Of a stretch of 64,000 nt of DNA, positions 1-64,000 are shown in pieces. How positions within the stretch are numbered: the first letter of the stretch is position 1; each line of letters begins with the position of its first letter. Source of the stretch: Carboxydothermus hydrogenoformans Z-2901 (GTDB lineage Bacteria; Bacillota; Z-2901; Carboxydothermales; Carboxydothermaceae); the NCBI RefSeq assembly GCF_000012865.1, contig NC_007503.1, positions 558,001 through 622,000 on the forward strand, in the 5' to 3' direction. The translations under genes were made by a program, and so were the position numbers. Below the pieces are notes generated by a model that saw only the letters and a program-made list of their open reading frames with translations, searched no databases and was not told the origin of the DNA.

Positions 1-773
1 ACTGGGGTACCTTGCCGTTAGTTGAAATTGCCGGATCTTCTGCTCTAAAACGGGCTCCCAACATGGCGACCTGCGAAACCTGCCACCGTAAAGGTCCTGC
101 TTCCGAAGGATATACGGCCAATTCTGCAGGAAGTACGCCGGGAAATAATCGTGATACTCCTGTAAATCCTTCCTTCCCATTGACCCGGGTAGACAACACC
201 CTCTGCCAAAAATGTCACGAAAAAATCTATACCGGCTGGCTGCAAACTAAACACGCAAATCTAAGGGGAGATAGGGTAGACTGTCAGGATTGCCATACCG
301 GCGGCAGTGAACACGTAAAGTCGCCTTCAGGGACGTATATGGATAGCATTTCTGAGCTAAATTACCAGCAGCAGGTAGCAAAATGTGCAGGTGCCAATTG
401 TCACGGAAATACCAGTGATAGTTTAGCAAACATGGATTATAACAACGATACCATAAGCTTTGTAGACAGCAGCACTCCCCAGGTAAGAGAACATGTCAGC
501 AGTAAGCACTACAACGTAGGTGCGATGACCTGTACTACATGCCATAATCCTCACGGAGTAATTAAGCACAACAATCAAACCTATGAGTTAAAATACCAGC
601 CCAATTCCCTCTGTGCCTTTTGCCACGATTTAGGCGAATTTGCCGGTGCCTTTAACTGGGAAGATTATATGCCTCCGGTTCCAAGGGCAGCGGTAAATGG
701 TGCTGCCTATCATCTCCACTCTTTTACCTATAAAGAAGCCAATTTTCCCGGGTGGTTGGATAGTGATCATTAA
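1..773 (+). CDS. Multiheme c-type cytochrome, 5' end cut by window
   Basis: Extracytoplasmic electron-transfer cytochrome, seen only as its C-terminal part. The frame is open to the window edge (Tyr-Trp-Gly-Thr before the first TTG), and this stretch aligns with the interior of the next gene (both share AGSSALKRAPNM and CETCHRKGPA), so the TTG at 12 is not the true start. Six haem-type motifs are visible: CETCH, CQKCH, CQDCH, CTTCH, CAFCH and one expanded CX4CH (CAGANCH). CTTCHNPHG is the paired-CXXCH type found in respiratory multihaem proteins. It is a tandem paralogue of the 1113 gene, matching from its sixth haem onward. It ends in a strong terminator, so it is a separate transcription unit. 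Redox partner is unknown; metal or extracellular electron transfer is an inference. Confidence 0.85.
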   Translation, partial: WGTLPLVEIAGSSALKRAPNMATCETCHRKGPASEGYTANSAGSTPGNNRDTPVNPSFPLTRVDNTLCQKCHEKIYTGWLQTKHANLRGDRVDCQDCHTGGSEHVKSPSGTYMDSISELNYQQQVAKCAGANCHGNTSDSLANMDYNNDTISFVDSSTPQVREHVSSKHYNVGAMTCTTCHNPHGVIKHNNQTYELKYQPNSLCAFCHDLGEFAGAFNWEDYMPPVPRAAVNGAAYHLHSFTYKEANFPGWLDSDH

Positions 774-789
774 AAAATAAAGTGAAAGT

Positions 790-815
790 AGCGGGGATAG
801 TTCCCCGCTTTTTTT
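790..815 (+). terminator. Intrinsic terminator after first cytochrome gene
   Basis: Perfect 8-bp stem (AGCGGGGA at 790-797 with TCCCCGCT at 802-809), 4-nt loop, then a run of T to 815. Confidence 0.9.
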
Positions 816-1112
816 GTGGTAAAAATAACAAATCGAAATATTACATATAAAAAAATAGAATTAATACTGCGAAAATAAAAGAAAAATTTGCAAAAGCTTG
901 ATAATTAAAGAAAAATAGCATTTACGGAATTTTTGCTGCAATAAATCTAACTTATCGATATAAATAACATTTAAAACAAAGATAAAGGAAATATTTACCA
1001 AAACATCTAATTAATAGCATAAAAATAATAATGCCTGTACGGATAAACCGCCGGGAAAGGAGGGAAGAGGTAATACGGCGCATCCGGAATTAAAGGAAAG
1101 GAGGAGGAAGTA
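816..1112 (+). other. Intergenic region, AT-rich, with a structured 3' leader
   Basis: About 300 bases without a gene. The first 210 bases are very AT-rich and hold no ORF or clear promoter that I can defend. The last 80 bases before the 1113 start are more GC-rich and contain the nested hairpin listed separately, followed by the GGAGGAGG ribosome site. Confidence 0.6.
1040..1086 (+). promoter_or_regulatory. Candidate structured 5' leader of the cytochrome pair
   Basis: Two nested helices: CGGAT (1040-1044) with ATCCG (1082-1086), and inside it CGCCG (1049-1053) with CGGCG (1076-1080), enclosing a purine-rich loop containing GGAGGG. It does not match the c-di-GMP (GEMM) core that precedes cytochrome genes in some bacteria. 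It could be a regulatory leader or a decoy ribosome-site loop; the function is unknown. Confidence 0.35.
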
Positions 1113-3122
1113 TTGAAGGGGAAGATTAAGGTATTGTGTTTACTGATTTTAGCCCTGCTGATTTTAGGGTCCAACGCTTACGCCGCCCAGCTTTTGACGG
1201 GCGACACCTACGCCCCTACGGTAAAGAAAGTATATGACGAGCAGAGGGGCATGGTAAGTAAGTTTAATGCCGATGATAAAACCTATTACCCCAATGAAAT
1301 TTATTTACCCAATGAAGCCAATCCTGCCAATTACCGCATTCACACCAACTATTCCAAAAACACCGACGCCTGTGCGGCCTGCCACGCCACCCACACGGCG
1401 GTAGGTCAAACCCTTTTACAGTGGGGAACGGTGTACGACACCTGCATGGCCTGCCATGACGGCACCATCTCGACCACCTATGATGTGCAAATGGGAACCA
1501 TCGCCACTACCCAAAAGCCCACCTACGGCGGAATGTTTGGCAGCGGCAATGAAGATTCCCTCTCCAACCACTTGGTCACCGGAGCGGTTCAGATTTTCGC
1601 TGCCCCCGGGGGAAACGTTACCGGCAACTATGAAACCAACGACACTCCCGACAAAGCCGGTGCCACTGCCTGGGATATTACCTTTGGCTGTGAATCGTGC
1701 CATAGCCCCCACGGCTTGGGCGGTAACGCCCGAATCCTAAACCCCAACGTCAATGCTTACAGCTACCTGAACTACAAGTCCAATGTGGCGTATGTTTATA
1801 ATTCTGCTACCGGTTATTACGAAAACAGCCAGAAATATCAGTGGGTCAGAAGCTATCCTTACAATAAAGGCACCCAGGTCTGGGTAAACGGTCAGTTAAA
1901 GACCGAAGGGGTGGACTACCTTTTGGACGGTACCAGCGGCGAAACCAGGATTAAATTACTCCAGGGAAACGGCAGCGTAACGGTAGTATATGCCTACTTC
2001 TATCCCGCTTTGCAGGTAAAAATGGAAGTAAAAAATTATCTGCAGTCCGGCGAATCCGTCCAGCACACTTCCGGAATCAACCAGTTCTGCGGAGCCTGCC
2101 ACACCGACTACAACACCGATACCGGGGATATCGACACCAGCACCGGCTCTTCGGATAAATTAACCGGCCACTACACCGAAGCCTACCGGCACCAGGTTGG
2201 CTTTAAGGTGGACGAGTTTAAAGCGTTCTTACCCTTGACCAACATGGTTTACGAAAAGCGGAGTAACGGCGATGTCATGACCTGCCTCACCTGCCACTAT
2301 GCCCACGGTGTAAGCAAGGAATTCTGGAAGCGGACGCTACTGGACAGCACCAAAGCAGCCGTATACGGCTACTGGAGCGAGGTAGGAGAGAATGGTTTAA
2401 AAGAGCTTGCCGGGTCTTCGGCGTTAAAGCGGGCGCCCAACATGGGGACCTGTGAGACCTGCCACCGGAAAGGCCCCGCGGCTGAAGGCTACAACGCCAA
2501 TACCGGACAAAGCGTAAGTGTAACCGCCACCACTTACGAAAGCCAGACGGGAGCTACGGCGGTGGGCAGCGGCAAATGCCAGTCCTGCCACCCGAAATAT
2601 TATACCGGCTGGAGTAAAACCGCTCACTTTGACAACGGCGTAGGCTGCGAAGCCTGCCACGGAAACGGAAGCCTTCACGTCAAAGCCCCCAACAGCCGAA
2701 ACATCACCAACCCTGCTACAAAGAACGTAGAAGGGAAGGTTGACACCTGCGGTACCGCAAACTGTCACGGTAAAGGAGCAACCAAGAGAACAGAAATTTA
2801 TGATTTTGGCGGTGTAAGTGAAAGCATAATTTACTACAGTGAAGCCATGAGTCAGGTGCAGGAATTTAAGGAAAGCAAGCATTACAGTAAAGGCGGTGTT
2901 TACTGTTCCACCTGCCACAACCCGCACGGCATGATAGCGGATAAGAACGGAATCGAAAAGCAGCTAAAATACCTGCCGAACGCTTTATGCGGCAGCTGCC
3001 ATGATACCGGAGCGGCCTTTGACTGGGCAACCTTTATGCCGAAGGTAGCAAGAAGCGATGGAAGCGACCAGGCTTTACACAGCTTTACGGCCTTTGAATC
3101 GGAAATGCCGGGTTTAAGATAA
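1113..3122 (+). CDS. Secreted multiheme c-type cytochrome (11 haem motifs)
   Basis: A 669-residue exported cytochrome. It starts at a TTG placed just behind AAAGGAGGAGG; the N-terminus is a clear signal peptide (basic start, LLILALLILG core, AYAA cleavage region). I count ten CXXCH motifs (among them CAACH, CMACH, CESCH, CLTCH, CETCH, CSTCH and CGSCH) and one CX4CH (CGTANCH), so up to 11 haems. Several are followed by PHG or AHG, as in the paired-CXXCH family. The C-terminal half is paralogous to the gene at the window edge, including the odd CX4CH at the same relative position. Only 17 bases separate it from the next cytochrome gene, so the two are probably one operon. Likely role: periplasmic or cell-surface electron conduit; substrate unknown. 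Confidence 0.88.
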   Translation: MKGKIKVLCLLILALLILGSNAYAAQLLTGDTYAPTVKKVYDEQRGMVSKFNADDKTYYPNEIYLPNEANPANYRIHTNYSKNTDACAACHATHTAVGQTLLQWGTVYDTCMACHDGTISTTYDVQMGTIATTQKPTYGGMFGSGNEDSLSNHLVTGAVQIFAAPGGNVTGNYETNDTPDKAGATAWDITFGCESCHSPHGLGGNARILNPNVNAYSYLNYKSNVAYVYNSATGYYENSQKYQWVRSYPYNKGTQVWVNGQLKTEGVDYLLDGTSGETRIKLLQGNGSVTVVYAYFYPALQVKMEVKNYLQSGESVQHTSGINQFCGACHTDYNTDTGDIDTSTGSSDKLTGHYTEAYRHQVGFKVDEFKAFLPLTNMVYEKRSNGDVMTCLTCHYAHGVSKEFWKRTLLDSTKAAVYGYWSEVGENGLKELAGSSALKRAPNMGTCETCHRKGPAAEGYNANTGQSVSVTATTYESQTGATAVGSGKCQSCHPKYYTGWSKTAHFDNGVGCEACHGNGSLHVKAPNSRNITNPATKNVEGKVDTCGTANCHGKGATKRTEIYDFGGVSESIIYYSEAMSQVQEFKESKHYSKGGVYCSTCHNPHGMIADKNGIEKQLKYLPNALCGSCHDTGAAFDWATFMPKVARSDGSDQALHSFTAFESEMPGLR

Positions 3123-3139
3123 GAGGGGAGGGAAAATAA

Positions 3140-5683
3140 TTGAGGAAAAGGTATAAAGTAAGTTTAATTGCCGTCATTACCTGCCTGGCCCTGCTGCTTA
3201 CCGCAGCAGCGGCCTTCGGCTACCGGCAGTTTGCCAAAGACCCGATGACCCAGCAGTCGTTAAATTGTGCAACTACCTGCCACTATACCCAAAAAGCCTC
3301 GGATATCGGTAGCCTTCCCTATGCCAAGGTCGTTAACTACGCTATAGTGAAAAATATATTCTCCTTGGCCAAAGGGAAATTTTACCCCAAAAAACCGATT
3401 ACCAATAAAGAGTTCCACGATGCAGTGGAAAAAGCAGCAGGAAACACCACTTTGGCCGATGGCATAATTCCCGAAGATAACAAAAATTTTAACCGTTCCA
3501 AACTTGCCGATTACCTGGCAAGATTGACCGGAGCTACTACTTCCGGATACTTAGGACAAAGAATTAAGGACTTCAACGGCAATCGCAATTTAGCCTGGGC
3601 AATCTATAATGGTTACATTCCTATTTCAAAGACCGACAGCAATAATAATTTTTACGCCTATCCCTCCGCAATGGTCACCCGGGCGGAAGCAGCTTATGCT
3701 ATCGTAACTGCAGGACTAATCAGGGCTAATGCCGATTCCAAGCCCACGCCTGTTGCCAATAATTCAAAGCACAGGGATATAACCCAGGATTTTCTTACCT
3801 GGGTCCAGAATAATCCAACTGGTACCTCGGCTGAGTTTTGCTTGACCTGCCATGGACCGGGTACAGGTAAATGGAACTCCATCAAGAACATCGTTTACAC
3901 CAACCACTATTTAAACCGCACCTTCACCAAAAACGGCGATACGATTTTCTGGATGGCCTACCAGTTTGGGCAAATGGGCAATCCTAAACTGCCTTTAGAC
4001 CTCTACATGAATCAGGATAATCTTCACAATGCGGCCCGGCAAAATCCTGACCTCGCCCAAATCGAAGGCTTCAGGGAAGTGGGCTTTGGTCCGGGACAGC
4101 TGCAGTTTGGCATGTACAACCGCCTCTGCGGTGCTCCGGAAACCTTCGGCTACCAGAGTTTCCTGGGCCGCTGGGTTGGAACCAGTGGTTCCCGGGCTGC
4201 CGGCTGCGGCCGCTGCCATATCGGTTACGGTATTAAATCCGGGCCGGCCGACCCCAACTACAACACCGGCCTCTTTAACCAGCTTTCCGGTGATGTTGAC
4301 TTTGCTATCCTTGAATATGTCAAAGATATCGACTGCCTCCTCTGCCATGCCGACCAGTACTATGTCAGTAAGGGAGCGGCCCGAAATGTCAAAGTGGTAA
4401 ATGGTAAGGCAACCATCTATACCGTAGGGGAAGTTTATAACGGCCAGGATCCGAGCATTACCAATCCTCAGCAAAAAGTCTTAACCGCGATAGCTTCCGT
4501 TTACAAGAAGCCCACCGCCAACGGCTGTGCGGTTTGCCACGACTTCCCGGCGGACGGTCCGGCCTATAAACGGGGCTTCTGGCACGACCTTGATGTTCAC
4601 TTAAAAGATGATAAGCTCTCCTGTGTGGACTGCCATCCGGGTGGTGCCTGGACACCGGCTTTAGGTGACACCACCGGACAGGGAGTATATAATAAGCACC
4701 AGTTCGTCATCGGTCCCATGCCCGACCTCTACACCCCCAATGATGGTCAGCGGGCCAAACAGTGCGTTGAGTGCCATACCGGCACGGTGCATGCCAATCA
4801 GGTTATAAACGACCACGGGCGGCGCTTGGACTGCCGCACCTGCCACATCAGTAAAGACTATGGCTTGGATTTCAGAGACTTTAGCAATCCCGAAAGAGAA
4901 GCAGCGGATGGAATATATGAACCCAAAGATTATGTGTTTAACAACTGGAGCGATTCCTCGTTATACAACAATAATTCCCATGAATACCGCGGAAGTTACG
5001 GTACACCCACTTTAAATTTCAAACGGCAGGATTACGAACACATGATGCGGTTTGGCGTCCGGCCCATTGGGGACATCTTTGATGAAGGGAAACTTTTAGG
5101 AAGTATGGGTAAAATGAATTATCCGCAGAACCCTGCGGCCAAGATTCAGCCTTTCCACCGGGTAAACATCAAGATACCAATGGCCTTTGGCGATGTTTAC
5201 TTTAAGGCTATTGGCAAAGACTTTGCCAACTTTCCCTTCATGCTGCCCTTTGATAAGAAGTATTATGCCGAAACCGGCGATATCATACAGTCGGTTTATC
5301 AGGGAATTTACAAGCTTAAGACCTCCTTTATGCCGGCTTATGATATGAGCAATCAAATTTATTTTGGCGAGCAGAAAGTACCTAAATATGACGGCTATAC
5401 CGCGCACATGATTTACTTTAACATGTTAAACGAAAATATCATGACCAATCCGCGGATGTCTATGACTCCAACTTCAAAAGGGAACAAACCCTTTAATATG
5501 AGCGGCTACTTTGAGTTTTACGGCTTAATGCAGATGGACCACACGATACTTCCGGCAAGCGAAGCTTTAACCTGTGTTGATTGCCACAGCGCTACCGGCC
5601 GGGTAGCAATAGCTACTGATAGTTGGAAAAGCCTTGGCTATTCCGCAAAACGCAGCCAGCTTTTAATCTTCACCAAAAAATAA
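3140..5683 (+). CDS. Large multiheme c-type cytochrome with SLH-like N-terminal segments
   Basis: 847 residues, TTG start behind GAGGGGAGGG, N-terminal signal peptide or membrane anchor (residues 7-26). Haem motifs: eight CXXCH (CLTCH, CGRCH, CLLCH, CAVCH, CVDCH, CVECH, CRTCH, CVDCH) plus an unusual CX3CH (CATTCH, residues 43-48) right after the anchor. Residues about 60-100 and 140-194 resemble S-layer-homology repeats (YAKVVNYAIV with FYPKKPITNKEF; LAWAIYNGYI with AMVTRAEAAYAIV), which would attach it to the cell wall. The middle and C-terminal part (about 230-830) carries the remaining haems. In Gram-positive metal reducers, S-layer-linked cytochromes carry electrons outwards; that role here is inferred. 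Followed by a terminator. Confidence 0.82.
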   Translation: MRKRYKVSLIAVITCLALLLTAAAAFGYRQFAKDPMTQQSLNCATTCHYTQKASDIGSLPYAKVVNYAIVKNIFSLAKGKFYPKKPITNKEFHDAVEKAAGNTTLADGIIPEDNKNFNRSKLADYLARLTGATTSGYLGQRIKDFNGNRNLAWAIYNGYIPISKTDSNNNFYAYPSAMVTRAEAAYAIVTAGLIRANADSKPTPVANNSKHRDITQDFLTWVQNNPTGTSAEFCLTCHGPGTGKWNSIKNIVYTNHYLNRTFTKNGDTIFWMAYQFGQMGNPKLPLDLYMNQDNLHNAARQNPDLAQIEGFREVGFGPGQLQFGMYNRLCGAPETFGYQSFLGRWVGTSGSRAAGCGRCHIGYGIKSGPADPNYNTGLFNQLSGDVDFAILEYVKDIDCLLCHADQYYVSKGAARNVKVVNGKATIYTVGEVYNGQDPSITNPQQKVLTAIASVYKKPTANGCAVCHDFPADGPAYKRGFWHDLDVHLKDDKLSCVDCHPGGAWTPALGDTTGQGVYNKHQFVIGPMPDLYTPNDGQRAKQCVECHTGTVHANQVINDHGRRLDCRTCHISKDYGLDFRDFSNPEREAADGIYEPKDYVFNNWSDSSLYNNNSHEYRGSYGTPTLNFKRQDYEHMMRFGVRPIGDIFDEGKLLGSMGKMNYPQNPAAKIQPFHRVNIKIPMAFGDVYFKAIGKDFANFPFMLPFDKKYYAETGDIIQSVYQGIYKLKTSFMPAYDMSNQIYFGEQKVPKYDGYTAHMIYFNMLNENIMTNPRMSMTPTSKGNKPFNMSGYFEFYGLMQMDHTILPASEALTCVDCHSATGRVAIATDSWKSLGYSAKRSQLLIFTKK

Positions 5684-5708
5684 GATGGCTTTAAAAGGAC
5701 TAATTTAG

Positions 5709-5742
5709 CCCTCGGAATAAATTTTCCGGGGGTTTATTTTTT
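5709..5742 (+). terminator. Intrinsic terminator of the cytochrome operon
   Basis: Nine-bp stem (5709-5717 with 5724-5732, one T-G wobble), 6-nt loop and a T-rich tail. Confidence 0.8.
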
Positions 5743-5906
5743 GATTTTTAACCGTATAAAAGTAAAATATCAGCAGATGGTGGTTTAACCAAGGCTTTAG
5801 AAAATGGTGCAAAAGAATAATTTTTTATAAACATTTCGGCAAAAAAGATTAAAATTTCTTTTAATACCCCAAAAAATCTTATACGATAAAAAGGGGGAGC
5901 TAAAAA

Positions 5907-6125
5907 ATGAAAAAAAGAAAAAACATTAAATTGCTTTATTTTGTAGTTTTTGGAGCTTTACTTATCTTACTCTTCTACCAACAAGGTTTTCGCCTGCCCA
6001 GACTTTCCAGTATCAAGCATCTAATTGTTTATTTAATGGGGGTTCTGGGAATAATCCTTATTATGATTGGCCTGCGCCGGCAGATGGAGAGAAACCATCC
6101 CGATGATGACGAAGATGAATTATAG
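5907..6125 (+). CDS. Small two-helix membrane protein, unknown function
   Basis: 72 residues, ATG behind AAAAAGGGGGAG, a good ribosome site. Two hydrophobic segments (residues about 8-26 and 37-57) separated by a short basic loop, and a very acidic C-terminus (DDDEDEL). Basic ends and loop fit an inner-membrane hairpin. I do not recognise the family. It stands alone between the cytochrome terminator and the metal-uptake operon, so context gives no role. Confidence 0.6.
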   Translation: MKKRKNIKLLYFVVFGALLILLFYQQGFRLPRLSSIKHLIVYLMGVLGIILIMIGLRRQMERNHPDDDEDEL

Positions 6126-6240
6126 GGTGCAATTAAATTGGTGGTAGGTGGTAGGAGGTTGGATAGGTGGTTCTGACCTGGGAAGACAAATGCTGGTTAT
6201 AGCCGACACTGCATTAAAGGCGAAGGTATTTAAAATCCCC

Positions 6241-6269
6241 TTGACTCGGTAAATTTACAGGTATAGATT
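6241..6269 (+). promoter_or_regulatory. Possible promoter of the metal-uptake operon
   Basis: TTGACT (6241-6246), 17-nt spacer, TAGATT (6264-6269), about 40 bases before the Fur-family gene. The -35 is good and the -10 is weak. A self-binding operator would be expected here, but I cannot identify one. Confidence 0.35.
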
Positions 6270-6310
6270 AATTTTTAGATAGGAATAATTACGATGTAGG
6301 TGGGAATACG

Positions 6311-6733
6311 ATGAATGTAAGAGAAGCATATAAAATTTTACGGGATAAGGGCATAAAGATTACACCGCAGCGGCAGGCGCTTTTAGAGCTTTTTGCCGAT
6401 GAAAAAAGCTATACCGCCCGGGAGATTGCCGAAAAATTGCGCCGGCATTACCCTGGTTTTAGTTTCGATACCGTTTACCGTAACTTAAAGCTTTACTGCC
6501 GGTGCGGGATTTTAACCGAGACCATGGCGCCGGACGGGATAGCCCGCTTTTCCTTAAATACCGGACAGCACCGCCATTATTTCACCTGCCTTGCCTGCGG
6601 GGAGAAAGTGGCCCTGGAATCGTGTCCTATTGAAGAAAATAAATTTAACCTTCCGGGAAAAGTGGGGACGATAACGTATCACCGGATTGAACTTTTTGGA
6701 AAGTGTGCAGCCTGCGAGGAGGGGAAAAAGTGA
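6311..6733 (+). CDS. zur: Fur-family metalloregulator, probably zinc-type (Zur)
   Basis: 140 residues, the usual Fur length. The N-terminal winged helix (about 1-80) holds the family signature ITPQRQALLELF and FDTVYRNLKLY (recognition helix). The C-terminal dimer domain has HRHYFTCLACG and, near the end, CAAC: the two CXXC pairs of the structural zinc site. The stop codon overlaps the GTG start of a zinc/manganese-type ABC binding protein, so regulator and transporter are one operon. This gene order favours zinc (Zur) over iron or peroxide sensing, but manganese cannot be excluded from sequence alone. Confidence 0.78.
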   Translation: MNVREAYKILRDKGIKITPQRQALLELFADEKSYTAREIAEKLRRHYPGFSFDTVYRNLKLYCRCGILTETMAPDGIARFSLNTGQHRHYFTCLACGEKVALESCPIEENKFNLPGKVGTITYHRIELFGKCAACEEGKK

Positions 6734-7611
6734 AGCGAGTACTTGCGCTGGTTTTAGTTTTTACTTTATTTGTACTTTCGGGCTGTTCCAATGCCCGGAC
6801 GGCTTCTACAACCGATAGCGGTAAGCCTTTGATTGTTACTTCAATTTATCCCTATGGTGAGCTTGCCCGGGAGATTGCCGGGGATAAAGCTGAGGTTACG
6901 GTTTTAGCCCCTCCTGGAGCCGATGCCCATGATTTTGAACCAAAACCTTCCGACCTTTTTACCCTGAGGAAGGCCGATTTAATCATCTTAAATGGTGGGG
7001 GCTTAGAGCCCTGGGCCGGAAAGATAATCAAGCTTTTAGGAAAAGATAAGGTTATTGAAGCGGAAAAAATTTTGGAAGGCAAAGTAAAAAAAGACGATCC
7101 CCATTACTGGCTATCTTTGATATTTGCCCGCAAAATAGCCGAAGCTATTAAGGATAATTTAGTAACGCTGGATCCGGGAAATAAAAGCTACTATGAGGAA
7201 AATTACCGCAAACTTGCCGATAAACTTTATGAGCTGCATTTGGCGATGGTGGATCTTACCTCGGACCTAAAAACCCGCAAGATTTTTACCCTGCACCGGG
7301 CCTTTGGTTATTTTGCAGCCGATTACGGTTTACAGGAAATTTCCCTGATGTCCGGAAAGGAAGCGGAAGCAACCGTTGGCGATATTGAAAAGTTTATGAA
7401 AGAATTTTCGGCGGAAGGTTGTGAATACGTATTTTTTGACCCGGTTTTTGGTAAAAAGGTTGCGGAAAAAGTTTCTGAAAACTACAGGGTGAAGTTTATG
7501 CCCCTTTATACTTTAGAAGGAGTTGATGAAACCCTAAAAGGTAAAAGCTATTTAGAATTAATGCAGGAGAATATTGAAACTTTGCGCCTTGTTTTAGGAG
7601 GAGATGATTAA
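6730..7611 (+). CDS. znuA: Metal ABC transporter, substrate-binding lipoprotein (ZnuA/TroA family)
   Basis: 293 residues from a GTG (6730) that overlaps the regulator stop and sits behind GAGGAGGGG. The lipobox LSGC is at residues 18-21, so the protein is anchored on the outer face of the membrane. It has the cluster A-1 fold features: TSIYPYGELAREIAG, then the metal ligands His in GADAHDFEP, His in DDPHYWL, His in FTLHRAFGY and an Asp in FFDPVFG. The His-rich loop of many ZnuA proteins is missing. First transporter gene of a binding protein, ATPase and permease set; zinc is likely, manganese possible. Confidence 0.85.
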   Translation: MKRVLALVLVFTLFVLSGCSNARTASTTDSGKPLIVTSIYPYGELAREIAGDKAEVTVLAPPGADAHDFEPKPSDLFTLRKADLIILNGGGLEPWAGKIIKLLGKDKVIEAEKILEGKVKKDDPHYWLSLIFARKIAEAIKDNLVTLDPGNKSYYEENYRKLADKLYELHLAMVDLTSDLKTRKIFTLHRAFGYFAADYGLQEISLMSGKEAEATVGDIEKFMKEFSAEGCEYVFFDPVFGKKVAEKVSENYRVKFMPLYTLEGVDETLKGKSYLELMQENIETLRLVLGGDD

Positions 7612-7613
7612 AT

Positions 7614-8298
7614 TTGGGGCTAGAAGTTAAAAACCTCTCTGTAAATTACGGCGGTGAGCCGGTATTAGAGGATATAAATTTTTCATTAAAGGAAGGGGAT
7701 TTTCTTTTGGTTCTGGGAAAAAACGGGGCAGGTAAGTCTACCCTGTTAAAAGCGATTGTTGGGGAGATTCCTTACTTCGGGATTATAAAGACCTTTAACC
7801 ATAAAATTGGTTATGTGGCGCAGAAAATTCCCGGGACCATCCCCTTTCCGGTTACCGTGGAAGAATTGGTGCTGGCCCGGAACGCTGAAGGGAAAACCAA
7901 AATTATTTTACAGTAAGGAAGACCGGGAAGTTGCCGTAGAAGCGCTTAAGGCTACCAACCTTCTTAATAAAAGGAATAGACTCTTAGGAAACCTCTCCGG
8001 CGGGGAGCTAAGGCGGGCGTTTATTGCCCGAGCGCTGGCGGGAAAAGCCGATTTGTTATTGTTAGATGAACCCACCAGTGGTCTTGACCAGATGAGCCGG
8101 AAAGAATTGTATCAGGTGTTAAATACTTTTTTCAGAGAAGACACCATTATTTTAATGGTTACCCATGATCCAAAGGAGATAAAAATTTTAGGGAATAAAG
8201 TGCTGCACATAGATAAAAAAGCGTTGTATTTTGGGGATAAAGACGGCTATCTTGCAGGGGAGGAAAGGGAACTTGGATTTGAATGTTGTCCAGAATAG
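7614..8298 (+). pseudogene. znuC: Metal ABC transporter ATPase (ZnuC-like), interrupted by a frameshift
   Basis: Two overlapping frames together make one normal ABC ATPase of about 228 residues. Frame one (TTG 7614 to a stop at 7914-7916) carries Walker A GKNGAGKS and the Q-loop region. The second frame carries the signature LSGGELRRAF, Walker B LLLLDEPTSGLD and the H-loop VTHD. The shift is explained by one extra A in the AAAA run at 7893-7896: with three As the reading continues GK-PKLFYSKEDREV. It is either a real single-base mutation, a sequencing error, or (less likely with so short a run) slippage. As written, the product lacks ATP-hydrolysing motifs, so the transporter would be dead unless corrected. 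The gene ends inside the permease gene. Confidence 0.82.
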
Positions 8299-9073
8299 CC
8301 TTTTAATTGCCCTCCTTTTGGCCATTGAGGGAAGCCTTGTGGGGGTTTTTTTACTGGTAAGAAGGTACAGCCTTTTAGCCGATGCTTTAGCCCACTTTTC
8401 TTTGGTCGGGGCCGCATTAGGGGTGTTTTTCGGCTTTTCTTCCCTTTTAGGCGGAGTTTTTGCGGCTTTAACCGGCGGCGTTATCTTGGAGACGCTACGC
8501 TACAAAGAAAATGCTTTTAACGACGCAAACCTTGCCTTGATTTCGGCAGGAGGTTTGTCTTTAGCGCTCATTATTGCTTCTTTAAAAGGAGAGGTCTGGC
8601 AAAGTTTGGGTCAGTATTTGTTCGGCAGTATCCTCTTTGCCGGGAAAAGGGATTTAATCTGGGCCTTTGTTACTTTTCTCGGGGTCTTATTATTTCTTTT
8701 GTTTTATAGCCGGCATTTGCTGCTTCTTTCCATAGACCAGTCCGGGGCCAAAAGCCAGGGGATAAAGGTAAGGTTTAGCGAGTTTTTCCTGATCATTTTA
8801 GCTACCATAGTGGTTTCTTTTGGTATTCAAGCGGTGGGGGCATTACTTACCGGTGCTTTTTTGGTGCTTCCGGCTTTAATTGGCATTGAACTCGCCCGTT
8901 CCTTTACCGGGTTAATTGTCTGGGCGGTGACGGTTAGCTTAATTATGGCCGTGGCGGGGATAATTATTACATTTTTCTTAAACTTGCCGCCGGGTGCTAC
9001 CATTGTGGCCACCGGTGTATTAATATATATTTTGGTAGTATCAGGGAAAAAACTTGGGCAAAGGGGGAAGTAA
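8273..9073 (+). CDS. znuB: Metal ABC transporter permease (ZnuB family)
   Basis: 266 residues from the TTG at 8273, placed 8 bases after GGGGAGGAAAGG; the longer frame from 8231 lies inside the ATPase gene without a ribosome site. It has seven or more hydrophobic segments and the family pattern LVGVFLLVRRYSLLADALAHFSLVGAALG near the N-terminus, plus LTGAFLVLPALIGIELARS. It forms the membrane channel of the same transporter as the upstream binding protein and frameshifted ATPase. Its own frame is intact, which argues that the ATPase lesion is recent or an artefact. Confidence 0.85.
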   Translation: MDLNVVQNSLLIALLLAIEGSLVGVFLLVRRYSLLADALAHFSLVGAALGVFFGFSSLLGGVFAALTGGVILETLRYKENAFNDANLALISAGGLSLALIIASLKGEVWQSLGQYLFGSILFAGKRDLIWAFVTFLGVLLFLLFYSRHLLLLSIDQSGAKSQGIKVRFSEFFLIILATIVVSFGIQAVGALLTGAFLVLPALIGIELARSFTGLIVWAVTVSLIMAVAGIIITFFLNLPPGATIVATGVLIYILVVSGKKLGQRGK

Positions 9074-9074
9074 G

Positions 9075-10205
9075 ATGTACCAGTACCGTATGGATGAGCC
9101 GAGAGGACACCGGCCTTCGTGGTTTACGGTAATAGTGGTGGCGGTAATTGCCGGTTTAATTGGGAGCATGGCGGGGATTTATGCCTATCCCAAACTTTTT
9201 CCCGCGAAGAATACGAAGATAGAATATACACTACCCCAGACTCCCGAAGTAAAAACCGCCGAATACAGCTATACGCCGGTGGTGGCGGTGGCCAAGAAGG
9301 TATCACCGGCGGTGGTGGGGATATCCAATATTGCGCCGGGGGGCTTTTTTGGCCTGGGAGGGCTTGAAGAAAAAAGCTCCGGATCTGGCTTTATCATTTC
9401 TCCCGATGGCTACATCGTTACCAACAACCACGTGGTAGAAGGAGCATATGAGCTGTATGTGAGTTTGGCCGATGGCCGGCAGATGAAGGCCAAAATCATC
9501 GGTACCGACCCGCGGGCGGACCTGGCGGTGATAAAGGTAAATGCCAAAAATTTACCGGTAGTAACCCTGGGTCATTCCAGCACTTTGCAGGTAGGAGAGC
9601 TGGCCATTGCCATCGGAAACCCTCTGGGTAAAGAATTTGCCCGAAGTGTCACCGTCGGGGTGATAAGTGCCCTTAATAGAACGTTAACTTATGAATCGGG
9701 AGAAAAAAGTCTTAGGCTGATTCAGACCGATGCGGCTATTAACCCTGGCAATTCCGGTGGACCTCTCTGCAACGCCAAAGGGGAAGTGGTAGGGATAAAT
9801 TCGGCCAAAATTTCCATTCCGGGCTTTGAGGGAATGGGCTTTGCCATCCCGATCGATGAGGCAAAACCGATTATTGAGCAGCTAATTAACAAGGGTTACG
9901 TTACCCGGCCGTGGCTGGGCATTGCCGGTGCGGAAATTTCCGAACAGGAAGCCCAGTATTACGATATACCCCAGGGAATTTACATTGAAGGGGTTGTCGA
10001 AGGTGGACCGGCGGATAAAGCCGGTATTCAGGCTAAAGATATTATTACCGCCATTAACGGTACGAAAATTACCACCATGGCGGAACTAACCGATGAACTG
10101 TTTAAACACAAGCCGGGAGAAAAAATAAAAGTAGAAGTATACCGGCTAAAGGAAGGCAAAAAATATACCTTAGAAGTAACCTTGGGCGAAAAACCAAGAG
10201 AATAA
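9075..10205 (+). CDS. htrA: HtrA/DegP-type serine protease with PDZ domain
   Basis: 376 residues from ATG 9075 (AAGGGGG eight bases before). One N-terminal membrane anchor (about 20-43) places the protease outside the membrane. The trypsin-like domain has the full triad: His in TNNHVVEG, Asp in DPRADLAVIKV, Ser in NPGNSGGPL. A single PDZ domain follows (about 280-370: WLGIAGAEI, GGPADKAGIQAKDIITAING). Length and layout match the Gram-positive HtrA/YyxA group used in protein quality control. It starts one base after the znuB stop, but a functional link to metal uptake is not implied. Confidence 0.92.
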   Translation: MYQYRMDEPRGHRPSWFTVIVVAVIAGLIGSMAGIYAYPKLFPAKNTKIEYTLPQTPEVKTAEYSYTPVVAVAKKVSPAVVGISNIAPGGFFGLGGLEEKSSGSGFIISPDGYIVTNNHVVEGAYELYVSLADGRQMKAKIIGTDPRADLAVIKVNAKNLPVVTLGHSSTLQVGELAIAIGNPLGKEFARSVTVGVISALNRTLTYESGEKSLRLIQTDAAINPGNSGGPLCNAKGEVVGINSAKISIPGFEGMGFAIPIDEAKPIIEQLINKGYVTRPWLGIAGAEISEQEAQYYDIPQGIYIEGVVEGGPADKAGIQAKDIITAINGTKITTMAELTDELFKHKPGEKIKVEVYRLKEGKKYTLEVTLGEKPRE

Positions 10206-10209
10206 CGCT

Positions 10210-10280
10210 GGAGGGACGGTTCTGAGAACCACCACTTTCGACGATGAATAGAAAATGGTGGCTGTAAGTACCGTCCCTGG
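10210..10280 (+). repeat. REP-like imperfect inverted repeat between htrA and tldE
   Basis: Outer arms AGGGACGGT (10212-10220) and ACCGTCCCT (10270-10278) are perfect complements. Inner arms at 10229-10239 and 10251-10261 pair 10 of 11. The GGGACGGT/ACCGTCCC core is of the kind seen in dispersed REP elements of Firmicutes (recollection). The right arm abuts the ribosome site of the next gene. Confidence 0.55.
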
Positions 10281-10293
10281 AGGAGGTATTTTA

Positions 10294-11616
10294 GTGGAGA
10301 TTCTGGAACTGGCGTTAGCGGAAATTAAAGCGAAAAAGGCTGATGGGGAAGTTTGTTATACCCGGGGCGAAGAGCTTTCGGTGGAAGTGCGGGAAGGACG
10401 GGTGGAGACGGTTAAGCAGGCGGTAGAAGAAGGGGTAGGGGTACGGGTCTTTTACGAGGGAAGGCTTGGCTTTGCCTATACCACGGTAATGACTCCGGAA
10501 AAAATCAAGGAAACGGTGGAAAAAGCAGTCCAGGCGGCAAAGATTACCGATAGCGATCCTTACTTACGTTTGGCAAAACCTTCTACCTACCCAACGCCGG
10601 AGTTAACCGACCCGGAAATAACCACTGCTTCCTTGGAGGAAAAGGTTAATTTAGCACTTACCATGGAAAGAGAAGCGTTAAATTTCAGCCCCAAAATTAA
10701 GGGGATTGAAACTGCGGCCTATGATGACTACCATTATCAATGGCATTTAGCCAATACCGAAGGTTTTTTCGGAAGTTTTTCGGGAAATTATGCTTCAATT
10801 TATATTTATTTAGCTTCGGAAGATGAATCGGGCTCGGAGACCGCTTTTTCCTATAAAGTAACCCGCAAGTTTAAGGAAATAGACCCGAAAGCTGTAGGCC
10901 GGGAAGCGGCGGAAAAAGCGGTAGCCAAACTTGGGGCCGGTAAGGTTCCCTCCGGACGGTATATGGCACTTTTAGACCCGTATGTGGCCGTAAATCTTTT
11001 AGGGGTGTTAAAAGCCTCGTTCTTAGCGGAAAATGTGCAAAAAGGTAAAAGCCTTTTAAAAGGGAAACTTGGCGAAAAAGTGTTTAGCCCCGTTTTCAGC
11101 TTAATTGATGATGGTACCCTTAAAGATGGCCTGGCTACTGCACCGTTTGACGGGGAAGGGGTGCCTACCCGGAAAACCGTTTTGGTAGAAAACGGTACTG
11201 TTAAAAGCTTTCTTTATAATTTATACACCGCCGCCAAAGAAGGAGCGGTTTCAACCGGCAATGCCGTTCGCTCTTCCTTTAAAGCTTTACCGGAGCTGGG
11301 GACCACTAATTTCTACATTCCTCGGGGAGGAGTTAGCCGGGAAAGTTTATTTAAACAAACCAGCCGGGGGGTTTATATTACCGAAGTGCTCGGGATGCAT
11401 ACCGCAAACCCCGTTTCCGGTGATTTTTCGGTAGGAGCGACCGGCTTTTTAGTAGAAAATGGCGAAATTATCCGGCCGGTCAGGGGGATAACCATTGCCG
11501 GGAATATAAAAGATTTATTTGGAAAATTAATTGCTGTGGGCGATGACCTGCGCTTTTACGGAGCTAAAGGAAGTCCGACCCTGTTAATTGAAGAGGTGGC
11601 GGTAAGCGGAAGTTAG
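10294..11616 (+). CDS. pmbA: TldE/PmbA-family protein
   Basis: 440 residues from the GTG at 10294, which is 7 bases after AGGAGG; the longer frame begins inside the REP-like repeat and has no ribosome site. The family fold shows in the N-terminal EVREGRVETVKQAVEEGVGVRVFYEGR and the C-terminal SGDFSVGATGFLVENGEI. No HEXXXH zinc site, which marks the catalytic TldD partner, is seen, so it is best called the TldE/PmbA subunit. TldD/TldE complexes cut unfolded peptides and mature some ribosomal peptides. A TldD partner is not in this window, so it must lie elsewhere or be absent. A terminator follows at once. Confidence 0.82.
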   Translation: MEILELALAEIKAKKADGEVCYTRGEELSVEVREGRVETVKQAVEEGVGVRVFYEGRLGFAYTTVMTPEKIKETVEKAVQAAKITDSDPYLRLAKPSTYPTPELTDPEITTASLEEKVNLALTMEREALNFSPKIKGIETAAYDDYHYQWHLANTEGFFGSFSGNYASIYIYLASEDESGSETAFSYKVTRKFKEIDPKAVGREAAEKAVAKLGAGKVPSGRYMALLDPYVAVNLLGVLKASFLAENVQKGKSLLKGKLGEKVFSPVFSLIDDGTLKDGLATAPFDGEGVPTRKTVLVENGTVKSFLYNLYTAAKEGAVSTGNAVRSSFKALPELGTTNFYIPRGGVSRESLFKQTSRGVYITEVLGMHTANPVSGDFSVGATGFLVENGEIIRPVRGITIAGNIKDLFGKLIAVGDDLRFYGAKGSPTLLIEEVAVSGS

Positions 11617-11640
11617 AGGGTTGAAACCCTCTTTTTTTTA
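11615..11640 (+). terminator. Intrinsic terminator after tldE
   Basis: AGAGGGT and ACCCTCT arms with a very short loop, then eight T. The stem begins within the stop codon. Confidence 0.85.
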
Positions 11641-11748
11641 AATTCTTTCCCGGTATAAAAATTTGTTTTTTCCTCAAAAAAAATGCATATTTATTTTTTT
11701 AAATTTTAAATTATAATAATATTAAGAAAATTTTGACGGGGTGGGAGT

Positions 11749-13071
11749 TTGGAACCCTTACTAAAGCTTTTTCTTTTAGCGGTGATAATGACAGCTTTTG
11801 AAGGGTTTTTTGAATTTTATGTTTTTTTTCCGGAAGGCTTAAAGCTTTTACTGCCCGTTATTCTCCTGTTTTTAATTAATTTTTTTGGAGTATATGTAGC
11901 CAGCTACTTTTTTCGCACTTTCCGGGTGATTACTTTAAAAAAAGAAGAGCAGGACCAATTAAATCCTCTCATGCTGGCCAATGAAGCTTTGCCGATTATC
12001 AAGCAGGGATTAAATGTGGAGACCGCCGGAAAAATTGCCGAAATAATTCAGCGGATTAGCGACATGGAAGCGGTAGCAATTACGGACCGGGAAAAAGTGC
12101 TGGCGTATGTGGGGGTTGGTTGTGAACGGCATAAGATAGGGGACCCTATCCGGACCTTTGCCACCAAAGAAGCCATCCGCACCGGGGAGCTTAAAATAAT
12201 TGACCACAGTTTAAAATACATTTGTTCGGTAAAAGACTGCGACTGCCCCCTCCAGGCGGCGGTGGTTGTTCCTTTGAAAATTCGCGGGCAGGTGGTGGGT
12301 ACAATAAAGCTTTACCAGACGAAAAAAGGCGAGATGCCGGCCCAAACCGTAAAACTTGCGATGGGGATTGCCCAGATCTTAAACCTGCAAATGGAAATAG
12401 CCGAGCTTGACCGCCAGGCGCAAATGGTGACCAAAGCCCAGTTAGAAGCGCTGCAGGCCAAGATAAATCCGCACTTTCTTTTTAATACCTTAAATACCAT
12501 CATTATGTTTAACCGGACCAACCCGGAATTAGCCCGAAAGCTTCTAATTCATCTGGCAAAATTTTTCCGGCAAACTTTAAAAAAACAGGGGATGTTTGGC
12601 ACGTTAAAGGAAGAGCTTGATTACGTCAATACTTATTTAGTTCTGGAAAAAGCCCGGTTTCGGCAAAAGCTTAGAATTATAAGGGATATTGACCGGGAAT
12701 TACTGAATTACCAGTTTCCGGTATTAACATTACAACCACTTGTGGAAAATGCGGTTAAACACGGTATTACCCCTAAAGAATCCCAGGGTACGGTTTTAAT
12801 CCGGATTAAGAGGGATGGGGAAAAAATTAACGTGGAAATAAAGGATGATGGAGTGGGAATTTCTCCCAGTATGGTTGGCCGGGTTTTGGAACCGGGATTT
12901 GGTTCGGGAAACGGGGTCGGGATGTCCAACGTTCACGAACGTTTGCTCAGTTTGTACGGCCGGGAGGCGGGCCTTAAAATAGAGTCGAAGTTAGGGGTGG
13001 GGACTACCGTGAGTTTTTCCATTCCGGCGTTAAAAGTTGAAGAAGAAGGGGAGAGGGAAAATGAAAATTAG
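11749..13071 (+). CDS. lytS: LytS-type sensor histidine kinase with GAF domain
   Basis: 440 residues, TTG start behind GGGGTGGGAG. Two hydrophobic segments (about 5-25 and 33-56), shorter than the multi-pass LytS membrane region, are followed by a GAF domain (about 75-215). The His_kinase domain has the LytS-type phosphoacceptor H242 in INPHFLFNTLN, and the ATPase domain has VENAVKHG and DDGVGI. The GAF domain carries C125, C159, C164 and C166 (YICSVKDCDCPL), a possible metal, Fe-S or redox sensor site; this is inference. It overlaps the response regulator by 11 bases, so the two are a pair. Targets are unknown; the next gene, acetyl-CoA synthetase, is a candidate by position only. Confidence 0.85.
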   Translation: MEPLLKLFLLAVIMTAFEGFFEFYVFFPEGLKLLLPVILLFLINFFGVYVASYFFRTFRVITLKKEEQDQLNPLMLANEALPIIKQGLNVETAGKIAEIIQRISDMEAVAITDREKVLAYVGVGCERHKIGDPIRTFATKEAIRTGELKIIDHSLKYICSVKDCDCPLQAAVVVPLKIRGQVVGTIKLYQTKKGEMPAQTVKLAMGIAQILNLQMEIAELDRQAQMVTKAQLEALQAKINPHFLFNTLNTIIMFNRTNPELARKLLIHLAKFFRQTLKKQGMFGTLKEELDYVNTYLVLEKARFRQKLRIIRDIDRELLNYQFPVLTLQPLVENAVKHGITPKESQGTVLIRIKRDGEKINVEIKDDGVGISPSMVGRVLEPGFGSGNGVGMSNVHERLLSLYGREAGLKIESKLGVGTTVSFSIPALKVEEEGERENEN

Positions 13072-13816
13072 GACGCTCATTGTGGATGATGAGTATCCTG
13101 CCCGGCAGGAACTGCGTTTTTTGTTAGCGGAGATTCCGGAAATTGAAGTGGTGGGGGAGGCGGCAACGGCCAGCGAAGCCCTTGCGTTAATCCGGGCGGT
13201 GGATTATTCTTTGTTGTTTTTGGATATTGAAATGCCGGGACTTTCCGGGCTTGAGCTGGCCAAGGAAATCAATGCCCTGCCCCATCCGCCGTATGTGGTT
13301 TTTGTTACCGCTTATGACGAGTATGCTTTAAAAGCGTTTGAAGTTAATGCGGTAGATTATTTACTAAAACCTATTGAGCCCAAAAGGCTAAAAAAAGCCG
13401 TAGAAAAGGTAAAGAAGCTAATCCAGGAAAACGGCTTACCAAAAGGGGAGGAAGTTTTTAGCGCGTACCGCACAACGGGAAGACTTGACCGCATACCGGC
13501 CGAAAAAGGCGGGAAAACGGTTTTGGTTGGGGAGCAGGAGATTATTTATGCCTATACCGAACAGGATTATGTTTACCTGAAAACCTATCAGGATAAATAC
13601 TTTACCCGTTTTACCCTGAAAGAATTAGAAGGACGGTTAAATCCCACGGTGTTTTTCCGCTGTCACCGCTGTTTTATTGTCAATCTGCAAAAGGTAAAAG
13701 AGATAATACCCTTTTTTAACGGCACCTATACTTTAGTGGTGGATGATAAAGAGAAAAGCGAAGTTCCGGTAAGCAGAGCCCAGGCGAAAAAATTAAGAAA
13801 AATCCTCGGACTTTAA
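13061..13816 (+). CDS. lytR: LytTR-family response regulator
   Basis: 251 residues from ATG 13061 behind GGGGAGAGGG; the upstream in-frame TTG lies inside the kinase and lacks a ribosome site. The receiver domain has the acidic pair DD (9-10), the phosphoacceptor D55 in LLFLDIEMPG and the lysine of LLKPIEP. The C-terminal LytTR DNA-binding domain (about 150-250) shows YVYLKTYQ, FFRCHRCFIVNLQKV and PVSRAQAKKLR. It is the cognate regulator of the overlapping LytS-like kinase. LytTR proteins bind direct repeats; I could not identify such sites with confidence. Confidence 0.9.
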   Translation: MKIRTLIVDDEYPARQELRFLLAEIPEIEVVGEAATASEALALIRAVDYSLLFLDIEMPGLSGLELAKEINALPHPPYVVFVTAYDEYALKAFEVNAVDYLLKPIEPKRLKKAVEKVKKLIQENGLPKGEEVFSAYRTTGRLDRIPAEKGGKTVLVGEQEIIYAYTEQDYVYLKTYQDKYFTRFTLKELEGRLNPTVFFRCHRCFIVNLQKVKEIIPFFNGTYTLVVDDKEKSEVPVSRAQAKKLRKILGL

Positions 13817-13818
13817 AC

Positions 13819-13858
13819 CGTTAAAAGCAGAAAAAATGCTTTTTAACGTTTTTTTTTT
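13819..13858 (+). terminator. Intrinsic terminator after the sensor-regulator pair
   Basis: Arms 13819-13829 and 13837-13848 pair with one bulged T, followed by a run of ten T. It separates the two-component pair from acs. Confidence 0.85.
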
Positions 13859-13934
13859 ACCTTTCACAATCAAAAACTGGATTAATAACCGTTGCCAAAT
13901 TATTATATAAAAAAAAGGAAAAAGGAGGGGGCTT

Positions 13935-15878
13935 ATGAGCGATAATTTTGAAGCGCTCTTGCAGGAAAGCCGTATTTTTGAACCGCCGGCAGAATTTAAA
14001 GAAAAAGCCAAAGTTGCGGACTTATCCCTTTATGAATGGGCCGAGCGGGATTTTTTAGGTTTCTGGGCGGATGCGGCCAAAGATATCGAGTGGTTTTTGC
14101 CCTTTGAGAAAGTATTGGATGATTCCGATGCACCATTTTACCGATGGTATACCGGTGGAAAGTTAAACGTTTCCTACAATTGCGTGGACCGGCACACCAA
14201 AAGCTTTCGCCGCAACAAAGCAGCGTTAATCTTTGAAGGCGAACCGGGGGATTCAAAAATTTTAACCTATCAGGAGTTGTACCGGGAAGTAAATAAATTT
14301 GCCAATGTTTTGAAAAAGTTGGGGGTGCAAAAGGGAGACAGGGTTACCATTTACATGCCGATGATTCCCGAAGCGGTAATTGCGATGTTAGCCTGCACCC
14401 GCATTGGTGCACCCCACAGCGTTGTGTTTGGTGGTTTTAGTTCGCAGGCGTTGAAAGACCGGATTGATGATGCCAAGGCCAAGCTTTTAATAACTGCCGA
14501 CGGTGGTTACCGCCGGGGAAGTATTGTTGAATTAAAGAAAAATGCCGATGCTGCCTTAGAAGGGGAAACCACCATTGAAAAGGTGGTGGTGGTGAAAAGA
14601 ACGGGGCAGGAAGTGCCCATGACCGAGGGCAGGGACTACTGGTACCACGAGTTAATGGCCGATGCGGCTCTATACTGCGAGCCGGAGCAGTGCGATGCGG
14701 AAGATATGCTTTTTATCCTTTACTCTTCCGGGACTACCGGTAAACCCAAAGGCATTCAGCATACCACCGGCGGTTATCTGGTAGGGGTCCATACCACCTT
14801 TAAATACATTTTTGATTACCGGGAAGAAGATATTTACTGGTGCACCGCCGATATAGGCTGGATTACCGGGCACAGCTACATTGTTTACGGGCCACTGTCC
14901 AACGGTGCTACCGTTGTTTTATATGAAGGTGCTCCCGACTGGCCGCAAAAAGACCGGTTCTGGGAGATTATTGAAAAATACCGGGTAAATATCCTTTATA
15001 CTGCTCCGACGGCCATTCGAACCTTTATGCGCTGGGGAGAAAAGTGGCCGAAAGGACGGGATCTGTCCAGTTTACGGCTTCTGGGGACGGTGGGTGAACC
15101 GATTAACCCAGAGGCCTGGATTTGGTATCACGAACATATTGGCGGCGGCCGCTGTCCGATAGTCGATACCTGGTGGCAGACGGAAACGGGAATGATTATG
15201 ATTACTCCTTTACCCGGCGTGATTCCCACCAAACCCGGTTCGGCTACCAAGCCTTTCCCCGGGGTGGAAGCGGACGTGGTCAATGATAAAGGTGAACCGG
15301 TACCTCCCGGACAGGGTGGTTATTTGGTGCTGAAAAAACCGTGGCCGGCAATGCTTCGCACTTTGTATGGCGATCCGGAACGGTATAAAAACACCTACTG
15401 GAGCAAGTTCCCGGGCTGGTATTTTACCGGTGATGGGGCGAAAAAAGATGAAGATGGCTACTTCTGGATTTTAGGACGGGTAGACGATGTCATTAACGTT
15501 TCCGGCCACCGGATAGGTACCATGGAAGTGGAAAGTGCTTTAGTGGAGCATCCTTTGGTGGCGGAAGCAGCGGTAATCGGCAAGAGCCATGAAGTAAAAG
15601 GCCAGGCGATAGCTGCTTTCGTCACCCTGAAAGAAGGGGTAGAGGGTACCCCCGAATTGGTGCAGGAGTTAAAACAGTTTGTTGCCCAGAAAATTGGTGC
15701 TCTTGCCCGGCCGGATGACATCTTCTTTACTGCTGAGCTTCCCAAGACCCGCAGTGGTAAGATTATGAGAAGATTACTCCGGGACATTGCCGAGGGTCGG
15801 GCACTAGGTGACACTACTACTTTGACCGATCCGGCGGTTATAAACAAAATAAAAGAACAGTACAAAGACGAAGGTTAA
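13935..15878 (+). CDS. acs: Acetyl-CoA synthetase (AMP-forming)
   Basis: 647 residues, the normal length. It converts acetate, ATP and CoA to acetyl-CoA, AMP and PPi in the cytoplasm. ATG start behind AAAGGAGGGGG. Signature motifs: the N-terminal [20 protein letters not shown] of acetyl-CoA synthetases, the ATP loop [47 protein letters not shown], and the C-terminal [10 protein letters not shown] whose lysine is the usual acetylation site. It is its own transcription unit, set between two terminators, and its end overlaps the convergent 113-residue gene by 4 bases. In an acetogen-like carbon-monoxide user it would assimilate acetate. Confidence 0.95.
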
Positions 15879-16216
15879 TTGGCGTCAAACTTTCCGAAAA
15901 CCATAAATTTTAACCACTGGGCCAGGGAGAGGCCGGTTTGTTGATAAAAGGCCAAATCCCTGGCTTTTTCCTGATCCTTTTGGGCTAAATATTCGGTGGT
16001 TAAATTAATTACTTCTTGATATAGTTCTGGTGGAACTTCAAAATATTCCTCTAACACTACCCGGGCAGCATAAACTTCTTTTTCTAAATTTTTCAGCCGC
16101 TGCAGAAGCTCAATTAAGACCAAACGTAAAAGAAAATCATCGATAGGCTTTTCCACTTCACAAAAACGTTCCAAAAGGGTTTTGTCGGATAATATTTCCC
16201 AGGGTTCCTGTTTCAT
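15875..16216 (-). CDS. Hypothetical helical protein, convergent with acs
   Basis: 113 residues. The ATG at 16216 is preceded on the minus strand by GGGAGGT at proper spacing, and codon use looks native, so the gene is probably real. The sequence is mostly predicted helix ([31 protein letters not shown]) with acidic and basic repeats and no membrane segment. I do not recognise a family. Its 5' side abuts the first copy of the 39-bp direct repeat. Confidence 0.6.
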
Positions 16217-16225
16217 TTTTTTACC

Positions 16226-16264
16226 TCCCGGTAAAGTATTGCCGGGAATTATTTTTTTTAGACA
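16226..16264 (+). repeat. 39-bp perfect direct repeat, copy 1
   Basis: Identical over 39 bases to 18186-18224. It contains a hairpin CCCGGTAA/TTGCCGGG with an AGTA loop and a T-rich tail, so it works as an intrinsic terminator on the plus strand. This copy sits upstream of both the minus-strand 113-residue gene and the AT-rich island. The flanking bases differ on both sides of the two copies. Confidence 0.9.
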
Positions 16265-16300
16265 TTTTAAGAAATAGAATCCAATACTTGAAAAATATAC

Positions 16301-16330
16301 TTTACAAAAAATAATAAAAAATTATATAAT
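16301..16330 (+). promoter_or_regulatory. Promoter of the island genes
   Basis: TTTACA (16301-16306), 18-nt spacer, perfect TATAAT (16325-16330), 46 bases before the TTG start. Confidence 0.6.
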
Positions 16331-16375
16331 AAATGAAAAGTTTACCAATTTTTGAAAAAGAGGAGGTGGACAATT

Positions 16376-17203
16376 TTGAAAAAAAGATATAAAAAAATTA
16401 TTTTTTTCTTAGTTTGTTATCTCTTTTTACAAGATATTGCATTTGCTTTAACTGCTGGTTTTGATGGGATAAATAAATACAGTAGTTTACTATATCCGGA
16501 TTGTACATATGGTGATAGAGCAGGTGCGTCATATGTAAATAATCTATACAACGCAATAAGTAACAAATTTACACTTGGCTTTAAATATTTAGATAATAAT
16601 GCATGGGAATCAGATATTACCATAAACAGATATATGAATAATGTTGATTTCTTTTCATTTGCTGGTCATGGAAAAAATTATTCAGCATATGAAAATGCAG
16701 CTCATTTTTACGTGAAAAATGATGGCGATCAATGGCATAGTTCCTCAGAAGAAGATTATGATAACATTAATGCTCGTACAAATGAAACAAGATTTGGGCA
16801 TAACAAATTAAAATGGGTAAACATGTATTGTTGTTGGTGGCTTTATGATGGAGGAAATAGCACGAAAAGACAAAATTTTTATAAAATGTTTGAAGGAGCT
16901 ACCTTAATGCTTGGTTTTTCATCGGTCATGTATCTTGATAGCCGTGAAGGGACTGAATTTGGTCAAAAATTAGTAAATGGGTATACAATTAAAACGGCAT
17001 TTCTTGAGGCTGCTAAAAAATATCAGCCCCAAAGAGCTGATGGTGATTCAATTGCTACTGTTATTGGTTATAAACTTGCAGCCAATGATACTATAAGTAA
17101 TTATTTTGGAACATTGTTACCGAGTAACTGGTATATAAATAATCCATCGGCATATGGAGTTATTGCTCAGGTAGTCATACCGCATAATGGAATTAAAATT
17201 TAA
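16376..17203 (+). CDS. Secreted protein, possibly caspase/gingipain-fold (clan CD) peptidase
   Basis: 275 residues from the TTG at 16376, correctly spaced behind GAGGAGGTGG; the longer frame from 16352 has no ribosome site. A signal peptide spans about residues 1-24 (FFLVCYLFLQDIAFA). The mature part has a hydrophobic strand ending in His-Gly (VDFFSFAGHGKN) and, about 60 residues on, another ending in Cys (LKWVNMYCCWW). This His-Gly then Cys arrangement is the dyad pattern of clan CD cysteine peptidases (gingipain, legumain, caspase) and of the related DUF6345-type domains. Assignment is tentative and rests on motif pattern only. Its partner is the next gene, 14 bases downstream. Confidence 0.5.
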   Translation: MKKRYKKIIFFLVCYLFLQDIAFALTAGFDGINKYSSLLYPDCTYGDRAGASYVNNLYNAISNKFTLGFKYLDNNAWESDITINRYMNNVDFFSFAGHGKNYSAYENAAHFYVKNDGDQWHSSSEEDYDNINARTNETRFGHNKLKWVNMYCCWWLYDGGNSTKRQNFYKMFEGATLMLGFSSVMYLDSREGTEFGQKLVNGYTIKTAFLEAAKKYQPQRADGDSIATVIGYKLAANDTISNYFGTLLPSNWYINNPSAYGVIAQVVIPHNGIKI

Positions 17204-17217
17204 AGGTGGTGTAAAAG

Positions 17218-18168
17218 TTGAAGAAAAAGTGGAATATTACTTTGATTTTATTAGCTTTTTTGGTTTTTTTTGTTTATATTCTTTTGAAAAGTGAAAGTAA
17301 TTATGGAACCATTAATATACCTCAGCCAGGACAGGAGTCACCAAAAAAGATTGAGTATATTTTTGAAAATAATAACGCTCTATTTCCGGAAAATATCGAA
17401 ATATATAAATTTAAAACTCCCTATTATGAAAGTTTACAACAAATAGAAAGGCTTAAAAATTATTTTAACATAAAAAATACTACCACGAAGGAAGACAAAG
17501 ATAAAATACTTATTTTAAGCGAAAAAAAAGTTATTGAAATTGATAAAAATAATGGATATTTTAGCTATATAAATAACGAAAAACTGTATAATAATAAAAT
17601 TTATAAGAACATACCTACTGATTCTGAAGCTATTGAAATAGCCAAAAAATTTCTAATAGAAACGAAATTATTTTCGGGAAGATTTCAAAGTGTCAGTGTA
17701 ACAGCTCAAAAAGCGGAAAATGAAGCGGGCGAGACCGTGGTTATGGCTAAAGACGTTTGGTTTTATCCTGTAGTGAATGGTAGGCCTATTTATGGCATTT
17801 CAAGAATCATCGTTACTATTGGGAATAAAGGGGAAATCGAAGCAGTTTGTAAATATTATCGGGATTTTGAATTCTACAAAAAAGAAAAGCTAAAGTCACT
17901 TGAAAAGGCTGTACAAGAAATAAAAGAAGGTAGGGCATCAAGTAATATTCCTCCAGAAGCTACAAAAGCACACATTAAAAAATCTTTCCTAGGATATTGG
18001 GAAGATCCTGAACAGCAGTATTTAATTCCTGTATATGTGTTTCAAGGGGAAACAGCAATTAATAATAAAATTGAAAAATTTGATATTTTCACACCGGCTA
18101 TTGAAAATGTTGAGTTAGTATTAAATAAAAATATTGATGAGGAATATTTCTCAACCCAGAAAGATTAA
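17218..18168 (+). CDS. Membrane-anchored extracytoplasmic protein, unknown (YycH/YycI- or propeptide-like)
   Basis: 316 residues, TTG start after a GGTGGTG ribosome site. One N-terminal membrane segment (about 6-24), then an extracytoplasmic domain rich in Lys, Asn and Ile. The stretch VWFYPVVNGRPIYGISRIIVTIGNKGEIEAV resembles the repeated strand-turn unit of YycH/YycI and PepSY-like propeptide domains (impression, not a confirmed match). Co-transcribed with the putative secreted peptidase, it could be its inhibitor, chaperone or propeptide acting in trans. It ends just before the second terminator repeat. Confidence 0.45.
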   Translation: MKKKWNITLILLAFLVFFVYILLKSESNYGTINIPQPGQESPKKIEYIFENNNALFPENIEIYKFKTPYYESLQQIERLKNYFNIKNTTTKEDKDKILILSEKKVIEIDKNNGYFSYINNEKLYNNKIYKNIPTDSEAIEIAKKFLIETKLFSGRFQSVSVTAQKAENEAGETVVMAKDVWFYPVVNGRPIYGISRIIVTIGNKGEIEAVCKYYRDFEFYKKEKLKSLEKAVQEIKEGRASSNIPPEATKAHIKKSFLGYWEDPEQQYLIPVYVFQGETAINNKIEKFDIFTPAIENVELVLNKNIDEEYFSTQKD

Positions 18169-18185
18169 AATGGATAAAATGCTTT

Positions 18186-18224
18186 TCCCGGTAAAGTATT
18201 GCCGGGAATTATTTTTTTTAGACA
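18186..18224 (+). repeat. 39-bp perfect direct repeat, copy 2
   Basis: Second copy of the element at 16226-16264. Here it lies 15 bases after the last island gene, where its hairpin and T tract form that operon's terminator. Confidence 0.9.
18187..18220 (+). terminator. Intrinsic terminator of the island operon
   Basis: 8-bp stem CCCGGTAA/TTGCCGGG (one T-G pair), AGTA loop, then a tail of mostly T. Confidence 0.75.
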
Positions 18225-18288
18225 ATTATCTTTGACTTACGGTAAAATATTAATAAAGAGAGATTAAAAAAGTTAAGGGGTAGTTAAG

Positions 18289-18660
18289 GTGTACAGCTCG
18301 GGAATTGATATAGTTGATGTTTTAAGGATAAAAAAACTCCACGAGCGGTTTGGGGAGCGTTTTTTACATAAGATTTATACCAAAGGCGAGTTAGAGTATG
18401 CTTTTTCGACAAAAGAACCTTATTTGCGTTTAGCCGCCCGCTTTGCTGCTAAAGAAGCAGCGGCTAAAGCTTTAGGTACCGGGATAGGAAAGGTAAATTT
18501 TAAAGATATTGAAGTAGTTTTGGGAACGGATGGTCCTGAACTTATTTTTCATGGTTATGCGGCAAAAATTTTTCAGGAAAAAGGTTTTACGGGAAAAAGC
18601 TTAAGTTTAAGCCATGAAAAAAAGGTAGCGGTAGCAATTTGCGTGATGTGGAGGGATTAA
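18289..18660 (+). CDS. acpS: Holo-[acyl-carrier-protein] synthase
   Basis: 123 residues, GTG start behind AAGGGGTAG. Transfers the 4'-phosphopantetheine arm from CoA to acyl carrier protein for fatty-acid synthesis. It shows the family signature GIDIVDV with the Mg-binding Asp near the N-terminus and RFAAKEAAAKAL with the catalytic Glu; length is typical. It is followed one base later by nnr, a gene pair common in Firmicutes. The island upstream is separated by a terminator, so acpS should have its own promoter; TTGACT at 18232 is a possible -35. Confidence 0.93.
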   Translation: MYSSGIDIVDVLRIKKLHERFGERFLHKIYTKGELEYAFSTKEPYLRLAARFAAKEAAAKALGTGIGKVNFKDIEVVLGTDGPELIFHGYAAKIFQEKGFTGKSLSLSHEKKVAVAICVMWRD

Positions 18661-18661
18661 A

Positions 18662-20236
18662 ATGCTTCTTTTAACCGGGCGGGAGATGGCGGAGTTTGAC
18701 CAGAAAGCGATTAATGAATACGGGATTCCGGGAATTGTTTTAATGGAAAATGCGGCTTTAAAGACTTTTTATAGAATTAAAGAGATTTTGGGAGATGTTA
18801 GCGGCAAAAAAATTATCATCTTAGTGGGAAAGGGAAATAACGGTGGTGATGGTCTGGCCCTTGCCCGGCACCTGGCCAATGCCGGGGCTAAAATCCGGGT
18901 GTTTTTACTGTTTAAAGATAATTTTAAAGGAGATGCTTTAATTAATTTTAATATTTTAAAGAAAATGAGTGAAAAAATCTATGAAGGGATTACCGAAAAT
19001 TTAAACCTTTTAAAAATCTCCCTGATTGATGCCGATATGGTGGTGGATGCGATATACGGCACCGGTTTTCGGGGGGCGCTACCGCCGGAAATCCGGGAAG
19101 TGGTGGAGATTGTCAACCAGGCGGATGCAGTTAGGCTGGCGGTGGATATCCCTTCGGGGGTAGACGCCAGCACCGGCCAGGTCGAAGGCGTTGCCTTTCA
19201 GGCCGACTATACGGTAACCTTCGGGTTACCCAAAGTGGGGCAAATCCTTTTTCCCGGGCGAAAATACTGCGGGGAAATTTACGTGGAGGATATTTCTTTT
19301 CCGGAAAAACTAAAAAAAGAGTTTTCTGTTCGGCGCTGGCTTATTGAAGAAAAGCTAATTAAAAAAATCATAAAGCCGGTGGCAGCGGATACCCATAAAG
19401 GCCGGCAGGGTTTTACGCTGGTAGCAGGAGGGTCGCGTGCTTACTCTGGAGCTCCTCTTCTTTCTGCAAGAGGATGTTTAGCGTCCGGGGTGGGAGGGGT
19501 TTACCTGGCGGTACCGGAAGAGTTATTTGAACCTTTAGCGGGTAAGGTACCGGAAATTATTTTACGGGGAATACCGGCAGCAGCCGGGCAACTGGCGGCG
19601 GAAGGTTTTTTTATGCTCAGTGAACTTCTTTCTAAAGTAAAGGCGGCGGTTATAGGACCGGGAATGGGGGAGTTAACCGGAAGTAAAGAAGCTTATCTTA
19701 ATTTTTTGGAAAGCTGTCCTTTGCCGCTGGTGATTGATGCCGACGGTTTAAATAATCTTGTTGGTTATCTGGAGGTTTTAAAAAGGCGAACGGCTCCTAC
19801 GGTTTTAACTCCCCATTTGGGCGAAATGGCAAGGCTTCTTGGGCTGAGTGTTAACGAAGTAAAGGTAAAGGGTGAAGAAATTAGCAAAGAGTTTACAAAA
19901 GAATATAATGTTTACCTGGTTTTAAAAAGTGAAACCACTTTAATTGCCGCGCCAACTGGGGAAGTCTGGTACCTGGCCGGGGGCAATCCCCTTTTAGCCA
20001 AAGCCGGCAGCGGCGATGTTTTGTCTGGCTTAATTGCCGGTTTTTTAACCCAGGGTTATGGTCCGGAGGAAGCAGCGATTTTGGGGGTTTATTTTCACGG
20101 AAGAGCTGGAGAACTGGCATTAAAGGAACGGGCGGTAAACAGCTTTTTTATTTCCGATATTTTTTCTTATTTAAATGAAGTTTTCCGGGAAGTAGGGGGT
20201 AATGGTGGAAAGAAAAATATCCATATGGAAAGATAA
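18662..20236 (+). CDS. nnr: Bifunctional NAD(P)H-hydrate epimerase / dehydratase
   Basis: 524 residues, ATG start. Repairs damaged NADH and NADPH hydrates. The N-terminal epimerase domain (YjeF_N, about 1-215) has GKGNNGGDGLALARHL and VDAIYGTGFRG. The C-terminal ADP-dependent dehydratase domain (about 230-510) has AVIGPGMGE, VIDADGLN, LTPHLGEMARLLG and the nucleotide-binding AGSGDVLSGLIAG. Both domains and all motifs are intact. Second gene of the acpS operon, closed by a strong terminator. Confidence 0.95.
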   Translation: MLLLTGREMAEFDQKAINEYGIPGIVLMENAALKTFYRIKEILGDVSGKKIIILVGKGNNGGDGLALARHLANAGAKIRVFLLFKDNFKGDALINFNILKKMSEKIYEGITENLNLLKISLIDADMVVDAIYGTGFRGALPPEIREVVEIVNQADAVRLAVDIPSGVDASTGQVEGVAFQADYTVTFGLPKVGQILFPGRKYCGEIYVEDISFPEKLKKEFSVRRWLIEEKLIKKIIKPVAADTHKGRQGFTLVAGGSRAYSGAPLLSARGCLASGVGGVYLAVPEELFEPLAGKVPEIILRGIPAAAGQLAAEGFFMLSELLSKVKAAVIGPGMGELTGSKEAYLNFLESCPLPLVIDADGLNNLVGYLEVLKRRTAPTVLTPHLGEMARLLGLSVNEVKVKGEEISKEFTKEYNVYLVLKSETTLIAAPTGEVWYLAGGNPLLAKAGSGDVLSGLIAGFLTQGYGPEEAAILGVYFHGRAGELALKERAVNSFFISDIFSYLNEVFREVGGNGGKKNIHMER

Positions 20237-20270
20237 TTTTCCACGATTTATAAAGTTTTGTTTGAACTTA

Positions 20271-20311
20271 TAACAGACTGGAAAGTTTTATTTCCAGTCT
20301 GTTATTTTTTT
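20271..20311 (+). terminator. Strong intrinsic terminator after nnr
   Basis: Perfect 14-bp stem (20271-20284 with 20291-20304), 6-nt loop and a T-rich tail. Confidence 0.93.
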
Positions 20312-20427
20312 AGGGAATTTTCGAGGTTTTTTAACGCCAACTGATATTGGTACGAAAATTGCTTAAAATAAATATAGCATAAAAATAGCATTTGTTTTAA
20401 CATAAAAAATTTGGGGGTGAATTTTGC

Positions 20428-21546
20428 ATGATTATTGGTGTACCAAAAGAAATTAAAAATAATGAAAACCGGGTGGCGATTACTCCTGCCGGAGTTGAGG
20501 CTTTGGTTGCGGCGGGGCATAAAGTGGTGATTGAAAATAACGCCGGTCTTGGCAGCGGGATAACCAATGAAGAATACATAAAAGCTGGGGCGGAAATTCT
20601 TCCAACTGCTGCCGATGTCTTTGCTGCTGCAGATATGATTATGAAGGTAAAGGAGCCACTGCCACCGGAATACCCGTTATTTAAGGAAGGGCAAATTCTC
20701 TTTACTTATCTTCATCTCGCGCCGGAGCCGGAACTTACCCGGGCTTTAATGGAGAAAAAGGTTGTAGCTATTGCTTACGAAACCATTCAGCTTCCCAACG
20801 GCAGCCTGCCATTACTAACTCCAATGAGCGAGGTTGCCGGGCGGATGGCGGTCCAGATCGGTGCTCGTTTCCTGGAAAAGCCTCAGGGCGGTCGGGGTAT
20901 GCTATTGGGGGGCGTTCCCGGAGTTCCACCGGCCGAAGTGGTGATTATTGGTGGCGGTGTCGTCGGTACCAATGCTGCTAAGATGGCTATGGGCATGGGA
21001 GCTCACGTGACCATTCTTGATAAGAGTGCCGACCGGCTTAGATACCTGGATGATATCTTTTTCGGCAAAATAACCACCATGATGTCCAACAGCTACAATA
21101 TTGCCGAAGCGGTGAAAAAAGCTGACTTATTGATCGGCGCCGTCTTAATTCCGGGAGCCCGGGCGCCCAAATTGGTAACGGAAGAGATGGTTAAGACCAT
21201 GAAACCCGGTTCGGTTATCGTTGACGTGGCTATTGACCAGGGTGGTTGCGTCGAAACTATTGACCGGGTAACTACCCACCAGGATCCGATTTACGTTAAA
21301 CACGGAGTTGTCCATTATGCTGTAGCCAACATGCCCGGTGCCGTACCGAGAACTTCAACTTTTGCTTTAACCAACGTGACCTTGCCGTATGCTTTGGCTA
21401 TTGCCAATAAAGGCTGGGAGCGGGCGGTAAGGGAAGACCGGGCTTTAGCTTTAGGCGTTAACGTTTTAGACGGAAAAGTTACCTGTAAAGCGGTAGCCGA
21501 TTCTTTGGGCTTACCTTATACTCCGCTGGAAGAAATCCTCGGTTAG
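20428..21546 (+). CDS. ald: Alanine dehydrogenase
   Basis: 372 residues, ATG behind TTGGGGGTGA. NAD-dependent interconversion of alanine with pyruvate and ammonia. Motifs: N-terminal [36 protein letters not shown], the active-site region [13 protein letters not shown], the nucleotide-binding [18 protein letters not shown] and [13 protein letters not shown]. Length is that of the family. Monocistronic, between terminators, directly before alanine racemase; together they control L- and D-alanine supply. Confidence 0.96.
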
Positions 21547-21551
21547 AGGTA

Positions 21552-21577
21552 AAAGGGGTGGATAATTCCACCCCTTT
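21552..21577 (+). terminator. Probable terminator hairpin after ald
   Basis: Perfect 11-bp stem (AAAGGGGTGGA with TCCACCCCTTT), 4-nt loop; the following sequence has only a weak T tract. Confidence 0.65.
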
Positions 21578-21626
21578 GCTATATCATTAACATTAAAAAA
21601 GAAAAGTTTTCTGGTAGGTGGAAAAA

Positions 21627-22733
21627 ATGCGTCCGGTATGGGCAGAGGTTAACCTGGAAAATATTCGGCATAATTTCCGGGAAGTAAAAAGACTTGCTCG
21701 GCAGGCGGAGGCGATGCCGGTAATAAAGGCCAATGCTTACGGTCACGGAGCGGTGGAAGTGGCAAAAGCTTTAATTGCCGAGGGGGCTAAACGGTTTGCG
21801 GTGGCCATTCTTGATGAAGGAATAAAGTTGAGAGAAGCGGGGATAGATGCACCGGTTCTTATTTTGGGTTACACTCCTCCCGAAGAGGTGGAAAAGCTTT
21901 TATTTTATAACCTGACTCCTACTCTTCACCACCGGGAATTAGCTTTAGCGTATCAGGAAAGACTTGAGAGGCTTAAGAAAACCCTTTTCTATCATCTAAA
22001 AATTGATACGGGAATGGGGAGAATCGGGTTCTGGTATGAAGAACTCGAAAAGATTGAGGAAGTATTAAAATTAAAAAATTTAGAAGCGGAAGGAGTTTAT
22101 ACCCATTTTGCCCGGGCGGATGAGCAAGATTTAAGTTTTTCCAAGCTGCAAATAGAGAGGTTTAACATTGTGTTAAAACACTTAAAAGCCAAAGGGATTG
22201 AGGTAAAATACCGCCATGCTGCCAACAGTGCTGCAATAATGAGGCTTCCCGAAGCTCACTACGATTTGGTGCGACCGGGGATTATGCTGTACGGCGAGTA
22301 TCCCTCCAGGGATGTACCCCGGGAACTTGCCCATTTAAAGCCTGCTTTAACCTTAAAAGCCAGGGTTTCTCAGGTGAAAAAAGTACCGGCAGGCTTTACG
22401 GTGAGTTACGGTAGCACGTACGTAACCTCCAAAGCTACCCTGATTGTTTCGCTGCCGTTAGGTTATGCCGATGGTTATTTTCGCCGCCTTTCCAATCGAG
22501 GGGTGGTTTTGATAAACGGCAAACGCTGGTCCATAGCCGGTCGGGTTTGCATGGATCAATTGATGGTAGCGGTGGATGAAACCGAAAGGGTAAATCCCGG
22601 GGATGAGGCTGTTCTCTTGGGAAAGCAGGGAGAAGAAACGATTACCGCTATGGAAATGGCAGACCTGGTGGGAACTATAAATTATGAAATTTTGACCAAT
22701 ATAAGTTACCGGGTTCCGCGAATTTATGTGTAA
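21627..22733 (+). CDS. alr: Alanine racemase
   Basis: 368 residues from ATG 21627; the upstream in-frame GTG (21618) lies inside the TAGGTGG ribosome site. A PLP enzyme making D-alanine for peptidoglycan. The catalytic Lys is in VIKANAYGHG, and the second base Tyr is in GFTVSYGSTYV. RIGFWYEE and CMDQLMVAVD are also family blocks. Length and order fit the standard fold (TIM barrel then beta domain). Its neighbour ald supplies L-alanine. Confidence 0.95.
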   Translation: MRPVWAEVNLENIRHNFREVKRLARQAEAMPVIKANAYGHGAVEVAKALIAEGAKRFAVAILDEGIKLREAGIDAPVLILGYTPPEEVEKLLFYNLTPTLHHRELALAYQERLERLKKTLFYHLKIDTGMGRIGFWYEELEKIEEVLKLKNLEAEGVYTHFARADEQDLSFSKLQIERFNIVLKHLKAKGIEVKYRHAANSAAIMRLPEAHYDLVRPGIMLYGEYPSRDVPRELAHLKPALTLKARVSQVKKVPAGFTVSYGSTYVTSKATLIVSLPLGYADGYFRRLSNRGVVLINGKRWSIAGRVCMDQLMVAVDETERVNPGDEAVLLGKQGEETITAMEMADLVGTINYEILTNISYRVPRIYV

Positions 22734-22764
22734 AATTCATTTATAAAAAATATTTATGGATTTT

Positions 22765-22787
22765 GAGGCTGCAAGCCTCTTTTTTTA
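22765..22787 (+). terminator. Intrinsic terminator after alr
   Basis: GAGGCT/AGCCTC stem with a GCA loop, followed by a run of eight T. Confidence 0.88.
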
Positions 22788-22792
22788 TGTAT

Positions 22793-22821
22793 TTGAAAAA
22801 AAAAGTCGAACATGGTATAAT
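22793..22821 (+). promoter_or_regulatory. Strong promoter of the glycosyltransferase-trehalose cluster
   Basis: TTGAAA (22793-22798), 17-nt spacer, TATAAT (22816-22821), with an extended TGG before the -10. It starts right after the alr terminator and leaves a leader of about 110 bases. Confidence 0.7.
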
Positions 22822-22935
22822 TTTATCGAAGCACTTCTTTTTTCCTGCAAATTATCCCCTCATAAATTCTGCCACTTCAACATAAACTTTTAAGGAAGCG
22901 GTTTTCTTTAATTAGCCAGAAATAACCAATAAAAA

Positions 22936-24126
22936 ATGGGAGGTGATAGTATTTATACAATTGCCAAGCTCCACTGGGCTTTTCCGCCAATTATCGGTGG
23001 GGTTGAGACGCACCTGACGCTTTTGTGCCCGGAATTAATCAGGCGCGGCTATAATTTACACCTTTTAACCGGTGCGGTTAATGGTGAACCCGAAGAGTTC
23101 GATTTCCACGGTATGCGGGTTCGAAGGCATAGATTTTTAGATTTAAACTCTCTTTCACCGCAAATTATTAAAGAAAACCGCAGGCAAATAAAGGATCTCC
23201 TTCACTCCTTTCTCGATGAAGTCAATCCCGAAATAATCCATCTCCATAATATGCATTATTTTAGCCCGGACCATTTGGAGTTTTTGGTGGAGTATAAAAA
23301 CCACCGGAAAAAGCCTTTGGTTTTAACCGCCCATAATGTCTGGGAAGATGAACTTTGGCAGGAAATGCTTACTTTTAAAGACGAGTGGGATTACGTCATA
23401 GCGGTCAGCGATTTTATTAAAAAAGAGCTTATCCGCTTTGGTTTTGATGGTGAGAAAATTATCACCGTTCACCACGGAATTGATACCGAAAAATTTAAAC
23501 CGGGTATATCGCCGGATAATCCTTATGCTAAGATGGAGTTTTTTGCCGGGAAAAAAGTTATCTTTCATCCGGCCCGGATGAGTTTTGCCAAGGGTTCCGA
23601 TTATGCGGTGAAAGCCTTTGCCGAAGTGCAAAAACTATTTCCCGATACCGTCCTGGTGATGGCGGGTACCAAGAAAACGGTGGACTGGGGTGGAGTCCAG
23701 CAAAAAGAAGTACAGGAAATTATGAAGCTTGTGGAAGAATATGGTCTTTCTGATAAAGTTTACGTCCAATTTTTCAACTGGCAGGAAATTCACTGGATGT
23801 ACGAAATTGCCGACATCTGCATTTATCCCAGCTCCTTTGAGGAACCCTTTGGTTTGGTAATGCTTGAAGCGATGGCTTCCGGGAAACCCATTATTGTTAC
23901 CAATTCCGGGGGTATGCCGGAAGTTGTTCAGGACGGAGTAAACGGTTTTGTTATTCCCAAAAAAGATGCCAGTGCCCTTGCCCGAAAACTAATCTTACTT
24001 TTAGAGGACGACGAATTACGCCGGAGGATGGGTGAAAGCGGCCGGAAACTTGCTGAAGAGAAGTTTACGGTTAAAGTTATGACCGATAATACCGAAAAAG
24101 TTTACCAGAAGCTGTTAAAACATTAA
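22936..24126 (+). CDS. GT4-family glycosyltransferase
   Basis: 396 residues in the GT-B fold: N-terminal GGVETH acceptor loop, C-terminal donor site EEPFGLVMLEAMASGKPIIVTNSGGMPEVV with the family EX7E. Probably uses a nucleotide sugar to build a glucan or glycoside; the exact substrate is not readable. The start is uncertain: the ATG at 22936 has no ribosome site before it, while GGAGGTGA lies just inside the frame at 22938-22945, ideally placed for an ATT codon at 22951. It heads a run with glycogen debranching enzyme and trehalose-phosphate genes, so a link to storage or compatible-solute sugars is likely. Confidence 0.82.
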   Translation: MGGDSIYTIAKLHWAFPPIIGGVETHLTLLCPELIRRGYNLHLLTGAVNGEPEEFDFHGMRVRRHRFLDLNSLSPQIIKENRRQIKDLLHSFLDEVNPEIIHLHNMHYFSPDHLEFLVEYKNHRKKPLVLTAHNVWEDELWQEMLTFKDEWDYVIAVSDFIKKELIRFGFDGEKIITVHHGIDTEKFKPGISPDNPYAKMEFFAGKKVIFHPARMSFAKGSDYAVKAFAEVQKLFPDTVLVMAGTKKTVDWGGVQQKEVQEIMKLVEEYGLSDKVYVQFFNWQEIHWMYEIADICIYPSSFEEPFGLVMLEAMASGKPIIVTNSGGMPEVVQDGVNGFVIPKKDASALARKLILLLEDDELRRRMGESGRKLAEEKFTVKVMTDNTEKVYQKLLKH

Positions 24127-24146
24127 GGGATACGGGAGTGGTGTGG

Positions 24147-26342
24147 ATGGCGCTTGATCGGCAGTTAGACGAAGACCGGTTTCGAATTGCTCCCAAGGAA
24201 TTTCAACCCCGGGTGGAAGTTTTAAAAGAAGGAGAAATGTTTTTAACCGCCCTGCCCGATGGTTCAATCTGGGAAGGTGACTTAAGCGGTCTCGGTTTAT
24301 TTTACCGGGATACCCGGTTTTTAAATCGGCTATTAATGTATTTAGAGGAGTTTGAACCGTTACTTCTCTCCTCTTTAATTCGGGAAAGCCATTTTGCCCA
24401 GATTGAGCTTACCAACCGGGAGTTTCATCTGCCGGATGGGGTCTTACTGCCGCTTCAGACCATCCACTTTCGTATTACTCGAGTTTTAAAAGATGGCCTG
24501 TATCAGCGTTTGCGAATTATTAATTTTAATTCTTTTCCGGTGACAATTAATCTAACTTTTTCCGCCGGTGCAGATTACGTTGATATTTTTGAAGTCAGGG
24601 GGACAACGAGAAAAAACCGGGGGCGCTTTTTACCGGTTTGTCAGAAACGTAACGGTTTTACCTTTGCTTACGAAGGTCTTGATCATTATTATCGCTCTAC
24701 TGACCTTACCTTTTATCCGGAGCCAAATCTGGTCTGGGTGGAGGGAGATAAGGGCTTTGCCCGTTTTACCTTAACTCTTGAACCTCATAAAAAGTACTTT
24801 CTTTATCTACAAATTATTCCCTGCATTGCCCAAAAGATTGAGTGCGAAGACGATATATACGTCAAAAAAGAAATGAGCGTTGGGTTTTCCAAAGCGGCAA
24901 TAAATCTCAATAAGGATTACCTCAACTGGCAGCGTCAGTGTACGAAAATAGAAACCAATAATGAAATAATAAACCAGATGATAAACCAGGCGGTAACGGA
25001 TTTGCGGGCGTTAATTTCCGAATACCCGGAAAGCGGAAAAATTATCGAAGCGGGGATTCCCTGGTTTGCCGCTCCCTTTGGCCGGGATTCTTTAATTACT
25101 TCCTGGCAGACGCTTATTTTAAATCCGGAAATTGCCAAAAATACGCTCAGGTTTTTAGCCCATTATCAGGGCAAGGTCCATGACCCCTGGCGGGAAGAAC
25201 AGCCGGGGAAAATTTTACATGAAATCCGGCGGGGAGAAATGGCGTTAAATCATGAGGTGCCCCATACTCCTTACTACGGGACCGTTGATGCAACTCTCTG
25301 GTTTATCATTCTTTTGGGCGAGGTGTTTCGCTGGACCCATGATGAAAAGCTTTTGCAGGATTTAGCGGAACCTTTGAAAAAAGCTCTGTACTGGTGTGAA
25401 AACTACGGAGATATGGACGGCGATGGTTTTATAGAATATTTGCGGCAGTCGGAAAGCGGCCTTTTAAACCAGGGGTGGAAGGATTCCTGGGATGGAGTTA
25501 TTGACCGGGATGGCTCCTTACCGGAAGGACCTATAGCACTGGTAGAAGTGCAGGCTTATTATTATTTGGCGTTACTCCGGGGTAGTGAACTATTACAATT
25601 TTTAGGAGAAATTGAAGAAGCGTTGAGGCTACGCCGCAAAGCTTTAAAACTTCAAGCCAAATTTATCAAGGCGTTCTGGATTGATGACGAAGATTTTCTC
25701 GGTTTTGCTTTAGATGGAAAAAAGAGGCTTATTAAAACCACCGTATCAAACCCGGGCCATGCGTTATTTACCGGAATTCTGCCGACAAAGTTAGCCCACA
25801 AAGTTGCGGAAAGATTGTTTCGCCAGGACATGTATTCCGGCTGGGGTATCCGGACCATGAGTGCCAAGGAGAAACCTTATAACCCCATGAGTTACCATAA
25901 CGGTTCGGTCTGGCCCCATGATAACTCCATCATTGCCCGGGGGTTAAAGGAGATTGGCCAGGAATTTTTGTTGGAAAAGCTTGTGACCGATTTGGTGGAA
26001 GCAGCCAGGTTCTTTAATTACTATCGCTGGCCGGAATTATTTTGCGGGTTTACCCGCCGGGCCAACGGCGGTCCGGTCCGGTATCCGATAGCCTGCGACC
26101 CGCAGGCCTGGGCGGTGGGAAGCGTATTTATTTTGCTGCAAAGCATTCTCGGTATATTTTGCGATGGCGGTGATATCAGGATAGTAAGACCAAATTTACC
26201 CGGCTGGCTAAGCGAAGTGTATTTAGAAAACCTCAGGGTTGGAAACGGTACCGTTGATTTAGAGTTTAGCCGGAGCCGGGGTAAAACTTACTGTAACGTT
26301 GTGAAAAGGGAGGGAGAGGTGAAAGTCTTGATTGAACCGTAG
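24147..26342 (+). CDS. Glycogen debranching enzyme (amylo-alpha-1,6-glucosidase type)
   Basis: About 731 residues. An N-terminal GDE_N_bis-like beta domain (about 30-250: LPDGSIWEGDLSGLGLFYRDTRFL) and a C-terminal alpha/alpha toroid glucosidase domain (about 290-720: WFAAPFGRDSLITSWQTL, DGDGFIEY, QGWKDSWDG, SYHNGSVWPHDNS). Family members remove alpha-1,6 branches or hydrolyse related glucosides. Three in-frame starts are possible (GTG 24138, GTG 24141, ATG 24147); ATG 24147 is chosen because the GGGAG site is too close to the first. It lies 20 bases after the glycosyltransferase and 11 before otsA: one operon. Confidence 0.85.
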   Translation: MALDRQLDEDRFRIAPKEFQPRVEVLKEGEMFLTALPDGSIWEGDLSGLGLFYRDTRFLNRLLMYLEEFEPLLLSSLIRESHFAQIELTNREFHLPDGVLLPLQTIHFRITRVLKDGLYQRLRIINFNSFPVTINLTFSAGADYVDIFEVRGTTRKNRGRFLPVCQKRNGFTFAYEGLDHYYRSTDLTFYPEPNLVWVEGDKGFARFTLTLEPHKKYFLYLQIIPCIAQKIECEDDIYVKKEMSVGFSKAAINLNKDYLNWQRQCTKIETNNEIINQMINQAVTDLRALISEYPESGKIIEAGIPWFAAPFGRDSLITSWQTLILNPEIAKNTLRFLAHYQGKVHDPWREEQPGKILHEIRRGEMALNHEVPHTPYYGTVDATLWFIILLGEVFRWTHDEKLLQDLAEPLKKALYWCENYGDMDGDGFIEYLRQSESGLLNQGWKDSWDGVIDRDGSLPEGPIALVEVQAYYYLALLRGSELLQFLGEIEEALRLRRKALKLQAKFIKAFWIDDEDFLGFALDGKKRLIKTTVSNPGHALFTGILPTKLAHKVAERLFRQDMYSGWGIRTMSAKEKPYNPMSYHNGSVWPHDNSIIARGLKEIGQEFLLEKLVTDLVEAARFFNYYRWPELFCGFTRRANGGPVRYPIACDPQAWAVGSVFILLQSILGIFCDGGDIRIVRPNLPGWLSEVYLENLRVGNGTVDLEFSRSRGKTYCNVVKREGEVKVLIEP

Positions 26343-26353
26343 GAGGTGGATAG

Positions 26354-27787
26354 ATGAGAGGTAATCTTTTGGTGGTATCTAACCGGGGACCCTTTACCAT
26401 TGAAGAAAATAACGGTAGTTTAAAATACCGTCCGGCGGTAAGTGGACTTGTATCGGCGGTCCTTCCCGCCGTAAAAAAAATCGGAGGAACCTGGTTAGCC
26501 TGGGCAGGGAGAATTGCGGAGAAGCCTGCGGAAGTTCAGGCGGTAATTAAAGACGAGTTTCAATTTGTGGAAATCCTCCTATCCAGGGAAGAAGTAGAGG
26601 GGTATTATGAAGGTTATGCCAACGGAGTGCTCTGGCCGCTCTGCCACCTGATGCCGGAAAAAGTTAGGATGTACGAAGAAAATTACCGAATTTACCGGGA
26701 AGTTAACCAGAAATTTGCCCAAAAGGCTGCTACCTTATTAAGAACCGGGACGCTTTTATGGATTCATGACTACCACTTAGCTTTAATGCCCCACTTTATT
26801 CGCCAAAAAAATCCCTGGCAGCGAATTGCCTTTTTCTGGCATATACCCTTTCCGCCGGTAGAACTGTTTACCATTCAGCCCTGGGCGGAAGAAATTTTAC
26901 GCGGCCTTTTAGGTGCGGATATCATTGGTTTTCATATTGATGACTACCGGGAAAACTTTTTACGGGCGGTGGAGCGGGTATTAAAGCTTCCGGTAAATTA
27001 CGAGTGGGGTACCGTTTATTATAATGGACGAGAAGTCCTGGTCAAGGCGGTGCCGATTGGTATTGAAACTAAAAACTTCCAAAAGGAAGTGCCTGAAATT
27101 ACTGAAATTGAGCAAGAAATCGCAGGATTGAAAATCTTTCTGGGAGTCGAAAGATTGGATTATACCAAAGGTTTAAAAGAAAAAATCCAGGGGTTTGCCC
27201 GTTTTTTGGAGAAAAATCCCGAGTATCGGGGTAAAGTTAAGCTTTTACAGGTGGCGGTACCGACCCGGGAAAATATTGACCAATACCAAACTTATGCCCG
27301 GGAGGTTTTGGCCGAAGCCGCTAAGGTAAATGAACGTTTTGGCGATAACCACTGGCAGCCCATAAAGATTTTAAAGCGAAATTATAGCCAGGAAGAACTT
27401 ATCTATTTATACCGCATTGCCGATGCGCTTGTTATTACTTCCCTGGAAGATGGGCTTAACTTGGTGGCTAAAGAATATATTGCTTCCAGAAAAGAGCCGG
27501 GAGTGCTTATTTTAAGTAAACGGACGGGAGTTGCCCGGCAACTTAATGCTGCTCTTTTGGTCAATCCCTACTCGCCGGAAGAAATTGCTCTAAAAATGAA
27601 AGAAGCCATAGAAATGCCGGATACCCTCAAGAAAAAGAGTTTTTCTTTATTAAAGGAACAGGTTATCTTAAAAAACAATGAATGGTGGCTGGAAAATTTC
27701 CTGGGAAAAGAACTACGGTTGATGGATACAGGTTTTGGCAAATACTACCGCAAACGGGGTGAAAAGAAAGTTGGAGCTATTGACTAA
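26354..27787 (+). CDS. otsA: Trehalose-6-phosphate synthase
   Basis: 477 residues, ATG behind GTAGGAGGTGG. GT20 enzyme joining UDP-glucose and glucose-6-phosphate. Family motifs: VVSNRGPF at the start, YHLALMPHFIRQ, FFWHIPFPPVELF, GFHIDDYRENF, ERLDYTKGLKEK, and ALVITSLEDGLNLVAKEYIA for the donor site. Length is that of bacterial OtsA. It overlaps the phosphatase gene by 17 bases, a coupled synthase-phosphatase pair for trehalose as a compatible solute. A glucosylglycerol-phosphate synthase role is a less likely alternative. Confidence 0.92.
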   Translation: MRGNLLVVSNRGPFTIEENNGSLKYRPAVSGLVSAVLPAVKKIGGTWLAWAGRIAEKPAEVQAVIKDEFQFVEILLSREEVEGYYEGYANGVLWPLCHLMPEKVRMYEENYRIYREVNQKFAQKAATLLRTGTLLWIHDYHLALMPHFIRQKNPWQRIAFFWHIPFPPVELFTIQPWAEEILRGLLGADIIGFHIDDYRENFLRAVERVLKLPVNYEWGTVYYNGREVLVKAVPIGIETKNFQKEVPEITEIEQEIAGLKIFLGVERLDYTKGLKEKIQGFARFLEKNPEYRGKVKLLQVAVPTRENIDQYQTYAREVLAEAAKVNERFGDNHWQPIKILKRNYSQEELIYLYRIADALVITSLEDGLNLVAKEYIASRKEPGVLILSKRTGVARQLNAALLVNPYSPEEIALKMKEAIEMPDTLKKKSFSLLKEQVILKNNEWWLENFLGKELRLMDTGFGKYYRKRGEKKVGAID

Positions 27788-28526
27788 GCTTTCTGGCCGA
27801 AAAATACTGCTCATGACCGATTTTGACGGAACGATAGCGGCTTACAGAAAAGACCCGCGCAAGGTAAGTTTAGCCAAAGATATGGTGGCAATCCTGCAGA
27901 AATTTACCCGGCAGCCAAATCTTAAATTAGCGGTGGTTTCCGGACGGGGGCTTCAGGATTTAGAAAAAATGGTAAATATCCGGGGAATTATTTTAGCCGG
28001 CTGTTTTGGAGGAGTATTTCGGGATGAACAGGGAAAAGTTCATACCTGGGAAAAGGCCCCCGACTATTTTGGACCGGTGGAGGAGTTAGCGGAATTTTTT
28101 TCCCGTTCTCCCGTTTTTAAAGGAGTTTATATTGAAAAAAAAGAAATTGCCTTAACTTTACATTACAAAGATTTGGGAGTAAAGAAACGGCGGGAGGTTT
28201 TAAAGGTAATTGAAGAAGCCCGGGAAAAAAACCCTATCTTTAACTTCCACGTGGGAGATAAAGGAACCGAAATTATCCCGCAGGGATTGGGCAAAGGATG
28301 GTTTATTCAGGAAATGTTAAAAAAATACCCGGACTTTTATCCGGTGTTTTTAGGGAATGACTGGGTAGACCTTGAGGGAATTGAAGTTTTAAGGGGGCAG
28401 GGTTTAGCATTTTACGTAGGGGATACCCCGCCCCCGGGAAGTCACGGGCTTTCGGGGTTAAAAGAGGTGAAAAAGCTTTTTAAGAAGCTTTTGGCAGTAA
28501 ACCAAGCCGCTTTAAATGCATCTTAA
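27771..28526 (+). CDS. otsB: Trehalose-6-phosphate phosphatase
   Basis: 251 residues from the TTG at 27771, placed 8 bases after GGGGTGA; the longer frame has no ribosome site. HAD-superfamily phosphatase with motif I DFDGTIA, motif II VVSGR, and the C-terminal FLGNDWVDLEGI (motif IV acidic residues). It dephosphorylates the OtsA product to trehalose. Last gene of the run that starts at 22936; its end overlaps the convergent MBL gene by 47 bases. Confidence 0.9.
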   Translation: MELLTKLSGRKILLMTDFDGTIAAYRKDPRKVSLAKDMVAILQKFTRQPNLKLAVVSGRGLQDLEKMVNIRGIILAGCFGGVFRDEQGKVHTWEKAPDYFGPVEELAEFFSRSPVFKGVYIEKKEIALTLHYKDLGVKKRREVLKVIEEAREKNPIFNFHVGDKGTEIIPQGLGKGWFIQEMLKKYPDFYPVFLGNDWVDLEGIEVLRGQGLAFYVGDTPPPGSHGLSGLKEVKKLFKKLLAVNQAALNAS

Positions 28527-29379
28527 TGCCGATGATTTCCCACATCCGTACCCAGGGGTCAATTTTTTGAAACTTTAAAGGATAAAAAATTGAATTATCG
28601 GCTATTTCTTCGATGGTATATCCCTTTTGCCACAATGTTTTAATTTTTTCTTCCCGCAGGGCGATTATCTCTAAAAAACGGTTTAACCCGGGTAAAAAGT
28701 TTTTCTTTTCCACCATTCCTTTTTCGTGCCCCGTTATGTAGTATTTGACATCAACTTCCCGTAAAATTTTGGAAGACCTGATAAACTGGTCGATATCACC
28801 GTCGGGAGCCATATAAAAGGGGCCAAAGGAAGTTAAATCGTAATCCCCGGTGTAAATTATCCCGAGGTCCGGGAAATAGGGAAAAACATAGCCAGGGGTG
28901 TGGCCGGGAGCTTTAAGAAAAATGGTTTTAATTCCGACAATTTTAATTTCTTCTGAAGTTGGATACGCTTCTTTGGTTTTTTCGATAACCGTTACAATAT
29001 CTGGACGATTGTACGGCGAAAGGGAAGGACTTTTAAAACCCTTTTTTATTTCTTGAGCCCACCAGTTCGGGTAATCTTTGCCGAAATAATGTCCGGTTCC
29101 AAGACGCCGAGCGAATTCCCTTAAATCCGAAAGGGCCGGTAAGTCTTCCGCATTTATAAAAACGGCCGTGGTTTTTGGAAAAAAATTAATACCCCAGACG
29201 TGGTCGTAGTGATAATGGGTTAAATAGATTTCCTGCACAGATAGATTTTTAAGAATATTTCCTGCGCCGGGATCGATTAAGGCCTGTCTTCCGTTACCTT
29301 CGAGAAGCAGGCTGGTGCAGTAGGGAAAACGGCTATTGTTTTCTCCGGGAATAATTTTAAGTGGTCCCCAATCTTCCAT
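28480..29379 (-). CDS. Metallo-beta-lactamase-fold hydrolase
   Basis: 299 residues, ATG at 29379 behind GAGGGGGGAG on the minus strand. The zinc signature THYHYDH (HXHXDH) lies at about 74-80; further ligands are the His in APGHTPG, the Asp in YTGDYD and the His in YITGHEKG. The C-terminal 60 residues are helical (a possible small extra domain: IIALREEKIKTLWQKGYTIEEIADN). This layout resembles glyoxalase II-like MBL hydrolases; the substrate is unknown. Convergent with otsB, with overlapping 3' ends and no terminator between them. Confidence 0.82.
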   Translation of the reverse strand: MEDWGPLKIIPGENNSRFPYCTSLLLEGNGRQALIDPGAGNILKNLSVQEIYLTHYHYDHVWGINFFPKTTAVFINAEDLPALSDLREFARRLGTGHYFGKDYPNWWAQEIKKGFKSPSLSPYNRPDIVTVIEKTKEAYPTSEEIKIVGIKTIFLKAPGHTPGYVFPYFPDLGIIYTGDYDLTSFGPFYMAPDGDIDQFIRSSKILREVDVKYYITGHEKGMVEKKNFLPGLNRFLEIIALREEKIKTLWQKGYTIEEIADNSIFYPLKFQKIDPWVRMWEIIGIKMHLKRLGLLPKAS

Positions 29380-29430
29380 TTTTCTCCCCCCTCTTCTTTA
29401 CTATCTTAACAGAAAAGAATTAATCCGGCT

Positions 29431-29511
29431 ATGCCGGATCAGGGAGTAGAGGGTGATATTTTTATTATCATTGACAGGAAAAATGGCAAAATTACCGAAT
29501 TCTTAAAGTAG
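29431..29511 (+). pseudogene. Possible relic of an acyl-CoA ligase hinge region
   Basis: A 26-codon open stretch encodes GDIFIIIDRKNGKI, similar to the hinge motif (FIVDRKKDMI) of AMP-forming acyl-CoA ligases. It stops at 29509. No ribosome site. It lies 320 bases before a fragment matching the C-terminal domain of the same family, in the right order and on the same strand. Confidence 0.35.
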
Positions 29512-29513
29512 TA

Positions 29514-29717
29514 AATAAAATATGGAGGTTATTAAGAAAAGGTGCAGGGAGTAAGGCAGATAAACAAAAAAATTTTGGGCTTGTTTCTTTTTATGACTTT
29601 CCTTTTTATGCAGCCTTTGGCAATAAAGCAAAGCAGGCTTTCCTGGATGAGCTGTGGGGCGAGCGGAAGTATAATGTACCGTATTTAACCATTGCCCAAA
29701 CCCGCAAGAAATACTAA
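29514..29717 (+). pseudogene. Unidentified C-terminal gene relic
   Basis: An open frame without a start codon, ending at the stop 29715-29717, encodes about 67 residues with a protein-like C-terminus (FLDELWGERKYNVPYLTIAQ, then TRKKY). I do not recognise the family. It lies between the two acyl-CoA-ligase-like fragments, as an insertion into a decaying gene would. A weak hairpin AACCG/CGGTT (29716-29730) with a T-rich tail follows. The rest of 29380-29831 holds no gene that I can support. Confidence 0.3.
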
Positions 29718-29831
29718 CCGTTTAGCGGTTGTTTTTGGCGTTTTAACGTTAAATTCATGCCACTTAAAGTTTTGTCATTCCGTAACCTCCAATTACATGT
29801 GTAAAATAATGTAAGAAAAGGAGGGAGCGGG

Positions 29832-30101
29832 ATGACTCCTCGGGAAATCGAAGATGTTTTTTACGAAAGTCCGGAAGTTTTAGATGTGGCTGTAGTAGGG
29901 ATAAATGAGCCTTTAGCTACCGAAAATGCTGTGGCTTTTGTGGTGTTAAAAGATAAAGCTAAAATTGAAACTTTGTTTGAGCTGTGTAAAACAAAACTTC
30001 CCCCCCGGTATATCCCCAAAAAAATTATTCCGGTAGATTTTATTCCCAAGACCAAAACCGGAAAGGTAATTTTTAGCGAACTAAAAGAAATGGCATTATG
30101 A
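29832..30101 (+). pseudogene. Acyl-CoA ligase C-terminal domain, stand-alone fragment
   Basis: 89 residues that match only the C-terminal AMP-binding domain of acyl-CoA synthetases: TPREIEDVFYESPEVLDVAVVGINEP, AFVVLKD, LPPRYIPKKIIPVDFIPKTKTGKV with the catalytic Lys. The adenylate-forming N-terminal domain of about 400 residues is absent upstream. It has an ATG behind a good AAGGAGGG site, so a short protein could be made, but alone it could not activate an acid. Most likely the remnant of a deleted or interrupted ligase gene. It ends in a bidirectional terminator. Confidence 0.7.
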
Positions 30102-30129
30102 AAAAACGCGGCTTTTAGCCGCGTTTTTT
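30101..30129. terminator. Bidirectional terminator
   Basis: Perfect 13-bp stem, AAAAAACGCGGCT with AGCCGCGTTTTTT, and a 3-nt loop. The A and T runs serve both the plus-strand fragment and the minus-strand NlpC/P60 gene. Confidence 0.9.
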
Positions 30130-30946
30130 ATCTTACCCTGACCGCACCAGCATAACAGCTGGCATAATAACCTTCCCTTAAGGAGGAGATAATTACCCGG
30201 TCTTTGCCGGAACTGGCATGGATAAACTGTCCGTCTCCTATATAAATTCCCACGTGATTGATAACCGATGAGCCCTGAGTTTTAAAGAAAACTAAATCTC
30301 CCGGAGAAAGTTCGCTTTTATCAATCTTTTTGCCCACTTCATACTGGGCGAGGGAATTGTGCGGAAGGTTGATGCCTACCTGGCGGTAAACAAAAGCGGT
30401 AAAACCGGAACAGTCAAAGGCCGAACCGGAACTTGCCCCCCACTGATAGGGGGTGCCGAGATAACTCAGTGCGATTTTTACCACATCTCCCCGCCCTTCA
30501 CCCCGGGAAACTTTTTTAGTCGTTCGGGCTTTCGGGCGGGGGGAATTGCGGGAGGTGGTTTTCTTAACCAGGAGTTTTTGCCCGATACTCAGTTTTTCGG
30601 ATTTTAAATTGTTTAAACGCTTAAGCTCATCTACCGTTAGGTTAAACTTTTTAGCAATATCCCAGAGGGTATCGCCGGCTTTAACTATGTAAACCGAACT
30701 ACCGCTGCTGGAGCGGGAAACTGCCGTAGCTGTTGACTTTCCGGGAATCACTAATTTTTGGCCGGGCTTTAAAGCTTCCGATTTTAAGTTATTGGCTTTT
30801 TTAATCGCTTCAACGGTAGTGTTGTACCGCCGAGCAAGTAACCAGAGATTGTCGCCGCTTTTCACGGTAATAGTTGTTGCCCAAGCCGATGATTGCAGTA
30901 AGAAAACCGATAAAGTTAAAGTTGCAAGGGATTTTTTCAGGTTCAT
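30128..30946 (-). CDS. Secreted LysM-NlpC/P60 peptidoglycan hydrolase
   Basis: 272 residues from the ATG at 30946, 7 bases after AAGGAG on the minus strand (the GTG at 30952 is too close). Signal peptide (about 1-24), two LysM wall-binding domains (about 25-68 and 86-129: SGDNLWLLARRYNTTVEAIKK and AGDTLWDIAKKFNLTVDELKR), a basic Ser/Arg/Lys linker, then an NlpC/P60 domain (about 155-272) with catalytic Cys in FDCSGF, His in INHVGIYIG and a further His in FIHASS. Cuts D-gamma-glutamyl-diaminopimelate bonds in related enzymes; probably a cell-separation or turnover autolysin. Single gene. Confidence 0.93.
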   Translation of the reverse strand: MNLKKSLATLTLSVFLLQSSAWATTITVKSGDNLWLLARRYNTTVEAIKKANNLKSEALKPGQKLVIPGKSTATAVSRSSSGSSVYIVKAGDTLWDIAKKFNLTVDELKRLNNLKSEKLSIGQKLLVKKTTSRNSPRPKARTTKKVSRGEGRGDVVKIALSYLGTPYQWGASSGSAFDCSGFTAFVYRQVGINLPHNSLAQYEVGKKIDKSELSPGDLVFFKTQGSSVINHVGIYIGDGQFIHASSGKDRVIISSLREGYYASCYAGAVRVR

Positions 30947-31106
30947 GGCCACACTCCTTAAAAGTTATTAAAAACGCACCTAAAACTGATTATTCTACAA
31001 AAAAGCCAAAAATCCTGCATAAAATGACCAAAAATTAAAAAAGGAATTTTACGAGGTTTGGTTGTATAATAAGTAAGACGACAAATAAATTCTGGCGGGG
31101 GGTTTT

Positions 31107-34100
31107 GTGGTGAAATTAACAGAAAATGCTCTAAAAGTTTTGGAAGCAAGGTATTTGGCGCGCAATGAGAAGGGGGAGGTAATTGAAACCCCGGAAGAAA
31201 TGTTTTGGCGGGTGGCTCGGGCGATAGCGCAGGCGGAAAAAAATTATGCGGAAAATGATGAAGAAGAAATTGCCCGAGAATTTTATAATTTTATGACCGC
31301 GCTTGACTTTTTGCCCAATACGCCGACCCTGGTTAATGCCGGCCGACCATTAGGACAGCTTTCGGCCTGTTTTGTTTTACCGGTGGGCGATTCGATGGAA
31401 GAAATCTTTGATGCGGTAAAGTATTCTGCTTTAATTCATAAAAGTGGCGGAGGTACCGGTTTTAGCTTTTCCCGCCTTAGGGCCAAAGGGGCCCGGGTTC
31501 GCTCTACCGGTGGTATTGCCAGCGGTCCGGTAAGTTTTATGAAAGTATTTAATGCCGCCACCGAAGCGGTCAAACAGGGGGGCGTTCGGCGCGGGGCAAA
31601 CATGGGGGTGCTCCGGTGCGACCACCCAGATATCCTGGAATTTATTACTGCCAAAGAAGACAACAGGGATATTACGAATTTCAACATAAGCGTCGCGCTG
31701 ACCGATAAGTTCATGAAAGCATTGGAAGAAGATGGAGAATACGAGTTAATTGAACCTTCTACTGGAGAAGTAGTGGGTAGACTTCGGGCCCGGGAAGTTT
31801 TTGAAAGAATAGCGAGAAATGCCTGGAAAAATGGCGAGCCGGGGGTTATTTTTATTGACCGGATTAACGCGGCAAATGTCGTTCCGGAGCTGGGGGAAAT
31901 TGAATCAACCAATCCCTGCGTAACCGGAGATACCCTTGTCTTTACCGATAAAGGGTTAATTGAAGCAAGAAAGTTAGAAGTGGGAATGAAAGTTTGGAGC
32001 GGTGATGGCTGGAACGAAATTAAAGAAGTAATTAACAATGGCGTGAAACCGGTTTTAAAACTTAAACTGAAAACCGGGTTGGAAATTAAAGTAACCGAAG
32101 AACATAAAATTTTTACCGGTGAGGGCTGGAAAGAAGCCAAGGATCTAAAAGTAGGCGATAAACTTTATTTACCGGTTTCTTATCCTGAACTGGATTTCCC
32201 GGTAAAAGAAGAAAATGATTTTTATGAGTTTTTAGGGTATTTCCTGGGAGATGGTTCGTTAAGCGTTTCCAATCATGTTAGTTTACATGTGGGAAATGAT
32301 AAGGAATTAGCTTTATACTTCAAAGAAAAGGTAGAGAAGTATGCTGGTGCAGCTTATTTAATTGAAAGAGACGGGCAATATATCATCGATGTCCATCGAA
32401 AAGAGTTTGCGGAAAAGATAAAGAAAATTTTTGGTATAGAAATCACCGACAGCAAAGAAAAAGATATTCCCTCTTCCTTGCTTGCGGTTAATAGCGAAGC
32501 TATGAAAGCTCTTTTACGAGGTCTCTTTTCTGCCGATGGCTCGGTTTATGATGCTAACGGTTCGATTACTGTTGCCCTGTCGTCTACCTCTTATCCGTTA
32601 TTAAGAAAGGTTCAGATTTTACTGTTATCCCTTGGAATTCCATCTACCCTTACCGGTGAAAAAGACCAGGACGTAAAAATAATTAAGGGCAATGAGTACG
32701 AAACGCTACCGACTTACCGGTTAATTATTTCCGGAGAACGGGCTTCGTTATTTTTTAACAAGATTGGCCTAATTGGGGAAAAGAAAAAGAAATTTTTAGA
32801 ATTAATGGCTGGGAAAACGACCTACTCGACATTAAATAATCATCTCTACCAGGAGATAGTAAGCATCGAACCTGCGGGGGAGGAAGAAGTATTTGATATA
32901 ACTGCCCCACCAAAATATACCTGGATCACCAATGGCATATTGAGCTTAGACTGCGGCGAGCAACCTTTACTGCCCTACGAATCCTGCAACCTGGGTTCTA
33001 TTAACCTTGCCAATATGGTAAAAGACGGAGAGATTGACTGGGAACATTTGGAAAAAACTGTGAAACTGGCGGTACGTTTCCTGGATAATGTTATTGATGT
33101 TAACCATTACCCCTTACCGGAAATTGAAAAGATGACCAAAAAGACCCGGAAAATTGGTCTTGGCGTGATGGGTTTTGCCGATATGTTAATTAAATTAAAC
33201 ATTCCCTACGATTCGGAAGAAGCCCTGAATTTAGCCGATAAAGTGATGGAGTTTATTAATAAAAAGTCCAAGGAAGCTTCGGCAGAACTCGCCCGGGTTC
33301 GGGGTACTTTCCCCGCCTGGAAAAAGAGTGTCTGGGCTAAAAAAGGATTAAAACTTAGAAATGCTACTACCACTACGATTGCTCCTACCGGGTCGATAAG
33401 TATAATAGCCGGGGTATCGTCGGGAATAGAACCGGTTTTTGCCCTGGCGTTTAAACGCCATATTTTGGACCGAAAGGACATTGTGGAAGTGCATCGCCTG
33501 TTTGAACAGCACGCCAGGGAAAACGGCTATTACAGTGAAAAGCTCATGAATGAGGTGGCCAAAACCGGGCGGATTACCGGTATTGCCGGGGTTCCGGAAG
33601 AGGCAAAGAGACTTTTCGTTACTGCCTTGGATATTGCCCCGGAATGGCACGTTAAAATGCAGGCGGTATTCCAGAAACATACCGATAATGCCGTATCCAA
33701 AACGATAAACATGCCCAATTCCGCTACGGTGGAGGACGTTAAGGAAAGTTACCTTTTAGCGTATAAGCTGGGGTGCAAGGGGCTTACCGTCTACCGGGAT
33801 GGCAGTCGCGAGGAGCAGGTGTTAAATGCCGGCCTTAACGAAACTAAAAAAGACGAGAAGCCCGAAGAGTTAAAAACTTATAAAGTTGTACCCCGGCCGC
33901 GACCAACGGTTACGTACGGAATAACCGAAAAAGTTAAAATTGGCTGTGGCAACTTATACATTACCGTTAACCGGGATGAACAGGGAATTTGTGAGGTGTT
34001 CACCAACCTCGGACGGGCCGGAGGATGTCCTTCCCAGTCGGAAGCAACCAGCCGCCTGGTTTCGTTGGCGTTGCGCTCGGGAATTGATGTTACCGAGATA

Positions 34101-34412
34101 ATCGGGCAGTTAAAAGGTATAAGGTGTCATTCAACCTTAAGGCAGATGGGTAACGGTAAGGACATCAAAGTTTTGTCCTGTCCCGACGCTATTGGAAAGG
34201 CCATGGAAAAGGTTTTAAAGGATGCTTACGGTTTTAAAGGTAAGATAGAAGTAGATGCACCGCCGGTGGTGATCAGTAACGAGGGGGATGTTTACATTCC
34301 CGAAGACGACGGCGAAAGGAAAAATGGCTACTGTCCCGAATGCCACAGCAAATTAGAACATGAAGGCGGCTGCGTAGTTTGTCGCAATTGCGGTTATTCC
34401 AAATGCGGTTAA
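31107..34412 (+). CDS. nrdJ: Adenosylcobalamin-dependent ribonucleotide reductase, intein-containing
   Basis: 1,101 codons; after splicing the host protein is about 756 residues. Class II reductase making deoxynucleotides without oxygen. The N-extein (residues 1-270) includes LSACFVLPVGDSMEEIF with the redox Cys and HKSGGGTGFSFSRLR. The C-extein begins CGEQPLLPYESCNLGSINL, holding the thiyl-radical Cys and the second redox Cys, then TTIAPTGSISIIAGVSSGIEP. The C-terminal TSCPD domain (GGCPSQSEATSRL) and a Cys-rich tail (CPECH, CVVCRNCGYSKCG) complete it. Start is GTG 31107 or 31110 behind GGCGGGGGG. Monocistronic, with a strong terminator. Confidence 0.95.
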   Translation: MVKLTENALKVLEARYLARNEKGEVIETPEEMFWRVARAIAQAEKNYAENDEEEIAREFYNFMTALDFLPNTPTLVNAGRPLGQLSACFVLPVGDSMEEIFDAVKYSALIHKSGGGTGFSFSRLRAKGARVRSTGGIASGPVSFMKVFNAATEAVKQGGVRRGANMGVLRCDHPDILEFITAKEDNRDITNFNISVALTDKFMKALEEDGEYELIEPSTGEVVGRLRAREVFERIARNAWKNGEPGVIFIDRINAANVVPELGEIESTNPCVTGDTLVFTDKGLIEARKLEVGMKVWSGDGWNEIKEVINNGVKPVLKLKLKTGLEIKVTEEHKIFTGEGWKEAKDLKVGDKLYLPVSYPELDFPVKEENDFYEFLGYFLGDGSLSVSNHVSLHVGNDKELALYFKEKVEKYAGAAYLIERDGQYIIDVHRKEFAEKIKKIFGIEITDSKEKDIPSSLLAVNSEAMKALLRGLFSADGSVYDANGSITVALSSTSYPLLRKVQILLLSLGIPSTLTGEKDQDVKIIKGNEYETLPTYRLIISGERASLFFNKIGLIGEKKKKFLELMAGKTTYSTLNNHLYQEIVSIEPAGEEEVFDITAPPKYTWITNGILSLDCGEQPLLPYESCNLGSINLANMVKDGEIDWEHLEKTVKLAVRFLDNVIDVNHYPLPEIEKMTKKTRKIGLGVMGFADMLIKLNIPYDSEEALNLADKVMEFINKKSKEASAELARVRGTFPAWKKSVWAKKGLKLRNATTTTIAPTGSISIIAGVSSGIEPVFALAFKRHILDRKDIVEVHRLFEQHARENGYYSEKLMNEVAKTGRITGIAGVPEEAKRLFVTALDIAPEWHVKMQAVFQKHTDNAVSKTINMPNSATVEDVKESYLLAYKLGCKGLTVYRDGSREEQVLNAGLNETKKDEKPEELKTYKVVPRPRPTVTYGITEKVKIGCGNLYITVNRDEQGICEVFTNLGRAGGCPSQSEATSRLVSLALRSGIDVTEIIGQLKGIRCHSTLRQMGNGKDIKVLSCPDAIGKAMEKVLKDAYGFKGKIEVDAPPVVISNEGDVYIPEDDGERKNGYCPECHSKLEHEGGCVVCRNCGYSKCG
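31917..32951 (+). other. Intein with LAGLIDADG homing endonuclease in NrdJ (345 residues)
   Basis: Inserted between Pro and the radical Cys in STNP-CGEQP. Block A is CVTGDTLVFT (nucleophile Cys1), block B VTEEHKIFT. The endonuclease motifs are FLGYFLGDGS and LRGLFSADGS. The C-terminal blocks run VFDITAPPKYTWITNG then ILSLD, with Cys+1. The last residue is Asp instead of Asn, and the penultimate one is Leu instead of His: an atypical splicing centre. Both endonuclease motifs look intact, so the element may still be mobile. Confidence 0.93.
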
Positions 34413-34452
34413 AAAGCCTTGCAGCTTTTGCTGCAGGGCTTTTTCCTTTTTT
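34411..34452 (+). terminator. Intrinsic terminator after nrdJ
   Basis: 15-bp stem (34411-34425 with 34430-34444, one T-G wobble), TTTT loop and a T-rich tail. Confidence 0.9.
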
Positions 34453-34763
34453 GCATTTTTTGAGGTTGATATGTCCAAATTAATAGGTGAAGCTGAAATG
34501 TTTGGTTATGGCAAAAAACCAGTGTAAAACATTAATAAAAAAGTTTGTAATGATAGACAAAGAAGGAGTTTAGTAACAAACTTAATAAAAAAAATAAAAA
34601 AATTTTTTCAATTGCGGAAAAGTTAGCAGGAAAATCAAAAAAAAGAGCGAATATAAAATAATGTCGAAAAAAGACGAGAATCCTGAAAAGGCAATTTGTG
34701 AATATTTATACAAAAACATTTAAAAAGGTTTTTATATGTTGCGGAAAGGAAGGAGAATTCCTG
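34453..34763 (+). other. AT-rich intergenic region before the regulator gene
   Basis: No gene. It contains an inverted repeat AAGTTTGT (34541-34548) / ACAAACTT (34576-34583) and an imperfect palindrome TTTGTGAATA-TTTATACAAA (34695-34714). Either could be an operator for the MerR-XRE-cupin regulator that follows, but I see no proof. The in-frame ATG at 34698 lacks a ribosome site and is not used as the start. Confidence 0.45.
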
Positions 34764-35588
34764 ATGTCTCCGGGTAAAACCTTTTTTACAATTGGTGATG
34801 CGGCAAAGCTAATTGGGGTGGTGCCAGCAACCCTTAGAAACTGGGAAAAGGCGGGATTGGTAAAACCGGGCCGACAAAATGGGAACTACCGTATTTATTC
34901 CCTTAAAGATATTGAAAGGCTCAAAAAAATTAAGTACTTAATGCGGGTTAAGGGTTTTAATATCGTTGGAGTGAAGGAATACCTGGCCGCGCAGGGGGAA
35001 GAATTGCCGGCAGAACCGGTTAAGATTGAGAAAAAGGGACCGAGGATAGCGGTCGGGCAAAAATTAAAGGCGCTTAGAGAAAAAAAGGGTCTTACCCTGG
35101 AGGAAGTTTCCCAGGGAACTGGAGTTTCGGTTTCGTATTTAAGCCGAATTGAATCGGGGCAAGTAAACGTTTCTATCGCTACCCTCCAGAAACTCGCCAC
35201 CTTTTACGAAAAAAATCTCCTGTATTTTTTTGAGGGAATGGATACCAAAGAGCAAAAATTGGTCCGGGCGGGCCTAGGTCAGGTGCTGGAAACTGACGAA
35301 GAGGGGATTAAGGTTGAGCTTTTGACTGCTTTAAATGAACCGGCTATGGAGCCGCTCCTTTACACCGTAGCTCCGGGGGCGGGAAGAAATGAAAATATTT
35401 CCCATGAAGGGGAAGAGTTTGTCTACGTTTTAAAAGGGGTTTTAGAAGTGTGGCTTGATGAAACCGAACGTTACGTGGTTGGGCCGGGGGATAGCCTTTA
35501 TTTTAAAAGTACCCAGCAACACCGTTGGCGTAATATTGGCGATGAAGAACTGGTAGCCCTCTGGATTAATACTCCGCCTACCTTCTAA
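34764..35588 (+). CDS. MerR-HTH / XRE-HTH / cupin fused transcription regulator
   Basis: 274 residues from ATG 34764 behind GGAAAGGAAGGAGA. Three domains: a MerR-type winged helix (about 5-70: FFTIGDAAKLIGVVPATLRNWEKAGLV), an XRE helix-turn-helix (about 95-155: LKALREKKGLTLEEVS and SYLSRIESGQVNVSIATLQKLA), and a C-terminal cupin (about 190-270: HEGEEFVYVLKGVLEVWLDE, GPGDSLYFKSTQQHRW) that would bind a small ligand. XRE-cupin regulators often control amine or nitrogen-compound catabolism; the extra MerR reader is unusual. It lies 58 bases before the purine/BMC operon on the same strand, so it is the likely pathway regulator, possibly sensing a purine or an intermediate. Confidence 0.85.
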   Translation: MSPGKTFFTIGDAAKLIGVVPATLRNWEKAGLVKPGRQNGNYRIYSLKDIERLKKIKYLMRVKGFNIVGVKEYLAAQGEELPAEPVKIEKKGPRIAVGQKLKALREKKGLTLEEVSQGTGVSVSYLSRIESGQVNVSIATLQKLATFYEKNLLYFFEGMDTKEQKLVRAGLGQVLETDEEGIKVELLTALNEPAMEPLLYTVAPGAGRNENISHEGEEFVYVLKGVLEVWLDETERYVVGPGDSLYFKSTQQHRWRNIGDEELVALWINTPPTF

Positions 35589-35646
35589 AAGGGTTATAAG
35601 CCCGAAAGGGCTCTAAATACCTAAAAAACTTAAAGGGGGTTTTAAA

Positions 35647-37062
35647 ATGGGTTTTGATTTGGTTTTAAAAAATGCCAAAATCCCTCAAGGCAACCGGACT
35701 GTGGACACCCACATCCTGGTGAAGGACGGTAAAATTGCCGGTTTTACCAATGACCTTACCGGGATTGAGGTTGCCGAAGTAATTGATGCTGAAAATAACC
35801 TTGTATTGCCTGGGTGCATTGACTCCCACACTCACTTTAATGATCCCGGCTTTACCCACCGGGAGAATTTTGCTACCGGTACTCAAGCTGCTGCGGCTGG
35901 TGGGGTTACAACCATCATTGATATGCCCTGCTGTAGCATACCGTCGGTAAGGAGTGTGGATAACCTTGAAGCAAAGTTAGAAGTAATCAAGGACAAAGCG
36001 TATGTAGACTATGCCATGTGGGGTGGGGCTACCGGCGAAGATGTGCGGAACAATGCCCTCTACAACATTAAAGAACAAGCCGATTATGGAGTAGTAGCTT
36101 TTAAAGTTTACATGACTCCATCAGTTCCAACTTATCCGCCGGCAAGCGATGCGGAGATGCTGGAAATTTTCCGGGAAGTAGCTAAGACCGGACTACCCGT
36201 TGGCATTCACGCGGAAAACTTGGACCTTTGCACTTATCACGTTAACAAATTAAGAAATGAAGGCCGTTTTGATGGGCCGGCCTGGGCGGAAGCACGGTTG
36301 GAACTTGCGGAAAAAGTTGCTATTCAAATGGCCATTAGTTTTGCGGAAGAAACCGGTGCCCGGTTACATATCGTCCACATGAGCACCGGCATCGGTGGTG
36401 TGCTTGTAGGAGAAGCTAAGAAACGGGGTCTTGATGTAACCGCCGAAACTTGTCCCCACTACCTGGTCTTAAATGCCTATGAATCAATGACCAAATGGCG
36501 TCAATTTGCCAAGATTGCACCGCCTTTAAGAACTACCAGAGACAATGAAATGCTCTGGGAACAATTAGCTGATGGGCGGGTAGACTTTATTGCTACTGAC
36601 CATGCACCTTATGAAATTGCTACCGAAAAAGAAGCTGAAGGCATGGACATCTGGACGGCGTTCCCGGGGATTCCGGGGGTAGAAACCATGGTACCGATTA
36701 TTATCAGCGAAGGTTATAATAAAGGACGTCTTTCCTTATCCCGGTTAGTTGATGTTCTTTCCCGGAACGCAGCAATTCATTACGGTCTGTATCCGAAGAA
36801 AGGTGCCCTGGAAATTGGCTCCGATGCAGACTTTACCGTAATTGACCTTGACTATGAATGGACCATTGATAAAGATAAGATGTACACCATGGCCAAGTAC
36901 ACGCCGTTTCATGGTATGAAGCTTAAAGGCAAACCTGTTAAGACCATCGTTCGCGGTAAACTCGTTTATGACGATAAGAACGGTATTGTTGGTAAGCCAG
37001 GATACGGTCAATTCGTAAAGCGGCAAACGATTTCTAAATTAGAACGCTGGATTAAGTTTTAA
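35647..37062 (+). CDS. Cyclic amidohydrolase (allantoinase/hydantoinase type), candidate xanthine amidohydrolase
   Basis: 471 residues, ATG behind AAAGGGGG. Amidohydrolase-superfamily TIM barrel with the full binuclear metal set: DSHTHF, the carboxylated Lys in VVAFKVYM, His in GIHAEN, His in HIVHMS, and Asp in ATDHAPY. Family members open cyclic amide rings (allantoin, hydantoin, dihydropyrimidine). As first gene of the microcompartment operon, next to an amidase and a decarboxylase, it is the best candidate for opening the pyrimidine ring of xanthine to 4-ureido-5-imidazolecarboxylate; this is inferred from context. Allantoin as the substrate is the alternative, but no urate oxidase is present. 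Confidence 0.85.
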   Translation: MGFDLVLKNAKIPQGNRTVDTHILVKDGKIAGFTNDLTGIEVAEVIDAENNLVLPGCIDSHTHFNDPGFTHRENFATGTQAAAAGGVTTIIDMPCCSIPSVRSVDNLEAKLEVIKDKAYVDYAMWGGATGEDVRNNALYNIKEQADYGVVAFKVYMTPSVPTYPPASDAEMLEIFREVAKTGLPVGIHAENLDLCTYHVNKLRNEGRFDGPAWAEARLELAEKVAIQMAISFAEETGARLHIVHMSTGIGGVLVGEAKKRGLDVTAETCPHYLVLNAYESMTKWRQFAKIAPPLRTTRDNEMLWEQLADGRVDFIATDHAPYEIATEKEAEGMDIWTAFPGIPGVETMVPIIISEGYNKGRLSLSRLVDVLSRNAAIHYGLYPKKGALEIGSDADFTVIDLDYEWTIDKDKMYTMAKYTPFHGMKLKGKPVKTIVRGKLVYDDKNGIVGKPGYGQFVKRQTISKLERWIKF

Positions 37063-37113
37063 CCTGTAAAAAGGTTAAAAATATCATTACGAATTATCAA
37101 AGGAGGAGAAAAT

Positions 37114-37689
37114 ATGAAAGGTGACAGACACTGTATAGTTATCATTGACATGTTAAACGACTTCATTGGACCCAATGCTCCTTTAAGATGCCCCGATGGG
37201 GAAAAAATCGTTCCCAACTTGCAAAAGCTTGTAGAATTTGCCCACGAAAACGGTATTAACGTTGTTTTTGTGCAGGAAGCACACCGGAAAAACGATGCTG
37301 ACTTTAGAGTACGTCCGGTTCATGCTGTTAAAGGTACGTGGGGTTCTGACTTTATTCCGGAACTTCGTCCCGATGAAGAAAAAGGTGATTACATTGTGCA
37401 AAAGCGCCGTCACAGTGCTTTTGCTTACACTGACTTAGACCTCTACCTCAGAGAAGAAAAAATCGACACCGTAGTAGTTACCGGTGTATGGACCAACGTT
37501 TGCGTAAGAAGCACCGCTTCCGATGCTCTTTATCATGCTTACAACGTAATTGCCATATCCGACTGTTGCGCTTCTGCTAACGAAGAAATGCATCAAGCAG
37601 GCTTGAGAGACATGGCGTTGTTTGCCGAAGTTATGACTTTAGAAGAATACATGAAAGAATGGCCCAATCGGGAAGGTGCCAAGAAGTAA
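37114..37689 (+). CDS. Isochorismatase-family cysteine amidohydrolase
   Basis: 191 residues, ATG behind AAAGGAGGAG. Catalytic triad of the nicotinamidase/N-carbamoylsarcosine amidase/RutB group: Asp in IIDMLNDF, Lys in VQKRRHSAF and Cys in VTGVWTNVCVRSTA. RutB-type members cut a terminal ureido group to ammonia, CO2 and an amine. In this operon that chemistry fits 4-ureido-5-imidazolecarboxylate to 4-amino-5-imidazolecarboxylate (inference). The family is certain, the substrate is not. A hairpin lies between it and ubiX. Confidence 0.85.
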   Translation: MKGDRHCIVIIDMLNDFIGPNAPLRCPDGEKIVPNLQKLVEFAHENGINVVFVQEAHRKNDADFRVRPVHAVKGTWGSDFIPELRPDEEKGDYIVQKRRHSAFAYTDLDLYLREEKIDTVVVTGVWTNVCVRSTASDALYHAYNVIAISDCCASANEEMHQAGLRDMALFAEVMTLEEYMKEWPNREGAKK

Positions 37690-37700
37690 CTGTCTTTTAA

Positions 37701-37727
37701 GGGAAAGGTCTAAATTGGGCCTTTCCC
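37701..37727 (+). terminator. Intercistronic hairpin after the amidase gene
   Basis: 10-bp stem (37701-37710 with 37718-37727, one T-G), 7-nt loop, weak T tract (GTCTTTAC). Likely an attenuator or RNA-stability element within the operon rather than a full stop. Confidence 0.5.
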
Positions 37728-37756
37728 GTCTTTACATTCTAAGGAGGCTTTTTTAA

Positions 37757-38308
37757 ATGCGCATTGTAGTAGGGGTAACCGGGGCAAGTGGGGCCATTTA
37801 CGGCTATACGCTAATCCAGGTACTGGCCCAGATGGGGATTGAAGTTCATGCGGTTTATACCGAAATGGGTGAGAAAGTTTTAAATCACGAATGCGGTGTT
37901 GATTTGGCGGAAGTCGCTAAATATGCCCGGCTGTACCATAATTCCGACCTGTTTGCCCCGATTGCCAGCGGGTCGTTTAAAACCCAGGGGATGGTGGTGG
38001 TTCCCTGCTCCATGCATACCCTGGGAGCGATGGCCAACGGTACGGGAGAGGATTTATTAACCAGGGCCGCGGATGTTACTTTAAAGGAAGGTCGGAGGTT
38101 AGTAGTTGTACCGCGGGAAACTCCGGTGACCGTTATACATCTGGAAAATATGCTCCGCTTGTCCAGGGTGGGGGCAGTAATTTTACCTGCTTCTCCGGCG
38201 TTTTACTTTGGTCCCCAGACCTTAAGCGATTTGGTGGCTTTCATAATAGGGAAAATTTTAGATGCCCTTGCAATTGAACACAATTTGTTTAAACGCTGGG
38301 GGGAGTAG
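37757..38308 (+). CDS. ubiX: UbiX-type flavin prenyltransferase
   Basis: 183 residues, ATG behind AAGGAGG. Makes prenylated FMN for UbiD decarboxylases. Family motifs: VGVTGASGAIYGYTLIQ (FMN loop), VVPCSMHTLGAMANG, and the C-terminal RRLVVVPRETPVTVIHLENMLRL. It sits directly before a ubiD gene. Ubiquinone is not expected in this organism, so the pair more likely supports a catabolic aromatic or heteroaromatic decarboxylation. Confidence 0.93.
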   Translation: MRIVVGVTGASGAIYGYTLIQVLAQMGIEVHAVYTEMGEKVLNHECGVDLAEVAKYARLYHNSDLFAPIASGSFKTQGMVVVPCSMHTLGAMANGTGEDLLTRAADVTLKEGRRLVVVPRETPVTVIHLENMLRLSRVGAVILPASPAFYFGPQTLSDLVAFIIGKILDALAIEHNLFKRWGE

Positions 38309-38329
38309 TACGAGAGGAGGTTTTAACTT

Positions 38330-39682
38330 TTGGCAGCATCGCTGAGGAGTTTTTTAGAGCAATTAAAACGGCAAAACTCATTATATTTAGTGAAAAAACC
38401 GGTAAACCCCAGATTTGAACTGGGAGCACTCCTGAAAAAAACCAAGGGAACTGTTCCCATGTTTTTTCAAAACATTGAAGGCTACGATGTACCGGCGGTA
38501 GGTGGCATTGTTGGTACCAGGGAAAATTTTGCTCAAGCTTTAAGGATAAACAAATCCGAGTTGTTAGCCAAAATAACCGAAGCAATCACTAATCCTGGTG
38601 AAACCCGGTTACTGCCGTCCGGTCCGGTACAGGAAAATGTCTTGACCAAAGGTTTTGATATCGGAAAAATGTTTCCAATTCCTACTTTTCACGAAAAAGA
38701 TTCCGGAGCGTTTATAACAGCGGGTATCGTTGTAGCCAAAGATCCCATTTACGGACGGCGTTTTACCTCTATTCGCCGGATGCAGTTAAACGGACCCAAC
38801 AACTTGAGCATTTTAATTGAATCGCCGGGGTTAATTGAACAATACTATGAATTTGAAAGACGTGGCCAGGCCATGGAAGTGGCCATAGTTTTGGGTGTTC
38901 ACCCGGCCATAACTTTATCCAGCCAACTTCCGACCCAAACCTTTGGTTTAGATAAGTACAATGTGGCCAGCCGGCTCATAGGCGAGCCGCTTCCGGTGGT
39001 AAAATGCAAAACAATTGATTTAGAAGTTCCGGCCGATGCGGAAATAGTGCTGGAAGGACGGATGTTACCGTATGTTCGTCATCCCGAAGGACCCTTTGGC
39101 GAATTAATGGGCTACTACGGACCGCAAACAATGCAGCCGGTGGTGGAGGTCACCGCGGTAACCTTCAGAAACAACCCGATTTTCCAAGTTATCTTCCCTT
39201 CTAGCTACGAACATAAATTACCAAATGCTTTGATGCGGGAAGTAGTCTTATTTAACCACGTTCGCCATGTGGTTCCAACGGTTCAAGATGTTCACCTAAC
39301 CATGGCCGGCGGTGGACGCTGCCATGCGATTATTTCCATTAAAAAGACGGCCGAAGGGCAAGGAAAGCAGGCAATTTTTGCAGCTCTGGCCAGCAATAAG
39401 GATGTTAAACACGTAGTGGTGGTTAATGACGATGTAGATATCTTTGATCCGGAAGATGTAGAATGGGCCATTGCCACCAGGGTGCAAGCGGATCAGGATA
39501 TAATAATTATCCCCGGGGCGCAGGGGACGCCACTGGAGCCATCCCACAATTTAAGAGGGGTATCGGCCAAAATGGGAATTGATGCGACCTATCCCCTGGC
39601 GGAAGAAGAACGATTTGCCCGGACTCAGATTCCGGGATATGACCAAATCCGGTTGGAAGATTACTTAACCCTGGACTGGTAG
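38330..39682 (+). CDS. ubiD: UbiD-family decarboxylase
   Basis: 450 residues, TTG start 10 bases after GAGGAGG. A prenyl-FMN-dependent enzyme; the catalytic region includes RRMQLNGPNN, RHPEGPFGELMGYYG (acid residues of the E-R-E set) and VFPSSYEHKLPN-like blocks. UbiD proteins decarboxylate aromatic, pyrrole and indole carboxylic acids. Placed between the amidase and shell genes, it is the natural candidate for 4-amino-5-imidazolecarboxylate decarboxylase, giving 4-aminoimidazole. That step is known in purinolytic clostridia; assigning it to this protein is my inference. Confidence 0.88.
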   Translation: MAASLRSFLEQLKRQNSLYLVKKPVNPRFELGALLKKTKGTVPMFFQNIEGYDVPAVGGIVGTRENFAQALRINKSELLAKITEAITNPGETRLLPSGPVQENVLTKGFDIGKMFPIPTFHEKDSGAFITAGIVVAKDPIYGRRFTSIRRMQLNGPNNLSILIESPGLIEQYYEFERRGQAMEVAIVLGVHPAITLSSQLPTQTFGLDKYNVASRLIGEPLPVVKCKTIDLEVPADAEIVLEGRMLPYVRHPEGPFGELMGYYGPQTMQPVVEVTAVTFRNNPIFQVIFPSSYEHKLPNALMREVVLFNHVRHVVPTVQDVHLTMAGGGRCHAIISIKKTAEGQGKQAIFAALASNKDVKHVVVVNDDVDIFDPEDVEWAIATRVQADQDIIIIPGAQGTPLEPSHNLRGVSAKMGIDATYPLAEEERFARTQIPGYDQIRLEDYLTLDW

Positions 39683-39695
39683 GAGGTAATGTTTA

Positions 39696-39968
39696 ATGGG
39701 TAATGCAATTGGCTTTGTTGAAACCCGGGGGCTTACAGCAGCAATTGAAGCAGCGGATGCGATGGTGAAAGCGGCCAATGTTCGAATTATTGAATACCGG
39801 GTGGTTGGCTCAGGCCTGGTGAATATTACAGTGCAAGGAGATGTAGCGGCGGTAAAAGCGGCGGTGGATGCCGGTGTGGCAGCGGCGCAAAAAGTGGGAG
39901 AAATAGTATCCTTTAACGTTATCCCCAGACCCCATGAAGAAATGCTGAAGGTTATACCCGTGATATAA
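39696..39968 (+). CDS. BMC-H shell protein 1 (hexamer)
   Basis: 90 residues, one Pfam BMC fold: [26 protein letters not shown], then the pore-side loop and [22 protein letters not shown], ending IPRPHEE. It forms hexagonal tiles of a microcompartment facet. 13 bases after ubiD and 14 before the BMC-T gene, so it is translated with both. Length and sequence are canonical. Confidence 0.95.
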
Positions 39969-39982
39969 AGGGGTGAAAAAGT

Positions 39983-40957
39983 TTGGAAAACCTTGTAGAT
40001 AAAATTGTGTCTGAGGTTTTAAATCGGCAGAGCCGAGAAATTACTACGATTGTTAGCCAACCTAATATAAGCCGTCCCAATTATCAGCGGGAAAAAGGAA
40101 AGGAACGGCTTTTAGGAATTAAAGCAACGGAAAGTAGCAATAAAGCAGGTCAATCCTTTGTTCCTCAGTTAAATCCCAGCGGAACCCTTTTTACCATTTC
40201 CATGAAACCACCGGCGAAAATTAATACTGGATACACGCCCGTGGACGAGCAAAAAGAAGTTAAAGCTGAAGTTAGGAATTCGGAAATTACGGAGAAAAGT
40301 TTTGGGCAAGCAAAATTTATCGGGGTTTCGGCGGGAAACACCGTTGGTTACGTAATTCCCAATCTTGAACCGGGGCTTAGCCAATACCTCCAGGCTAACA
40401 GAAGCTTAAGAGCTATTGGGGTAATTAGCTCCCGGGTTGGGGCTGCGGCGCAAATCATGGCAGCCGATGAAGCGGTCAAGAAGACCAATTCCGAATTAAT
40501 TCGGTTAGAGCTTGCCCGTGATGAATTAGGTGGTCCGGGACATGGAGTATTTGCCCTTTTTGGGGCAGAAGATGTGGCAGATGTTATCCGGGCAGTGGAA
40601 ATTGCCCTCAAGGCCACGGAAGAGTACTACCAGAACATAAAAAATACGCCGGCAGGAAAAATTGAAACCCATTACACGGCTCGCGCAGCGGCAGCATTAA
40701 ACAAGGCTTTTGGGGCGCCGTTAAATCAGGCCTTTGGCATTATTATAGGGGCTCCGGCAGGGGTAGGATTATTGATGAGTGATACCGCCTTAAAAACTGC
40801 CCATGTGACCATGGTATCGTTCTGGGGGCCCTCGGTAGTTCAGGCTTTTGCCAACGAGGTATGGTTTACAGTAACCGGCGATTCAGCAGCGGTTAAAAAT
40901 GCCTTAGAAGCAGCTCGGGAAGTTGGATTGCAGGTTTTGGCGGAATTTAGGGCTTAA
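39983..40957 (+). CDS. BMC-T shell protein, PduB-like with long N-terminal extension
   Basis: 324 residues, TTG start behind AAAGGGGTGA. Residues about 108-324 form two fused BMC domains of the PduB/EutL type (IGVISSRVGAAAQIMAADEAVKKTNSE; IETHYTARAAAALNKAFGAP; LMSDTALKTAHV), a pseudohexameric trimer with a possible gated pore. The first 107 residues are extra: a short amphipathic helix (MENLVDKIVSEVLNRQ), very like the PduB N-terminus that links shell to cargo, then a Ser/Pro/Lys-rich linker. PduB's own extension is only about 40 residues, so this one is unusually long. Confidence 0.93.
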   Translation: MENLVDKIVSEVLNRQSREITTIVSQPNISRPNYQREKGKERLLGIKATESSNKAGQSFVPQLNPSGTLFTISMKPPAKINTGYTPVDEQKEVKAEVRNSEITEKSFGQAKFIGVSAGNTVGYVIPNLEPGLSQYLQANRSLRAIGVISSRVGAAAQIMAADEAVKKTNSELIRLELARDELGGPGHGVFALFGAEDVADVIRAVEIALKATEEYYQNIKNTPAGKIETHYTARAAAALNKAFGAPLNQAFGIIIGAPAGVGLLMSDTALKTAHVTMVSFWGPSVVQAFANEVWFTVTGDSAAVKNALEAAREVGLQVLAEFRA

Positions 40958-40971
40958 AGGAGGTTTATTCG

Positions 40972-41325
40972 ATGAATAAAGCCCTTGGTCTAATTGAAGC
41001 AATTGGTTACTCTACCGCTATGACGGCTTTAGATGCTGCTGTAAAAGCTGCCAACGTTACCTTTTTGGGCTTTGAACGGGTTATAGGGGCTGGAAAAAAA
41101 ATTTCCGTTACCATAAAGCTTGAAGGGGAGGTTGCGGCGGTAAAAGCTGCGGTTGATGCAGGTGTTGCGGCGGCTCAAAGAGTGGGCGAAGTTTTAACTT
41201 CGCATGTAATTCCTCGACCCCATCAGGAGTTAGATAAAATCATTTTTAGCAGTGAAACCCAAGAATCGTTGTTAAAGCCTAAAAATCCTGCGGAAAAAAA
41301 TAAGGATAATAAAAAATCTAAGTAA
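40972..41325 (+). CDS. BMC-H shell protein 2 with basic C-terminal tail
   Basis: 117 residues, ATG behind AAAGGAGG. Canonical BMC domain over about 90 residues ([54 protein letters not shown]), then a tail of about 25 residues rich in Lys, Asn and Glu (ending KNKDNKKSK). The loop VIGAGKKISVTIKLE is longer and more basic than in the other two BMC-H proteins, so this tile probably has a different pore or binding role. Confidence 0.93.
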   Translation: MNKALGLIEAIGYSTAMTALDAAVKAANVTFLGFERVIGAGKKISVTIKLEGEVAAVKAAVDAGVAAAQRVGEVLTSHVIPRPHQELDKIIFSSETQESLLKPKNPAEKNKDNKKSK

Positions 41326-41349
41326 AAATTTTAAGGAGGTAATTTAATC

Positions 41350-41634
41350 ATGGGTGAAGCTTTAGGTTTAATTGAAACTAAAGGTTTAGTGGCGGCGATT
41401 GAAGCGGCGGACGCGATGGTCAAGGCTGCCAATGTTACTATTGTTGGCTATGAAAAAATTGGCTTTGGTCTTGTCACCATTATGGTGCGGGGCGATGTAG
41501 GTGCGGTCAAAGCTGCTACCGATGCCGGGGCTGCTGCTGCCCAGAAGGTTGGCGAGCTGGTAGCGGTACACGTCATTCCGCGGCCACACACTGAAGTTGA
41601 AACGCAAATTTTAGCCAAAATTCAAGGGAAATAG
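41350..41634 (+). CDS. BMC-H shell protein 3 (hexamer)
   Basis: 94 residues, ATG behind TTAAGGAGG. Canonical BMC domain ([55 protein letters not shown]). Closest to the first BMC-H of this cluster, so the two probably arose by duplication. Its stop codon lies inside a hairpin that precedes the eutJ-like gene. Confidence 0.95.
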
Positions 41635-41657
41635 TCCGGGAGTGATCCCGGTACTAT
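41631..41657 (+). other. Hairpin between shell gene and eutJ-like gene
   Basis: ATAGT-CCGGGA, GTGA loop, TCCCGG-T-ACTAT: an 11-bp stem with one bulge and a GNRA-type loop. No T tract follows, so it may set RNA stability or relative output rather than stop transcription. Confidence 0.5.
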
Positions 41658-41682
41658 CCCCTGCCTTGTTAGGAGGGGTTAG

Positions 41683-42492
41683 GTGGAGCTCGAACAAAAA
41701 CTTAACTTGTTAAATGATTTAATTGTCAGAGAAATAGTAAATCCGCTGCCACCACCCTATAAAGTTGGCGTTGACCTCGGAACTGCAGATATCGTTTTGG
41801 TGGTCACCGACCAGGAAGGAATACCTGTTGCTGGAGCATTAAAGTGGGCCAGTGTGGTTAAAGATGGCTTGGTGGTCGATTACATCGGAGCAATTCAGAT
41901 TGTGCGGGAACTAAAAGCCAAAGTGGAAAGGCTTTTAGGGAGTGAACTTTTTCAAGCAGCCACGGCCATTCCTCCGGGAACTGTAGGTCGGAATGCTGAA
42001 GCTTGTGGTCATGTAGTTGCCGGGGCCGGATTGGAGCTGGTAACACTGGTGGATGAGCCGGTAGCTGCCGCACGGGCCCTTGGGATAAATGATGGTATTG
42101 TAGTAGACATAGGTGGCGGTACCACCGGTATTGCGGTAATTGAAAAAGGGAAAATTACCGCAACCTTTGATGAACCAACAGGAGGAACTCATCTTTCCCT
42201 GGTCTTAGCAGGAAGTTACAAGATTCCTTTTGAGGAAGCAGAAACCATCAAAAAAGATTTTAGCCGTCATCGGGAAATTATGCCGGTAGTCCGTCCAGTT
42301 ATTGAAAAAATGGCGCTTATAGTTAAAGAGGTAATTAAAAATTACGATCAAACTTTACCGGTTTATGTGGTGGGTGGTACTGCTTACCTAACTGGTTTTA
42401 GCGAAGAGTTTTCCAGATTTCTTGGAAAAGAGGTACAGGTACCTATCCATCCGCTGTTGGTAACCCCTTTAGGGATTGCGCTTTTTGGATAG
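41683..42492 (+). CDS. eutJ: EutJ-like ATPase (actin/Hsp70 fold chaperone)
   Basis: 269 residues, GTG start behind AGGAGGGG. Actin-like nucleotide-binding fold: GVDLGTADIVLVV (phosphate 1), VDIGGGTTGIAVI (phosphate 2) and VVGGTAYLTGF (adenosine). Matches EutJ, a putative chaperone or reactivase of ethanolamine microcompartments. No B12-dependent diol or ammonia lyase is present here, so in this cluster it more likely helps cargo folding or shell assembly; function remains unproven in the family. Confidence 0.85.
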   Translation: MELEQKLNLLNDLIVREIVNPLPPPYKVGVDLGTADIVLVVTDQEGIPVAGALKWASVVKDGLVVDYIGAIQIVRELKAKVERLLGSELFQAATAIPPGTVGRNAEACGHVVAGAGLELVTLVDEPVAAARALGINDGIVVDIGGGTTGIAVIEKGKITATFDEPTGGTHLSLVLAGSYKIPFEEAETIKKDFSRHREIMPVVRPVIEKMALIVKEVIKNYDQTLPVYVVGGTAYLTGFSEEFSRFLGKEVQVPIHPLLVTPLGIALFG

Positions 42493-42502
42493 GGGTGAAA
42501 AA

Positions 42503-43264
42503 ATGTCCATTTATCTTACTGCAATGAAAAACTATTTGGAGCAGCAAAATAGCTTAAACAGTTCAAAGCCAAAAGCACTAATTTTGGTTGCTGGAGCGAC
42601 CGGTGGGGCGCAAGAAGGCTTTCAAGCTTTAGAACGTTTAAGGGAAAGCTATGAAATAATAGTTGTAGCCAGTCAAGCGGCTTTGGATCTTTACGGTGAA
42701 GAAAATCTTAAATCCCTTACCGGAACAGCAAAAATCTACCAGGGTAAGGAGTTTAAAATTTATGACTTTTTAAAAGTTGTGACCATAGTGTTTTTACCGG
42801 TGGTGTCTTCCAACCTGGTGGGCAAGTTAGCCCATGGCATTTATGATGAACCGTTAGCTTCCTTAATTTTTCATGCCAAGCTTGCGGGCAAACCGGTTAT
42901 AGGTGTTGTGGATGGAGCTTTACCCGATGGTGATGGCTTTAAAAGCCGGGGATTTACCAATCCCCCTCCGGGTCTGGTAAAGCTTATTAATGAAAATATC
43001 GAAAAACTACGGGCCCAGGAGATCTATCTCTATAAAGGTAAAACGATTTTAGAAAAGCTTTCTCCCTACCTTGGACCGCAAACAGCAGAAACTTCTGTTG
43101 TTTCATCAAAGACGGGAGTTACTTTAAATAAACGGGTTATTACCCGAGAAGATCTTTTAGAACTTGCCAATCAAACTATTACTGTGTCACAAAAAACAAT
43201 TATTACCGACCTTGCCCGGGAATATGCTGTCCAAAATAATATAAAAATTAATTTTGCTGAATAG
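42503..43264 (+). CDS. BMC-associated flavoprotein-like protein
   Basis: 253 residues from ATG 42503 (AGGGGTG before it). The N-terminal helix (SIYLTAMKNYLEQQ) and linker look like a cargo-targeting peptide. The core (about 30-160) resembles the flavoprotein/UbiX-like Rossmann fold: ALILVAGATGG, TIVFLPVVSSNLVGKLAHGIYDEP, KPVIGVVDGALPDGDG. The C-terminus (VITREDLLELANQTITVS, then TDLAREYAVQNN) is a tail also found in other microcompartment-locus proteins. It may bind a flavin and move electrons or act as a scaffold. Exact function unknown. Confidence 0.6.
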   Translation: MSIYLTAMKNYLEQQNSLNSSKPKALILVAGATGGAQEGFQALERLRESYEIIVVASQAALDLYGEENLKSLTGTAKIYQGKEFKIYDFLKVVTIVFLPVVSSNLVGKLAHGIYDEPLASLIFHAKLAGKPVIGVVDGALPDGDGFKSRGFTNPPPGLVKLINENIEKLRAQEIYLYKGKTILEKLSPYLGPQTAETSVVSSKTGVTLNKRVITREDLLELANQTITVSQKTIITDLAREYAVQNNIKINFAE

Positions 43265-43275
43265 GCGGTGAGGGG

Positions 43276-43548
43276 ATGTTACTGGGAAAAGTTATTGGTA
43301 ACGTAGTTGCCACGCGGAAAGATGAAACATTGGTCGGGACAAAAATGCTCATTACCCTGCCGGTAGACTTAGATGGTAATCCCGCAGGTCAGCCGTTTGT
43401 TGCTGTGGATACGGTGGGAGCTGGAGTTGGCGAGTTGGTGCTGTATGTTACCGGAAGTGTGGCTCCCTTTGCGGTACGCCGGGGGGAGGTACCTATCGAT
43501 GCGGCGATTATCGGTATTGTGGATAAGCTTGAATGGCAACGAAGTTAA
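43276..43548 (+). CDS. eutN: BMC-P vertex protein (EutN/CcmL family)
   Basis: 90 residues, ATG behind GAGGGG. The pentamer family: MLLGKVIGNVVATRKDETLVGTKMLI, FVAVDTVGAGVGELVLYVTGS, DAAIIGIVDKLE. It caps the twelve corners of the shell. With it the cluster encodes every tile class needed for a closed compartment (H, T and P). Confidence 0.95.
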   Translation: MLLGKVIGNVVATRKDETLVGTKMLITLPVDLDGNPAGQPFVAVDTVGAGVGELVLYVTGSVAPFAVRRGEVPIDAAIIGIVDKLEWQRS

Positions 43549-43562
43549 AGAGGAGGTTTTTT

Positions 43563-45374
43563 ATGGATGCCCAAACCTTTAAGACCGCAATTGTCCGGCG
43601 TCGCTTAGTTGATGTTTTAATGAATCCGGAATTAAAAGCGACGTTGGTCTTAAAAAACGGTCTGGTAATCAATGTTGTAACTCGGGAGATCTATCCGGCA
43701 GACGTGGCAGTTTACGATGAATACATTTTAAAAGTGGGAGATGCTTCCGACCTAATTGGCCCGGAAACGGAAGTGGTGGATTTACAGGGAAAATATTACG
43801 TATCTCCAGGATTTATCGACTCCCACATGCATTTTGAAAGCAGTATGCTAACCATTTCCGAGTTTAGCCGGTTGTCTATTCCTTCGGGAACCACTACTTT
43901 AGTGGCGGACCCCCACGAAATTGGCAACGCGCTGGGACCTGTTGGTATTAAAGCTATGGCCGAAGAAACAAAGGTAGTTCCCAACAGGGTATATTTGGTA
44001 GTGCCGGCTTTAACTCCCGACTGTCCGGGATTAGAAACCGCGGGCTATGATATTACTTCCAGGGATATGCCGGAAATACTAAATTACCCCAATGTCATCG
44101 GCATCGGGGAACTTCAGGGCTTTTCCAATGCTAAGTATGTTTATAAATACACCCCGGAAATTATTACCGACTTAATTGCCTCAACAACCTATGCCAAGTC
44201 CATTGGCAAAATAGTGGATGGTAACGCTCCGGAGCTTTTTGGCAGCGAATTAGCTGCTCATTTAATTGCTGCCGGAACCGAGGCTTCCTGTCACGAGACC
44301 ACCACCAAAGAAGAATGTGTGGAAAAACTTCGCTACGGTATGTATGTTTTCATGCGGGAAGGTTCTACCCAGAAAAACATGGCCGAATGTATCCGGGCGG
44401 TTACCGAGGAAGGTCTGGATTCCCGGCGGTTAATTGGGGCTACCGATGATATGGTGGCCGAGGATTTAGCCAAAAATGGCCACATGAACTGGGTAGTAGC
44501 CCGGATCATTAAACAAGGGATTGATCCGGTGGAAGCAATCCAAATGGTAACCATTAACCCGGCTACCTACTTTGGCTTAAAACACGTTGGGGTTTTAGCT
44601 CCGGGGAAGATGGCCGATATCGTGGTTATTTCCGACTTAATGGACATGAAAGTGGAAAAAGTTTATATCGGCGGAAAATTAGTGGCCGAAAAGGGCAAAA
44701 TGGTAGTTAACATCCCGAAATACACCTACCCCGAAGAGGTAAAACATTCGGTTAAGTGTAAACCGGTAACAGCTGAAGCCCTGGAAATCAAAGCTACTGG
44801 TAGTAATGCGGTAGTGCGCACCATTGGGTTGATTCCCGACCAGAACCTTACCGAGTCCTTTGAATTTACCGTTCCGGTTAGTGGGGGTGTGGCACAACCG
44901 GATTTAACCCAGGACGTACTACCGATTGCGGTGGTGGAAAGATACGGACGAAATGGCAGTATTGGACGGGCTTTTGTTAGAGGTTTTGGGTTAAAGGGCG
45001 GTGCGTTTGCGGAAAGTGTCAGCCACGATGCTCACAACATCATTGTGGTTGGAACCAGTTACCAGGATATGGCGTTAGCGGTTAACCGGGTTATTGAAAT
45101 GGGCGGTGGCGTGGCGGTGGTGAAAAACGGCAGGGTTTTAGGCGACCTTCGCCTGCCGGTAGGAGGTTTAATTACCGACGAGTTAGATGGCTATGAATTA
45201 TCTCGGAAGATTGCCGAACTCCATCGTTTAACTGCCGTGGAGCTTGGTTGTACCGTTCATGCACCGTTTATGCATCTGTCGTTTTTAGCTTTGACCACCA
45301 GTCCCAAGTGGAAAATTACCGACCAGGGTTTAATTGATGTTAATAGTTTTGCCATCATTCCGCCGGTTAAGTAA
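43563..45374 (+). CDS. Adenine-deaminase-family amidohydrolase with altered metal ligand (paralogue 1)
   Basis: 603 residues from ATG 43563, behind AGAGGAGG. Overall fold, length and C-terminal domain follow adenine deaminase (DSHMHFESSM, ADPHEIGNALG, GIGELQGF, SHDAHNIIVVG). But the ligand motif DGHAPG is DGNAPE here (N221, codon at 44223), and the Asp loop TDDRHPEDL is TDDMVAEDL. The second family member in this operon keeps both. The loss of a metal-binding His suggests another reaction, for example 4-aminoimidazole deamination or 4-imidazolone ring opening. It directly follows the shell genes and precedes the molybdenum hydroxylase. Confidence 0.8.
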   Translation: MDAQTFKTAIVRRRLVDVLMNPELKATLVLKNGLVINVVTREIYPADVAVYDEYILKVGDASDLIGPETEVVDLQGKYYVSPGFIDSHMHFESSMLTISEFSRLSIPSGTTTLVADPHEIGNALGPVGIKAMAEETKVVPNRVYLVVPALTPDCPGLETAGYDITSRDMPEILNYPNVIGIGELQGFSNAKYVYKYTPEIITDLIASTTYAKSIGKIVDGNAPELFGSELAAHLIAAGTEASCHETTTKEECVEKLRYGMYVFMREGSTQKNMAECIRAVTEEGLDSRRLIGATDDMVAEDLAKNGHMNWVVARIIKQGIDPVEAIQMVTINPATYFGLKHVGVLAPGKMADIVVISDLMDMKVEKVYIGGKLVAEKGKMVVNIPKYTYPEEVKHSVKCKPVTAEALEIKATGSNAVVRTIGLIPDQNLTESFEFTVPVSGGVAQPDLTQDVLPIAVVERYGRNGSIGRAFVRGFGLKGGAFAESVSHDAHNIIVVGTSYQDMALAVNRVIEMGGGVAVVKNGRVLGDLRLPVGGLITDELDGYELSRKIAELHRLTAVELGCTVHAPFMHLSFLALTTSPKWKITDQGLIDVNSFAIIPPVK

Positions 45375-45388
45375 GGAGGGGCACTTAT

Positions 45389-46249
45389 ATGCAAAAGGTT
45401 GATTATTTTCGACCCGAAACCATAGAGGAAGCCCTGGAGCTTTTAGCCGCTGGTCGGGAAGAGTATAAAATTCTCGCTGGCGGTACCGACCTGGTGCTTC
45501 ATTTACGGGAGAGGAAAGTTAGTCCTAAGGCTTTGGTGGATATCACTCATATTTCTGCTCTTCGGGGCATTAGAGAAGAACAAGGAAAAATTATTATTAA
45601 AGCGGCAACAACCTTTACGGAAGTTGCCACCTCCTCAATTGTTTTAGAAAAAATCCCGGCCCTTGCCGATGCCTGTAAAGTTGTGGGCTCACCGCAAATT
45701 CGCAATCAAGGGACCATTGGGGGCAATATAGTAAACGCCTCTCCAGCCGCCGATTCGGTACCGGCGTTGGTGCTGTTTGATGGGGTAGCCAAACTTAAAA
45801 GTAAAAGGGGTACCCGGGAGATTTTACTTACCGAGCTTCTCAAGGGAGCCGGAAAAACAGCAATTGAACCGGATGAGTTGTTAGAAGAGGTTATTTTAAC
45901 GCCGTATCCAGGAAGTGTCAGCGGTTTTTACAAACTCGGGCGACGGAATGCCCTGGCGATATCGCGGATTTCTGGAGCGGTGGAGCTTGTTTTTGCCGGC
46001 AGCAAAATTGAAAAGGCAAGAGTGGCCCTGGGTTCGGTTGCTCCCAATCCCTTTCGGGCAGCAGAATTAGAACAGTTTTTAAGCGGTCGGGAATTTAACG
46101 AAGAAACTAAAGAAGAGCTTATCGTTCTTGCCAAAAAGTTGGTGGCGGATAAGCTTGGCAGTCGTGCATCGGCGCCCTACAAACGCGAAGCGATTGCCGG
46201 AGTTATGCGGGAAATTTTAAATCTCATTGAACAGCGCCGGGGGAGGTAG
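45389..46249 (+). CDS. Molybdenum hydroxylase, FAD-binding subunit (XdhB/NdhF type)
   Basis: 286 residues, ATG behind AAGGAGGGG. FAD-binding domain of xanthine-dehydrogenase-type enzymes: YFRPETIEEALELL, the FAD loop ILAGGTDLVLHLRER, and GTIGGNIVNASPAADSVPALV, then the CO-dehydrogenase flavoprotein C-terminal domain. Carries electrons from the iron-sulfur subunit to NAD or ferredoxin. First of four subunit genes that together hydroxylate a purine ring. Confidence 0.93.
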   Translation: MQKVDYFRPETIEEALELLAAGREEYKILAGGTDLVLHLRERKVSPKALVDITHISALRGIREEQGKIIIKAATTFTEVATSSIVLEKIPALADACKVVGSPQIRNQGTIGGNIVNASPAADSVPALVLFDGVAKLKSKRGTREILLTELLKGAGKTAIEPDELLEEVILTPYPGSVSGFYKLGRRNALAISRISGAVELVFAGSKIEKARVALGSVAPNPFRAAELEQFLSGREFNEETKEELIVLAKKLVADKLGSRASAPYKREAIAGVMREILNLIEQRRGR

Positions 46250-46254
46250 CGGCC

Positions 46255-46728
46255 GTGGAGATGAAAAAGCTTTCCCTTACTGTTAACGGAAAATTAATTG
46301 AAAGGGAAGTACCAACCAACATCCGCCTTCTCGATTTCCTTAGAGATTACCTACACCTGACCGGTACCAAGGAAGGTTGCGGTGAAGGAGAGTGCGGTGC
46401 TTGCACCGTATTACTGGATGGAAAACCGGTCAACTCTTGCTTGGTAATGGCCCATTCGGCTCACGGGCGGGAAGTGATTACCATTGAGGGCATAGGTACA
46501 CCGGATAAACTTCATCCCATTCAAGAGGCTTTTTTGGAGGCAGGAGCGGTGCAGTGCGGTTATTGTACTCCCGGAATGGTACTGGCTGCCTATGCTTTAT
46601 TAAAAGAAAATCCCAATCCAACCCGGGAGGAAATAAAAGTGGCAATTTCCGGGAACCTCTGCCGTTGTACCGGTTACAACAAAATTGTTGATGCGGTGGA
46701 ACTTGCTGCCCGAAAGGAGGGAAAGTAA
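46255..46728 (+). CDS. Molybdenum hydroxylase, 2Fe-2S subunit (XdhC/NdhS type)
   Basis: 157 residues, GTG start 8 bases after GGGGAGGT (ATG 46261 possible). Two [2Fe-2S] sites: the plant-ferredoxin type GCGEGECGACTVLLDG with a later NSC, and the helical type CGYCTPGM with CRCTGY. Length is standard. Adjacent to the FAD and molybdenum subunit genes. Confidence 0.95.
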   Translation: MEMKKLSLTVNGKLIEREVPTNIRLLDFLRDYLHLTGTKEGCGEGECGACTVLLDGKPVNSCLVMAHSAHGREVITIEGIGTPDKLHPIQEAFLEAGAVQCGYCTPGMVLAAYALLKENPNPTREEIKVAISGNLCRCTGYNKIVDAVELAARKEGK

Positions 46729-47994
46729 ATGCAGGAGCGGATTGTGGGGCAATCTCCCTGGAGGGTAGATGGCATAGCTAAGGTTACCGGAAAAGCGGTT
46801 TTTCCGCAGGATATATACCTTCCCGGAATGGTATACGGTAAAACCGTTCGTTCCAAGTATCCTCATGCAAAAATAACCAAACTTGATACTTCTAAAGCCG
46901 AGGCGCTACCAGGAGTTTTAAAAGTATTCACCGCTAAAGATGTACCCGGTCATAACGGTCACGGGGTTTTACATCCGGATATCCCGGTTTTTGCCGACGG
47001 TAAAGTTACTTCCATAAATGATGCTATTTGTCTGGTAGTAGCTGAAACTCAAGATATTGCCGAGGAAGCGGCGCTTTTAATTGACGTGGAATACGAAGAA
47101 TTGCCGGCGGTTTTTGATCCCCGGGAGGCAATGAAGGAAACGGCTCCCAAACTTCGTGAAAACGGTAACATTGCTTATCACTTAAAAATACGCAAAGGGG
47201 ATGTGGAAAAGGGTTTCGCCCAGGCCGATGTCATTGTTGAACAGAGCTTTAAGACGTCCATGGTAGACCAGGCGTTTTTGCAGCCGGAAGCAGGAGTGGC
47301 TACGGTTGACGAACGGGGACATATTGTTATTTATGTTGCCACCCAGTATCCCCACTGGGATAGAACGGAAATTGCCCGGGCCTTGGGGGTTTCACAGAAT
47401 ATGGTCAGAGTAGTGACCACCGCTGTGGGTGGTGCATTTGGCGGCCGGGAAGACATGACGGTACAAATTCATGCCTGCCTGGCAGCGATGGTATTAAAAC
47501 GGCCGGTAAAAATTGTATATGAACGGAGCGAATCTTTTAAAGCGCATAGCAAACGCCACCCCATGTATATGGATTACAAGGTGGGTGCAACCCGGGATGG
47601 TAAATTGGTGGCCTTAGAGGCGACGATTATCGGGGATGCCGGGGCATACCTTTCCTGGTCGCCGAACATTTTGAGGAAAGCTGCGGTACACGCCACCGGT
47701 CCGTATTATATCCCCAATGTTAAAGTTGACTCTTATGCCGTTCACACCAACAATCCTTTTACCGGAGCAATGCGCGGATTTGGTGCGGCGCAGCCTCCAA
47801 TGGCTTATGAAGCTATAATGGATATGCTGGCGGAAAAGTTAAATCTTCATCCGTTTACTATTCGCTGGCGGAATGCCTTTGAACGGGGTTCGGAAACGGC
47901 CACCGGTCAAATTTTGGATATGAGCGTTGGGCTCAAGGAAACGATGCTTGAAGCCGCCAGGCATTTTGGCTGGAACGTCGAAGAGCTGAAATAA
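46729..47994 (+). CDS. Molybdenum hydroxylase, molybdopterin subunit, N-terminal half (NdhL-like)
   Basis: 421 residues. Corresponds to the a/b hammerhead domain (VDGIAKVTGKAVFPQDIY) plus the first molybdopterin-binding domain (VGGAFGGREDMTVQ, AMRGFGAAQPPMAYE). In most xanthine dehydrogenases this and the next gene are one chain of about 750 residues. Here the chain stops at 47992-47994 and a new ribosome site (AAGGAGGT) starts the second half, so the split looks designed. The same two-piece arrangement is known for the selenium-containing nicotinate dehydrogenase of Eubacterium barkeri (NdhL and NdhM). Confidence 0.9.
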   Translation: MQERIVGQSPWRVDGIAKVTGKAVFPQDIYLPGMVYGKTVRSKYPHAKITKLDTSKAEALPGVLKVFTAKDVPGHNGHGVLHPDIPVFADGKVTSINDAICLVVAETQDIAEEAALLIDVEYEELPAVFDPREAMKETAPKLRENGNIAYHLKIRKGDVEKGFAQADVIVEQSFKTSMVDQAFLQPEAGVATVDERGHIVIYVATQYPHWDRTEIARALGVSQNMVRVVTTAVGGAFGGREDMTVQIHACLAAMVLKRPVKIVYERSESFKAHSKRHPMYMDYKVGATRDGKLVALEATIIGDAGAYLSWSPNILRKAAVHATGPYYIPNVKVDSYAVHTNNPFTGAMRGFGAAQPPMAYEAIMDMLAEKLNLHPFTIRWRNAFERGSETATGQILDMSVGLKETMLEAARHFGWNVEELK

Positions 47995-48007
47995 GGAGGT
48001 GGGAGCG

Positions 48008-49009
48008 GTGAAAAAACGGGGTATCGGAATGGCTTCAATTTTTTACGGTACCGGTTATGGTAACGGCTTTCCTGATGTCTCCAGTGCAGTGGTGGAAATC
48101 CACGATGACGGGAGTGCTACCGTTTTAACCGGTGCTGCGGACTGCGGTCAGGGTTCCAACACGGTGCTGGTCCAAATTGCTGCAGAAGAACTGGGGATTC
48201 CAATTGAAAAGATTACCTTAATTTCGGCAGATACCGACTGTACGCCGGACGCCGGGACTACGGCAGCTACCCGGCAAACTTATACCTCCGGCAATGCTGT
48301 TAAATTAGCAGCGGCTAAAGCGAAAAAAATTCTTTTGGATTTTGCTGCCGGAGTTTTAGCGGTTAATACCACTGATGGTCTTGATATTAAAGACGGTTAT
48401 GTTTATGTGAAAACCTTCCCCCAAAAGCGGATATCTGTTGCAGAGCTGGCCAGCCATGCTCGTTTTAAAGGTAACCGCTTAATTGGGGAAGCAAGCTTTA
48501 CCACCCATTCCACCATGGTTGATCCGGAAACGGGGCAGGGAGCTCCCTATTACCCTTATGCCTTTGCTACGCAGATTGCCGAAGTGGAAGTGGATACTGA
48601 GACCGGTAAAGTGGATGTAATTCGGGTTGTAGCAGCACACGATGTAGGTCGGGCTATCAATAAGATTGCTGTGGAGGGCCAAATCCAGGGGGGTGTGGCC
48701 CAGGGGGTGGGCTGGGCCTTAACCGAAGAAGTGGAACTGAAAAACGGCCAAATTCAAAACCCCAGCTTTACCGAATATTTGATACCCACTGCTTTAGACA
48801 TACCGGAAGTAACCCCGGTAATTGTCGAAACTTATGAAGAAACCGGCCCTTACGGGGCCAAAGGGGTTGGGGAGCCGGCAATGCTGCCCACAATGCCTGC
48901 CATCTTAAATGCTATTTACAATGCGGTGGGCGTCAGAATTACCGAACTTCCGGCCACTCCGGAAAAGATCTTAAAAGCCCTAAAAGAAAAAGAGCAGAAA
49001 AATGCTTAA
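48008..49009 (+). CDS. Molybdenum hydroxylase, molybdopterin subunit, C-terminal half (NdhM-like)
   Basis: 333 residues from GTG 48008, spaced 6-7 bases after AAGGAGGT; GTG 47999 overlaps that site. Second molybdopterin-binding domain: GAADCGQGSNTVLVQIAAEELG, DAGTTAATRQTYTSGNAV, and the active-site GPYGAKGVGEPAML with the catalytic Glu of the GVGEP motif. Works with the preceding subunit. The substrate is probably hypoxanthine, purine or xanthine, judging from the cluster. Confidence 0.9.
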   Translation: MKKRGIGMASIFYGTGYGNGFPDVSSAVVEIHDDGSATVLTGAADCGQGSNTVLVQIAAEELGIPIEKITLISADTDCTPDAGTTAATRQTYTSGNAVKLAAAKAKKILLDFAAGVLAVNTTDGLDIKDGYVYVKTFPQKRISVAELASHARFKGNRLIGEASFTTHSTMVDPETGQGAPYYPYAFATQIAEVEVDTETGKVDVIRVVAAHDVGRAINKIAVEGQIQGGVAQGVGWALTEEVELKNGQIQNPSFTEYLIPTALDIPEVTPVIVETYEETGPYGAKGVGEPAMLPTMPAILNAIYNAVGVRITELPATPEKILKALKEKEQKNA

Positions 49010-49679
49010 CTTTGCCGGTTACCAATTAAGTTATCCCGTGTGGTTAACCGGAGGCGGGGGCAAAACATCGCTAATGTATTATTTAGCCCGCAGTCAGAAA
49101 GGTCCCCTTATTCTTACCACTTCTACGAAACTTGCTTACCCGCCCCGGAAGGAACTATCCTTTTACCAGTTACAAAAATTAGAAGAAGCATTACCACTGG
49201 TAAAAGACGAAAGAAAAATATTAGTAGGAAGCCGGGTAGAAAAGGAAAAAATCATTGGCTTTAGCCCGAAAGAATTAGACGCATTTTACCGGCAGTACAA
49301 GATTCCGCTTATAATCGAAGCCGATGGCAGTAACCGTCGGCCGTTGAAAATTCACTGGTCCCATGAGCCTGCTCTGCCAGAAGTTCCGGAGACGGTTATT
49401 GCTGTGGTAGGATTATCTGCACTAAATAAACCGTATTGCGGTGAGTATATTCACCGGGCCGAAGGAATCCCAGGAAAAACCATTACGCCTGAAGTGCTGT
49501 ATCAGCTTGTTTTGCTAGGAAAATATTTTGCTCCGAATACCAAAAAAAAGGTTATCTTTCTCAATCAAGCAGATGCTGTAGATAATAAACAGTTAATGAA
49601 GGTTCTGTCCCTGTTTAAAAGTAGTGGTGTTAACGTAACTTACGGATCGCTCAGGGAGGGTTACATCTTGCCGGGGTAG
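49002..49679 (+). CDS. yqeC: Selenium cofactor maturation protein YqeC
   Basis: 225 residues, ATG overlapping the end of the hydroxylase gene. P-loop GGGGKTSLMYYLAR at the start, LTTSTKLAYP, and IIEADGSNRRPLKIH, all typical of YqeC, found beside selenium-dependent molybdenum hydroxylases. It implies that the enzyme encoded upstream carries the labile, non-selenocysteine selenium ligand. Stop and next start overlap, so it is translationally coupled to the mocA-yqeB fusion. Confidence 0.85.
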   Translation: MLNFAGYQLSYPVWLTGGGGKTSLMYYLARSQKGPLILTTSTKLAYPPRKELSFYQLQKLEEALPLVKDERKILVGSRVEKEKIIGFSPKELDAFYRQYKIPLIIEADGSNRRPLKIHWSHEPALPEVPETVIAVVGLSALNKPYCGEYIHRAEGIPGKTITPEVLYQLVLLGKYFAPNTKKKVIFLNQADAVDNKQLMKVLSLFKSSGVNVTYGSLREGYILPG

Positions 49680-50986
49680 TGGGGGTTCTTATTTTGGCCG
49701 GGGGAAGTTCCCGGAGGATGGGGAAGGACAAATTGTCATTACCGTTATTTGGCAAAACGATATTGGAGCAAACCGTCGCAATATACCGCCGGGTTTTTGC
49801 CGAAGTTGAGGTGATAACGAAGGATAGGATCGGTGAAAGCTTTGCTTTAGAAGGAATGGGAGGGACTTTACGGGGAGCAGCTCGACTACTCCCGGACCAC
49901 TGGCAGGGTGTGGTGATAGCCCTGGGTGATATGCCGTTTGTTGGAATTAATAGCTTACAGGCTCTATCCAGAGCTATCGCGATGAAACCAGAAGAAGTAT
50001 GGTGTTTAAGTTATCGGGGGCGTAGGGGACATCCGGTTTATCTACCCAGAAAATATTTTTCCTATTTAAAAAGGCTTACCGGAGACACTGGTTTACGGGA
50101 CTTACTTCCGGAGTTAAGTCCTAAGTACATCGATACGGAGGATTACGGTGTGCTTTTTGATATAGATAAATCCGATGATTACCTTCCTTTTCAGCGGCTT
50201 GTAGTGGTCAAAGGCGCCGGAGACATTGCAACGGGCATAATTTGGCGTTTGCATCAAGCGGGATTTAAAGTAGTGGCAACGGAACTTTCCAAACCTACGG
50301 CAATTCGTCGGATGGTAGCCTTTGCCCAGGCAATATATACGGGAGAGCATACGGTTGAAGGTATTACTGCACGCCGGTCTAACCTTTTTGAGGTTCCAAA
50401 TTTACTGGTAAATGATTTTATTCCCGTTATCCCCGATGAAGAAGGTATTGTGGTAAAAGAGCTAAAACCCTGGGCGGTGGTTGATGCGCGGCTTGCCAAG
50501 AAAAACCTGGGGACTAAAAAAGAGGAAGCGGAAATTGTTATTGGTGTTGGGCCAGGTTTTACTGCGCCCGAGGAAGTACATGCGGTTATTGAGACAAAAC
50601 GGGGACATTACCTGGGACGTGCTATTTATCAGGGTTCAGCTTTGCCCAATACCGGTATCCCCGGCGAAATCGGGGGACACACCGTTAAAAGGGTGGTTTA
50701 TTCCCCGGGGAGGGGTAAAGTTTGCTGGTATTTTGATTTTGGCCAGGAGGTTAAAGCCGGTGAGGTAATAGGAACTGTCGGTGAAAAGCAAATTGTTGCT
50801 GCGGTTTCCGGGGTAATCCGGGGCCTCATTCACCCGGAAGTCTGGGTGGAGGAAGGAATGAAAATTGGCGATATTGATCCGCGAGGAATAAAAGAGTATG
50901 CGTTTACCATTTCCGAAAAAGCGCTGGCGATTGCTGGCGGAGTTTTAGAAGTGCTTTTAAAGCTGGGTAACACCAGCTTAAAATAA
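49679..50986 (+). CDS. yqeB: Fusion of MocA-like cytidylyltransferase and YqeB (selenium-dependent Mo hydroxylase maturation)
   Basis: 435 residues, GTG start overlapping the yqeC stop. The N-terminal part (about 1-175) is a MobA/MocA nucleotidyltransferase: VLILAGGSSRRMGKDKL, ALGDMPFVG, GRRGHPVYLPR; it would attach CMP to molybdopterin. The C-terminal part (about 178-430) is YqeB: VVVKGAGDIATGIIWRLHQAGF, VIGVGPGFTAPEEVHAVIET, HTVKRVVYSPGRG. The two are usually separate genes; the fusion couples cofactor cytidylation with selenium insertion for the same enzyme. Confidence 0.88.
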   Translation: MGVLILAGGSSRRMGKDKLSLPLFGKTILEQTVAIYRRVFAEVEVITKDRIGESFALEGMGGTLRGAARLLPDHWQGVVIALGDMPFVGINSLQALSRAIAMKPEEVWCLSYRGRRGHPVYLPRKYFSYLKRLTGDTGLRDLLPELSPKYIDTEDYGVLFDIDKSDDYLPFQRLVVVKGAGDIATGIIWRLHQAGFKVVATELSKPTAIRRMVAFAQAIYTGEHTVEGITARRSNLFEVPNLLVNDFIPVIPDEEGIVVKELKPWAVVDARLAKKNLGTKKEEAEIVIGVGPGFTAPEEVHAVIETKRGHYLGRAIYQGSALPNTGIPGEIGGHTVKRVVYSPGRGKVCWYFDFGQEVKAGEVIGTVGEKQIVAAVSGVIRGLIHPEVWVEEGMKIGDIDPRGIKEYAFTISEKALAIAGGVLEVLLKLGNTSLK

Positions 50987-51014
50987 AAAAATTAAAAGAA
51001 GGAGGAGGATAAGT

Positions 51015-51932
51015 ATGAATAAGTACGTTCATGCAGTACCTAACTTTTCTGAAGGACGGCGGAAAGAGGTAGTTGAAGCCATTGTAGACCAGGTGAGAAA
51101 CGTCCCTGGAGTTAAACTAATCGGGTATTTCCCCGATGCCGACTTTAACCGGACAGTGGTGGAGCTGATTGGTAAGCCCGAACCTTTAAAAGAAGCTTTA
51201 ATTAACATGGCGGCCAAAGCCATTGAATTAATCGATATGGAACAGCAAAGAGGTAACCACCCGCGAATTGGAGCGCAGGACACAATTCCCATTTTCCCCA
51301 TGAGAAACATTACTTTGGAAGAATGCATTCAATTAGCTGAAGAAATCGGTGTAGAATTAAATAAACGTACCGGTGTGCCTATTTTCTTCTCCGGGGAAAA
51401 TGCCCGGATTCCCGAAAGAAAGGCCCTTGACTTTATCCGGAAAGGTCAGTATGAAGGTTTACGGGACTTGCTCCTATCGGAAAATCCGGATCCCAAGCGT
51501 CTACCGGATATCGGTGATGTCAAAGAGTTTGTCCACAAAGGTGGTACCATTGTTAGTGCTGGAACTAACCCGTTAGTGGCGTTTAACGTTATCCTCGGAA
51601 CCGATAACCTGGAAATTGCCAAGCAAATTGCCAAAGCCGTAAGAGGACCTTCCGGTGGCTTTACCTCGGTGCGGGCGGTAGCCTTGAAGTTTACCGAAAG
51701 AAATCAGGTGGTCGTTTCCATGAACATGTTTGACCACGAAGCTTGCCCACTTTATCGAACTTACAATTTTGTAAAATCCGAGGCAGCCCGGTGGGGTGTA
51801 CCCGTTGTTGGCACTGAATTAATTGGTACCGTGCCGCAGGAAGCTTTGGTTCGGGTAGCCGAGTACTTCCTGCAGTTAGAAAACTTTAACCGCGACCAAA
51901 TTCGGGAAAACCACATACCTGACTTACTGTAA
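51015..51932 (+). CDS. ftcD: Formiminotransferase (glutamate/glycine formimidoyltransferase)
   Basis: 305 residues, ATG behind GAAGGAGGAGG. Formiminotransferase N- and C-subdomains: AVPNFSEGRRKEVVEAI, GNHPRIGAQDTIPIFP (folate and catalytic His region), NPLVAFNVILGT. Moves a formimino group to tetrahydrofolate. In histidine breakdown the donor is formiminoglutamate, but no hut genes are present. In clostridial purine fermentation the donor is formiminoglycine, which fits this operon (inference). It yields glycine and 5-formimino-THF. Confidence 0.9.
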   Translation: MNKYVHAVPNFSEGRRKEVVEAIVDQVRNVPGVKLIGYFPDADFNRTVVELIGKPEPLKEALINMAAKAIELIDMEQQRGNHPRIGAQDTIPIFPMRNITLEECIQLAEEIGVELNKRTGVPIFFSGENARIPERKALDFIRKGQYEGLRDLLLSENPDPKRLPDIGDVKEFVHKGGTIVSAGTNPLVAFNVILGTDNLEIAKQIAKAVRGPSGGFTSVRAVALKFTERNQVVVSMNMFDHEACPLYRTYNFVKSEAARWGVPVVGTELIGTVPQEALVRVAEYFLQLENFNRDQIRENHIPDLL

Positions 51933-51939
51933 GAAAACC

Positions 51940-51960
51940 GGGCAGGGTTTACCCCTGCCC
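51940..51960 (+). terminator. Intercistronic hairpin after ftcD
   Basis: 8-bp GC-rich stem GGGCAGGG/CCCTGCCC with a 5-nt loop; no T run follows, so it is at most a partial terminator. Confidence 0.45.
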
Positions 51961-51988
51961 TTCCCCTAATTAAACAGGAGGTGTAATA

Positions 51989-52612
51989 ATGCTAACGGAC
52001 TTGTCCATACGTGGGTTTATAATGGAATTAGCTTCTTCTTCTCCAGCACCCGGTGGAGGCAGTGTTTCAGCCTTAGCCGGAGCTAACGGTGCTGCCCTTT
52101 TAAATATGGTGTTAAATTTAACCCTTGGCCGGGAAAAATTTGCCGACGTTGAAGCGGAACTTGCTCCTTTAAAGGATAAAACCGAAGCTTTATACGAACG
52201 TTTGGTTAATTTAATTGATATCGATACCGAAGTTTTTAACGAAGTAATGGCGGCGTTTAAGCTTCCCAAAGATACCGAAGAGCAGAAAAAAGAGCGTTCG
52301 GTGAAAATTCAAGAAGCCTATAAAAAAGCGGCCGACGTTCCCTTGGAAGTAGCCGAAAGGTGCCTGGAAGTTTTACGCCTGTGTCCAATTATTGCTGAAA
52401 AAGGAAATCCCAATGCTCTTTCCGATGCCGGTGTTGCCGCGCAAATGGCTTATGCGGGCCTTGAAGGGGCAGTTATGAATGTGAAAATTAACCTTAGTTC
52501 CATCAAAGATGAGGAGTATGTAGCCGCTGCCCGAGAAAAAGTAGCAGCTTTCTTAAAAGAGGGTGCCGAGATTAAAGACAGGGTAGCCAATTATGTAAAT
52601 GAAAAATTATAA
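51989..52612 (+). CDS. fchA: Formimino-tetrahydrofolate cyclodeaminase
   Basis: 207 residues, ATG behind AACAGGAGGTG. Family signature SSSPAPGGGSVSALAGANGAALLNMV near the N-terminus, then the helical core. Converts 5-formimino-THF to methenyl-THF and ammonia, feeding the one-carbon pool, from which formate and ATP can be made by formyl-THF synthetase (not in this window). Directly follows ftcD; the pair replaces the fused mammalian enzyme. Confidence 0.92.
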   Translation: MLTDLSIRGFIMELASSSPAPGGGSVSALAGANGAALLNMVLNLTLGREKFADVEAELAPLKDKTEALYERLVNLIDIDTEVFNEVMAAFKLPKDTEEQKKERSVKIQEAYKKAADVPLEVAERCLEVLRLCPIIAEKGNPNALSDAGVAAQMAYAGLEGAVMNVKINLSSIKDEEYVAAAREKVAAFLKEGAEIKDRVANYVNEKL

Positions 52613-52813
52613 ACAAAATTATAAAGCATAAAGGAAATCAATTCTACAAAATGCGACAAAAAAATATTTTTTCTGAAAATTAAAGAAGGAATTTTAAAAT
52701 CCGTGTCGAATAAGTATTTTTAGAAAATGATAATGCAAAAGATAAGAATGTTAAAGTGAACTTTAAAGAATTAACTGAAAAAAATATGTAAATTGTTTTT
52801 ATAAGGTTATGGG

Positions 52814-52835
52814 TAATAACCCGCAAGGGTTATTA
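52814..52835 (+). promoter_or_regulatory. GNRA-capped hairpin in the permease leader
   Basis: 9-bp stem TAATAACCC/GGGTTATTA closed by GCAA, 50 bases before the permease start, in a 274-base AT-rich gap without other features. No purine-riboswitch core is present. It may be a 5' stabiliser or part of an unknown regulatory RNA. Confidence 0.4.
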
Positions 52836-52886
52836 TATATGGGGCACCGGAGGATTTATAAAAATTATTAAGAAAGGGGTATGGTT

Positions 52887-54215
52887 ATGGCATCAAATCA
52901 AGGAGTGCTCGAACGTATTTTCAAGTTGAGCCAGAAGGGGACCAACGTTAAAACCGAAATTTTAGCTGGTGTTACTACTTTCGTGACGTTGGCCTACATT
53001 ATCTTTGTTAACCCGAACATTCTGGCCGATGCCGGGATTCCCAAAGAAGCAGCCATTGCGGCAACAATTTGGGCTACTGCAGTGGCGACAACCCTGATGG
53101 GGCTCTGGGCTAACTTCCCGGTGGCGGTAGCACCTGGAATGGGTCTAAACGCTTTCTTTGCGTACTTTGTTGTGGCTCAGTTAAAACTACCCTGGCAGGT
53201 AGGTCTTGGTGCAGTATTTTTCTCTGGTATTTTCTTCTTAATTTTAACCATTGGCGGTATCCGTCAGGCAATCGTTAATGCGGTGCCCAATAACTTAAAA
53301 GCCGCTATTGGAGTTGGTATTGGTTTATTCATTGCATTTATTGGATTAAAAAATGCTGGTATTGTAGTGGCAGACCAAGCTACATTTGTGACTTTAGGTC
53401 ATCTTACCAAACCTGAGCCTTTGTTGGCAATTGTCGGTTTAATTTTAACAGCGGTTTTACTGTCCCGGAATGTTAAAGGAGCAATGTTAATTGGCATTAT
53501 AACTACTACCATTTTAGGAATGATTTTTGGTGTAGTACCGGTGCCCAAAGGGATTAGCGGAATTATGAGCTTTAATATGCCGAGCCTTAAGCCTACATTC
53601 TTACATCTTGATATCGCCGGTGCCTGGAAGTTTGGAATATTTAATATCATCTTTACCATGACAATGGTGGAACTTTTTGACAACATGGGTACCTTAATTG
53701 GATTAACCCGGAAAGCGGGCTTAATGGATGAAAATGGCAAGATCGAAAACTTGGACCGCGCTCTTACCACCGACGCTATTGGCACGATTATCAGTGCGAT
53801 TCTTGGTACCACTACCGTTACTTCGTATATTGAAAGTGCAGCAGGTATTGCTGAAGGCGGTAAAACCGGTTTAACGGCAATTGTCGTGGCAATTCTCTTT
53901 GTTGTGGCCTTAATCTTCGCGCCGCTTATCGGATTGGTACCAGCATTTGCAACTGCACCAGCACTTATTCTGGTAGGTGCTTTGATGCTGGCGGAAATCC
54001 GACATGTTGAATTTGACGACTTTACTGAAGCATTCCCGGCCTTTATGACCATTATCATGATGCCTCTTACCTACAGTATTGCAAACGGTTTTGCCTTTGG
54101 TTTTGTTTCGTACACATTGGTAAAAGCTTTAACCGGTAAGTTCAAGGATATTAGCTGGGTAATGTGGATTGTTTCCATTGCTTTTGTCATAAACTTCTAC
54201 ATGCGGCTCCACTAA
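52887..54215 (+). CDS. AzgA/NCS2-type purine permease
   Basis: 442 residues from ATG 52887 (GAAAGGGG seven bases before; ATG 52881 is too close). About 12 membrane segments. AzgA group motifs: EILAGVTTFVTLAYIIFVNPNIL, the substrate-site block AVAPGMGLNAFFAYFVV, VELFDNMGTLIGL and TTVTSYIESAAG. Members import adenine, guanine or hypoxanthine by proton symport. It brings the substrates for the deaminases and hydroxylase of the operon. Confidence 0.93.
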   Translation: MASNQGVLERIFKLSQKGTNVKTEILAGVTTFVTLAYIIFVNPNILADAGIPKEAAIAATIWATAVATTLMGLWANFPVAVAPGMGLNAFFAYFVVAQLKLPWQVGLGAVFFSGIFFLILTIGGIRQAIVNAVPNNLKAAIGVGIGLFIAFIGLKNAGIVVADQATFVTLGHLTKPEPLLAIVGLILTAVLLSRNVKGAMLIGIITTTILGMIFGVVPVPKGISGIMSFNMPSLKPTFLHLDIAGAWKFGIFNIIFTMTMVELFDNMGTLIGLTRKAGLMDENGKIENLDRALTTDAIGTIISAILGTTTVTSYIESAAGIAEGGKTGLTAIVVAILFVVALIFAPLIGLVPAFATAPALILVGALMLAEIRHVEFDDFTEAFPAFMTIIMMPLTYSIANGFAFGFVSYTLVKALTGKFKDISWVMWIVSIAFVINFYMRLH

Positions 54216-54238
54216 AGAAAAAATAAGCTCCTGCAAGG

Positions 54239-54265
54239 AAAGGCCAGGCGTAATGCCTGGTCTTT
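54239..54265 (+). terminator. Hairpin after the permease gene
   Basis: 11-bp stem (54239-54249 with 54255-54265, one G-T), GTAAT loop, weak T tract. Possible partial terminator. Confidence 0.5.
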
Positions 54266-54337
54266 AATCCTTGTGAGAAAAGTTGCAAATTTAATTTACA
54301 ATGCCAGGCCCAAACTGTTTTCAAGGGAGTGACTGCC

Positions 54338-55672
54338 ATGTCAATTTTAATTAAAAACGGAACAATTGTAACAATGAACGAAAAACGGGAAATTTTAAAA
54401 GGCGATTTATACATCGAGGGAAATATCATTAAGGATATTGGCCCTTCTTTAGATGTTCAGACGGACAAAGTTATCGATGCTGCCGGCAAAGTGGTGATTC
54501 CAGGTCTAATCCAGACCCACATTCACCTCTGCCAAACCCTTTTCCGGGGGCAAGCGGATGATCTGGAACTTTTGGATTGGTTGAAACTCCGGATCTGGCC
54601 TTTAGAAGGAGGACACGATCCCGAATCTCTGTATTATTCGGCAATGCTCGGAATTGGCGAACTGTTTAAAGGCGGAACCACTGCAATTGTCGATATGGCA
54701 ACGGTTAACCATACCGATTCTAACTTCCAGGCCATTTATGATAGCGGGATTCGGGCGATTTCCGGAAAGTGCATGATGGATTACGGGACGGAAGTACCCA
54801 AGTCCATGCAGGATACTACCGAAAATGCCATTGATGAAAGCGTGCAGCTCCTGGAAAAATGGCACGGCAAGGACAACGGCCGCATCTTGTACGCGTTTAC
54901 TCCGCGCTTTGCGGTTTCCTGCACCGAAGATTTATTAAAAGAAGTTGTCAAGTTAGCTGAGCAGTACAAAGTAAGGGTTCACACCCATGCTTCCGAAAAT
55001 AAAGGAGAAGTGGAGCTTGTCTTAAAGGAAAGAGGCATGAGAAACGTTCTGTACTTAGAAAAGTTAGGGATGACGGCTCCAAACCTGATCCTTGCCCATT
55101 GTATTCATTTAGACGAACGGGAAATGAAGGTCTTGGCTGAGTCCAAAACCAAAATTGCCCACTGCCCCTCTTCCAACTTAAAATTAGCATCGGGCATTGC
55201 CAAAATTCCCGAGCTTTTAGAAATGGGCGCGGAAATTTCCATCGCCGCCGATGGCGCTCCGTGCAACAATAACCTGGATGCCTTTATTGAGATGCGGATG
55301 GCCGCACTGATTCAAAAGCCGTTCTACGGTCCAACTTCAATGCCTGCCCAGAAAGTTTTTGAATTAGCTACCATTGGCGGTGCCCGGGCTATGGGTCTGG
55401 AAGACCAAATTGGCAGCCTGGAAGTGGGTAAAAAAGCAGACGTGGTCATTGTAGACCTGGATGAAATGAGAACGACCCCAAACGAAGGGGTAAATATATA
55501 CACCCAGCTCGTTTATCAAGCCCAGAGCAGTAATGTTTTAACGACCATTGTTGACGGTAAAATCGTAATGGAGAACCGGGTCTTAAAGACCATGGATGAG
55601 GTGGAAGTACGCCGGAAAGCCAACGAAAGCTTAAAACGAGTAGCTGACCGGGTTGGGGTTAGCTTAGAATAG
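54338..55672 (+). CDS. SsnA/guanine-deaminase-like amidohydrolase
   Basis: 444 residues from ATG 54338 (GGGAG before it; GTG 54329 is too near). Amidohydrolase with mononuclear metal site: QTHIHLCQ, HTHASEN, AHCIHLDEREM and ADGAPCNNNLDAF. This ATZ/TRZ group includes guanine deaminase, SsnA, S-adenosylhomocysteine and 5'-deoxyadenosine deaminases. In this operon, guanine to xanthine is the most direct role; deamination of 4-aminoimidazole is an attractive alternative. Substrate cannot be fixed from sequence. Confidence 0.8.
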   Translation: MSILIKNGTIVTMNEKREILKGDLYIEGNIIKDIGPSLDVQTDKVIDAAGKVVIPGLIQTHIHLCQTLFRGQADDLELLDWLKLRIWPLEGGHDPESLYYSAMLGIGELFKGGTTAIVDMATVNHTDSNFQAIYDSGIRAISGKCMMDYGTEVPKSMQDTTENAIDESVQLLEKWHGKDNGRILYAFTPRFAVSCTEDLLKEVVKLAEQYKVRVHTHASENKGEVELVLKERGMRNVLYLEKLGMTAPNLILAHCIHLDEREMKVLAESKTKIAHCPSSNLKLASGIAKIPELLEMGAEISIAADGAPCNNNLDAFIEMRMAALIQKPFYGPTSMPAQKVFELATIGGARAMGLEDQIGSLEVGKKADVVIVDLDEMRTTPNEGVNIYTQLVYQAQSSNVLTTIVDGKIVMENRVLKTMDEVEVRRKANESLKRVADRVGVSLE

Positions 55673-55681
55673 GTGAGAGCG

Positions 55682-57394
55682 ATGAAACCGATAAAGGATT
55701 TGGTGGAAGTAGCGTTGGGGAAAAAGCCTGCGGACCTGGTTTTAAAAAATGCTCAAGTGTTTAATAGCTTTACGGGAGAGTTTGTTACCGGCGATGTAGC
55801 GGTGGTGGCTGGCTACATCGCCGGCACTGGTGAATATGAAGGAAAGACTACCTACGATTTACAGGGAGCGTATGTCACCCCGGGATTCATTGACGGGCAC
55901 GTGCACATTGAAAGTTCTATGGTGGCGCCGGCAGAGTTTGCCCGGGCGTTGGTACCGGCCGGCACCCTTACAGCCGTGGTGGATCCCCATGAAATAGCCA
56001 ACGTTAGCGGAACTGCGGGAATTCGGTACATGCTGGAAGCAAGCAGTAATCTTCCGATAAACATTTATCTGATGCTTCCTTCATGCGTTCCGGCAACTTC
56101 GCTGGAAACGGCCGGAGCAGTATTAACCGCCCGGGAGCTTTCGGAATTTATCAATCACCCGCGGGTTTTAGGGTTAGGGGAGCTGATGGATTATCCTGGC
56201 GTCTTAAATACTCATGAGGAAATGCTGAAAAAATTAGCTGTGACAGAAGGAAAGCTAATAGACGGCCATGCCCCGGGGATTTCCGGAAAAGAGCTTACTG
56301 CTTATATAGCTGCCGGTGTAAATTCGGAGCATGAGTGCACCACCGCTGAAGAGGCTCGGGAAAGATTATCCCGGGGGATGTACTTAATGCTCCGGGAAGG
56401 TTCGGCGACGAAAAATTTATTGGACCTTTTACCGGCGGTAGACCGTTATACTGCTTCTCGCTGTTTCTTTGTTACCGATGACCGGCATCCGGAAGATTTA
56501 ATTAAACTTGGTTCTATTAATCACATGGTTAAATTGGCGGTTTCGGCTGGAGCGGATTTGCCAACGGTTTTGCAGATGGCAACCATCAATGCCGCCAATT
56601 ACTTTAGACTGTACGACTTAGGTGCTATTGCTCCTGGTTATCGGGCTGATATTTTAGTATTTGAAGATTTACAAGAATTCAAGCCCAAGTATGTGTTTAA
56701 AGATGGTAAATTAGTAGCGGAAAACGGAAAGCCGCTTTTTACCGGCTATCCGGTGGACGACCGGGCTGTTCGGAATACGATGCGCTTAAAAGAAATCAAC
56801 CCGGAAAAACTAAAAATACCTGCTAAATCCAACAGGGCCCGGGTCATAGGGTTAATTCCTCACCAAATTGTCACCAAAAAGTTAGAATTAGAGGTTCCGG
56901 TGGAGGGAGGATACTTTAAAACTTCAACGGAAAAGGATATTGCCAAACTGGCAGTTTTTGAACGGCACAATTATACCGGTAATGTTGGGGTGGGGTTAAT
57001 CCACGGCCTGGGGCTTAAAAAAGGAGCTATTGCCTCCACCGTTGCTCATGACTCCCACAACTTGGTGGTAGCCGGAATGAGCGATGAAGATATTATTGCC
57101 GCGGTGGAGGAACTAAAGCGCATTGGCGGTGGGCTCACGGTTGTTGCCGATGGCCAGGTCTTGGGAAGTTTGCCGCTTCCCATTGCCGGTTTAATGTCCG
57201 ACCGCACCCTTTATGAAGTCCAGGAAGAACTGGAGAAACTTCACCGCATAGTAAGAAACCTTGGCGTTTCTGAAAATTACGACCCATTTATGACCTTAGC
57301 CTTTTTAAGCCTTCCGGTGATACCGGAATTAAAACTTACGGACCTAGGTTTAGTTGATGTCTCTACTTTTTCGGTAGTTCCCGTATCCCTGTAA
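55682..57394 (+). CDS. ade: Adenine deaminase (paralogue 2, canonical motifs)
   Basis: 570 residues from ATG 55682, 5 bases after AGGTGA. Adenine to hypoxanthine. Keeps all motifs of the family: DGHVHIESSM, DPHEIANVSG, GLGELMD, DGHAPGISG (H196), SEHECTT, TDDRHPEDLI and VAHDSHNLVVAG. N-terminal layout KKPADLVLKNAQVFN is typical. It is the likely true adenine deaminase of the locus, in contrast to the diverged paralogue at 43563. Confidence 0.92.
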   Translation: MKPIKDLVEVALGKKPADLVLKNAQVFNSFTGEFVTGDVAVVAGYIAGTGEYEGKTTYDLQGAYVTPGFIDGHVHIESSMVAPAEFARALVPAGTLTAVVDPHEIANVSGTAGIRYMLEASSNLPINIYLMLPSCVPATSLETAGAVLTARELSEFINHPRVLGLGELMDYPGVLNTHEEMLKKLAVTEGKLIDGHAPGISGKELTAYIAAGVNSEHECTTAEEARERLSRGMYLMLREGSATKNLLDLLPAVDRYTASRCFFVTDDRHPEDLIKLGSINHMVKLAVSAGADLPTVLQMATINAANYFRLYDLGAIAPGYRADILVFEDLQEFKPKYVFKDGKLVAENGKPLFTGYPVDDRAVRNTMRLKEINPEKLKIPAKSNRARVIGLIPHQIVTKKLELEVPVEGGYFKTSTEKDIAKLAVFERHNYTGNVGVGLIHGLGLKKGAIASTVAHDSHNLVVAGMSDEDIIAAVEELKRIGGGLTVVADGQVLGSLPLPIAGLMSDRTLYEVQEELEKLHRIVRNLGVSENYDPFMTLAFLSLPVIPELKLTDLGLVDVSTFSVVPVSL

Positions 57395-57412
57395 AAGGAC
57401 GGTAGAGAAAAG

Positions 57413-58069
57413 ATGGATTTACTGGATATCATAGGGCCGGTGATGATTGGGCCCTCCAGCTCCCATACTGCCGGAGCGGTGCGGTTAGGGAGGGTTGGGC
57501 GCCTTGTCTTGGGGGAGGAGCCAAAAAAAGCTAAAATCTTTTTGCACGGCTCCTTCAAAGAAACGTACCGAGGCCATGGTACCGATCGTGCTATTATTGC
57601 CGGTCTTTTGGGCTTTGATACCAGTGATCCCCGTATTCGGGAAAGCTTGAAGATTGCCAAAGAACGCGGTTTAAACTATGAATTTTTGCCAATAGATTTG
57701 CCGGAAGCTCACCCCAATACTGCTTACATGGAACTCTGGGGGGAGACCAGCATTGCGAGGGTTACTGGAAGCTCGATTGGTGGGGGAGCGGTGTTAATTA
57801 CCGATATTAACGGGTATCCAGTCAGGATTACGGCCAAATACCCAACATTAATTGTTCCCCATAACGATCAGCCGGGAGCAGTAGCCAAAGTGACGTCGGT
57901 AATAGCATGGCACGGTATAAACATTGCCCAAATGAGTGTGGCTCGCCAAAAAAAGGGAGCGGAAGCCCTGATGGTTATTGAAACAGACCAGCCCATTGAC
58001 GAAGAAACCTGCAAAGAAATCAAAAGACTGCCCGGAATTACCGGTGGCTTTATCATTCCACCCCTTTAA
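57413..58069 (+). CDS. sdaAB: L-serine dehydratase, beta subunit
   Basis: 218 residues, ATG start. Iron-sulfur-type (oxygen-sensitive) serine dehydratase of Firmicutes: IGPSSSHTAGAVRLGR at the start (substrate-binding SSSHT), and a C-terminal ACT-like regulatory domain (YPTLIVPHNDQPGAVAKVTSVIAWHGINIAQM). Works with SdaAA encoded 11 bases downstream. Serine to pyruvate plus ammonia. Placed in the purine operon it would drain glycine-derived serine. Confidence 0.94.
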   Translation: MDLLDIIGPVMIGPSSSHTAGAVRLGRVGRLVLGEEPKKAKIFLHGSFKETYRGHGTDRAIIAGLLGFDTSDPRIRESLKIAKERGLNYEFLPIDLPEAHPNTAYMELWGETSIARVTGSSIGGGAVLITDINGYPVRITAKYPTLIVPHNDQPGAVAKVTSVIAWHGINIAQMSVARQKKGAEALMVIETDQPIDEETCKEIKRLPGITGGFIIPPL

Positions 58070-58080
58070 GGAGGAAGCCG

Positions 58081-58980
58081 ATGTATTTAGAGTCAATTGA
58101 GCAGTTAATTAAAATTGCGAAGGAAAATGGCCAAACCTTGGGGCGCATGGCCTTAATCTTAGAGGCCAAAGACCGGGAAGTTCCGGAAGAACAACTTTTA
58201 AATATCATGCGTGAAAGACTTCAAGTTATGCAATCTGCGGTGACAGAAGGCCTTCAGGGAAATCGTTCGGTGGGAGGTCTTGTTGGGGGGCAGGCTTTAA
58301 AGTATCAGGCCTGGTTTAATTCCGGTAAATCATTAGCTTCGGGGGTTTTTGGTAAGGCAATAACCTATGCTTTGGCGGTTAGTGAAGCCAATGCTTCGAT
58401 GGGATTAATTGTGGCAGCACCTACTGCCGGTTCGGCAGGGGTGATACCAGGGGTGCTTTTAAGTATAATGGAAGAGTATGAAATTCCCGAAGAAAAAGTT
58501 ATCGAAGGTTTGTATGCCGCCGGGGCGGTGGGGTTGGTGATAGCTTATAAAGCTTCCCTTTCCGGAGCCCAGGGGGGCTGTCAGGCGGAATGCGGTTCAG
58601 CGGCAGCAATGGCGGCGGTGGCAGCAACGGAACTTTTAGGGGGAAGCCCCGAACAGGCCGCCCATGCCGGAGCCATTGCCCTGAAAGGTATGTTAGGGCT
58701 GGTTTGTGATCCCGTGGCAGGTCTTGTGGAAGTACCCTGTGTAAAACGAAATGTCTCTGCTGCAGTGCAGGCCTTAGCGGCGGTGGATTTGGCTTTAGCC
58801 GGGATAACATCCGCCATTCCTTTAGATGAAGTTATTGGGGCGATGGGGGAAATTGGCCGGGAGTTACCGTTATCCCTTAAGGAGACTGCCCGAGGGGGAC
58901 TTGCAGCAACCCCTACCGGGAAGGCTTTAGCTAAAAAAATTTTCGGGCGAAAGGAGGAAAAAAATGGCGAAAATAATTGA
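58081..58980 (+). CDS. sdaAA: L-serine dehydratase, alpha subunit
   Basis: 299 residues, ATG behind AAGGAGG. Catalytic subunit with the [4Fe-4S] cluster: AAPTAGSAGVIPGVL, GCQAECGSAAAMAA, LVCDPVAGLVEVPCVKRN (Cys ligands). Pairs with SdaAB. Glycine made from formiminoglycine can be turned into serine by serine hydroxymethyltransferase (not in this window) and then into pyruvate here, the known energy route of purinolytic clostridia. Confidence 0.95.
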   Translation: MYLESIEQLIKIAKENGQTLGRMALILEAKDREVPEEQLLNIMRERLQVMQSAVTEGLQGNRSVGGLVGGQALKYQAWFNSGKSLASGVFGKAITYALAVSEANASMGLIVAAPTAGSAGVIPGVLLSIMEEYEIPEEKVIEGLYAAGAVGLVIAYKASLSGAQGGCQAECGSAAAMAAVAATELLGGSPEQAAHAGAIALKGMLGLVCDPVAGLVEVPCVKRNVSAAVQALAAVDLALAGITSAIPLDEVIGAMGEIGRELPLSLKETARGGLAATPTGKALAKKIFGRKEEKNGENN

Positions 58981-59644
58981 TTTATCCCAGGAAATTTATC
59001 AGGGAATGCCTGTTTTTCCCCTGCACCTTACTACGTACATCTTCCAAAACATAACCCATGAGGAGAGTATTAAAAAAATTGGCTTTCCCTTTGCTACCCG
59101 TAACTTACTGATGAACGAACACGGACCAACCCACTGTGATGCGGTGTACGAGTATAATCCTCAGGGTCCAACCATAGATAAAATGCCATTGGAGTATTTC
59201 CTGGGTCCGGCGATTTGTCTTGATGTATCTCATGTTCCGTACGAGCGCTACATTGAAATTTACGATTTGGAGGGGGCATTACGGAAACACGGACTTACCA
59301 TTGAACGTGGAGATATTGTTCTGCTTTATACCGGGCATTATAATCGCAACTACGGCACGGATAAGTGGCTAACTACCTATTCCGGTTTAAGCTATGCGGC
59401 GGCGGAATGGCTGGCCCAAAAGGGAGTAGTAAATATTGGGGTAGATGCTCCGGCTATTGACCATCCAGACGATCCCAACTACTCCGGTCATGCGGTTTGT
59501 GCGAAATACGGCCTTACCAATACGGAAAATTTAGCCAATCTTGATAAAGTGGCCGGAAAGCGCTTTTTGTATATTGGTCTACCGTTAAAAATTCGGGATG
59601 GTACAGGCTCTCCGGTGCGAGCGGTAGCTTTGTTAAACGAATAA
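58964..59644 (+). CDS. Cyclase-family (kynurenine-formamidase-like) metal hydrolase
   Basis: 226 residues, ATG within the end of sdaAA, behind AAAGGAGG. Fold of the cyclase/kynurenine formamidase/isatin hydrolase family, which open amide rings or cut formamides: IDLSQEIYQGMPVFP, RGDIVLLYTG, NIGVDAPAIDHP. The metal motif HXGTHXDAPXH is changed to HGPTHCDAVYE (H53, H57, D59, E63), so the last His ligand is Glu. Last gene of the purine operon. A 4-imidazolonase or related ring-opening role is a reasonable guess, not shown. Confidence 0.78.
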   Translation: MAKIIDLSQEIYQGMPVFPLHLTTYIFQNITHEESIKKIGFPFATRNLLMNEHGPTHCDAVYEYNPQGPTIDKMPLEYFLGPAICLDVSHVPYERYIEIYDLEGALRKHGLTIERGDIVLLYTGHYNRNYGTDKWLTTYSGLSYAAAEWLAQKGVVNIGVDAPAIDHPDDPNYSGHAVCAKYGLTNTENLANLDKVAGKRFLYIGLPLKIRDGTGSPVRAVALLNE

Positions 59645-59676
59645 GTTATGAATACAAAAAACATGCAAAATCCCCA

Positions 59677-59705
59677 TTGACAAAAAAATATTAATAAATT
59701 ATTCT
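59677..59705 (+). promoter_or_regulatory. Sigma-A promoter of the ANTAR-glnA unit
   Basis: Perfect TTGACA (59677-59682), 17-nt spacer, TATTCT (59700-59705). Transcription would start about 15 bases before the first leader hairpin. Confidence 0.78.
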
Positions 59706-59727
59706 CTAAGTATAGAAATGCATAGTT

Positions 59728-59800
59728 GGGCACAAGGGTGTGTCCGCTTCCTAAGTTAGCTGGCAATGGTGCCTTATTTAAGGCGCCATTTTCTATTTTT
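59728..59800 (+). promoter_or_regulatory. ANTAR-target leader with overlapping terminator
   Basis: Hairpin 1: GGGCAC / GTGTCC (59728-59733, 59740-59745) with hexaloop AAGGGT. Hairpin 2: GGC / GCC (59762-59764, 59771-59773) with hexaloop AATGGT. Both loops have A1 and G4, the recognition pattern of ANTAR proteins. Hairpin 2 shares bases with an 11-bp terminator stem (59765-59775 with 59780-59790) plus T-rich tail to 59800, so the two are mutually exclusive. The protein encoded just downstream has an ANTAR domain: autoregulation by antitermination is the likely function. Confidence 0.8.
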
Positions 59801-59814
59801 GGGACGGTGACAGA

Positions 59815-60402
59815 ATGTTTGGTGCAACTGTGATTATTGCTTCCGCGGACAGCAATTTTCGGCAAATGGTCAAATCAGCGGTTAAAAATCTCGACTACAT
59901 TGTGGTGGGCGAGTGCGCTGATGGGCCGACCGCTCTAAAAATGGCCCGGAATTTTCAACCGGATATGTTTATCATTGATGATCACCTGATAGGTGTTCCT
60001 GGCCGGGAGATTGCTAAAATCCTGTCTTTTGACCGCCAGTGTGCGGTAGTTTTAGCTATGGAGTTTGAAATTGATAAACTCGATGAGTTTTTAGGAGAAA
60101 TGGGTGTGGTTGGGGTTGTGATTAAACCCTTAGAAGAAGAACAGTTAATCATGACCGTCCAGGTGACCGAACATAATTACCAGCGGATTAAAGAATTAGA
60201 AAAAGAAATTGAAAGTTTAAAGGATGCCTTAGAAACCAGAAAGCTTGTGGAAAAAGCTAAAGGAATTTTAATGGAAAGCTTGGGGATTTCCGAAAAAGAA
60301 GCGTTTAGGAAGATTCAAAAGCAAAGCATGGATAAACGGATTTCCATGCGGGCGGTGGCGGAAGCCATCATCTTAGCGTATGACGTTAATCAAAAAAAAT
60401 AA
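59815..60402 (+). CDS. ANTAR-domain response regulator (RNA-binding antiterminator)
   Basis: 195 residues, ATG behind GACGGTGAC. Receiver domain (about 1-120) with D12, phosphoacceptor D55 ([12 protein letters not shown]) and the lysine K104 in VIKPLEE; coiled linker (about 122-140); C-terminal ANTAR helix bundle (about 138-192: [39 protein letters not shown]). Phosphorylated dimers of such proteins bind paired hexaloop hairpins and prevent termination. Its own leader and the leader at 63880 hold such hairpins. No partner kinase is adjacent. Its neighbour is glnA, so it probably governs nitrogen assimilation. Confidence 0.92.
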
Positions 60403-60415
60403 AGGGGGATTTTGG

Positions 60416-61744
60416 ATGAGTTACACCAAAAACGATATTATGGATATGGTGCGGGAGCAAAATGTTAAGTTTATCCGGCTCCAGTTTACCGACATTTTTG
60501 GGGTTCTAAAAAATGTGGCCATTCCGGTAGAACAGTTAGAAAAGGCCTTAAACAACGAGCTAATGTTTGACGGCTCCAGTATTGAAGGTTTTGTCCGTAT
60601 TGAAGAGTCGGATATGTATTTGCGTCCGGACCCCAATACTTTTGCCGTATTTCCCTGGCGGCCCAGAAACGGTGCGGTAGCCCGGCTGATTTGCGATGTG
60701 TACAATCCCGATGGTACTCCCTTTGAGGGCGACCCCCGCTATGTTTTGAAAAGAGCTTTGGCGGAAGCCAAAGAGCTGGGTTACACCATGTACGTTGGTC
60801 CGGAATTAGAGTTTTTCCTTTTCCAGGTAGATGCAGAAGGAAAACCCACCCTGGTGACCCATGACAATGCCGGCTATTTTGATTTAAGCCCGGTAGATTT
60901 GGGCGAAAACGCCCGGCGGGATATGGTGTTGGCTTTGGAACAAATGGGGTATGAAGTCGAAGCATCCCACCACGAAGTTGCTCCGGGACAGCACGAAATT
61001 GACTTTAAGTATTCCGATGCTTTAGATGTAGCCGATAAAATTGTTACCTTTAAAGTAGTTGTTCGTTCCATTGCCCAAAGGCACGGACTTCATGCAACCT
61101 TCATGCCCAAACCGCTTTTTGGGGTAAATGGTTCGGGAATGCACACCAACCAGTCGCTGTTTAAAGACGGTCAAAACGCTTTTTATGATCCCAATGGGGA
61201 GTTGCAATTATCCGAAACCGCTTACTACTATATTGGCGGTATTATGAAGCATATTAAAGCTATCACTGCCATTGCCAATCCGGTGGTAAACTCCTACAAG
61301 CGTTTGGTTCCGGGCTATGAAGCACCGGTTTACATTGCCTGGTCGGCAAGAAACCGTAGCCCCTTAATCCGGATTCCGGCCAAAAGAGGCTCCTCTACCC
61401 GGATTGAATTAAGAAGCCCGGACCCGTCGGCAAATCCGTATCTTGCCTTAGCGGTTATGCTTAAAGCGGGCTTGGATGGAATTAAAAATAAAATTAAGCC
61501 ACCGGCGCCGGTTAACCAAAACCTTTATGAAATGACTGCTGAAGAGCGAAAGGCTCTGGGAGTTGATACCTTACCCGGTAGCTTAAAAGAAGCCATTGAT
61601 TGTCTTTTAGAAGATAAGGTAATCCAGGAAGCTTTAGGTAAACACGTATTTGAGCGGTTTGTGGAAGCTAAGTTAAAAGAGTGGGATGAGTACCGGGTTC
61701 AGGTTCACGAGTGGGAAGTGAAAAAATATCTCACCATGTATTAA
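60416..61744 (+). CDS. glnA: Glutamine synthetase type I
   Basis: 442 residues from ATG 60416 behind AAAGGGGGA; the longer frame lacks a ribosome site and overlaps the regulator. ATP-dependent glutamate plus ammonia to glutamine. Motifs: [44 protein letters not shown] and [26 protein letters not shown]. Length and lack of the long insertion place it in the GSI-alpha group of Firmicutes, which is feedback- and protein-regulated rather than adenylylated. Co-transcribed with the ANTAR regulator, 13 bases apart, and ended by a terminator. Confidence 0.96.
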
Positions 61745-61746
61745 AA

Positions 61747-61779
61747 AGGCTGCCTGATTTAAAGGCAGCCTCTTTTTTT
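61747..61779 (+). terminator. Intrinsic terminator after glnA
   Basis: Perfect 9-bp stem AGGCTGCCT/AGGCAGCCT (61747-61755, 61763-61771) and a run of seven T. Confidence 0.93.
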
Positions 61780-61841
61780 ATGTTGTTTTTTAGTATATTA
61801 TATAGTTAAATTATAGCTATTTTTTATATCTGGTGAGAAAA

Positions 61842-63803
61842 ATGCCGAAAACGATTAAATACCGTTTAATTTTCTTTCTAACCCTGACAACGGTAATTGT
61901 GGGAATTATCAGTTTTGGTTTTACCCACTATCGCGAAATAAAAGTGGCTGAAGAACTGGGGCTTAGTGCGTCCCGGGAGCTGGCCAATTTATTTAGGGAA
62001 CAAATTAATAACTTGGCTAATAAAGCTTATGCAGATATCTGGTGGAGTTATGATTTGGCGGAGGGTCTTTTAAAAGGTCTACCTTCCAATGAGTATTACC
62101 GGGAAATTGAAAACAAAATTATTAAATCCTTGGCAGCCCGGAAAGGTTTTATCGAGGTTATCGATGACCAGGGCAATGTTATTTACAGTCAGGGGCTAAA
62201 GCTTGCTCCGGCGTATTTTAAATATTTGGTATATAAGCCTGCAATGATGGGCAGTGTTTCTGGATTTTATGAAATCGCCGACCTTTTGGGAAAAAAGCAT
62301 ATAACTTATCTCAGGGCTGAGCAGGTTTTAAATGAAGAAGGGAAACCTCTGGGAGTAATAGTTGTCGGATACAGTTTGGAGGAAAACCAGGTCCTCTTTA
62401 CGGAGTTATTTACCCAGGAATTGCAGAAACAAAAATTATTGCCGGGTGTAATCCTGTACTGGAAAAATAAGCCTTTATGGCATTTTGGAGATGTCAGATT
62501 TGAACCGCTTCTCGGAGAGCAGATTAAGAAACTGCAAAAGGAGAACATGTTGACGGAAATTCGGATAATTGACGGTAAAAGATTTTACGTTTCCTATCTA
62601 CCGCTGGAAAACCGCAATTCGAGTTTACTAACATTGGGAGTATTTTTACCTGCCGATTTGTTGGTCAGGCCTTATAGAATAAGTTTTTGGCAGGGGTTAC
62701 TGATTTATATCGTCCTGCTGGGTTTACTGGTGGTACTGGGGATTTATGTAATCATCGGTCGCCAATTGGAAAAGCCCTTAAACGAGTTAATGGAGGTACT
62801 TATCGGCTGGATTGAGGGGAAGGATCTAAACTTTACGGAGTATCAAGAAAAATATCCGGAGTATAAAAAGCTTTTTAAGCGAATTTACGACTTAAAAACT
62901 ACCAAAGAAAAAATAGCCAATCAATGGTACCGGCTGGCCGAAGGAGTTTATAATTTAGGCGAAGCGGCCAATGACGGAGATTTGGTCAAAGAGCTGGTTT
63001 TTCATATTAAATCACTGGTAGAAGTGAAGGGAATAAAAATACTCCTGAAAAATTTGAAAAGCGACGAATATTTTCCCCTTTATACAGAAGGGCAGGTGGC
63101 AACCGGGCACCCGGCGTTTTGCCCGGATAACGGGGAATATCAAGACGGTACTTACTGTTACCCCATTACCCTGGGAAGCGAGAAACTGGGGTTTATTATT
63201 ATTGCGGCCGATAAGGATAAACTTACCGAGGAAGCACGGGAATTTTTAAACAACTTGATCCTAATGAGCGGACCTCTGGTAAAGCTTTACCTTTTAAAAA
63301 ATTACCTGGCGGAAATTTCGCTGCGAGATCCGCTAACGCAGGCGTTTAACCGGAGATTTTTGGAAGATGCGATTTTGGAAAACAGGGATTGCAATTATTC
63401 CCTTATTTTCATCGACCTTGATAAGTTTAAAGAAATTAACGATACTTACGGCCATAATGCTGGCGATCTGGTTTTAATTAAGCTTACCCAAAAAATTAGG
63501 GAAAATTTAAGAAGCCAGGACCAGGTAATCAGGATGGGTGGGGATGAGATTTTAATTTACCTTCCCAATACCCCTATTGAACTCACCCGGGAAATAGCCA
63601 ACCGCATAATGGAATTAATTAGAAAGGAACAGTTTACGGTTATGAAAGATACCAAAACGGTTACCTTCAATGTTTCGGCCAGTATGGGTATCGGAAGCTG
63701 CCGGGAAGGAGAAAGTTTTGAGGAAGTTTTAGCGCGGGTGGATAAAGCCCTTTACCGGGCCAAAGAACTGGGTAGAAACCAAATTGTGGTGGCCGCTGAT
63801 TAA
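61842..63803 (+). CDS. Membrane diguanylate cyclase with extracytoplasmic sensor
   Basis: 653 residues from ATG 61842 (GGTGAG before it; GTG 61833 has no site). Two membrane segments (about 7-27 and 284-308) enclose an extracytoplasmic Cache-like sensor (about 30-280). A linker and a possible GAF-like domain (about 355-480) follow, with a Cys pair in HPAFCPDNGEYQDGTYCYP. The C-terminal GGDEF domain (about 490-653) has DPLTQAFNRRF, LIFIDLDKFKEINDTYGHNAGD and RMGGDEIL; the catalytic GGDE is kept, with Ile for Phe, and RSQD upstream fits an inhibitory I-site. Makes c-di-GMP in response to an outside signal, unknown. Confidence 0.9.
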   Translation: MPKTIKYRLIFFLTLTTVIVGIISFGFTHYREIKVAEELGLSASRELANLFREQINNLANKAYADIWWSYDLAEGLLKGLPSNEYYREIENKIIKSLAARKGFIEVIDDQGNVIYSQGLKLAPAYFKYLVYKPAMMGSVSGFYEIADLLGKKHITYLRAEQVLNEEGKPLGVIVVGYSLEENQVLFTELFTQELQKQKLLPGVILYWKNKPLWHFGDVRFEPLLGEQIKKLQKENMLTEIRIIDGKRFYVSYLPLENRNSSLLTLGVFLPADLLVRPYRISFWQGLLIYIVLLGLLVVLGIYVIIGRQLEKPLNELMEVLIGWIEGKDLNFTEYQEKYPEYKKLFKRIYDLKTTKEKIANQWYRLAEGVYNLGEAANDGDLVKELVFHIKSLVEVKGIKILLKNLKSDEYFPLYTEGQVATGHPAFCPDNGEYQDGTYCYPITLGSEKLGFIIIAADKDKLTEEAREFLNNLILMSGPLVKLYLLKNYLAEISLRDPLTQAFNRRFLEDAILENRDCNYSLIFIDLDKFKEINDTYGHNAGDLVLIKLTQKIRENLRSQDQVIRMGGDEILIYLPNTPIELTREIANRIMELIRKEQFTVMKDTKTVTFNVSASMGIGSCREGESFEEVLARVDKALYRAKELGRNQIVVAAD

Positions 63804-63836
63804 GTTAATGTATACAAGATATTTTTTGAATTAACC

Positions 63837-63865
63837 TTGTCATAAAATTAAATATTCATTATAAT
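63837..63865 (+). promoter_or_regulatory. Promoter of the gene beginning at the window end
   Basis: TTGTCA (63837-63842), 17-nt spacer, perfect TATAAT (63860-63865), 15 bases before the first leader hairpin. Confidence 0.78.
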
Positions 63866-63879
63866 TTTACTACAACTTA

Positions 63880-63972
63880 CCGGCACAACGGCGTGTCGGA
63901 AATGCAGGGCATTGGCGCCTTCCTATCTCTCTGTAGGTATTCTTGTGCCTATAGAGGGGGGAAGGCTTTTTA
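63880..63972 (+). promoter_or_regulatory. Second ANTAR-target leader with terminator
   Basis: Hairpin 1: CCGGCAC / GTGTCGG (63880-63886, 63893-63899), hexaloop AACGGC. Hairpin 2: AGGGC / GCCTT (63906-63910, 63917-63921), hexaloop ATTGGC. Both loops have A1 and G4. The 3' arm of hairpin 2 is also the start of a long terminator: CCTTCC (63918-63923) with GGAAGG (63960-63965), and CTCTGTAGGT (63929-63938) with GCCTATAGAG (63947-63956), then CTTTT. Hairpin 2 and terminator cannot form together, as in known ANTAR switches. Confidence 0.85.
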
Positions 63973-63997
63973 ATTTATAGATGGGAGGAAATGGAAA

Positions 63998-64000
63998 ATG
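63998..64000 (+). CDS. Start of the next gene (only its ATG is in the window)
   Basis: The last three bases are ATG, preceded at 9 bases by GGGAGG (63983-63988). The product cannot be read. Because of the ANTAR leader it should be a nitrogen-related gene. Confidence 0.6.

Follow-up and report, generated by a model that had tools for sequence, protein, structure and literature searches.

Just upstream of an ANTAR gene in Carboxydothermus hydrogenoformans, an earlier sequence-only reading placed an autoregulatory ANTAR leader with two A1/G4 hexaloop hairpins overlapping an intrinsic terminator. Is this RNA an antitermination leader, which protein would read it, and to which signal would that protein respond? 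We addressed these questions in the window, i.e. the whole stretch of 64,000 nt that contains the locus.

Leader architecture and conservation

Re-examination of the sequence reproduced the coordinates of both hairpins, their loops and the overlap with the terminator exactly to the base, and an open reading frame with a Pfam ANTAR match indeed starts just 3' of the leader. The positions of all features are listed in Table 1. The stems closing the hexaloops each reach at least 3 bp. The loop and the 3' arm of P2 form the 5' arm of the terminator, with bases 59765–59773 common to both structures. The −35 and −10 elements of the promoter are also kept in two other Carboxydothermus species. The earlier reading mentions neither this promoter nor the length of the linker nor glnA, which follows the regulator gene after 13 nt.

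Table 1. Features of the leader and its operon, the second ANTAR element and the second ANTAR protein (positions in the window unless stated otherwise).
Feature	Position	Strand	Remarks
Sigma-70-type promoter, TTGACA-17-TATTCT	59677–59705	+	Consensus match only, 10/12 positions
P1 hairpin, GGGCAC-AAGGGT-GTGTCC	59728–59745	+	6 bp; hexaloop AAGGGT (A1, G4)
P1–P2 linker	59746–59761	+	16 nt
P2 hairpin (antiterminator), GGC-AATGGT-GCC	59762–59773	+	3 bp; hexaloop AATGGT
Intrinsic terminator	59765–59800	+	Stem 59765–59790 (11 bp, 4-nt loop), T-rich tail 59791–59800; mutually exclusive with P2
ANTAR response regulator, 195 aa	59815–60402	+	Degenerate receiver, coiled coil, ANTAR domain; PF03861 83.3 bits, full length, C-terminal; PF00072 38.7 bits
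glnA, type I glutamine synthetase	60416–61744	+	Second operon gene; PF00120 492.8 bits
Second ANTAR element, P1 CGGCAC-AACGGC-GTGTCG, P2 GGC-ATTGGC-GCC	63881–63919	+	9-nt linker; overlaps a long terminator (to ~63970)
Second ANTAR protein	L091:11413–11985		7.6 kb downstream, beyond the window; no Pfam receiver match

We scanned both strands of the 64 kb for a P1 stem of 6 bp or more combined with a P2 stem of 3 bp or more, each closing an A1/G4 hexaloop, where the P2 hairpin also overlaps a terminator. The scan returned two sites; 40 dinucleotide-shuffled versions of both strands gave 0.025 on average. The sites at 59728 and 63881–63919 both precede nitrogen-assimilation genes. Only one of 200 shuffled sequences folds better than the leader (z = −3.3).

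A homologue search with the regulator yielded 80 loci. About 25 of them, from Desulfotomaculum, Thermincola and relatives (Firmicutes), carry the same leader before the homologous ANTAR gene, and in nearly all of these glnA lies directly downstream. The ANTAR-glnA leader is conserved whatever gene stands upstream. Across 26 aligned leaders, 97% of the P1 cells are paired; 20 cells are altered on both sides, a level of covariation reached by 0 of 500 shuffles, and slid structures fail. Since covariance model R1 includes the window sequence, its E-value is circular. Model R2 was derived from 24 relatives and excludes Carboxydothermus. Its best match in the window covers 59728–59773 (27.6 bits, E = 3.4e-6), and the same site is its best match in the whole genome (2,401,520 bp, E = 1.3e-4). 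A model match at E ≤ 0.01 occurs in 54 of 299 genomes of the phylum. Weaker genome-wide matches (638887, 2169907, 1680061, 667682 and others) were rejected; none consists of two proper hexaloops and a terminator before a gene. These results support the assignment of 59728–59773 as a putative ANTAR target RNA of the dual-hexaloop antiterminator type.

Alternatively, the terminator might belong to the upstream cyclase gene, which ends at 59644, 120 nt 5' of the stem, and the hairpins might be accidental, or the region might be another kind of leader such as a riboswitch. These versions conflict with the chance rate of 0.025 per window, with the deep conservation before ANTAR-glnA irrespective of the upstream gene and with the promoter that stands between the cyclase gene and the leader. 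An Rfam scan of the window found no family at the gathering threshold; a GibS match at 59627–59798 scored 24.5 bits against a cut-off of 115 bits and was discarded. We regard both versions as very improbable.

The 3-bp stem of P2 had been taken as a hint that binding may depend strongly on the protein. The stem length holds and the predicted energies are consistent with this idea. At 37 °C we calculated −15.2 kcal/mol for the terminator and −2.8 kcal/mol for P2. At 65–70 °C, the growth range of the genus Carboxydothermus, a rough extrapolation with standard RNA parameters gives +0.3 to +0.8 kcal/mol for P2, which would therefore need the protein. Three base pairs are no peculiarity of this leader, however. 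A short P2 is normal, since the 26 aligned leaders always carry a GGC/GCC stem of 3 bp, save one G-U. Likewise, 3-bp stems are part of the published definition of the ANTAR target motif (PMC3369931), and protein contacts are confined to the three closing pairs (PMC8934654).

A departure from the A1 rule was observed in leaders of Thermincola and related bacteria upstream of the ANTAR gene (L010, L011, L014, L019, L024, L025, L028). The loops of their P2 hairpins, GGC-GAAGAA-GCC or GGC-GAGGAA-GCC, begin with G rather than A.

Spacing of the two hairpins

The linker between P1 and P2 is the feature in which the leader differs most from its relatives. Among 71 elements with E ≤ 1e-4, whose linker lengths were derived from match lengths, it measures 16 nt in all three Carboxydothermus glnA leaders and 4–12 nt in the 68 others. 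As the three belong to one lineage, the long linker counts as one event. The leader before glutamate synthase in the same genus has a linker of 8–9 nt. The three 16-nt linkers are equal in length and differ in their 5' halves (GCTTCCTAAG, GTTTTCAAAG and ACCCGAAGAG). A hairpin within the linker that would shorten the gap (CTT-CCT-AAG, or a predicted GCU/AGC) was dismissed, because in a by-eye comparison it is absent from the third Carboxydothermus genome.

With 16 nt, the glnA leader lies outside the range of 5–12 nt of the Enterococcus faecalis eut leaders. In vivo, induction was drastically reduced for an E. faecalis leader with a 14-nt linker (PMC3369931), and in vitro a 20-nt linker extension abolished antitermination in the EutV system (PMC8934654). 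On the other hand, linkers of 2–25 nt were allowed in curated actinobacterial elements (PMC8164766). A short linker is rather a preference of the EutV system than a rule of the whole family. For the Carboxydothermus leader, either the regulator may tolerate a wider gap or the leader may be less efficient.

One could also imagine a relic, in which P1 and P2 no longer act together because of the long linker and the terminator acts as a constitutive attenuator that ends a fixed share of transcripts. The exceptional length, the crippling effect of altered spacing in E. faecalis and the absence of a leader that relatives carry between regulator and glnA (see below) would fit such a decay. P1, P2 and the terminator, however, are intact in the three Carboxydothermus species, although the terminator loop and the linker's 5' half differ among them, and the linker length stays at 16 nt. 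Together with the wide range of actinobacterial linkers this makes a relic quite improbable.

The regulator and the second ANTAR protein

The regulator is 98% identical to its C. islandicus counterpart. Its relatives of solved structure are EutV (PDB entries 6WSH and 6WW6) and Rv1626 (1S8N). The RNA-contact residues R142, K143, K147, K149, E160, M172 and R175 of EutV are kept, while three others are altered (Y164F, N173D and R177S); R168 is replaced by Gln. Phenylalanine at the Y164 position is also the state of most homologues. In the receiver, D55 and K104 are kept, the first acidic residue is replaced by S10 and the Thr/Ser position is occupied by M82. Of 26 leader-bearing loci, 13 have E, Q or H in the phosphoacceptor column.

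The sequence-only reading had laid emphasis on phosphorylation and proposed a comparison of phosphorylated with unphosphorylated protein. This test appears doubtful, given the degenerate receiver of the present protein and the fact that half of the relatives with the leader have no phosphoacceptor aspartate. Pseudo-receivers are known in the ANTAR family, for example in AmiR (PMC3369936). Judging from the receiver residues, the loss of the aspartate in relatives and these known pseudo-receivers, the nitrogen signal may be something other than phosphorylation. As a guess, glutamine synthetase or PII could mediate direct sensing. We put forward only tentatively, as a possibility less likely than its opposite, the combined proposal that the glnA leader with its 16-nt linker is a working switch that breaks the EutV spacing rule and that its regulator senses nitrogen without phosphorylation, e.g. 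by contact of the pseudo-receiver with glutamine synthetase or PII.

The gap of 13 nt between the regulator gene and glnA was examined and contains no second leader, so glnA depends on the single leader upstream. In 16 relatives (L002, L003, L006–L009, L012, L014, L016–L019, L022–L024, L072) a second ANTAR leader lies between regulator and glnA, which places two antitermination sites before glnA.

There are exactly two ANTAR proteins in this genome, and the genes for both lie in the same nitrogen-assimilation region. The leader could thus be a true ANTAR target that is read mainly by the second protein and is cross-regulated instead of autoregulated. In all three Carboxydothermus genomes, however, the second protein carries Arg at the Met172 position and Asn at the Arg175 position. 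Met occupies the former position in 78 of 81 aligned homologues, and Met172 is essential for RNA binding by EutV (PMC8934654). The second protein may fail to bind hexaloops in the usual manner, and the adjacent regulator is therefore the better candidate. The missing receiver match of the second protein and the conserved pairing of the adjacent regulator with the leader speak in the same direction, and we consider cross-regulation unlikely. The probable reader of the leader, as judged from these comparisons, is the adjacent regulator. Of the original description as an autoregulatory leader, the antitermination part is supported by the hexaloops, the terminator overlap and the gene order in about 25 loci; autoregulation itself is suggested by the gene order and by the missing Met172 of the second protein.

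Proposed mechanism and related systems

The leader very probably mediates protein-dependent transcription antitermination and controls its own regulator together with glnA. We infer the following protein–RNA contact, binding protein, direction of effect and signal. Transcription would start at the promoter upstream of P1. Without active regulator, the nascent RNA would fold the 11-bp terminator and the polymerase would halt in the U tract, short of the regulator gene. An active ANTAR dimer would grip the hexaloops of P1 and P2, stabilise P2 and bar its 3' arm from the terminator, so that the polymerase would read on into the regulator gene and glnA. As the regulator gene sits behind its own leader, this would amount to positive autoregulation. 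Low basal read-through would supply the regulator, and nitrogen limitation would raise the levels of regulator and glutamine synthetase. An antitermination mechanism of this kind is established for EutV and eutP (Ramesh 2012; PMC3369931, PMC8934654). The linker beyond the spacing tolerated by EutV, the predicted instability of P2 at 65–70 °C and the altered EutV contact residues count against this reading.

The same regulator would probably also read the second element at 63881. This element, absent from the earlier reading, is conserved in two other Carboxydothermus genomes. It is preceded by a TTGTCA/TATAAT promoter at 63837/63860 and stands before a split glutamate synthase operon that starts at 63998. 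Behind this operon lie the second ANTAR gene, a short gene resembling glutamine synthetase, another one resembling glutamate synthase and a second full-length glnA. The short glutamine synthetase-like protein (L091:12072–13205, 377 aa), whose gene shares an operon with the second ANTAR gene, gives weak Gln-synt matches; it is possibly regulatory rather than catalytic.

A third, weaker candidate was found at genome positions 61718–61799 (L138:419–500), before a PII gene (Pfam P-II) and an ammonium-transporter-like gene. It comprises, in this order, a P1 with the loop AGTGCT, a P2-like hairpin with GATGAA over one terminator and GGC-AATGAA-GCC over a second, terminator-like hairpin. The candidate is conserved in three species. 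Its first P2 is non-canonical, with a loop starting with G and a stem of two pairs. It is a possible tandem ANTAR leader.

The EutV-responsive eut leaders of E. faecalis (PMC3369931) share the tandem A1/G4 hexaloop hairpins, the position of P2 over an intrinsic terminator and the receiver-ANTAR protein. The Carboxydothermus leader differs from them in that it would control its own regulator and glnA, in its longer linker, in the degenerate receiver and in having no kinase gene next to it. The ANTAR regulons of Desulfotomaculum reducens and D. acetoxidans (PMC3369931) resemble the present one in gene themes and in having several leaders per genome, and the bacteria are related. The Desulfotomaculum targets listed include genes for glutamate synthase, PII, Amt and glutamine synthetase; PII, ammonium transporters and both synthetases thus all appear in the 2012 target list (PMC3369931). 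The main text of that paper makes no mention of Carboxydothermus, and we found nothing usable in the literature on Carboxydothermus and ANTAR, Geobacter GnfR or clostridial NitR.

AmiR, which acts on the Pseudomonas amiE leader, is an ANTAR antiterminator with a non-phosphorylated pseudo-receiver (PMC3369936). AmiR is under the control of the amide sensor AmiC, whereas no comparable partner was identified for the Carboxydothermus regulator. NasR with the nasF leader and the NasST system likewise employ ANTAR antitermination of nitrogen genes and A1/G4 loops. They sense nitrate by a NIT domain or by NasS, whereas the Carboxydothermus protein has a receiver-like domain and is encoded next to glnA.

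The glnA leader belongs to a known type of nitrogen switch, and the long gap between its hairpins is the main oddity. It makes testable how rigid hairpin spacing is and how glnA-linked ANTAR regulators, many of which lack the phosphoacceptor residue, sense nitrogen; linker and receiver are the parts that deserve specialist attention. The locus presents a compact thermophile ANTAR operon of leader, regulator and glnA, and at least one more ANTAR leader stands in front of glutamate synthase. With such leaders before both glnA and glutamate synthase, antitermination probably governs how this CO-oxidising genus assimilates ammonium.
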